Positions 1 through 34,482 of a DNA stretch of 34,482 nucleotides are shown piece by piece. Position numbers and translations under genes: made by a program. The first letter of the stretch is position 1. Each line of letters begins with the position of its first letter. Where the stretch lies: contig JAODBB010000127.1 in the NCBI GenBank assembly GCA_025463745.1, forward strand, positions 1-34,482. The letters are read 5' to 3'. Source of the stretch: Subtercola sp. (GTDB lineage: Bacteria; Actinomycetota; Actinomycetes; Actinomycetales; Microbacteriaceae). The notes beneath the pieces are model-generated. The model had not been told where the DNA came from. It saw only the letters and a program-made list of their open reading frames with translations, and made no database searches.

Positions 1-2
1 CA

Positions 3-452
3 TCATCGATCCTGGGTGCCGGCGACGACGTCGCGAACGAGACTCGCCGACCTCCGGCAGCACCGCCGCGACGGTTCGAACAGCTGAACCTCGACTGGTG
101 CACCTAGACGCGAATCCGGTTTGCTTCGGCTTCTGCTTCTGCTTCCGACTCGGCTTCCCCTTCCACCTCCGGCTGCATTCCCCTGCGCGGTACTGCTGTG
201 TCGAGTCGCGGCAAGATCGCGCAGCAGATCGCCGCCGGCCGAGGTGCCTGCCGCACCCGTCGAGCCAGCGGCGCCACTGTTGGCGGCGATAGTGGCCAAT
301 GCGATATCGGCCTCGACGAGACGATGTGTCGCGAGCGTGTGGGTGGCGACGGGCAACTGGGCTGTAGGTTCGCCGAAGAACTCTTCGACCGCTTCACCCA
401 GCGGAGTCAGTCTTGCATCACCTGTCAACCCGCGGTTGAGCGTCTCGCGCAT
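3..452 (-). CDS. hypothetical protein, possibly a broken gene
   Basis: A 149-residue reading frame closed by TGA at the very edge of the window. Residues 1-60 look like ordinary protein (a conserved-looking stretch around LGEAVEEFFGEPTAQLP). After about residue 65 it turns into Gly/Ala/Ser/Arg low complexity, with an SRSRSRS run encoded by a hexanucleotide repeat, and ends Cys/Arg-rich. A second minus-strand frame over the same repeat (ending at 104) reads as an acidic EAEAEAEA tail. The true protein may therefore switch frame near 200, which would indicate a frameshift or a pseudogene. A possible AGGAG lies only 3 bases before the ATG, which is closer than usual. I do not recognise the family. 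Existence of a gene here is moderately supported; the C-terminus is not. Confidence 0.38.
   Translation of the reverse strand: MRETLNRGLTGDARLTPLGEAVEEFFGEPTAQLPVATHTLATHRLVEADIALATIAANSGAAGSTGAAGTSAGGDLLRDLAATRHSSTAQGNAAGGGRGSRVGSRSRSRSKPDSRLGAPVEVQLFEPSRRCCRRSASLVRDVVAGTQDR
122..157. repeat. hexanucleotide tandem repeat, about six units
   Basis: Six 6-bp units of the pattern tgcttc/ggcttc, one of them diverged to cgactc, lie inside the doubtful ORF at 3-452. On the minus strand they read as SRSRSR in one frame and EAEAEA in another. The unit length is a multiple of three, so copy-number change would lengthen the protein without shifting frame. Confidence 0.6.
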
Positions 453-548
453 GAACTCCTGAATTACTCAAACTGCCGTCATGATCGGGCGCCATCCGAC
501 TCTCTCAGTTAGCGGTGAGGTTCGCCGCAGATCGAGGAGAGATCACTC

Positions 549-1109
549 ATGAAGATTCGACGACCAATGATCGGTGCCATTTTGGCCGCAACGATTGCCA
601 GCTTCGCGCTTGTGAACGGCCAGACAGCGAGTGCCGCTCCAGCGAACTGCTCTGGCCCAGACGCACCTCCGGCCTGCCACCACACCCCGCCGCCGCCACC
701 GACGCCAGCTGTGCTCGAAACCGTGGCACTCTCGCCGATCGCCAACATCCCGAACGACTTCTGGGTTCAGATGGACAACGTGACGCTCGCGTCGGTCGCC
801 GCATTCGCCGACGGCTCGAACACGACATTCCGGATGTCGATCAGCTGCAGCAACGGATTCTTCCGCAGCGGCCCGATGAGGGTCGACCGAACGAGTGGCG
901 GCACGCAAGCCTTCTTGTCGTGGAAGACACGCGCAGTTGCGGGCGCGGCCTCCGGCTCGTGCTTCGCATCGACGTGGGATCAGGCAACTCTAGGGGTCGC
1001 CCACACGATCTACTCCGTCGATATCAACCCGCCGAGCGATCCGACCGGTGCGGGCTGGGACATCGAGTTCGGGCCGAATTCGTGGGGGCCTGCGCCCCAC
1101 AGCAACTGA
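549..1109 (+). CDS. small secreted protein of unknown function
   Basis: 186 residues. The N-terminus is a clear Sec signal peptide: basic MKIRRP, a hydrophobic core to about residue 24, then an Ala-X-Ala type cleavage site near ASA-AP (about residue 29). The mature part begins with a short Cys-containing segment (NCSGPDAPPACHH), then a run of prolines, then a roughly 130-residue domain with four cysteines in total, compatible with disulfides outside the cell. The start is supported by GAGGAGA 9 bases upstream of the ATG. It is convergent with glyS and sits alone. I do not recognise a family. Export is well supported; function is unknown. Confidence 0.75.
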   Translation: MKIRRPMIGAILAATIASFALVNGQTASAAPANCSGPDAPPACHHTPPPPPTPAVLETVALSPIANIPNDFWVQMDNVTLASVAAFADGSNTTFRMSISCSNGFFRSGPMRVDRTSGGTQAFLSWKTRAVAGAASGSCFASTWDQATLGVAHTIYSVDINPPSDPTGAGWDIEFGPNSWGPAPHSN

Positions 1110-1110
1110 C

Positions 1111-1124
1111 CGGGGCGAAGCGCT

Positions 1125-1134
<10 letters not shown>
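1111..1134. terminator. candidate shared terminator hairpin between the secreted protein gene and glyS
   Basis: A perfect 7-bp stem (CGGGGCG / CGCCCCG) with a 10-nt loop lies 2 bases after one stop codon, and the glyS stop codon falls in its loop. It has no T-tract on either side, as is common in high-GC actinobacteria. Its position between two convergent genes fits a bidirectional terminator. Confidence 0.45.
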
Positions 1135-2513
<1,379 letters not shown>

Positions 2514-2645
2514 TGTTCTCCCTGATTCTTCGGTGCTGCCGGGTTTTGGTGTCCGGCTCCGCAATCTTACTGGCGCTAGATTGAGCACACGAAACGGGCC
2601 CGTGCGGGGTTCATGACATGCAGGCGCAGCCGGCTGGGAGCAGCA

Positions 2646-3950
2646 ATGCCAGACTTTCTCCTCAACCTCAACATCGTCGAGGGGCCGGTCATCATCACGT
2701 TCGTGTTGTTGAGCGTCGCTTTTGTCATCTACCTGCTCGTTCGCAGGCCCACGGTGATCTGGCTGCTCTCGGCGTTGGTGGGTGTGCTGGGCGGTGCGTG
2801 CATCGCGCTACTGACCGTGTTTCTCACCGATCAGGTGTGGGATCTGTTCGGCACCCAGTTTCTGCCCGAAACAACCACGTGGATCGTGCTCACGTTCTCT
2901 GCCGTCGGCCTGGCCGTGGCGAGCCTGTTCAAAACGCGCTGGTGGCGCAAGATGCTCGCCGGCATCGCGATCGTGGTCTTCGTGCTGACCGGCACGCTCG
3001 GCGTGAACGCGAGCATCGGCATCACCAAGACGCTCGCCGCGCTCATCGGCGTGAACACCGAGAAGCCGCTCGATGTGCCCGATGCCAACGGCACGCATCC
3101 ACCGACCCCGGGGCCGACCCCCGCCGGGCCGCTCTACCAGACGTGGTCGCCGCCGCCGAACATGCCGTCGGAGGGCACAGTCGGCACCATCGACATTCCG
3201 AATACGAACTCCGGATTCGCGGCTCGCAAGGCGCTCGCCTACCTGCCGCCCGCCGCGTTGGTCTCGAATGCGCCGGCGCTTCCGGTGATCATCCAGTTGA
3301 ACGGCATGCCCGGCAGTCCGGGGCTCGACGACCCGAAGGCCATGCTCGACAAGCTCGCGGCCTCGAACAAGGGCCTCGCGCCCATTGTGATCAACCCCGA
3401 TCAGCTCGGTGCCTCGAATGTCGACCCGATGTGTCTCGATACTGCTTCGCTCGGCAAGGTGGAGACGTACATCATGAAAGACGTCGTGCCGTACGTGCGA
3501 ACGCACTTCAATGTGCTGCAAGACCCGAAGGACTGGACGTTCTTGGGCTTCTCGAACGGTGGTGAATGTGCGGCTTACTTCGGCGCGAAATACCCGAGTG
3601 TATTCGGCAACATCGTCGACATCTCGGGCGACGAGTACCCCGGCGTCGAAGACAACAGCACGGCGAAAAACTTCTTCGGCGGCGATAAGGCCGCTTACCA
3701 GGCCACGTGGCCGGCCAACATCATGGCGAAGGGCACCTACCCCGACACGATGGCGGTGTTCACGGTGGGGGCGCTCGATCAAGCATTCGCTGTGGGAGTC
3801 AAGAACACGTACGACGCGGCGGTGAAGGCCGGCATGAAGGCGACCTACACCGAGATACCGGGGGCCGGTCACGACGGTACTGCTCTCGATGGCGGGCTGG
3901 CCGTCGGTTACGCGGCCCTCTACCCGAGACTGGGGCTCAGCAAGCCGTGA
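2646..3950 (+). CDS. membrane-anchored esterase of the esterase D / antigen 85 fold
   Basis: 434 residues. The N-terminal 125 residues contain about four hydrophobic segments (roughly 13-33, 37-60, 79-95, 103-122). A Pro-rich linker (about 145-175) follows, then a C-terminal alpha/beta-hydrolase domain. The nucleophile elbow is GFSNGG at 301-306 (Ser303); the probable catalytic His lies in GAGHDGT near 409. This layout matches actinobacterial proteins annotated as alpha/beta-hydrolase-fold or esterase PF00756, with the catalytic part outside the membrane. ATG at 2646 is preferred to the upstream ATG at 2613 because GGGAG lies just before it. It is divergent from glyS. The substrate is unknown; an acyl ester of the envelope is a guess. 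Confidence 0.8.
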
Positions 3951-3974
3951 GCGGACAACAGCCTCGTCTCGTCG

Positions 3975-4745
3975 TTACATGATGTGCCGCAGCGCCGCGA
4001 AGACCTCGCGCGGTCGCTCGATGATGCCCAGATGGCTGGCGTGCAGCAGCACGGTGAAGGAGGCCCCAGCGATGCCGGTGGCCAGTATCTCGGAGTGCCC
4101 GGGCGGTGTCGCACGGTCTTCGGCACCGACGACGATCGCGGTCTGCGCCGTGATCTCGGGCAACCGCGCCGTGAGGTCAACGGCGCCCATGGCGTGGCAG
4201 ACCACGGCATAGGCGTCGAGGTCCATCTGAGTGAAGATCTTCATCAGCCTCTCGAACTGCTCGGGCTGCGACTGGCGGAACTCCGGGGTGAACCAGCGTG
4301 TGCCCTGGAATTCCGCCATCGCTGCGAAGCCCTTGACCCGGGCGGTCTCGGCCCGGGTCGCCCAGCTCTCGGGGTCGTGGTAGCTCGACGTGGTATCGAC
4401 CAGGCCGAGAGCCACGACGAGGTTCGGATGCCCGATCGCAAGTGCCTGCGAAACGCATCCTCCCATCGACGCACCGACCACGGTCGTTCGCGAGACACCG
4501 CGATTCTCGAGCATCAGGGCGACCCGCTCGGCCATGTCTTCGATCGTGGCGGAGTCGCCGATCGGAGATTCGCCGTGGCCGGGCAGGTCGACCGTGATGA
4601 GCTGGTGATGGGCGCTGAAGAGCTCGATGATCTCCGGCGTCCACATCGCTCGGCTGAGTGCCAGCGAGTGCAGCAGAAGCACGGGCGAACCGCTTCCGGT
4701 GACCGAACCGGCCAGTTGTGCATCCGTGTCGAAGAAATCGCTCAT
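3975..4745 (-). CDS. alpha/beta-hydrolase, enol-lactonase/ester-hydrolase type
   Basis: 256 residues. Visible features are the oxyanion region LLLHSLALSRAMW (23-35), DLPGHGES (53-60), the nucleophile motif GASMGG at 91-96 (Ser93), an acid in GAEDRATPP (Asp210) and a His in LLHASHLG (His238). This is the order found in 3-oxoadipate enol-lactonase (PcaD) and related hydrolases, but no pca gene is nearby, so I would not name it PcaD. It starts 8 bases after the stop of the substrate-binding lipoprotein gene and is the last gene of the leftward catabolic operon. Its role is probably hydrolysis of an ester, lactone or C-C bond in an intermediate of that pathway. Confidence 0.85.
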   Translation of the reverse strand: MSDFFDTDAQLAGSVTGSGSPVLLLHSLALSRAMWTPEIIELFSAHHQLITVDLPGHGESPIGDSATIEDMAERVALMLENRGVSRTTVVGASMGGCVSQALAIGHPNLVVALGLVDTTSSYHDPESWATRAETARVKGFAAMAEFQGTRWFTPEFRQSQPEQFERLMKIFTQMDLDAYAVVCHAMGAVDLTARLPEITAQTAIVVGAEDRATPPGHSEILATGIAGASFTVLLHASHLGIIERPREVFAALRHIM

Positions 4746-4753
4746 CGTTCGGG

Positions 4754-5815
4754 CTACGGTGTGGGCGTCGTCGTGGGCGAGCCCGTCGGCGCGGCGGTTG
4801 CGTACTTCGACACGAAGGAATTGTCGATGTACTGGGTGATGTCGGTCGGAGCCGGCGTACCCGTCGTAGCCGCGGTGATCTGGAAGGCCTGGTTGATCAG
4901 CGCCGGATCAACCACAGGATCGGTCGACCACACATTCTTGAAGAAGTTGTAGGCGTAGGCAGCTTGCGTGGGGTCGGTATCGCCCGAATACTGCTCGATT
5001 GCGGCGATCGTGGCGGCCTGATCGGTCTGCAGCAGTTGCAAGCTCTGCACTTCGCTCTTCACAAATGCCTCAACCAGGTCAGGATGTGCCGTGAGGTAGT
5101 CCTTCGTCACGACGACGCCGGCGGAGGGAAACGGGATGTTCGACAGCTGCGTCAGCGCCTTGTACCCCTTCGTGAGTGCTGCTGCGGCCTGCGGCGGCTG
5201 AGAGAGGATGGCCGAAACCGCGTTCGATTGCAGCGCTGCAAGCTGACCGGGAATCGAGTTGACGTACACAGGCTGCACGTCGTCGCGGGTCATGTGGTTC
5301 TCGGCGAGGTAGGCCGTCAGCGCCTGATCGCTCTGCGAACCGGGCGTGGTGAGGCCGATCTTCTTGCCCTTGAGGTCGGCTGCCGAATTGATGTCGGAGC
5401 TGGTGTAGACCTCGAGGTTGAAGACGGGGCGGGTGATGGCCACGAACATGAGGTCCGAGCCCTTCATGATGGCCGCAGCAGAGTCGGTGGCGCTGCCGAC
5501 GGCAATGTCGACGCTTCCGCTCAGCAGGGCCGGAATGATCTGGGAGCTCGAGTTGAGCGTGCGGAGGTCGACGTCGAGTCCGTTGTTCTTGAAGACGCCT
5601 TCGCTGATGCCGACGTACAGATCGCTGTACGACGCGCCAGGGGAGGAGTATGCGACCGAGACTTTTTGAAGCGGCACGCCGCTGCTATTGGTGCTTGTCG
5701 CTCCGGCCGCGCATCCCGAGAGCACGAGGCCGACGGTCGCTGCGAGCGCGAGAGCCAGTCCCCCTGCTCTGAAACGTTTAGCAGAACGACGCACCGTGGG
5801 GGGTGACACAGGCAT
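4754..5815 (-). CDS. ABC transporter substrate-binding lipoprotein (taurine/sulfonate/NMT1 type)
   Basis: 353 residues. A basic N-terminus and hydrophobic helix end in a lipobox LVLSGC with the lipidated Cys at 35. The body resembles NrtA/SsuA/TauA/THI5-like periplasmic proteins: an early VAYSSPGASYSDLYVG, KIGLTTPGSQSDQALTAYL, and a tail that ends Pro/Thr-rich. It binds a small organic solute outside the membrane and delivers it to the permease encoded upstream. ATG at 5815 is chosen because AAAGGAAC precedes it; the longer frame to 5872 is simply a read-through of an 18-bp tandem repeat. Location within a flavin monooxygenase/hydrolase operon suggests import of that pathway's substrate. The ligand cannot be deduced. 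Confidence 0.9.
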   Translation of the reverse strand: MPVSPPTVRRSAKRFRAGGLALALAATVGLVLSGCAAGATSTNSSGVPLQKVSVAYSSPGASYSDLYVGISEGVFKNNGLDVDLRTLNSSSQIIPALLSGSVDIAVGSATDSAAAIMKGSDLMFVAITRPVFNLEVYTSSDINSAADLKGKKIGLTTPGSQSDQALTAYLAENHMTRDDVQPVYVNSIPGQLAALQSNAVSAILSQPPQAAAALTKGYKALTQLSNIPFPSAGVVVTKDYLTAHPDLVEAFVKSEVQSLQLLQTDQAATIAAIEQYSGDTDPTQAAYAYNFFKNVWSTDPVVDPALINQAFQITAATTGTPAPTDITQYIDNSFVSKYATAAPTGSPTTTPTP

Positions 5816-5826
5816 GGTTGTTCCTT

Positions 5827-5862
5827 TCATGGTGACGGGTGTTGTCATGGTGATGGGTGTTG
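5827..5862. repeat. 18-bp tandem repeat in the leader of the lipoprotein gene
   Basis: Two adjacent 18-bp copies of tcatggtgacgggtgttg differ at one base and sit in the 100-bp gap between permease and lipoprotein genes, immediately upstream of the lipoprotein Shine-Dalgarno. Each copy carries in-phase minus-strand ATG codons. Similar leader repeats occur before the ABC ATPase and the flavin reductase genes. Confidence 0.75.
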
Positions 5863-5915
5863 GTGATGGCATTGATGGCTGGCTGTGTGGAGTGAAGCTG
5901 CGATGAAGGGCGGGC

Positions 5916-6758
5916 TCAGCTCGAGTCGGCCCAGTAGGCGAACCGTCGCTCGACGAGCCCGACGAGCTGGTTGATCAGAATGGCGATGATCGCGATCACC
6001 GTGACGGTGGCCATCGCTTCATCCATCTCGAAGTTCGAGGTCTGAACCTGAACCAGACTGCCCAGGCCCACCGCTCCCAAGAAGAGTTCGGCGACGATCG
6101 CACCGACCAGACCACGGCCGACGGCCAGGCGGATTCCGCTCAGGATGTAGGGAAGGATGGCCGGGAACGCCACTGTTCGCAGCGTGTAGCCCCGGCTGGC
6201 GCTGAACACCGTGGCGACGTTCATGTAGTTGCGGTCGAGGTTGCGTGCGGCGCCGATGGTGCTCATCAGCAGCGGCACCGCGGCGCTCCACACCACGAGC
6301 ACGATGCGCGAGGTTTCGTCGATGCCGAACCAGAAGATGATCAGCGGCAGAAACACAACGTACGGAACGGAGTTCAGAATGTTGATCCACGGGTCGACCA
6401 GTTCGCGAAGCACGGGTGCTCGCCCGAGAATGAGCCCGATCGGAATGGCGAACACGATGGAGATCGCCATTCCGATTCCGAACGAGGCCAGCGTGGCAGC
6501 CACGGGGGCCCACAGGGTGCCGTTGGTGAGCATCGTCCACAATGCACCCGCCGTGCCGATCGGTGAACTGCTGAAGGTCGAGCTGACGACCCCGCTGCTT
6601 GCCAGAATCTGCCAGATGAGCAGCCCGAGAACGATGCCGGTGACACCGAGAATGAGACTGCGGTTGCGCAGACGCTTCGATTTCGGCCGGAGCTTCTCGT
6701 ACATGTCGGTCGGAGCCGCAGACTTCTTCTGATGACTGAGCTGCACTGTCGCGGTCAT
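5916..6758 (-). CDS. ABC transporter permease (SsuC/TauC type)
   Basis: 280 residues. After a basic, cytoplasmic N-terminus of about 32 residues there is a first membrane helix (SLILGVTGIVLGLLIWQIL), and about six helices in total. The cytoplasmic coupling (EAA-type) loop is visible as SRGYTLRTVAFPAILPYIL followed by SGIRLAVGRGL. This is the binding-protein-dependent inner-membrane component family of nitrate/sulfonate/taurine importers (PF00528). The ATG overlaps the stop of the ATPase gene by four bases (ATGA), so the two are translationally coupled; an AAAGGA also lies upstream. It forms the channel of the importer with its neighbours. Confidence 0.93.
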   Translation of the reverse strand: MTATVQLSHQKKSAAPTDMYEKLRPKSKRLRNRSLILGVTGIVLGLLIWQILASSGVVSSTFSSSPIGTAGALWTMLTNGTLWAPVAATLASFGIGMAISIVFAIPIGLILGRAPVLRELVDPWINILNSVPYVVFLPLIIFWFGIDETSRIVLVVWSAAVPLLMSTIGAARNLDRNYMNVATVFSASRGYTLRTVAFPAILPYILSGIRLAVGRGLVGAIVAELFLGAVGLGSLVQVQTSNFEMDEAMATVTVIAIIAILINQLVGLVERRFAYWADSS

Positions 6759-7570
6759 GCTGTCACCATCCTTTCTTTCGCCCAGGATTGACTCATGACC
6801 AACGAGAGAATTTCGTCGGCCTGCCTCAGGAACTCCGGGCTGCGCTTGAGTTCTGGCGATCGGGGCCGATCGAAGGTGACGTCGACGATTTCTGCCACGT
6901 GAGCGGGGCCAGCGGAGAACACCACGACACGATCGGCGAGAAACACGGCCTCGTACACGTCGTGCGTGATGAAGATTGCCGTCTTGCCGGCGGTTGCGCC
7001 GCCGGATTGCCAGATGCGGAGAAGCTCTTCTTGCATGACCTCGCGGGTCTGTGCGTCGAGTGCGGCGAACGGCTCATCGAGCAGGATGAGCTCCGGGTCG
7101 GTCGCCAGAGCGCGAGCCAGATTCACCCGCTGGGCCATACCGCCGGAGAGTTCGCTCGGATGCGCTTTGCCTCGCCCGGCGAGCCCGACCAGGTCGAGAA
7201 GCCATTCGGCCCTGGCCTTTCCGGCCGCGTCGTAGCGCTTTTGTGCCTTCAGCCCGTAGACGATGTTCTCCATCACCGTGAGCCACGGAAATAGCGACGA
7301 GTCTTGAAACACCATCGACCGGTCGACGCCCGGGCCCGTGATTTGTTTGCCGTCGAGTTTCAGCTCGCCCGACAACACGGGATGGAGGCCCGCGACGGCC
7401 TTCAAGAAGGTGGTCTTGCCGCATCCACTCGGGCCGACGGCCACGATGAGTTCGTTTTTTCGTATGTCGAAGTCGAGCCCGCTGACGGCGAGCGAGAGCT
7501 TGCCGTTTCGTTTGGAGTGGTGCCCGAGTTTCAGGTCGCGCACTTCGAGAAGTGCGGAGGAGTCGTTCAT
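6755..7570 (-). CDS. ABC transporter ATP-binding protein (SsuB/TauB type)
   Basis: 271 residues. All nucleotide-binding motifs are intact: Walker A GPSGCGKT (46-53), Q-loop region VFQDSSLFPW (87-96), signature LSGGMAQ (141-147), Walker B LILLDE (161-166), D-loop and H-loop ITHD (His203). The family energises uptake of nitrate, sulfonate, taurine or thiamine precursors. GGAAGGA precedes the ATG. It is the first gene of the importer block; its start lies 90 bases downstream of the amidohydrolase stop, in a gap holding a tandem repeat, so it may be expressed by read-through or from its own weak promoter. Confidence 0.95.
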   Translation of the reverse strand: MNDSSALLEVRDLKLGHHSKRNGKLSLAVSGLDFDIRKNELIVAVGPSGCGKTTFLKAVAGLHPVLSGELKLDGKQITGPGVDRSMVFQDSSLFPWLTVMENIVYGLKAQKRYDAAGKARAEWLLDLVGLAGRGKAHPSELSGGMAQRVNLARALATDPELILLDEPFAALDAQTREVMQEELLRIWQSGGATAGKTAIFITHDVYEAVFLADRVVVFSAGPAHVAEIVDVTFDRPRSPELKRSPEFLRQADEILSLVMSQSWAKERMVTA

Positions 7571-7589
7571 TTCATTCCTTCCAACATCT

Positions 7590-7623
7590 TTGGTGGATTG
7601 CCATCATTGGTGGATTCGCATCA
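7590..7623. repeat. 17-bp tandem repeat between amidohydrolase and ABC ATPase genes
   Basis: Two adjacent 17-bp copies (ttggtggattgccatca, then the same with two changes) are followed by two shorter fragments of the same theme (tgtggatcagg, tgtggattcag). On the minus strand each full copy begins with ATGATG. The repeat fills most of the 90-bp gap. Confidence 0.7.
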
Positions 7624-7660
7624 TGTGGATCAGGTCAGTGTGGATTCAGCGGTTCACTAT

Positions 7661-8740
7661 TCAGGCCTCGACACGCAGCCGATCGGCGGGCGTTTCGCCC
7701 GACAGATCGAGCGAGAGGTTGAACAGCTTCTGGGCATTTCCGCCGAGTACGAGATCTGCCTCGGCGTCGGTCAGGCCGAGGTCGGCCGGCGTGCCGTTGT
7801 ACGGCTGGTAATCGGTCATCGGAAACGGGCAGTCAGACCCGGCGAGTACGTGATCGACGCCGGCGACCTCGAGCAGATACTTCAGCGGCGGCCGCTCGAA
7901 GAGCACCGTGTCGTAGTAGAACCACTTCACGTACTCGATCGCAGCACTCAAGTTCGACGCATCCAACTCCGGCCAGCGGTGAAAACCGGCGAGCATGCGA
8001 CCGTATTGGTAGGGAAAGAATCCGCCACCGTGAACCAGCACGATCTTCAGGTCGGGAAAGCGCTCGGGCACCCGCCCGGCGATGAGCGACAGCGCCGCCA
8101 TCGTGGTCTCGAACGGGTTTCCCACCAGAATGTTCGCCTGGTGCTGCCGCATGCGCGAATCCAGTTCGACCGAGGCCGGGTGCAGGATGATCGGCAGACC
8201 GAGTCGCTCAGCGGTCGCCCAGAGGGGGTCGAAGTCGCGCCGGGCAAGGGTGCCGAGCTCGGGGTTGGCTGCGAGCATCCCGCCGACGGCGCCGTGTTCG
8301 GCTGCGAACTCGAGTTCCATGGCTGCTGCTCCGCCGTCGAGGTCGGGCAGGGCTGCGACAAAACGCGAGCGATTCGGCTCGTGCACCACATCGACGAACG
8401 TCTCGTTCAAGACGCGGCACCATTTGCGCTGCAACCGCGGGTCGAGGGGCATTTTCACCGCGTCCATCCACGGCCCGATGATCGAAACATCGATGCCGTG
8501 CTCGGTTTGGCGAGCGCGATGGCGATCGATGTCGCGAAGGTCGAGCGGTACACCGCGCCCGAGCGAACGGATGCCGTCGGCGACGAGGTTGAACTCGCCT
8601 CCCGAACTCAGCCGTTCGGAACGCAGACCCTCGGGAACGCGATCGAACGAGATCTGGGGAATGAGGTGGGTGTGGATGTCGACGTGCACGCGGCCGTTTC
8701 GGCGCCCGCCAGTGGCGGTCAGTTCAGTGTCGAGGCTCAT
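7661..8740 (-). CDS. amidohydrolase 2 family metal-dependent hydrolase/decarboxylase
   Basis: 359 residues. It opens with the metal-binding HxH motif in VDIHTHL (His23, His25), followed by FDPLWATAERLGLPIILHPAS (third His), a fourth His in IVLVHGGGFFPYQYGR, and the terminal Asp in HVLAGSDCPFP. This is the layout of PF04909 (ACMSD, gamma-resorcylate decarboxylase, 4-oxalomesaconate hydratase-like enzymes), members of which hydrolyse or decarboxylate ring-cleavage products. Its ATG overlaps the stop of the upstream alpha/beta-hydrolase (ATGA), so the two are coupled. The frame is open 115 codons further upstream but that part is a shadow of the neighbour. The exact reaction is unknown. Confidence 0.9.
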   Translation of the reverse strand: MSLDTELTATGGRRNGRVHVDIHTHLIPQISFDRVPEGLRSERLSSGGEFNLVADGIRSLGRGVPLDLRDIDRHRARQTEHGIDVSIIGPWMDAVKMPLDPRLQRKWCRVLNETFVDVVHEPNRSRFVAALPDLDGGAAAMELEFAAEHGAVGGMLAANPELGTLARRDFDPLWATAERLGLPIILHPASVELDSRMRQHQANILVGNPFETTMAALSLIAGRVPERFPDLKIVLVHGGGFFPYQYGRMLAGFHRWPELDASNLSAAIEYVKWFYYDTVLFERPPLKYLLEVAGVDHVLAGSDCPFPMTDYQPYNGTPADLGLTDAEADLVLGGNAQKLFNLSLDLSGETPADRLRVEA

Positions 8741-9573
8741 GAGGGGTACCGTTCGTTCAGAAATGCCAGCACGTCTTCGTTGAATCGGGCCGGTTGTTCG
8801 ATGTGGGGAAAGTGGCCGGCGTCGTCGTACACTCGCAGCGTCGAATCGGGGATGCGGTCGTGCATGAGGGCCGCATAACCACGCTCTCGCAGCGGGTCTT
8901 CGGCTCCCGCCACCAACAGCGTCGGCACCGTGATGTTCTCGTAGACGGTGTTGTCTTCTTGCCCGAAATGGCTGCGAACCTCCACGGCCGGCGAACGAAA
9001 ACGGGCCGCTGCGAGCGACTCCCACGCGCCGGGAACGATGCTCACCTCGTACTTCTTCGTCACGTAGTCTTCGTCGGCGGCCCACTTCGGGTCGTGAAAA
9101 AGCGTGCTGATCAGGGTTCTCATGCCCTCGCGGGTGGCGTCGTAGTTCAAGATGATGCGGCGTGCTTCGTTGTCGGGGCTGAATCCGCCGCTCGATGAGA
9201 GCACCATCACGCTGACGTCGAAGGTTCCCTTGCCCTCGGCGACGCTGCGAATGAGTTCTGAGCCGCCCATCGAGCTGCCGATGAATGCGGCGGGGCCGAG
9301 ATCCATCGCCTTCAGAAAGCGCGCCATGTGCTGCAGGCGGCGGGGCCGGCCGTTGACGAAGTCGTATACCTTGTCGGTGCCGCCGAATCCCAGCCAGTCA
9401 GGGGCGATCACCCGGTAGTGCTCTGCGAGGGCGTCGATGGATGCTCCCCAGCTGAGCTCGGCAGAGGCACCGAATTCGCCGCTGTGCAACAGCACCAACG
9501 GCCGGCCGGTGCCCGCTTCGAGGTAGTGGGTACGAATGTTGTCGACGATCAGAGTCTTGGAACCGGTACTCAT
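8737..9573 (-). CDS. alpha/beta-hydrolase, meta-cleavage-product-hydrolase-like
   Basis: 278 residues. Motifs: LVLLHSGEFGASAELSW (26-42, oxyanion loop), DWLGFGGTDK (59-68), nucleophile elbow GSSMGG at 99-104 (Ser101), acid in VAGAEDPLRERG, and His in DDAGHFPHIEQP near 257. The sequence style resembles C-C bond hydrolases such as BphD/HsaD, and the Gly-rich loop after LLHSGEFGASA fits that group. The start lies 3 bases after the stop of the LLM monooxygenase gene and has no good Shine-Dalgarno, so translation is probably coupled. Likely hydrolyses an opened-ring or ester intermediate made by the monooxygenase. Substrate not deducible. Confidence 0.88.
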   Translation of the reverse strand: MSTGSKTLIVDNIRTHYLEAGTGRPLVLLHSGEFGASAELSWGASIDALAEHYRVIAPDWLGFGGTDKVYDFVNGRPRRLQHMARFLKAMDLGPAAFIGSSMGGSELIRSVAEGKGTFDVSVMVLSSSGGFSPDNEARRIILNYDATREGMRTLISTLFHDPKWAADEDYVTKKYEVSIVPGAWESLAAARFRSPAVEVRSHFGQEDNTVYENITVPTLLVAGAEDPLRERGYAALMHDRIPDSTLRVYDDAGHFPHIEQPARFNEDVLAFLNERYPS

Positions 9574-9576
9574 CGA

Positions 9577-10728
9577 TCAACCCACGGTCGAAAGCTCGAG
9601 CTCGGCCAGTCGCGGCTGCACGTGCTTGGCGTAGTTCTGCAGCCCGACGACCGTCTCGTCGTGCTCGAGAAAGCCCGACTGACCCATCAGCAAGAAGTGA
9701 CCGATGCCGCCCACCCGGTCGTTGAAGCGCTTGATCTGCTCGTACACCTGGTCGGGGTTACCGGCGAAGACGATGCCCTGTTCGATCAGCGAGTCGAGGC
9801 TCGTATTCTCGGGAATCAGGTTTCCGGGCCCGCTGCTCTTCACCGCACCGATGTTGGCTCCGACCGACGCGTATCCCGGGGGGTTCTTGAACTGGATCGG
9901 CACCTTGTTGGCGCGCATGTACCAGAGCAGTTTCTCAGCGCCTTCGCGGCCCGATTCTTCGGTGTCGCCGGTGTAGACGAGGCCGGCATAGGCGAACCGG
10001 TCTGGCGCCGGAGCAGACAAACCGAGTTCTTCGCGGCGCGCCTTATAGGAGTCGTAGACGACTTTCGCACCCTTGTGCCCGCCGAGAAAGGTGGCGCAGA
10101 CATAACCCCGCTCGCCGATCTCGGCGGCGCCGCTCACGCTTCGCGACGACATCCAGATGGGCGGATGCGGCTGCTGAAAGGGGCGCGGCCAGATGTTGAC
10201 CGAACGGAACTGGAAGTACTTGCCTTCCCAGCTGAATGGGCCGTCGGTGGTCGTCCATGCCTTCTTGATGAGATCGTGGGCCTCCCACATGCGCTCGGCC
10301 ATGCCCACCGGGCTCGCGTTCGAGGGCAGAACCTCGTAGGGAACGCTGCGCACGAAACCGACTTCGAGGCGGCCGTGCGAGAGATTGTCGACCAGCGCCA
10401 TTTCTTCGGCGACCCGCACCGGGTCCGGCCGGTTGGCGATCGGGTTGCCCAGCAGCACGATTCTGGCGTTCTTCGTGATGCGAGCCAGGATTCCGCTGAT
10501 CAGGGGCGCTGCAGGGTTCATGCAGGTCGCGGTGGCGTGATGCTCGTTCACCATCACGTTCAGGCCGAGTTCGTCGGCCACGACCCATTCGTCGAGGTAA
10601 CGATCCCAGAGGGCGGCACCGATTTTCGGGTCGTACAGGCCGTTCGGCAGAGACACCCGAATCGAGTCATAGGTCGATTCGTCGGGCAGGTAGGGGTAGG
10701 CGGCCTCATTGAAGTACCACGTTTGCAT
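9577..10728 (-). CDS. LLM-class flavin-dependent monooxygenase (luciferase-like)
   Basis: 383 residues, a TIM-barrel luciferase-family enzyme (PF00296). Recognisable parts are WVVADELGLNVMVNEHHAT (near 48-66, with the family's EHH), GNPIANRPDPVRVAEEMALVD, LSHGRLEVGFVRS, WPRPFQQPHPPIW (barrel strand with the conserved Pro-rich segment), and GNPDQVYEQI near the end. Such enzymes use reduced FMN from a separate reductase to hydroxylate, cleave or desulfonate substrates; here the reductase is probably the gene at 12524-13672. AAGGA lies 9 bases before the ATG. It sits between two alpha/beta-hydrolases, the pattern of a degradation pathway started by oxygenation. Reported actinobacterial pyridine-ring-opening systems also use this type of two-component pair, but the substrate here is unknown. 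Confidence 0.93.
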   Translation of the reverse strand: MQTWYFNEAAYPYLPDESTYDSIRVSLPNGLYDPKIGAALWDRYLDEWVVADELGLNVMVNEHHATATCMNPAAPLISGILARITKNARIVLLGNPIANRPDPVRVAEEMALVDNLSHGRLEVGFVRSVPYEVLPSNASPVGMAERMWEAHDLIKKAWTTTDGPFSWEGKYFQFRSVNIWPRPFQQPHPPIWMSSRSVSGAAEIGERGYVCATFLGGHKGAKVVYDSYKARREELGLSAPAPDRFAYAGLVYTGDTEESGREGAEKLLWYMRANKVPIQFKNPPGYASVGANIGAVKSSGPGNLIPENTSLDSLIEQGIVFAGNPDQVYEQIKRFNDRVGGIGHFLLMGQSGFLEHDETVVGLQNYAKHVQPRLAELELSTVG

Positions 10729-10740
10729 GATGAAAAATCC

Positions 10741-11559
10741 TTACGAGTTCTGAAGAACGGAAACGCGGCTCACGAAATCTGCAACGAGTGAACCGAAGGC
10801 CTGGGGTTGTTCGCGCTCGGGCTCGTGGCCCGCGTGGAGAATCGTTTCGAGGGTCGAGCCGGCGATGGCGTCACGGTAGGCCGCGGGCAGCGCCGGGCTG
10901 ATGAAGCCGTCGGAGTCGCCTTGCACGATGAGTGTGCGGGTGGTGATGCGCGGAAGGTGGCCCAGCAGCTTCGGGTTATGCAGGTAGGGCTTCCATCCGT
11001 AGAGCGCAGTCGCTTCGAGATTGCGAAAATGCACCTGCAACTGCTCGTCGCTCATGCTGGAGAAGTCGACGATGCCGAAGTCGGGGTCGGCGTACATCGC
11101 TTCGCGAACAACCTTCGGGGTGACCGCGTACATGTCGAGCACATCGAGCTCCAACGGGCCGCCCACCTTGACGCCGAGCGGGGTGCTCAGCACGAGCGAG
11201 CTGATCCAGACCTGTGACCGGATGGCCACTTCCGCCGCGATCCAAGCGCCGATCGAGCATCCGACGACCGCAACGGGGCCGTGCTCGGCCGCGATCTGCT
11301 CGATCAGGTCGAGGTAGATGTACGCCACGTCGTCGATGGCGTCGACGGCGGCCGGTCGTGCGGATTCGCCATAGCCCGGGTGGCTCGGGGCGAAGACGTG
11401 ATACCCCTCACTCAGCACCTGGATGGTGTCGAGGCTCGCAGCCGCGCCGGTGAGGCCGTGCAGGAAGAGTACCGGTGGCCCACCTCCGGCCTCGAAAACC
11501 TCGAGGGGAATGTCGCGAACCTGCACCGTGTGGCGGTGTACTGACGAGCGTGCTGGCAT
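10741..11559 (-). CDS. alpha/beta-hydrolase, first gene of the catabolic operon
   Basis: 272 residues. Features: VLFLHGLTGAAASLD (oxyanion HG, 30-44), APSHPGYGESARP (57-69), nucleophile motif GCSIGA at 100-105 (Ser102; an uncommon Cys before the Ser), acid in VQGDSDGFISP and the His in LHAGHEPEREQP. It has the strongest ribosome-binding site of the operon (AAGGAGG, 6 bases before the ATG). It is divergent from the IclR gene, with 179 bases between them holding the shared operator motif. It could hydrolyse the imported substrate (an ester or amide) before oxygenation, or a later intermediate; sequence does not decide. Confidence 0.88.
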   Translation of the reverse strand: MPARSSVHRHTVQVRDIPLEVFEAGGGPPVLFLHGLTGAAASLDTIQVLSEGYHVFAPSHPGYGESARPAAVDAIDDVAYIYLDLIEQIAAEHGPVAVVGCSIGAWIAAEVAIRSQVWISSLVLSTPLGVKVGGPLELDVLDMYAVTPKVVREAMYADPDFGIVDFSSMSDEQLQVHFRNLEATALYGWKPYLHNPKLLGHLPRITTRTLIVQGDSDGFISPALPAAYRDAIAGSTLETILHAGHEPEREQPQAFGSLVADFVSRVSVLQNS

Positions 11560-11605
11560 CGTTGCCTCCTTCGTTCTTTGGAGAAACTACGCCCAATGAG
11601 CAAAT

Positions 11606-11629
11606 AATGCAATACTTGTGCGTAATACG
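11606..11629 (+). promoter_or_regulatory. candidate IclR operator, copy 1
   Basis: AATGCA, seven bases, then TGCGTAATACG. The same spaced motif (AATGCA-N7-TGCGTAATRCG) recurs in inverse orientation at 13933-13956 before the flavin reductase gene. The halves form an imperfect dyad (ATAATGCA against ATTACGCA, 6 of 8 matching). It lies in the IclR/operon divergent spacer and overlaps the region where a leftward promoter is expected (TTGCGC and CATTAT on the minus strand, 19 bases apart), so binding could control the operon. Confidence 0.6.
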
Positions 11630-11738
11630 CGCAACAAGATCTAAATGGGCGAGAACGAAACGCGCTCACGGCGTTGCTTATGTAATTTTAGATTCACCGC
11701 TAAACTCGTGGCGCACAACTTGATCGAGACGAGAAAAA

Positions 11739-12527
11739 ATGGATACAGCCGTAGCCAAGCAAGCCGGAGCACGACAAAAGACGCGATCGGCGTCGACGGT
11801 GCAGTCGGTTGATCGGGCATCCGAGATTCTGGATGTTCTCGTCGACCAGGGGCGTTCGATGACCGCCCTCGAGCTATCGCAGAAGACGGGCCTCGAGCGC
11901 ACGATCGTTCATCGACTGCTGCGCAGCCTTGTGGCCAACAAGTACGTCGAACAGGCCGAATTCTCGCGCTACGAGCTGGGGCCGCGACTGCTGCGACTGG
12001 GCAACGCGTACCTCGACCGACTGCCGTTGCGGCACATCGCGCTGCCGTACGTCATCGACATCAGCAATGGCTTGACCGAAGACGAGCCGTGGATCGTCGG
12101 TGTGGCCGTGCCGGTAGAAGGCTTTTCGATCGTGGTCGACCGGCTCTGGCGGCCGGCCGCACCGCTCGACAGCCTGCTCGACACAGGTACGCGCATCCCG
12201 CTGCCCGACAGCGCCACCGGCCTCAGTCTGCTCGCCCGCTACGACGAAGCGACCGCGCGCGCGATCTGCGGCGAGGAGAAGTACGAATCGATCAAGGGGC
12301 GGCTCGAGAAGATCCGCGAGCGCGACTATCTGGAATTCAACTCGGAGTTGCGGCCCGGCATCAGCGCTATCGCGGCATCGATCGGCGATCGTTCGGGCCG
12401 GCCCGTTGGTGCGATCTCCGTGGTCGGCCTCAAACTCGAGCCGTACCTGAACGAGAACTCCGATATCGCGCAGCGGGTGGCGCGGGCGGCGCACGCCCTC
12501 ACCACCGTCGTGGCGAACGCGGGCTAG
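11739..12527 (+). CDS. IclR-family transcriptional regulator
   Basis: 262 residues. The N-terminal winged helix-turn-helix runs from about 22 to 90: SVDRASEILDVLV, then MTALELSQKTGLERTIVHRLL (the HTH), then a wing ending YELGPRLLRLG. The C-terminal effector domain (about 95-255) contains the usual PLPDSATGLSLLA and a C-terminal SVVGLKLEP segment. Family members sense aromatic or small organic acids and act as repressors or activators of adjacent catabolic genes. It is divergent from the catabolic operon and its last base pairs overlap the convergent flavin reductase gene: both stop codons use the same CTAG. Probably the local regulator of both transcripts. Confidence 0.93.
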   Translation: MDTAVAKQAGARQKTRSASTVQSVDRASEILDVLVDQGRSMTALELSQKTGLERTIVHRLLRSLVANKYVEQAEFSRYELGPRLLRLGNAYLDRLPLRHIALPYVIDISNGLTEDEPWIVGVAVPVEGFSIVVDRLWRPAAPLDSLLDTGTRIPLPDSATGLSLLARYDEATARAICGEEKYESIKGRLEKIRERDYLEFNSELRPGISAIAASIGDRSGRPVGAISVVGLKLEPYLNENSDIAQRVARAAHALTTVVANAG

Positions 12528-13672
12528 AGGCTGCCGCCCGCGCCGTCGATGGCGGCCGTGGCCATGGTCTTGAGGTGGTCGATGACCTGCTGGATGCGCG
12601 CCTTGGCGCGGTCGGCGTCACGATCGGCCAGCGCTGCCGCGACGTCGGTGAAGCGCGCGGCGTCGATGGTGGGCTCCCAGTCGGTGCCCTCGAGGGCGCG
12701 CAGCCAGATGCCGTGCACCCCGATGCGACGATGAAAGTCGATGAGGTACGCATTGCCAGAGAGGGCGACAAAAGCCTCGTGGTACTCGCGTGCTGATGCC
12801 ACGAAGGCGTCAAGGGTGGGTGCGACGCCGGTTCCACTGCGAGCGGCGCGTTCAGCGCTGCGCAACAGCCGTGCGAGTTGCTCGTCAGACGCCGTGTTGA
12901 TCACGTGCTCGACGATCGAGAGCTCAACGGCGCCACGGGCATCCAGAGCCTCTCGGGCATTCTGAGCGCTCAGGGGAGTAATGCGGTAGGCGTCGTCGGA
13001 GTCGCGTTGCACGAGGCCCTCTGCCGTGAGCTTGGTGAGCGCGTAGTAGGCCTGGGCTCGGTCGGCATCGAGGCGCGACATCAACGCGTCGACCTCCAGC
13101 TCCTTGCCGAGCGGCAGTTCGCGGGTCAGAATCAGTTCGCGCAGCTTGGCGTAGGTCTGCTCTTGCAGGGCATTCTCGAAGCGACCGAACTTGCCGCGAA
13201 AATACGTGAGCGGCGAGCCCTCGCGGGCGACCGCGTTCTGCACTTCGGCCAGAAAAACCGTGTGGGTGCCGCCCGTTGCGAGCTCGGTGACCCGGCATTC
13301 GAAATATGCCAGCGCCTTGCTGATCAACGGAGACGAGGTCTGTTCGCGAATGATCTCGACACCGGCGAACTTGTCGCCGCTCTTGGTTGCGAAGGCGCTG
13401 GCGAGATCGGCTTGTTCGTCGGCGAGCACGTTCACGGCGAAGAACCCTGCTTCGCGAATGGCGGCCTGCGTGGAGCTCGATCGGTTCAGGCAGATGAGGA
13501 GCATCGGCGGATCCATCGAGAGCGACGAGATCGCGCTCGCGGTGGTTCCGAAGTCGTGGCCGTCGGCGTGCGTCGTGATGATGGTGACGCCCGTGGCAAA
13601 GCGCGAGATGGCGTCGCGAAACACGGTCTGGTCGGCGAAGTCGGGGCGCTGTTCTTCGGTCATGGTCGGCAT
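12524..13672 (-). CDS. flavin reductase fused to a GntR/FCD-like domain
   Basis: 382 residues in two parts. Residues 14-170 are a flavin reductase-like FMN-binding domain (PF01613): FRDAISRFATGVTIITT, FGTTASAISSLSMDPPMLLICLN, FFAVNVLADEQADLASAFA, and HTVFLAEVQ. Residues 170-370 resemble a GntR-type winged helix (YAKLRELILTRELPLGKELEVDALMSRL then ALTKLTAEGLVQRD) plus a helical FCD ligand domain (EYHEAFVALSGNAYLIDFH, IDHLK). The usual recognition-helix pattern R-T-P-V-R-E-A-L reads RAQAYYAL, so DNA contact residues look lost while the ligand fold is kept. The reductase would feed the LLM monooxygenase; the added domain may sense substrate and gate activity. An alternative start is ATG 13663, whose ATGA overlaps a short leader ORF. 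Domain call is firm, sensor role is inference. Confidence 0.88.
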   Translation of the reverse strand: MPTMTEEQRPDFADQTVFRDAISRFATGVTIITTHADGHDFGTTASAISSLSMDPPMLLICLNRSSSTQAAIREAGFFAVNVLADEQADLASAFATKSGDKFAGVEIIREQTSSPLISKALAYFECRVTELATGGTHTVFLAEVQNAVAREGSPLTYFRGKFGRFENALQEQTYAKLRELILTRELPLGKELEVDALMSRLDADRAQAYYALTKLTAEGLVQRDSDDAYRITPLSAQNAREALDARGAVELSIVEHVINTASDEQLARLLRSAERAARSGTGVAPTLDAFVASAREYHEAFVALSGNAYLIDFHRRIGVHGIWLRALEGTDWEPTIDAARFTDVAAALADRDADRAKARIQQVIDHLKTMATAAIDGAGGSL

Positions 13673-13722
13673 CTCGTCGTTCTCTTTCTGCGATTCGGAC
13701 TCTGTGATTCGGAGTCGAACGT

Positions 13723-13782
13723 CATGGAGTGGACGGCCATGGAGTCGACGGTCATGAGGTCATCGCTCATGAAGTCGTTCAG
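13723..13782. repeat. 15-bp imperfect tandem repeat in the flavin reductase leader
   Basis: Four consecutive 15-bp units each begin catg (catggagtggacggc, catggagtcgacggt, catgaggtcatcgct, catgaagtcgttcag). On the minus strand they form an open frame from ATG at 13770 whose pentapeptide pattern is M-T-V-D-S, M-A-V-H-S, M-T-F-D-S. That 36-codon frame ends at TGA 13660-13662, which overlaps the second ATG of the reductase (ATGA). No clear Shine-Dalgarno precedes the leader frame. Confidence 0.6.
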
Positions 13783-13802
13783 CACTGCCGCCGTTCGGGC
13801 AT

Positions 13803-13834
13803 GACATCGTTCGGTCAAGACATCGTTCGGTCAA
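13803..13834. repeat. perfect 16-bp tandem duplication in the flavin reductase leader
   Basis: Two identical adjacent copies of gacatcgttcggtcaa. They sit between the leader hairpin (13833-13891) and the 15-bp repeats, inside what would be the 5' untranslated region of the reductase mRNA. Confidence 0.75.
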
Positions 13835-13891
13835 GAACCGGCAGAGCGCCCGAGGGCTGCAACGAGAGGTCGGGCTACTCTGCCGGCTCTT
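13833..13891 (-). promoter_or_regulatory. large 5'-leader hairpin upstream of the flavin reductase gene
   Basis: Arms of 21 and 22 bases (13833-13853 and 13870-13891) pair with one mismatch or wobble and one bulge, leaving a 16-nt loop; the core is CCGGCAGAG / CTCTGCCGG. Given the promoter predicted just upstream, the transcript would begin inside or at the edge of the first arm, so the mRNA would start with this stem. After it the minus strand reads TTCTTG, a weak U-run, so either an mRNA-stabilising 5' stem or an attenuator is possible. Confidence 0.6.
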
Positions 13892-13893
13892 GC

Positions 13894-13923
13894 ATTTTAT
13901 CCCCTCTGAGGTGTATTGCACAA
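13894..13923 (-). promoter_or_regulatory. candidate promoter of the flavin reductase gene
   Basis: On the minus strand, TTGTGC (13923-13918) and TAAAAT (13899-13894) are separated by 18 bases, a good match to a vegetative sigma-70-type promoter. This gives a start near 13887 and a leader of about 215 nt. The candidate IclR motif ends 10 bases upstream of the -35 element, an activator-like position. Confidence 0.5.
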
Positions 13924-13932
13924 CGATGTGTT

Positions 13933-13956
13933 CGCATTACGCAGTGCTTGTGCATT
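13933..13956 (-). promoter_or_regulatory. candidate IclR operator, copy 2
   Basis: Read on the minus strand this is AATGCA, seven bases, TGCGTAATGCG, matching copy 1 at 11606-11629 in 16 of the 17 defined positions. An additional 8-mer, TGCAATAC, is also present near both sites (11608-11615 on plus; 13913-13920 on minus). It sits upstream of the reductase promoter. Confidence 0.6.
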
Positions 13957-14020
13957 CATGAACCATTTGGATGTGCCGCTGGCCGCGCGACGTGGCGCCA
14001 GGCGAGCAGCTTGCCGTGTC

Positions 14021-14130
14021 GAGCGGCCGCGTGCCGCGTTGAGGCCGCCGCGCCGAATTGAGGCCGTTGCGCCGAATTGAGGCCGCTGCGCCGAATTGAG
14101 GCCGTCGCGACCGCGTTGAGGCCGCTACAC
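14021..14130. repeat. 19-20-bp tandem repeat, about six units
   Basis: Units of the form gaggccgNNgcgccgaatt begin at 14041, 14060 and 14079 (19 bp each). Flanking units of 20 bp at 14021 and 14098 end in cgcgtt, and a final partial unit starts at 14118. The units are contiguous without spacers, so this is a tandem repeat and not a CRISPR. Confidence 0.8.
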
Positions 14131-14163
14131 CTGCCTCAACGAGGGCGCAGGAGACTCACGTCG

Positions 14164-14317
14164 GAGCGGGTGGGGTGGGGCGGAGTGAGCGGGGCAGAGC
14201 TGAGCGGGGTGGGACAGAGCTGAGCGGGGCGGATGTGAGCGGGGCGGGCGGGGCGCGCGGGGCGGAGGTGAGCGGGGCGCGGGTCAGAGGTCAGCGGGGC
14301 GGGCGGGGCGGAGGCGG
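14164..14317 (+). other. G-rich tract with gagcgggg repeats
   Basis: About 150 bases with many runs of three or four G on the plus strand, organised around repeated tgagcgggg (near 14186, 14201, 14221, 14235, 14269). Strong G-quadruplex potential on this strand. Comparable G-rich tracts follow the two hairpins at 29371-29458 and 31750-31813, also to the right and on the plus strand. Confidence 0.6.
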
Positions 14318-14323
14318 AGACGC

Positions 14324-14365
14324 AAAAGCCCCCGGGCCTTGCGCCTCAGAGGGGCGGCCCGAGGG
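14324..14365 (-). terminator. rho-independent terminator, minus strand
   Basis: In minus orientation: CCCTCGGGCC, a 17-nt loop, GGCCCGGGGG, then CTTTTGC. The stem is 10 bp with one U-G pair and is followed by four U. It could end the transcript of the SGNH hydrolase gene, whose stop is about 220 bases upstream, or an unannotated small RNA in between. Confidence 0.6.
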
Positions 14366-14586
14366 TCTTGCGGTTGAACGAGAGCGAGTGGCAGGAGTTG
14401 AACACTGCATCTTCGACCGGGAAGGTCGACAGTCTGACATTGAAATACACCCGCAGGCGGTAGTGCTGAGTAGAACTTAGCGGAAGGGTGTAGCAGTCGC
14501 AACCCATCGCTCGCGCGCAGTCGTCGTAGCCCAGTTGGCGCACCCCCGTCGGTGCAGCCCCGTCGTCGCCACCCAGCGCACCTGCG

Positions 14587-15453
14587 TCAGCCGTACAGCA
14601 GCTGCCGGATGACCGGCTCGAGATGTTCTGCCGCCTCTGCATGCCCGAGGTCAGTAGGGTGCAGGCCGTCGTCACCGATCTGTTCTGGCGGCCCGGTGAA
14701 CCACCAGCCGTCGGCGATCGGGTCCACGTAGGGCAGGCTGTCGGAGTAGGCGGCGTCGGCGACCGCGTCGCGTGAGACCGTGATTCCGTCGGGCAAATCG
14801 GCGCTCACCCACGGGGTGCTCACCACCAGGATCTGGGCCTGCGGCGCGCGCAGACGGATCGTCTGCAGGGTGGAGAGGGCGGCATCGGTGATCTGTGATT
14901 GGGCGTAGCCCGCGTCGTTGTCGCTGCCCACGATGACCACCAGCGAGGCGTCGGCCGGAACCTCGGCGGCGAGGGCGGCGAAGGTCAGACCGTCGTCGCC
15001 GCGGGCGACATACCCCGAACTGTCGGCGGTGATCGCCTGCCAATCGGTGTTCAGGTCGGCGGAGATGAGAGCAGGAAAGCGGTCTTGCGGGCCGGAGTCT
15101 TGGGTAGAACCGCCGACGAACGAGTTGCCGAGGTAGACCACGAGCGGCGCGACTGTCGGAGGTGTGGTGCCGGTGGCCGGATCGGTGCTGGTAGCAGTGC
15201 TGGTAGCAGTGCCGGTCGCACTGCCGGTGGCGGGCCTGGTAGCGGTGCCTGGGGTCGTGAGCGTGGCCGCACCGGAATCGATGTGCGGCCGGCCGGGGCC
15301 CTTGAGCACCAGAACGGCCAGTGTGGCGGCGATGGCCGCGAGCACCACGACGGCGACCACGATCGCCACACGCGTGCGCCGGGTGAATCGTGCGGTAGTC
15401 ACGAGCGAGAACCTACCGGATCGCGCTGGGAACACGAGCGGCGAACGGAGCAT
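14587..15453 (-). CDS. membrane-anchored extracellular SGNH/GDSL-type hydrolase
   Basis: 288 residues. A single membrane helix (about 29-51) follows a basic N-terminus, then a Thr/Ala-rich linker (about 62-100), then a catalytic domain outside the cell. SGNH blocks: YLGNSFVGG at 107-115 (Ser111; Asn in place of the usual Asp of GDS), VIVGSDNDAG (Asn179) and the catalytic Asp/His in DDGLHPTDLGH (Asp262, His265). The family cleaves esters of lipids or surface carbohydrates. An internal GTG at 15402 (residue 18) would also give a complete anchor and is equally possible. The linker is encoded by short repeats. It is divergent from the PadR gene. Confidence 0.85.
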   Translation of the reverse strand: MLRSPLVFPARSGRFSLVTTARFTRRTRVAIVVAVVVLAAIAATLAVLVLKGPGRPHIDSGAATLTTPGTATRPATGSATGTATSTATSTDPATGTTPPTVAPLVVYLGNSFVGGSTQDSGPQDRFPALISADLNTDWQAITADSSGYVARGDDGLTFAALAAEVPADASLVVIVGSDNDAGYAQSQITDAALSTLQTIRLRAPQAQILVVSTPWVSADLPDGITVSRDAVADAAYSDSLPYVDPIADGWWFTGPPEQIGDDGLHPTDLGHAEAAEHLEPVIRQLLYG

Positions 15454-15531
15454 CCGGCTGCTGGTGACGACGAAACCGCGTGTCGGCGAACACGACGCGC
15501 CGACAGAGCGTTGGGCCGTAGAGCCAGGGGA

Positions 15532-15566
15532 TTGACGATGCGCGAGTACTTGTGCGAGAGTACTCG
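15532..15566 (+). promoter_or_regulatory. promoter and operator of the PadR-efflux operon
   Basis: A perfect 8-bp inverted repeat, CGAGTACT (15543-15550) and AGTACTCG (15559-15566), has an 8-bp spacer. It ends one base before the GTG start at 15568. TTGACG at 15532-15537 with GAGAGT at 15556-15561 (18-bp spacing) would give a start of transcription at or near the GTG, a leaderless mRNA. The repeat then covers spacer and -10 element, the classic position for autorepression. Confidence 0.65.
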
Positions 15567-15567
15567 G

Positions 15568-16290
15568 GTGTCATCCATTCGACTGTTCATACTCGGATCA
15601 CTCGCCCAGCACGGTGAGATGCACGGCCACCAGCTGCGATTGCTGGCCGAGGAGGAGCATGTTGCACTCTGGACCGACATCAGCGTCGGTTCGCTCTATG
15701 GCGCGATCAAGCGGCTGGCGAGCGAGGGGCTCATCGATGTGGTGCGCGTCGAGCGCGAGGGCAACTTTCCCGAGCGCCAGATCTACGCCATCAGCCAGGC
15801 GGGGCTGCGTGTGCTCACGACGATGCGGCGCGATGAGCTGTCGAATTTCCTGCTGAAACCCGATCCGTTCGACCTTGCCCTGACACGGCTCGACCCCGAC
15901 CGGCTGGATGATCTGCCGAGCGTCATCGAGGGCCGGGTGCTCGCGCTGAAGCTGGCGCTGCGCGAAGTCGCACGATTGAACGCTGGAGCTCTGCCCTACC
16001 TGTCGGTGGCAGAGAAGTTCGCTCTCAACCACCGCGAACACCGGTTGCAGGCCGAGATCGCGTGGCACGAACAACTCGTTGCGGCAGTGCCCGAGATCAT
16101 CGCCGACGAGGTTCGTCGCAGGGAGGCGGGGCACACTGATCGCACCGATGGCACTGATCGCACCGATCGCACTGATCGCACCGATCCCTCTGATCCCACT
16201 GATCGCACCGATCGCACCGATCCCTCTGATCCCTCTGATCGCACCGATCCCACCGATCCCTCTGCCCGAAAGGCACCCACCCATGTCTGA
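15568..16290 (+). CDS. PadR-family transcriptional regulator with a D-x-T/S repeat tail
   Basis: 240 residues from the GTG. The N-terminal winged helix is typical of actinobacterial PadR proteins: SSIRLFILGSLAQHGEMHGHQL, then WTDISVGSLYGAIKRLASEGLI, then a wing with RQIYAISQAGLRVL. A helical C-terminal dimerisation domain runs to about 188. The last 50 residues are a low-complexity tail of 14 tripeptides (DRT/DPS and variants) encoded by a 9-bp repeat. ATG at 15538 with AGGGG is an alternative start but would place the operator inside the gene. It overlaps the efflux gene by 8 bases, and likely represses it until a toxic ligand binds. Confidence 0.9.
   Translation: MSSIRLFILGSLAQHGEMHGHQLRLLAEEEHVALWTDISVGSLYGAIKRLASEGLIDVVRVEREGNFPERQIYAISQAGLRVLTTMRRDELSNFLLKPDPFDLALTRLDPDRLDDLPSVIEGRVLALKLALREVARLNAGALPYLSVAEKFALNHREHRLQAEIAWHEQLVAAVPEIIADEVRRREAGHTDRTDGTDRTDRTDRTDPSDPTDRTDRTDPSDPSDRTDPTDPSARKAPTHV
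16138..16263. repeat. 9-bp tandem repeat, 14 units, inside the PadR gene
   Basis: Fourteen contiguous 9-bp units of gatcgcacc, gatcgcact, gatccctct and variants encode Asp-Arg/Pro-Thr/Ser tripeptides. All three plus-strand frames and a minus frame stay open across it, which explains several false ORFs. Copy-number variation would keep the frame. Confidence 0.85.
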
Positions 16291-17878
16291 ATCAGCTTCC
16301 TGGCCTGGCGCTACGACACCCCGCGCCCCCACTCCGGCCGTGTCGAAAACGGCCTGGCGGGCCTTCATTGTGCTGCTCATCGGCATGTCGATGGCCCTGC
16401 TCGACACGACGATCGTGAATGTGGCGCTGCCGACCATCCGCACCGATCTGAACGCGTCAGAATCCACTCTCTCGTGGATCATCTCGGGGTATGCGCTCGC
16501 TTTCGGGCTCGCGCTGATTCCGGCCGGCCGCCTGGGCGACCGCATCGGGCACAAGTGGGTGTTCTTCGTGGGTATTGCGTTGTTCACGGTGGCGAGCTTC
16601 ACGTGCGGTCTTGCGCAGACCGACACCGAACTGATCGTTTCGCGGGTGATTCAGGGGCTTGCCGGAGGTATTTTCGTGCCGTCGGTCACGGCGTACATCC
16701 AGCTGCTCTTTCAGGGCAAGTCGCGCGGCAAGGCGTTCGCCATCATGGGCGCGGTCATCGGAGTGTCATCGGCACTCGGGCCGATCATCGGTGGTCTGAT
16801 CATCCAGGCGTTCGGTGAAGAGAGCGGCTGGCGGCTGGTGTTCTGGGTGAACCTGCCGTTCGGTGTGATCGCGTTGATCGCGGCGGCCATGCTCTTGCCG
16901 AAACGCTCTGCAAGCGACACCCGGGTCAAGGGCGGGGTGGACTGGATCGGCGTGCTGCTGGTGTCGGGCGGGTTCGTCGCTCTGCTGGTTCCGCTCATTC
17001 AGGGCCAGCAAGAGGGCTGGCCGCTCTGGACGTACCTGGTTCTCGCGCTCGGCGTGGTCTTGCTCGCGGCGTTCGGGTTCTGGGAACTCTGGTACACAAA
17101 GCGCGACCGGGTGCCGCTGGTGCCGCCGAGCTTGTTCCGGCATGCCTCGTTCACGGGCGGCGTGGTGCTGGCGTTGGTCTACTTCGCCGCGTTCACCAGC
17201 ATTTTCTTCACCATCTCGATTCTCTGGCAATCGGGTTTGGCGCACACTCCGCTCGAGTCGGGTGTGGTGAGCATTCCGTTCGCGGTGGGCTCGATCATCA
17301 CGTCGTCGCAGAGCAACAAGCTGTCGGCGCTCCTCGGCCGCAACGTGTTGATCATCGGCACGGCCCTGGTCTCGATCGGGCTCATCTGGATGTGGTTGGT
17401 TCTCTCGAACACGCAGCCGGCCGATCTCACCAACTGGCTGCTGTTTGCTCCGCTGCTCATCGCCGGCCTCGGTAACGGGCTCTTCATCGCGCCGAACCTG
17501 CAGTTCATCGTGGCCACTGTCGAGCGACAAGACGCGGGGTCGGCCAGCGCGGTGATCTCGGCGATGCAGCGCATCGGCAGTGCAGTGGGCATCGCCATCA
17601 TCGGCAGTGTGCTGTTCGGCACTCTCACCATCTCGGGGCAGACGCCCGCCGCGGTGGCCACCGGGTTCACGAACAGTGCGGCATCCGCGATGCTCGTGAG
17701 CGCCGCGTTCGCGGTGCTGGCGTTCGCGCTGGTGTTCGCGCTGCCGAAGCGGGTGAACACGTGGGGTCCGGGGAATGGTGCGGGTGCGGGTGCTGCTAGC
17801 GGCGCCGCCCCTGGGGCTCATGCCGGTGCAGCCGCCGAATCCGGTGACGGATCCGGCGCCGCGAAGCATGCCTCATGA
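16283..17878 (+). CDS. MFS multidrug efflux transporter, DHA2 (14-helix) family
   Basis: 531 residues, the normal length for EmrB/QacA-type drug:proton antiporters. Motif D1 of DHA2 is intact (LDTTIVNVALP, 40-50), motif A is GRLGDRIGHK at 82-91, and an antiporter-type motif C-like stretch follows (AVIGVSSALGPIIGGLI). About 14 hydrophobic helices are visible. The C-terminal 40 residues are Gly/Ala-rich and cytoplasmic. The start is ATG at 16283 with GAAAGG upstream, overlapping the end of the padR-type gene by 8 bases. Frames extending further upstream are a product of the 9-bp repeat. Co-transcribed with its presumed repressor, so probably induced by its own substrate. Confidence 0.94.
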   Translation: MSESASWPGATTPRAPTPAVSKTAWRAFIVLLIGMSMALLDTTIVNVALPTIRTDLNASESTLSWIISGYALAFGLALIPAGRLGDRIGHKWVFFVGIALFTVASFTCGLAQTDTELIVSRVIQGLAGGIFVPSVTAYIQLLFQGKSRGKAFAIMGAVIGVSSALGPIIGGLIIQAFGEESGWRLVFWVNLPFGVIALIAAAMLLPKRSASDTRVKGGVDWIGVLLVSGGFVALLVPLIQGQQEGWPLWTYLVLALGVVLLAAFGFWELWYTKRDRVPLVPPSLFRHASFTGGVVLALVYFAAFTSIFFTISILWQSGLAHTPLESGVVSIPFAVGSIITSSQSNKLSALLGRNVLIIGTALVSIGLIWMWLVLSNTQPADLTNWLLFAPLLIAGLGNGLFIAPNLQFIVATVERQDAGSASAVISAMQRIGSAVGIAIIGSVLFGTLTISGQTPAAVATGFTNSAASAMLVSAAFAVLAFALVFALPKRVNTWGPGNGAGAGAASGAAPGAHAGAAAESGDGSGAAKHAS

Positions 17879-17885
17879 TGGAATC

Positions 17886-18437
17886 ATGGGCACTTTTCGA
17901 CTCGGCACTCTGACCACTGTTCCCGTTTCGCAACACCGCGAGTTGGTGAGCGCGAGCGTCTTCACCATGCTCCGGATGCTCGACCTCGCCGATCGGGTAG
18001 GCGTGGCCTCGATCGATCCCGACCTCAGCGACACCGCGGCCACTCAGGAAACGTACGGGCTGCAGGCCGAGGCGCTCGCGAACTGCGTCATCGTCGCCGG
18101 GAGGCGCGACGGAGAGGAGCGGATCGCCGCCTGCCTCGTCTCGGCCGCGACCCGAGCCGACGTGAACGGGGTAGTCAGGCGCCGCCTCGATGTGCGTAAG
18201 GCGTCGTTTCTGGCGCGGCAGAGCGCGACGGAGTCGACCGGCATGGAGTTCGGCGGCATCACTCCGATCGGGCTGCCGGCCGAGTGGCCCGTGCTGATCG
18301 ACAGCGTCGTGGCGGCGACCTCGCTCGTGGTGATTGGGTCGGGCATCCGCCGGTCGAAGCTGATTCTGCCGGGTGACGTGCTCACCGCGCTGCCGGGCGC
18401 CGAGGTTGTCGAAGGACTCGGAAAGCCTACGAGCTGA
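17886..18437 (+). CDS. YbaK/EbsC-type aminoacyl-tRNA deacylase
   Basis: 183 residues, a typical single-domain member of the YbaK/ProX superfamily (PF04073), which hydrolyses mischarged aminoacyl-tRNA such as Cys- or Ala-tRNA-Pro. Characteristic segments: ALANCVIVAGRRDG, a conserved Lys in VRKASFLARQSATESTGMEFGG, and TPIGLPAEWPVLIDS. ATG at 17886 has a weak TGATGGAA before it; an in-frame ATG at 17868 lies inside the efflux gene and is a less likely start. It follows the efflux gene by 7 bases and may be co-transcribed with it. Its 3' end overlaps the convergent CynX-like gene by 11 bases. Confidence 0.88.
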   Translation: MGTFRLGTLTTVPVSQHRELVSASVFTMLRMLDLADRVGVASIDPDLSDTAATQETYGLQAEALANCVIVAGRRDGEERIAACLVSAATRADVNGVVRRRLDVRKASFLARQSATESTGMEFGGITPIGLPAEWPVLIDSVVAATSLVVIGSGIRRSKLILPGDVLTALPGAEVVEGLGKPTS

Positions 18438-19680
18438 CGGAACCGGCCCGCGTCGCCCTGACCGCGCCGGCGAGCCCCGCGACAGTGAAGGTCAGCGTGC
18501 CCAACGCGATCACCACGAGCGGCAGTTGCCAGCCGCCGGTCGCATCGTGCGCGGCGCCGATGAGGGTCGGCGAGGTCGCACCGAGCGCGTAGCCAACGCC
18601 CTGAATCATTGCCGAGAGACGACGGGCGTGGGTGCCGTTCATGGCGAGTTGCACGATGAGCATGAACACGAGAGTGATTCCGCCGCCCTGAGCGACGCCT
18701 CCCGTGAAGCCCCAGGCCAGCCAGGCCCCAGGGGCGAGCAGCAAGCCGATCGGGCAACTCAGCCAGAACGCCGCGATGATCGCCATCGTTCGGGGCACGC
18801 CGATGCGTTTCGACAGCAGCGGTGCTCCGAGCGCGCCGATCACTGCGGCGATCTGAAAGATCGACGAACTCGAGCCGGCCGTCGTCACCGAGAATCCCAC
18901 CTCGTTCTCGAGAATCGTCGGAAACCACGCCGTCAGCCCGTAATACGCGAAAGCCTGCCCGGCGAAGGCGAGCGACAGCAGCACGGCCGACGCGTTTCGC
19001 CAGGTCTGCGGCTGCGTGCCACGAATGGCCGGAATCGACCGTGTGTCGATGGCGACCGTGTCGCCTGCCCCGGTCTCGATCAGCGGCTTCAGCGGCCCGA
19101 CGGCGAAAGCGGCTCGGGGGCCGATTGCGCTCAGCCAGCCGACGGCCGCGATGATGACGAACCCCGTCCACGCGAGCAATGCCGTCTGCCAGCCGAACGC
19201 CAACGCGAGCGGCGCCGTCGCGATCGACGTGATCATCGAACTCACGTTGAGCGCCGAGGTGTACGAACCCGTGACGATGGCCACTTTCTCGGGCGGAACA
19301 TCCCGCCGGATGATCACCGGAATCACCACGTTGCCGACGGTGATGAACGCCCCCATGATGATGGTGCCCACAAAGACCGCTTCGACACCACCGGCCGAGC
19401 GGATGACCGACCCCACCCCCACGCCCAGAATCGCGATCATCGTCGAGAAGTTCGCGCCGGCCTTGCCGATAAAAAGCGACGCGAACGGCGTCACGATGGC
19501 GAAGCACAGCACCGGAAGGCTGGTGAGCAGGCCGAATTGCGCTGCCGTGAGCCCGAGGTCTGACCGCATGATGCCGCTGATCGGCGCCACGGCGATGATG
19601 GGGCCGCGCAAGATGAATCCGATGAGCACAACGGCCACGACAACGGCCCACGGAAACGGGCGTCGAGTGGTGAGCTGCAT
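18427..19680 (-). CDS. CynX/NimT-family MFS transporter
   Basis: 417 residues with about 12 hydrophobic helices and little outside the membrane. The opening WAVVVAVVLIGFILRGPIIAVAPI and the segment GLTAAQFGLLTSLPVLCFA are characteristic of the CynX (cyanate)/NimT (2-nitroimidazole) group of the major facilitator superfamily; the loop motif after helix 2 (IGKAGANFS) is atypical compared with drug exporters. A central cytoplasmic loop lies around residues 195-230. Shine-Dalgarno is weak (TGGAACGAC). It is divergent from the MFS gene at 19795, with a shared 114-bp spacer. Whether it exports or imports, and which substrate, cannot be told. Confidence 0.88.
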   Translation of the reverse strand: MQLTTRRPFPWAVVVAVVLIGFILRGPIIAVAPISGIMRSDLGLTAAQFGLLTSLPVLCFAIVTPFASLFIGKAGANFSTMIAILGVGVGSVIRSAGGVEAVFVGTIIMGAFITVGNVVIPVIIRRDVPPEKVAIVTGSYTSALNVSSMITSIATAPLALAFGWQTALLAWTGFVIIAAVGWLSAIGPRAAFAVGPLKPLIETGAGDTVAIDTRSIPAIRGTQPQTWRNASAVLLSLAFAGQAFAYYGLTAWFPTILENEVGFSVTTAGSSSSIFQIAAVIGALGAPLLSKRIGVPRTMAIIAAFWLSCPIGLLLAPGAWLAWGFTGGVAQGGGITLVFMLIVQLAMNGTHARRLSAMIQGVGYALGATSPTLIGAAHDATGGWQLPLVVIALGTLTFTVAGLAGAVRATRAGSVSS

Positions 19681-19715
19681 TGTCGTTCCAGCCTAGCGTC
19701 GCGGACGTCGTTACT

Positions 19716-19786
19716 AACGCAATGAGAATTGCATTTACGAACCAACGGGAGTACTCTCGTGGAGTAATGCAACGAAATTTGCTTTA
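19716..19786. promoter_or_regulatory. paired dyad operators 50 bp apart in the divergent MFS spacer
   Basis: Two related imperfect palindromes, GCAAT-GAGA-ATTGC (19719-19732) and GCAA-CGAAAT-TTGC (19769-19782), lie exactly 50 bp apart in the same orientation; about 15 of 20 aligned bases agree. Fifty bases is close to five helical turns, so both would face the same side of DNA. They flank the predicted rightward promoter. No regulator gene adjoins them. Confidence 0.5.
19729..19757 (+). promoter_or_regulatory. candidate promoter of the MFS gene at 19795
   Basis: TTGCAT (19729-19734) and TACTCT (19752-19757) are 17 bases apart. The -35 element overlaps the first dyad. The second dyad lies in the early transcribed region, just before the Shine-Dalgarno TTTAGGAGA. 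Confidence 0.45.
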
Positions 19787-19794
19787 GGAGAATC

Positions 19795-21075
19795 ATGTCG
19801 GCAGATGTCAGCACTGCGGTGGCCCGGCCCAATGGCGCAGGCGCGAGCATCCGTCACCGCCGCACCCTGCCGCCGATGGCGGCGTTTGTCGGCACGGCGC
19901 TGGGCTTCGCCGGCCTGTATCTCGCGGCTGGCGCGCCCACTTCGCTCTTCGTGCTCTTCGAGAGGGAGTGGGGATTTCCGTCGTGGGTGCTCACGGTGGC
20001 GTTCGCCGCCTACGCGATCGGCTTGCTTGCGACGTTGGTGGTCGCTGGTTCGCTCTCTGACTACCTCGGCCGGCGCCCGGTGCTCATCGGCTCGCTCGTT
20101 GTGGAGCTGGCCGCCATGCTCTTGTTCCTTTTCGCCACCGACATCACTGGGGTCATCGTCGCTCGGGTCATCCAGGGCATCGCAACGGGCGCCGCAACGA
20201 GTGCTTTCACCGCGTCGCTGGTCGAGGTGGCTCCTGCGCGATTCAAACGGCTCGGCTCGATCATCGGGGGCACCGCGGCCGCCGGCGGTCTGGGCCTAGG
20301 CGCTCTGCTCACCGGTATCGCCGTGCAATTCACCTCGAACGCCAATGTCATCGTCTTCACGACGCTGACGGTCATCATGGTGATCGGTCTGCTGGTCGCC
20401 ATTTTCTCTGCAGAAACCGTGAGCCGCCGACGTGGCGCTCTCCGTTCGCTTTTTTCGAGGGTGACGATTCCGGCGGTCGCACGCCCGGAATTCAGGGCCT
20501 CGATTGCGGTGCACCTGGCGGCATGGATGCTCGCCGGTCTGGTTCTCGGCCTGGTGCCCACGATCATCCGCGACATCTTTCACATCGACAGCGGGCTCCT
20601 GACCGGAATCACGGTGTTTCTGGAGCCCGGTGCGGCGGCCGTCGCCGGGTTCGTGTTCGGGCGTTTCGCGGCACGGCGAACCACGCTCATCGGCGGAGTC
20701 GGGGTGTTCGCTGGAACGATCGTGATCGTCGCGGCGATCGTCTTAGGCGTTCTTCCGCTCGTGTGGGTCGGTGGGCTGATCGGTGGCGCCGGGTTCGGGG
20801 CGTCGTTCTCGGGCGCGCTGCGCACCGTGGGGCCGCTGGCGAACCCGCACGAGCGAGCGGGGCTGTTCGCGGCGGTATACGTCGTGGCGTATCTGGCGTT
20901 CGGCGTGCCGGTGATCATCGCGGGTCAGCTGATCGCGCCGCTCGGACTGCTGACGACGGTGCTTATCTTCGGCGCGGCGATCGTCGTGGCTGCGGCCGTG
21001 GGGGTCGGGGCGCAGCTGCGTATGGCGCGCCGCGCTGTTAGCTCAGAGGAAACTGGAACCCCGCGGAAGCTGTAA
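19795..21075 (+). CDS. MFS transporter (12-helix), putative exporter
   Basis: 426 residues, about 12 hydrophobic helices. Motif A of drug/sugar MFS proteins is recognisable as GSLSDYLGRRPVLIG after helix 2, and RVIQGIATGAATSAF corresponds to helix 4 (motif B, with the functional Arg). A very good ribosome-binding site (AGGAGA, 5 bases before the ATG) suggests strong translation. The C-terminal tail ends in a short hydrophilic stretch. Two dyad operators in the upstream region suggest repressor control. Substrate not identifiable. Divergent from the CynX-like gene; a functional link is possible but unproven. Confidence 0.9.
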   Translation: MSADVSTAVARPNGAGASIRHRRTLPPMAAFVGTALGFAGLYLAAGAPTSLFVLFEREWGFPSWVLTVAFAAYAIGLLATLVVAGSLSDYLGRRPVLIGSLVVELAAMLLFLFATDITGVIVARVIQGIATGAATSAFTASLVEVAPARFKRLGSIIGGTAAAGGLGLGALLTGIAVQFTSNANVIVFTTLTVIMVIGLLVAIFSAETVSRRRGALRSLFSRVTIPAVARPEFRASIAVHLAAWMLAGLVLGLVPTIIRDIFHIDSGLLTGITVFLEPGAAAVAGFVFGRFAARRTTLIGGVGVFAGTIVIVAAIVLGVLPLVWVGGLIGGAGFGASFSGALRTVGPLANPHERAGLFAAVYVVAYLAFGVPVIIAGQLIAPLGLLTTVLIFGAAIVVAAAVGVGAQLRMARRAVSSEETGTPRKL

Positions 21076-21107
21076 CCCCGAGGAGCCGAAACCCCGAGGA
21101 GCCGAAA
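21076..21107. repeat. perfect 16-bp tandem duplication
   Basis: Two identical copies of ccccgaggagccgaaa begin right after the stop codon of the MFS gene, with a third diverged partial copy after them. They lie in the 58-bp space between convergent genes. Confidence 0.8.
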
Positions 21108-21133
21108 CCCGCGAAACGCTACGAGCCGGGCTG

Positions 21134-21688
21134 CTAACCAGCCAGACGGGTCGGCCCCGAGGAGCCTTTGCCGATCTGGTCGGGAACCGAGCGGGCCACC
21201 TCGTGCAGCCACGGCCCCGGTGTCGGCCAGGAGCGGCCGGTCGGCAACCGCCGCAGCACGCGGGCCAGCGAGGTCGAGCCTTCTTCCCAGGGAATCACGC
21301 GGGTGGGCGCGGCCTGCGGCAGCACACCCAGCCACCAGTGCTTCCAGGTGGGAGCCAGCGACTCGGGGTCGACCACGATGTAGTAGTCGGGCATGCTGAG
21401 CGATCCGTTCTCGAGCGCCGACGACGCCAGCTCCACCTCGAGGTCGAGAGTGCCGAGCGTCGAGAGGTCGTCGAAGAATTCGACCCAGGCGGCGGCCACG
21501 TGGGCCAGCGGATCGCGGTCGTGCACCACGTAGGGAGCATTCGCTTGTGTGACCCAGCGCGTGGCCTCTTCGTCTGAGCTCAGGGCGAGTGATGCTGCGC
21601 GCACGTTGGCGTGCCGGGCCAGCGCACCGAACGTGTTCGGTGACTCGTTACCGACCAATACGAGGGTGGTGCTGTTTGGGCTCACCAT
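21134..21688 (-). CDS. conserved-looking hypothetical protein
   Basis: 184 residues, cytoplasmic, Trp-rich in the second half (WKHWWLGVLP, RSWPTPGPWLHE). It begins with a beta-strand-like VSPNSTTLVLVGNESPN and contains YVVHDRDPLAHVAAAWVEFFDD and MPDYYIVVDPESLAPTWKHWW. The composition and codon use are those of a genuine gene, and it resembles small proteins of unknown function seen near transporters in Microbacteriaceae, but I do not recognise a named family. No strong ribosome-binding site; an adjacent GTG (second codon) is an alternative start. It is convergent with the MFS gene and upstream of nothing it obviously serves. Confidence 0.75.
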   Translation of the reverse strand: MVSPNSTTLVLVGNESPNTFGALARHANVRAASLALSSDEEATRWVTQANAPYVVHDRDPLAHVAAAWVEFFDDLSTLGTLDLEVELASSALENGSLSMPDYYIVVDPESLAPTWKHWWLGVLPQAAPTRVIPWEEGSTSLARVLRRLPTGRSWPTPGPWLHEVARSVPDQIGKGSSGPTRLAG

Positions 21689-21764
21689 GAACTGAGTTTA
21701 CGCGCACGCCATGCCTTGGGCGCCGTGCGCCGCGCATCGGTCTGGTCACAGTCGGCCCCCCAGT

Positions 21765-22409
21765 TCAGGCGCCGAGCCGCTCGCCTTCGGCCGCCGCGAG
21801 GGCGTGTGCGGCCGCGAGTTCGGCCTCAGCACGGGGCAGTTGATCGGCGAGGGGCGCCACGGAGTCGGCGAGGGTGAGGCTCGTGGTGATGACCGAGACA
21901 TCCATGCCGAGTGCGGTGCCCAGGATGAGCTGCAGCACGGGCACTCCATGATCCCAGTCGGCGGTGGGGGTACCCGCGTCGTATGACGCCCCCCGACTGG
22001 TCACGACGACCGCTGGCCGCCCCGCCATCGGCTGTGTGGCGACATCGAACGGGGCCGTCACGGCCGGTACGTGGATGTAATCGACCCACGCCTTCAGCGC
22101 CGACGGTATCGAATAGTTGTACATCGGGGCGCCGACCAACAGCACGTCGGCGGCGGTCAACTCCGCGATGAGCTCGGTCTGCAGGGCTTCGGCAGCTGGC
22201 GGAGGGGTCGCTCCGGCCGGTCGAAGGCGCGGCGGCCAATGCAATGCGGCGTCGGGGATGTGCGGGAGTGGTTGGGCGTGCAGATCACGATAGGTGACGG
22301 TGTTCGTCGCGTCGGCGGCGAGCCAGGCGTCGACGAATGAGCGCCCGATGGCACGGGAGCGCGATCGAATGGGGTCGGCAGACGAGTCGAGATGGAGCAG
22401 ATGAGTCAT
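21765..22409 (-). CDS. azoR: FMN-dependent NADH:quinone reductase / azoreductase
   Basis: 214 residues, a flavodoxin-like fold enzyme. It opens with HLLHLDSSADPIRSRSRAIG (the FMN phosphate-binding loop of AzoR) and carries the diagnostic APMYNYSIPSALKAW at 94-108, followed by VVVTSRGASYDAG, the third flavin-contact region. The family reduces quinones and azo dyes by two-electron transfer and protects against thiol and quinone stress. Here the C-terminal helix is Ala-rich. It is a single gene; no regulator lies next to it. Molecular family is certain, physiological substrate is not. Confidence 0.93.
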   Translation of the reverse strand: MTHLLHLDSSADPIRSRSRAIGRSFVDAWLAADATNTVTYRDLHAQPLPHIPDAALHWPPRLRPAGATPPPAAEALQTELIAELTAADVLLVGAPMYNYSIPSALKAWVDYIHVPAVTAPFDVATQPMAGRPAVVVTSRGASYDAGTPTADWDHGVPVLQLILGTALGMDVSVITTSLTLADSVAPLADQLPRAEAELAAAHALAAAEGERLGA

Positions 22410-22535
22410 GGCTTCACGCTATACCCGCCGCGCGCGTGCAATCGATGCGCTAACGGAGGATGGGCCGGCTCTCGAACACAACTGTGTCACGGGAGCCCGC
22501 CTATCCTCAGTCAGCGTGCAGTTGGGAGAAGCGGG

Positions 22536-23657
22536 CTAGCGCCCGTAGGCTGCCGCCGCGGGGCACTCGAAGGCGTCACGGCCGGCCGCGAGCCCGACCT
22601 TGTTCATGTACTGCACAACGATGACGTAGGCCTGGGGCAGCGTGGTCTCGGTGTACTGGATCGTATTGGTGTCGCAGTACTCCCGCGAGATCTGCTGTGC
22701 GGCCCGCAGATGCGGCCGGGCCATGTTCGGAAAGAGGTGGTGTTCGACCTGAAAGTTCAGCCCGCCCATGAACCAGTTGATGAACCAGCCTCCGCTGATG
22801 TTGCGCGAGGTCAGCACCTGACGGCGCAGGAAGTCGACCTTCGAGTCGCGGGGCAGAATCGGCATGCCGATGTGGTTCGGGGCGAACGACGAGCCCATGT
22901 AGACGCCGAACACCGCGAGCTGCACGCCGATGAAGGCGAACGCCATGCCGGGAGGAAGCAGCAGGAAGATCGCGGCGACATACACCCCGAGGCGCGAGAG
23001 GAGCATCACGATCTCGAGCGTGCGCTTGTCGACCTTGCCGCGCCCGAACACCGTGCGAAAGCCATGCACGTGCAGGTTCAGGCCTTCGAGCACCAGAATC
23101 GGAAAGAAGAACTTACCCTGGCGCTTGGTGAACCACGCGTAGATTCCGCGGGTCGAGGCGGCCTGCTCCTCGGTGAACGACACGACGTCGCGGTCGATGT
23201 CGGGGTCTTTCGTGAGGATGTTCGGGTTGGCGTGATGGCGGCTGTGCTTGGTCATCCACCAGGAGTAGCTGATGCCCACGAACAAGTTCGCGAGCATCCG
23301 CCCGACCCGGTCGTTGGCCTTGCCCGACTCGAAGACCTGGCGGTGCGAAGCCTCGTGCGCCAGAAACGCGAACTGAGTAAGAATGATGCCGAGTGCGGCT
23401 GCCATCAGCAGCTGGTACCAGCTGTCGCCGAGCAGAATCATGCCCGTGATGACGCCGCCGAGTGCAACGATCAGAGAGCCGAACATGAAGTAGTAGTACG
23501 TGGTGGCGCGGCGCAGCAGGCCGGCATCGCGAACCGTGCGCAGGAGGGCCGAATACTCGGTCGTCGGGTTCGATTTGTTGCCACCCGGCTTGGTGCGGGT
23601 GAAGGTGACGACGGGCGCTTTCGACGATGCGCTGGGAGACGCCAGTGGGCTGCTCAT
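22536..23657 (-). CDS. membrane fatty-acid desaturase
   Basis: 373 residues with four to six hydrophobic segments. All three His boxes of the acyl-lipid/acyl-CoA desaturases are present: HEASH (101-105), HSRHH (138-142) and QVEHH (303-307). These bind the di-iron centre. The QVEHH form with Gln in box 3 is typical of the front-end/delta-6-like and actinobacterial DesA3-like enzymes. It introduces a double bond in a fatty acyl chain, useful for membrane fluidity in the cold. The N-terminal 45 residues are cytoplasmic. TGAGG precedes the ATG. A ferredoxin-reductase-type flavoprotein is encoded divergently and may supply electrons, although no ferredoxin gene is seen. Confidence 0.93.
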   Translation of the reverse strand: MSSPLASPSASSKAPVVTFTRTKPGGNKSNPTTEYSALLRTVRDAGLLRRATTYYYFMFGSLIVALGGVITGMILLGDSWYQLLMAAALGIILTQFAFLAHEASHRQVFESGKANDRVGRMLANLFVGISYSWWMTKHSRHHANPNILTKDPDIDRDVVSFTEEQAASTRGIYAWFTKRQGKFFFPILVLEGLNLHVHGFRTVFGRGKVDKRTLEIVMLLSRLGVYVAAIFLLLPPGMAFAFIGVQLAVFGVYMGSSFAPNHIGMPILPRDSKVDFLRRQVLTSRNISGGWFINWFMGGLNFQVEHHLFPNMARPHLRAAQQISREYCDTNTIQYTETTLPQAYVIVVQYMNKVGLAAGRDAFECPAAAAYGR

Positions 23658-24002
23658 AAGTGAGCCTCATTCCGCAGATCGGTTCGGGTTCGAAAGGTCG
23701 AGCGGCCGAGGCATCTCGCTTTCGCGCAACTGGTAACCAAGGTCTGGGGCAGCCACTAGTCAAGTTACGGTATGGGGCTTCGCGGCGCGATGGGTGGCTG
23801 TTCAGGTTGGGCCTATTGGCGGCAAATCAGCAGGTTCGTCGGGTGCAGTGCGCCAGCGACTTGAGGGTGTTTAGTCGGCAGGGCGGTCACGGGGCGATCG
23901 TCCGTCTGCCGTGCATCCCGCCTCAGTGCGCCCTCGCTTCGAACGTGGCAGAGTGGGCCGCAGAACTGCGCGGGCCGAGACTTGCGCGTGAAGGGGCGAA
24001 TC
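23658..24002. other. 345-bp spacer between divergent genes
   Basis: No credible coding sequence. It must hold the promoters of the desaturase (minus) and the flavoprotein (plus). I can see an isolated TTGACT on the minus strand (23763-23758) but no -10 at a proper distance, and a short palindromic ctggtaaccaagg at 23729-23741. No RNA gene or strong terminator is visible. Confidence 0.5.
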
Positions 24003-25232
24003 GTGACCGATCAGCAGAGTTTCATCATCGTCGGGGCGGCGCTCGCCGGGGCATCCGCTGCGAAGACACTGCGCGACGAAGGATTCTCGGGCGAGATTCG
24101 GATGCTCGGGGCCGAGCTTCACCGGCCGTACATTCGTCCGCCGCTCTCGAAGGGCTTTCTCGCCGGAAACGATGAGCTCGATTCGGTCTTCGTGCAGCCG
24201 GCCGAGTGGTACGCCGAGAATGACGTCACGCTCTCACTCGGAGTGACGGTCGACGCCATCGACCCCGAGGCGCAGTTCGTCTTTCTCGGCACCGGCGAGG
24301 CCGTGATGTACGACAAGCTGCTGCTGACCACAGGGTCGAGCCCGCGGATGCTCGATGTGCCGGGCACCGAGCTGACCGGGGTCTTCACGCTCCGCACGCT
24401 CGACGACTCTGAGGGCTTGCGCGCGGTGTTCAGCGGCGGCAAGAAGGTCGTGGTAATCGGGTCGGGCTGGATCGGCATGGAGGTCGCCGCCACCGCACGC
24501 ACTCTCGGCAACGACGTCACCGTGCTTTCTCGCGACGAGCTTCCGCTCGCTTCGGTGCTGGGCGACGAACTCGGTCGCGTTTTTCTCGAGCTGCACCGCG
24601 AGAACGGAGTAGTCGTACGAACGGGAGTCGGGGTCGCTGAGCTGGTCGGTGACGGGGTCGGCGCGGTAACGGGTGTGCGGCTGACGAGCGGGGAGGTGGT
24701 ACCGGCCGATGTGGTGGTGCTCGGAGTGGGTGCGGCCCCGAACATCCAGCTCGCCGAAGCCGCCGGGCTCGATATCGACAATGGCATCGTCGTGAATGCG
24801 GCGCTTCGCACCAGCGACCTGCAGATCTGGGCGGCGGGAGATGTGGCCAATGCGTACCATCCCGTGCTGAAGCAGCGGTTGCGCAGTGAGCATTGGGCGA
24901 ACGCTCTGAACCAGGGGCCGGCGGCCGCGAAGTCGATGCTCGGGCAGTCGGTGTCGTACGACGAGATTCCCTACTTTTACAGCGACCAGTTCGACCTCGG
25001 GATGGAGTACTCAGGGTACGCGCCGCTCGTTCGCGGGGCATCCGTCGTGTATCGCGGAGATGTGGCGGCGCGCGAGTTCATCGCGTTCTGGCTCGCCGAG
25101 GGCCGGGTCGTCGCTGGGATGAACGTGAACGTGTGGGACGTGAATGAGGCGGTGCAGGGCATCATCCGCCGTGCCAACGTGGTCGATGCGGCGCGCCTGG
25201 CCGACTCGTCGGTGCCCCTCGACTCCCTCTGA
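24003..25232 (+). CDS. FAD-dependent oxidoreductase, ferredoxin/rubredoxin reductase type
   Basis: 409 residues from GTG. The first dinucleotide fold binds FAD (FIIVGAALAGASAAKTL, 8-24), RPPLSKGFLAG follows (45-55), the second fold binds NAD(P)H (VVVIGSGWIGMEVAATA, 149-165), and the FAD-closing motif is IWAAGDVANAY. A C-terminal reductase domain follows from about 320 (YFYSDQFDLGMEYSGYAP). This is the arrangement of CamA, ThcD and similar ferredoxin reductases serving P450s, dioxygenases or desaturases. GTG at 24003 is preferred because AAGGGG precedes it at good spacing. No P450 or ferredoxin gene lies nearby; the divergent desaturase is the only obvious partner. Confidence 0.92.
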   Translation: MTDQQSFIIVGAALAGASAAKTLRDEGFSGEIRMLGAELHRPYIRPPLSKGFLAGNDELDSVFVQPAEWYAENDVTLSLGVTVDAIDPEAQFVFLGTGEAVMYDKLLLTTGSSPRMLDVPGTELTGVFTLRTLDDSEGLRAVFSGGKKVVVIGSGWIGMEVAATARTLGNDVTVLSRDELPLASVLGDELGRVFLELHRENGVVVRTGVGVAELVGDGVGAVTGVRLTSGEVVPADVVVLGVGAAPNIQLAEAAGLDIDNGIVVNAALRTSDLQIWAAGDVANAYHPVLKQRLRSEHWANALNQGPAAAKSMLGQSVSYDEIPYFYSDQFDLGMEYSGYAPLVRGASVVYRGDVAAREFIAFWLAEGRVVAGMNVNVWDVNEAVQGIIRRANVVDAARLADSSVPLDSL

Positions 25233-25291
25233 CCTCTTTAAAGAGAAAACATTCGCCTCGTTCTCTCAGTCTGATCGGTCTGGCGGCCGCG

Positions 25292-26218
25292 TTACGAGAG
25301 CACGTCTTTGGTGCTGAAGCGCCCGTAGGCGAGCGCGCCGAAGACCGCGACGTACGCCAGCTGGAGGAGGGCGTTCGAGCCGAACGACGACCAGTCGATG
25401 GGCTGACGCAGCAGGTCGGCGAAGTTCAGCCAGTAGTGGCTGAAGAGCCAGGGGTGCAGCCAGTCGAGTTGGGGGAGCGAGTCGAGTACCTGAGCGATGA
25501 TCGAGATCACGACGGTGGCCGCCATCGCGCCGACGGGAATGTCGGTGAGGGTCGAAATGAACAGCCCGATCGCGGTGAGCCCGAGCAGCGAAACGATCAC
25601 GTAGGCAGCGATGAGCAGCCCGCGCACGCCTGCCTCGCCGAGGCTCACCGTGTCGCCTGACAGCAGCGTCACCGGCCCGACCGGAAAGAGCGCGGCACCG
25701 ATGAGCGCGCCCGCAATCACGATGACCAGCGTGCCGGCGATGACGAAGGCGACTGCCGCGACGAATTTCACAAGCAGCAGCCGGCCTCGGCCGACGGGTG
25801 CAACGAGCAGATAACGCAGAGTACCCGAACTGGCCTCGCCGGCAATGGTGTCGCCGGCGACGACGCCGATGGTCAAGGGTAAGAACAGCGGAATGCAGAT
25901 GATCAGCGCCACGAGCCCGACGAACAGCCCGTTGTTGGTGATCTGGCTCAAGAAGGCCGGCCCGCGCCCCGGGGTCGAACCGGCAGACGAAATGCGCACA
26001 GCGACGGCGATCAGAATCGGGATGGCGGCGAGGGCGATCAACATCACCCACGTGCGCCGCCGGCGAAACAGCACCGACAGTTCCGACCCCATCAGCGCCC
26101 ACCCCGCGGTGGGCTTCGCCCTCAGGGTTCCGCTGAGCGGTGCGGTGACGCCGGCGGCCGCTGAGTCAGGCGTGCTCGAGTCGGCCTCTGTCGGGCCCTG
26201 CGAGAGGTCACTGGACAA
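25292..26218 (-). CDS. ABC-2 type transporter permease
   Basis: 308 residues. After a hydrophilic N-terminus of about 50 residues, there are six hydrophobic segments beginning VMLIALAAIPILIAVAV, with a large extracytoplasmic loop after the first, and the conserved SGTLRYLLVAPVGRGRLL cytoplasmic segment of ABC-2 exporters. Start codon is TTG at 26218: it overlaps the ATPase gene by 11 bases and is preceded by a GGGGAGGGG ribosome-binding site 7 bases away. Pairs with the ATPase gene upstream. Probably exports a lipid, peptide or drug; the substrate is unknown. Confidence 0.9.
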   Translation of the reverse strand: MSSDLSQGPTEADSSTPDSAAAGVTAPLSGTLRAKPTAGWALMGSELSVLFRRRRTWVMLIALAAIPILIAVAVRISSAGSTPGRGPAFLSQITNNGLFVGLVALIICIPLFLPLTIGVVAGDTIAGEASSGTLRYLLVAPVGRGRLLLVKFVAAVAFVIAGTLVIVIAGALIGAALFPVGPVTLLSGDTVSLGEAGVRGLLIAAYVIVSLLGLTAIGLFISTLTDIPVGAMAATVVISIIAQVLDSLPQLDWLHPWLFSHYWLNFADLLRQPIDWSSFGSNALLQLAYVAVFGALAYGRFSTKDVLS

Positions 26219-27182
26219 CGTCGAACCCCTCCCCGGTGAGCGCCACGAAGAGGTCTTCGAGCGTAGAACCTTCTACCGAGAAGCCGCGCACGCGAACACC
26301 GGCGGCCACGAGTGCGGCGACGATGGCGTCGGGAGCGCGATCATCCATCAGCGGCGCAGTCAGAGTGACGTCACCGTCGCCGATGGATTCGCGGTGGTCG
26401 GGAACCAGCCCCAGTGAGCGCAGCACCTCTTCGGCGCCCAGATCGTCGGGTGTCAGCACGCGCACCCGGGTCTGGCCGGCCCGGCGCAGATCATCGAGGC
26501 TGCCCTGGGCGACGAGGCTGCCGGCCCGCATGACGGCCGCGTGGGTGCACATCTGTTCGATCTCGGCCAGAAGGTGGCTGGAGACGAACACTGTCGTGCC
26601 CTCGGCCGTGAGCGAGCGCACGAGGTGACGCACTTCACGCGTGCCCTGCGGGTCGAGCCCGTTGGTGGGCTCGTCGAGCACGATCAAGTCGCGGGGAGTC
26701 AGCAAGGCGTTGGCGATGCCGAGGCGCTGTTTCATGCCGAGCGAATACGCCTTGACCTTCTTGTTGGCCGCGTGCGTGAGGCCGACGCGCTCGAGGGCGT
26801 CATCAACACGCTTGCGCCGGGTTGAGCTGGTGACGAATCGGTCGGCAGAGTCGAGCCGCAGCAGGTTGGCCGTGCCCGAGAGAAACGGGTAGAAGCCGGG
26901 GCCCTCGATGAGCGCCCCGACGTGCGGCAGCACTTGGGCGAGGCGGCCGGGCAGCTCTTCGCCGAGCACGTTCACCTCGCCGCTGGTCGCGCTCGCGAGG
27001 CCGAGCAGCACCCGGATGGTCGTGGTTTTGCCCGAGCCGTTCGGGCCCAGAAATCCGAACACCGAGCCGCGCGGCACCGCAAGGTCGATGTTGTTCACCG
27101 CGGTCTGCTTGCCGAACGTCTTGGTCAGTGCATGTGTTTCGATCGCGAGTTCGGCCGTCGAAGCTCGCGGTCTGTCGGTCAC
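26208..27182 (-). CDS. ABC transporter ATP-binding protein (ABC-2 exporter)
   Basis: 324 residues. Walker A GPNGSGKTT (46-54), signature YSLGMKQR (146-153), Walker B LIVLDEP (166-172) and the H-loop in FVSSHLLAEIEQM are intact. The C-terminal 80 residues form an extra domain (VRVLTPDDLGAEEVL, VRGFSVEGSTLEDLFVALTG), usual for DrrA/bacitracin-resistance-like exporters. Start is GTG at 27182, overlapping the TGA of the LolA-like gene by four bases (GTGA), so translation is coupled. Drives the permease encoded downstream. Confidence 0.95.
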   Translation of the reverse strand: MTDRPRASTAELAIETHALTKTFGKQTAVNNIDLAVPRGSVFGFLGPNGSGKTTTIRVLLGLASATSGEVNVLGEELPGRLAQVLPHVGALIEGPGFYPFLSGTANLLRLDSADRFVTSSTRRKRVDDALERVGLTHAANKKVKAYSLGMKQRLGIANALLTPRDLIVLDEPTNGLDPQGTREVRHLVRSLTAEGTTVFVSSHLLAEIEQMCTHAAVMRAGSLVAQGSLDDLRRAGQTRVRVLTPDDLGAEEVLRSLGLVPDHRESIGDGDVTLTAPLMDDRAPDAIVAALVAAGVRVRGFSVEGSTLEDLFVALTGEGFDVVQ

Positions 27183-28408
27183 TTCGCCGCGGCTGCGGCA
27201 GCGGCCTGCAGCTGGTCGGCAGAAACCGACCCGGCGAAGACGCGCCCGTCATCGGTGACCAGCACGTTCACGAGGGTCGTCGTGAGCACATGGCCGCCGT
27301 CGACCGGGCTGGTGAGTTCGCCGAGCAGCGGCGAGCTGGTCAGTGAGGCCGAATCGGCTCCGGCGGGCAGTTCGACGATGGCGTCCCAGCCTGATCCGGT
27401 GACGATGGGCTTCTGCGCATCGGCTGGCGCCGAACCGGGGGTGGCTCCCGTTCCGGAGGGCTCCGTGGGCAGGGTCTTCTCGGTGACGGTGGTACCGGCC
27501 GGCGGAGTGAAGCTGAACAGGTCTGCTGAGGGGGTGTCGAGGCTCAGCGAGGTGAACCCGGTCGTGAAAGCCGTGTCGGCGGCGCCACGAGCGGTGACGT
27601 TCACCTGCAGAGGAAGCCCGGTGGCGGAGTCGACCGCAATCGAGACGGAACCCACGAGGGTGTCGGTGGCCTGCGGCGTCAAGATCAGGTCGTAGGCCGA
27701 GCGGCCGGCGACGGTCACGTCACCGCCGACGGAGACGTTGGTGGTGGGGTCGACGGCGTCGAGAAACTTCTGAGCGAGCTGTTCGGGCGTCTGAACGGTG
27801 GCGCCGGGCTGTGTGGCGTCGGGCGCCGAACCGGCGTCTGATTTCGCCGGAAGGGTGGTGTGCACGGCCGTCTGCTGTGCGGAGTCGTACAGCCAGACAT
27901 CGTTGCCGCCGCGTACGACGTCGGTCTCTGCCATCTGGTCGAGCACCTGAACACGCTGGTTGGTGGGCCCGTCGACGTACACCCGGGCGGTGTGCGTGCC
28001 GGTGAGCATCTCGAGGGCCGACGACACGGTGGCAGCCGAGCTGTCGGTGCTGGCTGAACCGCCCGAGCCGGCTGAACCGCCCGAGCCGGCCGAACCGCTC
28101 GTGCTGGCCGAACCGCTCGGTGAGGGTGTCGAGCTCGAACCTGAACCCGCCCCGAGGGAGCTCGCCGACACGCCGGCCGGCAACTCGGGCAACCCGAGGT
28201 TCGCCGTCTGCTCGACCGTGCCCGAGAACGCGGTGACGGTGCTGTTGCCGATCATCGCGAGCACGTCTTGCGGCGACTTCGTGGGCAGCGAATCGGTGGC
28301 ATTGGCCGACAAGGGCACGGCGATAGCCACGCCGGCGATGACCACCGGAATGACGGCTGCGGGAACCCAGCGCTTCCACTTGCTTGAAGACACGCTGTTT
28401 GAAGACAC
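27179..28408 (-). CDS. secreted LolA/DUF2092-like protein
   Basis: 409 residues. A membrane-spanning signal segment (WVPAAVIPVVIAGVAIAVPLSANA) precedes a beta-rich extracytoplasmic domain. A Gly/Ser low-complexity insert follows the first strands (AGSGGSAGSGGSAS). The outer part reads as LolA/LppX-like: VLAMIGNSTVTAFSGTVEQTA near the start, VRGGNDVWLYDSAQQTAVH, and later GLPLQVNVTA and FSFTPPAGTTVTEK. In actinobacteria such proteins commonly precede an ABC-2 exporter, as here. GTG at 28408 is chosen because GGGGAGGT precedes it; the frame begins 7 codons earlier at 28429. A hydrophobic-ligand carrier role is plausible, unproven. Confidence 0.8.
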   Translation of the reverse strand: MSSNSVSSSKWKRWVPAAVIPVVIAGVAIAVPLSANATDSLPTKSPQDVLAMIGNSTVTAFSGTVEQTANLGLPELPAGVSASSLGAGSGSSSTPSPSGSASTSGSAGSGGSAGSGGSASTDSSAATVSSALEMLTGTHTARVYVDGPTNQRVQVLDQMAETDVVRGGNDVWLYDSAQQTAVHTTLPAKSDAGSAPDATQPGATVQTPEQLAQKFLDAVDPTTNVSVGGDVTVAGRSAYDLILTPQATDTLVGSVSIAVDSATGLPLQVNVTARGAADTAFTTGFTSLSLDTPSADLFSFTPPAGTTVTEKTLPTEPSGTGATPGSAPADAQKPIVTGSGWDAIVELPAGADSASLTSSPLLGELTSPVDGGHVLTTTLVNVLVTDDGRVFAGSVSADQLQAAAAAAAK

Positions 28409-28522
28409 GCTCTTACCTCCCCTGCTCACGCCCGGTGTGACCGAACGCCCTTTACGGTACTCCTCGTTTCCGGCAGTTTGCTTAGAGGTGCGCCGAAAGG
28501 TGGCGGCTACTGCGCTGGCATT

Positions 28523-28550
28523 TTGAGCGACATTCTCTTCGGTGTACGGT
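28523..28550 (+). promoter_or_regulatory. possible promoter of the alpha/beta-hydrolase gene
   Basis: TTGAGC (28523-28528) and TACGGT (28545-28550), 16 bases apart, lie about 33 bases before the ATG at 28583. Match to consensus is only moderate. Confidence 0.3.
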
Positions 28551-28582
28551 GTTTACATACGGCTTCGAGACAAGGATGATCG

Positions 28583-29347
28583 ATGTACCAAGTGACTTCA
28601 ACCGACGGAACCACGCTCGAAGTCGATCGCGCCGGCACCGGCCCTGCGGTTGTTCTCGTCACCGGAGCCTTCAATACGAAGGAATCGAGCAAAGACCTCC
28701 AAGCGGTGCTGACCGACCAGTTCACCGTGTACGAGTACGACAGGCGCGGCCGCGGCCAGAGTGGCGACACACCTCTATACGAGATCGCTCGCGAACTCGA
28801 AGACCTGCACGCGGTCATCCAATCGACTGGCGAGAACGCGTTCGTCTACGGTCATTCGTCAGGGGCGATCATCGCGCTCGACGCCGCGGCGAGCGGGGTG
28901 CCGATGGCCAAGATCGTCGCCTACGAGCCGCCGTTGCTCTTCGATCACCCGCCGGCGCTCGCCACCGTCGAAGCACTGCAGAGGCTGATCGATGCGTCAG
29001 ACCGCGACGGTGCAGCGAAGCTGTTCATGGCCGGAACGGGAATGGCGCCCGAGCAGATCGAATGGGTGTCGCACGCGCCATTCTGGCCGGGCATGCTCGG
29101 CATCGCGCACACGCTGCCGTACGACCAGGCGCTCTGCGTCACGGGCTCGGCGTCGAGCGACTGGCTGAAGGCGATCTCGGTGCCGGTGTTGGCTCTCGCC
29201 GGCGGCACCAGTGCTTCGTGGGCCCAAGAGGCCGCCGAGCGTATCGCTTCGGTGGTGGATGGCGCCGAGTCTCGCATTGTTCCCGGCCAGAACCACGCGG
29301 TCGACCCCGCCGCGGTCGCGCCGGAGTTGCGCGCCTTCTTCGTCTGA
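28583..29347 (+). CDS. alpha/beta-hydrolase
   Basis: 254 residues. Nucleophile elbow GHSSGA at 90-95 (Ser92), oxyanion segment VVLVTGAFNTK (23-33), YDRRGRGQSGDTP (52-64), and the catalytic His in PGQNHAVDP near 236. The HG of the classic oxyanion loop is replaced by TGAF, as in many small actinobacterial hydrolases of this type. A weak AAGGA precedes the ATG. It is divergent from the LolA-like gene and 264 bases upstream of the MftD-type gene, with a long hairpin between. Substrate unknown; a link to the next genes is possible but the hairpin argues for a separate transcript. Confidence 0.87.
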   Translation: MYQVTSTDGTTLEVDRAGTGPAVVLVTGAFNTKESSKDLQAVLTDQFTVYEYDRRGRGQSGDTPLYEIARELEDLHAVIQSTGENAFVYGHSSGAIIALDAAASGVPMAKIVAYEPPLLFDHPPALATVEALQRLIDASDRDGAAKLFMAGTGMAPEQIEWVSHAPFWPGMLGIAHTLPYDQALCVTGSASSDWLKAISVPVLALAGGTSASWAQEAAERIASVVDGAESRIVPGQNHAVDPAAVAPELRAFFV

Positions 29348-29370
29348 CGCCGCCCCGCCGCCGCCGCCCC

Positions 29371-29458
29371 CGCCCGGCGCTCGCGAGAGAAGCGTTTTCA
29401 GACGAGAGAAGCTGTCGCAACGGCATTTCTCGTCTGAAGATGCTTCTCTCGCCGGGCG
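29371..29458. terminator. very long hairpin downstream of the alpha/beta-hydrolase gene
   Basis: Two arms (29384-29414 and 29421-29451) of 31 bases pair with a 6-nt loop (tcgcaa). In RNA only one A-A opposition and a few G-U pairs interrupt the stem. A further 7-bp stem (CGCCCGG 29371-29377 with CCGGGCG 29452-29458) extends it past a 6-nt bulge. Outside it the left flank is C-rich and the right flank G-rich, so pairing may extend further. It has no T-tract. It may be a terminator, or a mobile palindromic element. Confidence 0.65.
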
Positions 29459-29611
29459 AAGGGGGCGGGGCGGGGGAACTGACGGTAGCCCGGCGCTGGA
29501 TGCGGGGCGAATTCCGGGTGATCCCTTCCTTTTGGCACCGGGTGCCATTAGTGTGTTTCCTGTCGCAGAATTTCGTCACAGCAGCCGAAATGTGCAGGAG
29601 GAGTTTCACTG

Positions 29612-30811
29612 ATGAGCAAGAATCCGTGGTTCGAAACCGTCGCCGAGGCGCAACGCCGGGCGAAGAAACGGCTTCCGAGTTCGGTCTACGGCGCGCTGGT
29701 CGCCGGGTCTGAGCGCGGGCTGACCTACGACGACAACATGAAGGCGTTCTCCGAGCTCGGTTTCGCCCCGCATGTCGCCGGTCATCAGGCCGTGCGTGAC
29801 CTCTCGACGAGTGTCATGGGCATCCCGATCTCGCTGCCGGTGATCATCTCGCCGACCGGGGTTCAGGCCGTGCATCCCGACGGCGAAGTGGCTGTCGCCC
29901 GGGCATCCGCCAACCGCGGAACCATCATGGGCTTGAGTTCGTTCGCGAGCAAGTCTGTTGAAGACGTCACGGCGGCGAACCCGAATACCTTCTTTCAGAT
30001 GTACTGGTCGGGAACCCGCGAAGCCATGGTGCAGCGCATGGATCGGGCCCGAAAGGCCGGAGCCAAGGGACTGATCGCGACGCTCGACTGGTCGTTCTCG
30101 AACGGCCGCGACTGGGGCAGCCCGCAGATTCCTGAGCGCATGAACCTCAAGACCATGGTGAGCTTCGCGCCGAATGTGCTGCCGCACCCGAAGTGGCTCT
30201 GGCTCTTCGCCAAGACGGGCAAGGTGCCAGACCTCACCGCCCCCAACCTCACCCCGCCCGGCGGCGAGGCCCCCACCTTCTTCGGCGCCTATTACGAGTG
30301 GATGCAGACCCCGCCGCCCAGCTGGGACGACGTCGAATGGATGCGCAAGGAATGGGGCGGCCCCTTCATGCTCAAGGGCGTCTCACGCATCGACGACGCC
30401 AAGCGCGCCATCGACGCCGGCGTCACCGCGATTTCGGTGTCGAACCACGGCGGTAACAACCTCGACGGCACGCCGGCGACCATCCGTGTGCTCTCGTCGG
30501 TGGCCGAAGCGATCGACGGTCAGGTCGAGGTGGTTCTGGATGGCGGGGTTCGCCGAGGCGGCGACGTCGCCAAGGCCCTCGCGCTCGGTGCCAGGGCGGT
30601 CATGATCGGGCGCGCCTACCTCTGGGGGCTCGCCGCCAATGGCCAGGCCGGCGTCGAGAACGTGTTCGACATCCTCCGCGGCGGGCTCGACTCCGCCGTT
30701 CTGGGGCTCGGACACTCGTCGATCGGCGAACTCGGCCCCGAAGACCTCGTGATCGCGAAAGACTTCGCGCGCACGCTGCCGCAGCCTCAGCTGCAGCCGG
30801 CCGAGAAGTAG
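29612..30811 (+). CDS. mftD: MftD-type FMN-dependent alpha-hydroxyacid oxidase homologue (pre-mycofactocin synthase family)
   Basis: 399 residues, a TIM-barrel LldD-family flavoenzyme. It matches the MftD subgroup closely: NPWFETVAEAQRRAKKRLP at the N-terminus, VYGALVAGSERG, PVIISPTGVQAVHPDGE, GLSSFASKSVE, TLDWSFSNGRDWGSP, and SNHGGNNLDGTPA where lactate dehydrogenases have SNHGGRQLDG. The loop APTFFGAYYEWMQTPPP is also MftD-like. In mycofactocin biosynthesis MftD oxidatively deaminates the precursor AHDP to give the redox-active pre-mycofactocin. Here mftA, B, C, E and F are absent from the window. AGGAGG lies 8 bases before the ATG. A dehydrogenase of the mycofactocin-coupled type follows 79 bases later. 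The symbol is by homology; the substrate in this host is unverified. Confidence 0.88.
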   Translation: MSKNPWFETVAEAQRRAKKRLPSSVYGALVAGSERGLTYDDNMKAFSELGFAPHVAGHQAVRDLSTSVMGIPISLPVIISPTGVQAVHPDGEVAVARASANRGTIMGLSSFASKSVEDVTAANPNTFFQMYWSGTREAMVQRMDRARKAGAKGLIATLDWSFSNGRDWGSPQIPERMNLKTMVSFAPNVLPHPKWLWLFAKTGKVPDLTAPNLTPPGGEAPTFFGAYYEWMQTPPPSWDDVEWMRKEWGGPFMLKGVSRIDDAKRAIDAGVTAISVSNHGGNNLDGTPATIRVLSSVAEAIDGQVEVVLDGGVRRGGDVAKALALGARAVMIGRAYLWGLAANGQAGVENVFDILRGGLDSAVLGLGHSSIGELGPEDLVIAKDFARTLPQPQLQPAEK

Positions 30812-30890
30812 CAAGCCCCGAAGTAAGCCAGCCTCAACCAGAAAACAACTCAACCAAAAAAACAAGAACAGAGTAGAAAGAAGAACCACA

Positions 30891-31706
30891 ATGGCCGGAA
30901 GACTCGAAGGCAAAGTCGCCTTCATCACGGGCGCTGCCCGTGGCCAGGGTCGCGCGCACGCCGTGAAACTCGCCAGTGAAGGGGCCGACATCATCGCCGT
31001 CGACCTCGCGGGCGAGATTCCGTTGGTGCCGTACGACTCGTCGTCGCTCGAAGACCTCAACGAGACCGTTCGGCTGGTCGAGGGTCTCGACCGCCGCATC
31101 ATCTTCGAACAGTGCGATGTGCGCGATCTGGAGAAGATGCGATCGGTCGTCGATCGAGGGGTGGCTGAACTCGGGCATCTCGACGTGGTGGTGGCCAATG
31201 CCGGAATCTGTATTCCGGCCACGTGGGACGAAACCACGCCGGAGATGTTCCAGGTGACGATGGACACGAATGTGGTCGGCGTCTGGAACACGGTGATGGT
31301 GGGAGCGCCGCACTTGGTGACCGCGGGCGGGGGATCGATCATCCTCACCAGCTCGTACGCCGGCAAGAAGATGCAGCCGTTCATGATTCACTACACGGCG
31401 AGCAAGCATGCGGTGACCGGAATGACCAGGGCGTTCGCGGCCGAGCTCGGCAAGCATCACATCCGGGTGAACAGTGTTCATCCGGGCGCGGTGAACACGC
31501 CGATGGGTTCCGGGAGCATGATCGAAGCGATCACGCGCACGAACGCGTCGAACCCGCCGCTCGCGGCAATGGGTACGCCGTTCTTGCCGGTGTGGAGTGT
31601 CGAGGCCGAAGACATCGCGAATGCGGTCGCTTTTCTCGCCTCTGACGACGCGAAGTACATCACCGCGGAGCACCTGAGCATCGACGCCGGTTCGCAGTAC
31701 TTCTAA
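30891..31706 (+). CDS. mycofactocin-coupled-type short-chain dehydrogenase/reductase
   Basis: 271 residues. NAD-binding motif TGAARGQG (13-20), DVRD (76-79), NAG (103-105), and catalytic Ser154/155, Tyr168 and Lys172 (YTASK). The GAARGQGRAHAVKLASEGADII start, the extra segment at 40-60 (EIPLVPYDSSSLEDLNETV), and AELGKHHIRVNSVHPGAVNTPM are features of the mycofactocin-coupled SDR subfamily, in which tightly bound NAD is thought to be reoxidised by mycofactocin instead of exchanging. It would oxidise an alcohol. Poor Shine-Dalgarno (AAGAAG). Follows mftD and probably shares its transcript. Confidence 0.88.
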   Translation: MAGRLEGKVAFITGAARGQGRAHAVKLASEGADIIAVDLAGEIPLVPYDSSSLEDLNETVRLVEGLDRRIIFEQCDVRDLEKMRSVVDRGVAELGHLDVVVANAGICIPATWDETTPEMFQVTMDTNVVGVWNTVMVGAPHLVTAGGGSIILTSSYAGKKMQPFMIHYTASKHAVTGMTRAFAAELGKHHIRVNSVHPGAVNTPMGSGSMIEAITRTNASNPPLAAMGTPFLPVWSVEAEDIANAVAFLASDDAKYITAEHLSIDAGSQYF

Positions 31707-31749
31707 CCCCCGGCTCTTCGCTGCCCGTACCCCTCCCCCCCCCGCCGGT

Positions 31750-31813
31750 CCGTCGATTTTGCGAAGATGCACGCTAAATCCGCCGTTAGCGTGCATCTTC
31801 GCAAAATGGACGG
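31750..31813. terminator. long perfect hairpin after the SDR gene
   Basis: Arms 31756-31777 and 31786-31807 are perfectly complementary over 22 bases around an 8-nt loop; after one mismatch five more pairs (31750-31754 with 31809-31813) extend it. The core arm contains GCGAAGATGCACGC. C-rich flank to the left, strongly G-rich flank to the right. No T-tract. It probably ends the mftD-SDR transcript, or is a palindromic repeat element. Confidence 0.65.
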
Positions 31814-31891
31814 ACGGACGGACGGGCGGGCAGGGGAGGGCACGGGCGGGAGGGGGTGGGGGAGAAGGGGAAGAGGGGAGGGCGGGGCGGG
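31808..31891 (+). other. G-rich tract right of the hairpin
   Basis: About 84 bases with five ggac/ggacgg units and then many G runs of 3-5 (ggacgg, gggcggg, agggggtggg). Candidate G-quadruplex former on the plus strand, directly upstream of the CitE-like gene. A run of nine C lies on the other side of the hairpin (31735-31743), which is error-prone in sequencing. Confidence 0.55.
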
Positions 31892-31932
31892 TAACATTGC
31901 GGTCGGGAAACCCCAAGACGAGAAAGCCGCTG

Positions 31933-32805
31933 ATGACTGATCTGCCACAAGATACTGCCGCGCCCACATTCGAGATCGCCGGGCACCCGGTATCGGCGGA
32001 GATTGCCAGATCGTGGCTGCTCGTGGCGGCGACCCGGCCAGAGACCTTCGACGCGGCCGCGTCGTCGCGCGCCGATCAGATCGTGCTCGACATCGAAGAC
32101 GCGGTCGACCCGAAGCTGAAGCCGAAGGCGCGCGACGATGTCGCGGCGTGGCTGCAGGGCGGCGGCGAGGCGTGGGTGCGCATCAACGATCACGCCAGCG
32201 AGTTCTGGTCGGGTGATGTCGACGCGCTCAAGGGTCTGCCGGGGTTGCGTGGCGTGATGCTCGCCAAAGCCGAATACGGCGCTCACGTCACCGAGACGTT
32301 CGACCGCCTGGGCGGCAGAACGCCGGTCATCGCCCTCATCGAGTCGGCCCTCGGCATCGAAGAGGCGCGCGCCATCGCCGAGGCGCGCGGTGTCTTTCGC
32401 CTGGCGTTCGGCAGCGGCGACTACCGCCGCGACACCGGAACCGGCGCCGACGACCTCGCGATGGCCTACCCCCGCTCCCGGCTGGTCGTCGCCAGCCGCA
32501 TCGGCGGGTTGCCGGGCCCGATCGACGGTCCCACGGTCGGTAGCAGCCACCCCGTGTTGCGTGAGCAGTCGGCGCTCGCCGTAACCCTCGGCCTCACCGG
32601 CAAACTCTGCCTCGACGTCGAGCAACTGCCCGTGATCAACGAGGTCATCAGCCCCACCCGCTCCGACGCGACGTGGGCGCGCGACTTTCTCGACGACTTC
32701 GAGTCGCGTGGCCGCGTCATCCGTGACGGCAGCGACCTTCCGCGGCTCGGCCGGGCGCAGAAGATCGACAAGCTCGCGCAGGCTTTCGGTATTCGCCCGC
32801 TGTAG
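31933..32805 (+). CDS. HpcH/HpaI or CitE-like CoA-ester lyase/aldolase
   Basis: 290 residues, a single TIM-barrel domain of the CitE/MalylCoA-lyase family (PF03328). Features: RSWLLVAATRPETF near the start, IVLDIEDAVDPKLKPKAR (the acidic metal-binding segment), IALIESALGIEEARAIA, LAFGSGDYRRDTG and LCLDVEQLPVINEVISP. Such enzymes cleave or form C-C bonds of CoA esters such as citryl-, malyl- or citramalyl-CoA. ATG at 31933 is preferred; the longer frame to 31759 runs through the G-rich tract and encodes Gly/Arg filler. Separated from the mftD-SDR pair by the hairpin, so probably its own transcript. Substrate unproven. Confidence 0.88.
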   Translation: MTDLPQDTAAPTFEIAGHPVSAEIARSWLLVAATRPETFDAAASSRADQIVLDIEDAVDPKLKPKARDDVAAWLQGGGEAWVRINDHASEFWSGDVDALKGLPGLRGVMLAKAEYGAHVTETFDRLGGRTPVIALIESALGIEEARAIAEARGVFRLAFGSGDYRRDTGTGADDLAMAYPRSRLVVASRIGGLPGPIDGPTVGSSHPVLREQSALAVTLGLTGKLCLDVEQLPVINEVISPTRSDATWARDFLDDFESRGRVIRDGSDLPRLGRAQKIDKLAQAFGIRPL

Positions 32806-32966
32806 GTCCGCCGCTGGTTGGGTTGCGCGGCGCAGTCGCGCGTATCCAAACCCCCAGGCTCGAACCGGTCTCGATACCTCCTACCGGCATCGTCGGCGTG
32901 GGCCATGCTGTGCTGCTATTCAACAGCGGCGGGAATGCCGGAGAGCCCGCGATTGCTGTACCTCGC

Positions 32967-33227
32967 ATGCAGGTTCGCCTTTACTCGTCGTCGTTCTGCG
33001 GCGCGTGCACGTCGACGCGCGCGGTCATCGACCAGGCGGCAGCGCTGGTGAGCAACGTCTCGGTCACCGAGGTGAATGTGGCCGTGCATCCGGATGCCGC
33101 CGAGCGCGCCGACATCACCGCCACCCCGACGGTGGTCATCGAGAACGAGGCCGGCGAGCAGGTCTTTCGAGCCGAGGGAGTGCCGACCATCAATCAGGTG
33201 CTGACGGGTCTCGCGCTGGCGCTCTGA
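32967..33227 (+). CDS. small thioredoxin-like protein
   Basis: 86 residues with a single thioredoxin fold: VRLYSSSFCGACTSTRAVID carries the active-site Cys-Gly-Ala-Cys, and the cis-Pro is in TATPTVVIENEAG, followed by GVPTINQVL. It resembles the mini-thioredoxins/glutaredoxins of actinobacteria. The frame is open upstream to 32823, but that part looks non-protein; ATG at 32967 gives the usual length although the Shine-Dalgarno is poor. A cytoplasmic thiol reductase for an unknown partner. Convergent with folA. Confidence 0.82.
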   Translation: MQVRLYSSSFCGACTSTRAVIDQAAALVSNVSVTEVNVAVHPDAAERADITATPTVVIENEAGEQVFRAEGVPTINQVLTGLALAL

Positions 33228-33313
33228 GCCCCGCGGCGGTCGGCCGCGTGCAAGCGGTCGGCGGTCGGCACGTGCAGCGCACTCCGGTGCACCGTTCAGC
33301 CGCGCGGTGATCT

Positions 33314-33895
33314 TCAGCGTGCGTAACTCACGAAACGGTACCGGATGCCCGTGGCAGACTCGAGCCAGGGCGACGCCGAAATGCGTGCCCAGGTGGCATC
33401 CACCGCCGGTGCGAGCGTGTCGCCGCGCACTCCCAGGTCGAGCTCGGTGACTTCGAGGCGGGAGGCCAGGGTCATCGACTGCCGGTAGAGCTGGCCGCCG
33501 CCGATCACCCACAGCAACTCATCGTCGTCGTCGGAAGCCGAAGCGGAGCCGGATGCCGGCGCCGCGCCGCCGCTGGACGCCGCGCCGCGCTGCGCAGCCC
33601 CGCCACTCGGAGCGGCACCGGTGTCGACGGCCACGATCGCGTCGCCGAACGAGTGCACGACCTCGGCGCCTACGACAGTCCACTCCGGGTCACGCGTGAG
33701 CACGAGATTGCGCCGCCCCGGCAGCGGCCGAAACCGTTCGGGCAGCGAATCCCAGGTCTTGCGGCCCATCAGCACCGCGTCACCGGTAGTGAGCTCTTTG
33801 AAATGGGCGAGGTCTTCGGGCAGGTGCCACGGAATCGTTCCGGCGTCGCCGATGATGCCGCCGCGGGCTTCGGCCCAGATCAGCGCAATGCTCAT
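33314..33895 (-). CDS. folA: dihydrofolate reductase
   Basis: 193 residues. GIIGDAGTIPWHLPEDLAHFK (13-33) carries the catalytic acid (Asp28) and Trp23; VLMGRKTWDSLP (41-52), RRNLVLTRDP and VIGGGQLYRQ (130-139) are the NADPH and folate sites. Reduces dihydrofolate to tetrahydrofolate, feeding thymidylate synthase encoded just upstream. Normal enzymes have about 160 residues; the extra 30 are a Gly/Ser/Ala/Asp insert at about 92-125, between the beta-strand holding VVHSFGDAIVAV and the VIGGG strand, i.e. on the surface. It starts 58 bases after the thyA stop, so the two probably share an operon. Confidence 0.96.
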   Translation of the reverse strand: MSIALIWAEARGGIIGDAGTIPWHLPEDLAHFKELTTGDAVLMGRKTWDSLPERFRPLPGRRNLVLTRDPEWTVVGAEVVHSFGDAIVAVDTGAAPSGGAAQRGAASSGGAAPASGSASASDDDDELLWVIGGGQLYRQSMTLASRLEVTELDLGVRGDTLAPAVDATWARISASPWLESATGIRYRFVSYAR

Positions 33896-33953
33896 CGGAG
33901 CGCCCCGGCGTCGGCCCGATCATCCACTCGCTCGGCGCGAACGATGGGCATGC

Positions 33954-34482
33954 TCACACTGCGACCGGCGCTTTGATGGCCGGGTGGTGCTGGTAGTTCT
34001 CGATCTCGAAGTCTGCGTACTCGTAATCGAAGATGCTCGCAGGCGTGCGCAGCAGCTTCAGGGTAGGCAGCGGGAACGGCTCGCGGCTGAGCTGCTCGGC
34101 GACCTGTTCGCGGTGGTTGTCGTAGATGTGGCAGTCGCCGCCCGTCCAGATGAGATCGCCGACCTCGAGGCCGGCCTGCGCGGCCACCAGGTGGGTGAGC
34201 AGGGCGTAGCTCGCGATGTTGAACGGCACCCCGAGAAACAGGTCGGCGCTGCGCTGATAGAGCTGGCACGAGAGCTTTCCGTCGGCGACGTAGAACTGAA
34301 AGAAGGCGTGGCACGGGGCCAGCGCCATCTGGGGGATGTCGGCGACGTTCCAGGCCGACACGATCATCCGCCTCGAATCGGGATCTGACTTCAGCGTGTG
34401 CAGCACCTGGCTGATCTGATCGATGTGCTCACCCGTCGGGGTCGGCCATGACCGCCACTGCACGCCGTACACCGGGCCGAGT
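33954..34482 (-). CDS. thyA: thymidylate synthase, 3' part (5' end beyond the window)
   Basis: The final 176 codons are visible, read from the window edge ([12 protein letters not shown]) to the stop. The catalytic Cys is in [12 protein letters not shown], followed by [19 protein letters not shown] and GDCHIYDNH, with the C-terminal PVAV that closes over the active site. The enzyme methylates dUMP to dTMP using methylene-tetrahydrofolate, producing dihydrofolate for the folA product downstream. No damage is seen in the visible part. Confidence 0.97.

Follow-up and report, generated by a model that had tools for sequence, protein, structure and literature searches.

A luciferase-like monooxygenase and an alpha/beta-hydrolase-fold protein form a conserved gene pair in a probable catabolic island of Subtercola

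The window, a stretch of 34,482 nucleotides from Subtercola sp. (contig JAODBB010000127.1), holds an island of ten genes, lettered A to J (Table 1). Eight of them form a leftward block (A-H, 3975-11559); the other two are an IclR gene that diverges from the block and a flavin reductase gene that converges on the IclR gene. A first-pass annotation had proposed this arrangement; we find the genes and families where it placed them, along with the three motifs it had read in H, F and A. Its gap of about 100 bp at the importer is obtained if B starts at about 5815, whereas its end point for the island, 13960, lies about 290 bp beyond the start of J. The open reading frame listed for E, which runs to 9085, is an over-extension, and an ATG at 8740 overlaps the stop codon of F by ATGA. 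In three other Subtercola, the island's place has the same flanking genes with different genes between them; therefore, the island reflects insertion or replacement at this one place. Neither a tRNA nor an Rfam match reaching the gathering score was detected in the window, and so we found no integration site of the tRNA type.

Table 1. Genes of the island, with positions in the window
Gene	Position	Strand	Assignment
A	3975..4745	-	alpha/beta hydrolase, PcaD (3-oxoadipate enol-lactonase)-like, GASMGG
B	4754..5872	-	NMT1/SsuA-type ABC substrate-binding protein; possible start at ~5815
C	5916..6758	-	ABC permease, TauC/SsuC-like
D	6755..7570	-	ABC ATPase, TauB/NtrD-like
E	7661..8740	-	amidohydrolase-2; ACMSD decarboxylases are the closest solved relatives
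F	8737..9573	-	alpha/beta hydrolase, HsaD-like (below cut-off), GSSMGG
G	9577..10728	-	luciferase-like (LLM) monooxygenase; module core
H	10741..11559	-	alpha/beta hydrolase-fold protein paired with G; GCSIGA; Ser102/Asp217/His245
I	11739..12527	+	IclR/PcaR-type regulator, divergent
J	12524..13672	-	HpaC-type flavin reductase fused to GntR and FCD domains

A 15-base word present both in the gap between H and I and upstream of J was considered as a shared operator and rejected: when the regions were compared without bias, 26 of 60 shuffles reached the observed score, and counts of the 15-base pattern are circular, as it was built from those same two sites. Predicted promoters and terminators were roughly as numerous as in shuffled sequence.

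G has a Bac_luciferase domain that scores above the Pfam cut-off (115.5 bits against 27.9). Its closest solved folds, at identities of only 15-23%, are RslO1, 2i7g and 3,6-diketocamphane monooxygenase (3,6-DKCMO); the last occupies ranks 4-6 and 8 (query TM 0.69-0.70, 18-19% identity), below RslO1 and 2i7g. In a tree of G homologues, window G falls into one supported set (97) with proteins from R. opacus and S. lobariae, a position that is unsure because its branch is long. Annotation and reading by eye place the R. opacus and S. lobariae genes among SDR, CoA-ligase or acyl-CoA-type genes, a setting that fits the expectation for ring-ketone degradation; as far as read, the acyl-CoA setting is absent around the other two members of the set, from Geodermatophilus and Streptomyces.

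The strongest association of G is with H. Of 81 related loci, 76 carry H upstream of G in the same orientation; the gap has a median of 15 bp, and in 73 loci the two genes are within 100 bp of each other. In each of the five loci lacking an upstream H, G sits no more than 650 bp from a contig start. The pair spans Actinomycetota, Pseudomonadota, Chloroflexota/SAR202 and Binatota among the phyla represented, the SAR202/Dehalococcoidia loci being L023, L028, L029 and L032. As a control, we searched around all 41 other LLM matches of the genome, which fall in 39 stretches, some ended by contig edges. An alpha/beta hydrolase was detected in one of the 39, using a profile trained mainly on H, plus F and A, that distant alpha/beta hydrolases may escape; its recovery of A and F is not independent proof of sensitivity, as both were in the training set. 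Thus, the association of H with G (76/81 loci against 1/39 control stretches) is beyond chance, and the two are an all but fixed gene pair across several phyla.

Other neighbours of G are far less constant. Apart from F, we counted them from single-seed phmmer matches (E ≤ 1e-6), with samples checked by Pfam. By best hit, 17 of the 84 loci have an F-type protein, 42-54% identical, in the vicinity of G; a count of 65/84 from the phmmer matches was dropped, since the F seed also matches H. Importer types vary from locus to locus, and amidohydrolase E and hydrolase A, like the importer, are accessory and variable. The block does not represent a single conserved pathway: only H and, in these 17 loci, F recur closely with G. 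SDR genes are found near G in 17/84 loci, a figure that may be background; SDR genes being common, we rejected it as proof of ketone chemistry.

A scores 194.7 bits against TIGR02427 (PcaD), under the cut-off of 255.85, and matches 2xua at E 3.9e-34; it is PcaD-like and is not filed as PcaD. The closest solved relatives of E are ACMSD chains (117.6 bits), with which it aligns at the metal-site segments HxH, HGGG..GR and D-PFP; a kynurenine-type gene is not seen in the block. E has no matching NCBIfam model, and no match to it at E ≤ 1e-50 was found in a sample of 295 further genomes of the class. For the importer parts, TauABC/SsuABC models are the best or among the best NCBIfam matches, all under cut-off (53.2 bits against 304.25 for the taurine-SBP model).

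The flavin reductase noted by the first-pass annotation is J, which is not a plain reductase: Pfam places Flavin_Reduct at residues 23-164, GntR at 169-225 and FCD at 241-365. J is one of three PF01613 matches in the 4.08 Mb available from this genome. In 14 of the 84 loci, a flavin reductase of one of two unrelated families (PF01613- or PF03358-type) is encoded no more than 8 kb from the G homologue, three of the 14 being checked by Pfam, and RibB-RibA is near G in seven. J-type fusions adjoin HpaB in L180 and L181 and another LLM in L146, and lie about 2 kb from an LLM in L182. The J fusion and the G-H pairing are two key points that the first-pass annotation missed. A literature search, largely of openly available papers, recognized no published description of either a flavin reductase-GntR/FCD fusion or an LLM-hydrolase pair.

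The ten-gene set probably imports a small organic compound, oxygenates it and cleaves it, in keeping with the import-oxygenate-hydrolyse scheme with a partner reductase proposed before; the importer families, J and the reductases near G elsewhere all support this outline. We tentatively favour, at a little under an even balance, a substrate-inducible catabolic operon in which G is a type II Baeyer-Villiger-like two-component FMN monooxygenase whose product is cleaved by H. The B-C-D importer would take up a small, probably carboxylated or carbonyl-bearing compound. J would use NAD(P)H to reduce FMN, probably faster once its FCD domain binds the substrate or an intermediate. With FMNH2 and O2, G would insert oxygen beside a carbonyl, and H, co-produced with G, would cleave or rearrange the resulting ester- or lactone-type product, which F may often cleave as well. 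F and A may act as later C-C or ester/enol-lactone hydrolases, with E as an ACMSD-like decarboxylase or hydratase; E and the PcaD-like A would complete the pathway. Against this reading, the block contains no alcohol dehydrogenase or CoA ligase.

G shares with type II BVMOs, namely 3,6-DKCMO and a Caenibius LLM described in the accessible text as performing Baeyer-Villiger oxidation of progesterone (PMC12239570), the LLM fold, an expected supply of FMNH2 by a separate reductase and a catabolic setting. It differs from 3,6-DKCMO in being only about 19% identical to it, and the portion of the Caenibius paper seen describes no hydrolase pairing (PMC12239570). Against Baeyer-Villiger chemistry, the two best fold matches of G are not BVMOs by present evidence: RslO1 is presented as an epoxide former in the part of its report available to us (PMC11354265), and 2i7g has no stated reaction.

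Opening of an N-heterocycle, lactam or imide is possible but fairly unlikely. Here G would attack a C-N ring position, as in RutA and pyridine systems such as the actinobacterial pyridine monooxygenase PyrA and the trigonelline enzyme TgnB; H, F or A would be a deformylase or amidase, and E an amidohydrolase. HyuA/HyuB and isochorismatase-like neighbours, each near G in 4/84 loci (one HyuB and one isochorismatase-like protein checked by Pfam), hint at amide or lactam substrates, the N-formylmaleamate deformylase Nfo stands at rank 49 among H folds, and the importer is NMT1-type. The Rut pyrimidine pathway has the same logic of LLM, flavin reductase and alpha/beta hydrolase; however, no RutA model is among the 15 NCBIfam matches of G, the scores of A, F, H and J with the RutD and RutF models are far below cut-off, and E resembles decarboxylases. 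The kpi 4-hydroxypyridine cluster of Arthrobacter IN13 likewise combines a flavin monooxygenase, an alpha/beta hydrolase, an amidohydrolase-1 protein of the amidohydrolase superfamily and a FadR-type regulator, but its amidohydrolase comes from a different Pfam family, KpiC (Pfam01979) acts as a dioxygenase, an FAH hydrolase is present and, in the text accessible to us, an LLM-hydrolase pair is not described (PMC7356986).

Asp and His are kept in the homologues of H, whereas the nucleophilic Ser is absent in 18 of 79 readable rows; the Ser-less forms include natural Gln, Cys and Gly variants (L003, L044, L083). Mapped on the G tree, Ser was lost or gained at least seven times. This speaks against a plain esterase, which would need the Ser. 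A bolder and unlikely reading is that H uses a His-Asp dyad on a labile product of G (a peroxide adduct, lactone or hemiketal), forming the second half of an oxygenative ring-opening machine; many catabolic islands, SAR202 ones among them, would then share this module while exchanging the importers, hydrolases and reductases around it, and in J a GntR/FCD sensor would make flavin reduction depend on substrate. Because H would then work through the dyad on G's product, it would hardly ever leave G while its Ser changed several times.

Epoxidation of an alkene or arene by G, with H opening or rearranging the epoxide, is improbable. The description of RslO1, the closest G fold, agrees with it, and epoxide hydrolases are present among the profile and fold relatives of H. 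However, alpha/beta epoxide hydrolases use an Asp nucleophile, and Asp occupies that position in one of 79 readable H rows; window H carries Ser. Scavenging of a sulfonate (one of the candidate substrates named in the first-pass annotation), sulfone or amine by an SsuD/SfnG/NtaA-like enzyme, with which the importer matches agree, is very improbable, as G is far under the NCBIfam cut-offs for SsuD (26.6 against 518.2 bits), SfnG (33.4 against 382.95) and NtaA/DmoA (18.4 against 279.7), and three hydrolases and E would have no evident role. We give equally little credence to G as an F420-dependent or non-oxygenase LLM paralogue with a bystander reductase: among NCBIfam models, one for an F420 subfamily fits it best (59.8 bits, cut-off 166.9), but FMN-type LLMs outrank F420 ones among its fold matches, J is one of three Flavin_Reduct matches in the genome and lies inside the island, and two reductase families and RibB-RibA recur near G.

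Returning to the Baeyer-Villiger-like operon, two comparisons place its parts in a wider setting. SAR202 bacteria carry a greatly enlarged set of LLM-type FMN monooxygenases, for which the sections seen hypothesize a part in the breakdown of stable organic matter and propose FMNO paralogues as BVMOs (PMC5395668, PMC6946804). G homologues are like these paralogues in being PF00296-type. In the parts seen, the only partner in those papers is a hypothetical esterase or lactonase, and the word "hydrolase" has no occurrence in either main text (PMC5395668, PMC6946804). The fixed G-H pair supplies a concrete, testable second enzyme, and the Ser-less forms of H are a natural control on mechanism. AbHpaC, the reductase of 4-hydroxyphenylacetate 3-hydroxylase, is reported in the available text to carry a C-terminal MarR domain that relieves self-inhibition upon substrate binding (PMC10816480). 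J is similar in joining an N-terminal flavin reductase to a C-terminal transcription-factor-like domain; unlike AbHpaC, it has GntR and FCD in place of MarR, and its likely partner is an LLM. J suggests a second route, beside the MarR domain of AbHpaC, by which a flavin reductase may couple to a ligand sensor.

The first-pass annotation had reported eight leftward genes (A to H), a divergent IclR gene (I) and a convergent flavin reductase gene (J), and checks of ORFs, motifs, Pfam and NCBIfam bore out all of them. The window is on contig C181 of the Subtercola genome (4.08 Mb, 253 contigs, 86% complete). Each of the α/β hydrolases A, F and H has a GxSxG motif. The best solved relative of A is 3-oxoadipate enol-lactonase (E 3.9e-34), and the top-scoring model for F is HsaD, yet far under its cut-off (91.3 of 400 bits). 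The amidohydrolase-2 protein E, which the ORF listing makes too long, has 2-amino-3-carboxymuconate-6-semialdehyde decarboxylases as best solved relatives (117.6 bits). The importer B-C-D is TauABC/SsuABC-like, below the cut-offs of those models.

Coordinates of features in the window and in compared loci
Feature	Sequence	Position	Strand
Esterase gene upstream of the island	window	2613-3950	
Site of the island between esterase and GDSL genes	window	3950-14587	
Start of E, overlapping the stop of F	window	8740	-
IclR regulator I	window	11739-12527	+
Flavin reductase fusion J	window	12524-13672	-
Imperfect ~19-bp tandem repeats and G-rich repeats, upstream of J	window	14033-14314	
Stretch adjoining the GDSL gene	window	14382-14485	
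GDSL gene following the island	window	14587-15453	
Region with J-type fusion beside HpaB oxygenase	L180	4157-9307	
Flavin reductase with HMGL-like C-terminal region	L147	2715-3833	
Flavin reductase with HMGL-like C-terminal region	L148	5687-6805	

We compared the surroundings of the luciferase-like monooxygenase (LLM) G across 84 loci, comprising those from a profile scan of genome contigs (at least 80 loci), four plasmid loci and a S. lobariae stretch, with duplicates L001, L002 and L016 removed. G passed a filter (identity of 43% or more over 340 residues) in 81 of them. Among the matches listed, 76 of these 81 loci have H upstream of G and on the same strand. The gap between the two has a median of 15 bp and is at most 100 bp in 73 loci; it is wider in L075 (123 bp), L029 (209 bp) and L036 (1301 bp, where a second G copy lies between). 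In the five loci lacking H (L011, L019, L033, L052 and L065), G is 1-650 bp from the start of the available sequence. In L004, L069 and L085, which did not pass the filter, an H match also precedes G; in L069 the distance exceeds 1 kb. As a control, 39 stretches containing the other LLM genes of the window genome were scanned, and an α/β hydrolase was detected in one; the H-based profile used may miss distant hydrolases, and some stretches were cut by contig ends. By record title, the pair occurs in Actinomycetota, Alpha-, Beta- and Gammaproteobacteria, Chloroflexota/SAR202 and Binatota, although many records come from metagenome bins, which may be misnamed. In 17 of the 84 loci, F-type hydrolases are found near G, on the same strand in all except L013.

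Five loci (L044, L058, L063, L081 and L084) contain a second pair of G-H type, with the order G then H in L081 and L084. The second G is 30-35% identical (49% in L058), so the pairing reaches below the identity threshold applied. Plasmid p4 of Pukyongiella litopenaei (L004) carries a hydrolase-LLM-hydrolase core with hydantoinase A/B, a flavin reductase and a peptide-type importer, flanked by Tn3-family transposase genes; this may be a mobile version of the module.

The alignment of H comprised the window copy and 80 further rows from 77 loci. Asp217 is conserved in all 81 rows and His245 in 80, and the nucleophile position, readable in 79 rows, is Ser in 61, Gly in 7, Cys in 6, Gln in 4 and Asp in 1. 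On a quick tree of G, the state of H (Ser or not) changes at least seven times, in either direction. G of the window groups with those of Geodermatophilus, Streptomyces, S. lobariae and R. opacus (SH-aLRT support 97%), and all four of these have Gln in H where the window has Ser; this placing is unsure, since the window and Streptomyces rows were flagged as long branches. The closest folds to a model of H (pLDDT 96.7) are a phospholipase, ABHD6, meta-cleavage C-C hydrolases and esterases.

Fold matches to the model of G (pLDDT 93.1), at 15-23% identity, include RslO1, the Agrobacterium monooxygenase 2i7g, 3,6-diketocamphane monooxygenase and luciferases, and no NCBIfam subfamily model reached its cut-off for G; the reaction is thus not readable by homology. 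The best lead is type II Baeyer-Villiger chemistry, because an LLM is described as performing this reaction on progesterone (PMC12239570), because SAR202 LLMs have been proposed as Baeyer-Villiger enzymes (PMC6946804, PMC5395668), and because in two of the four genomes grouped with the window on the tree, R. opacus and S. lobariae, G sits among dehydrogenase and acyl-CoA-type genes, as annotated or as read by eye. In Geodermatophilus and Streptomyces, by contrast, G has a reductase and F nearby, the Geodermatophilus reductase being assigned by Pfam. Amide-type neighbours of G, hydantoinase A/B and isochorismatase-like proteins (4 of 84 loci each), count against Baeyer-Villiger chemistry.

The remaining genes are less constant. 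E had no match at E<=1e-50 in 295 other genomes drawn from the class, and amidohydrolase-2-type proteins are found close to G in 8 of the 84 loci, 26-34% identical among the matches listed. The importer near G is of NMT1/taurine, peptide or TctC type, depending on the locus. Hence, the island is a local assembly around a conserved core. The first-pass annotation had proposed a catabolic pathway of import, oxygenation, opening and hydrolysis; its observation held and its catabolic reading held in part. The eight genes do not form a conserved pathway, as E and the importers vary between loci. The mechanism of the island is one that we infer.

The island is preceded by glyS and the esterase gene, and the esterase is matched in all 12 Subtercola genomes, the window's own counted; G is matched (E<=1e-40) in 1 of the 11 others. 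We compared four stretches around esterase matches: glyS, esterase and GDSL gene are all matched in L170 (genome G004), L171 (G005) and L172 (G009), and the esterase alone in L173 (G006). Esterase and GDSL gene are ~2.5-3.7 kb apart in the first three and 10.6 kb apart in the window. Directly after the esterase, these three have a large gene, of which the G009 copy encodes 826 aa with a lysyl-phosphatidylglycerol synthase domain (Pfam); the G005 copy is alike by eye and the G004 copy appears as two overlapping frames. In the window's own, incomplete genome, the best matches to this protein are only 37-43% identical. The island thus probably took the place of local genes or moved them aside. 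No mobile-element domains were found in ten flanking ORFs scanned, and no tRNA in the window. The stretch adjoining the GDSL gene has counterparts in three other Subtercola, with 90-93% identity over 87-104 bp; relative to the flanks, those of L170 and L172 are inverted and that of L171 is not. One copy of the stretch was found in the window genome, and it has no Rfam match.

J has the domain order Flavin_Reduct-GntR-FCD. In a class draw of 296 genomes, 17 others match J at E<=1e-30, one of which (G408) spans both halves; in a phylum draw of 396, four others match at E<=1e-50. By Pfam, all five (the G408 match and these four) have Flavin_Reduct and FCD and three have GntR; the sensor domain is thus retained more consistently than any recognisable domain for DNA binding. 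HpaB is adjacent in L180 and L181, and an LLM is adjacent in L146 and ~2 kb off in L182; no oxygenase was recognised by eye near the fusion of L183. The L180 region, with RidA-type and M20-type genes nearby, may belong to another pathway, one that acts on a nitrogen compound. Another reductase fusion, in L147 and L148, lies beside genes that by eye resemble those for CoA transferase and aldehyde dehydrogenase; the L148 copy is also near Amdase-family and PEP-mutase genes. In AbHpaC (PMC10816480), a C-terminal MarR domain binds substrate and relieves self-inhibition; by analogy with this precedent, J probably combines a reductase component with a sensor for a ligand. Reductases near G homologues are of PF01613 type in 9 of 84 loci, none matching the GntR/FCD part of J, and of the unrelated PF03358 type in 5; RibB-RibA is found in 7 (samples were confirmed by Pfam). 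These neighbours fit a need for reduced FMN. The H-G pair and the J fusion are the strongest content of the island analysis.
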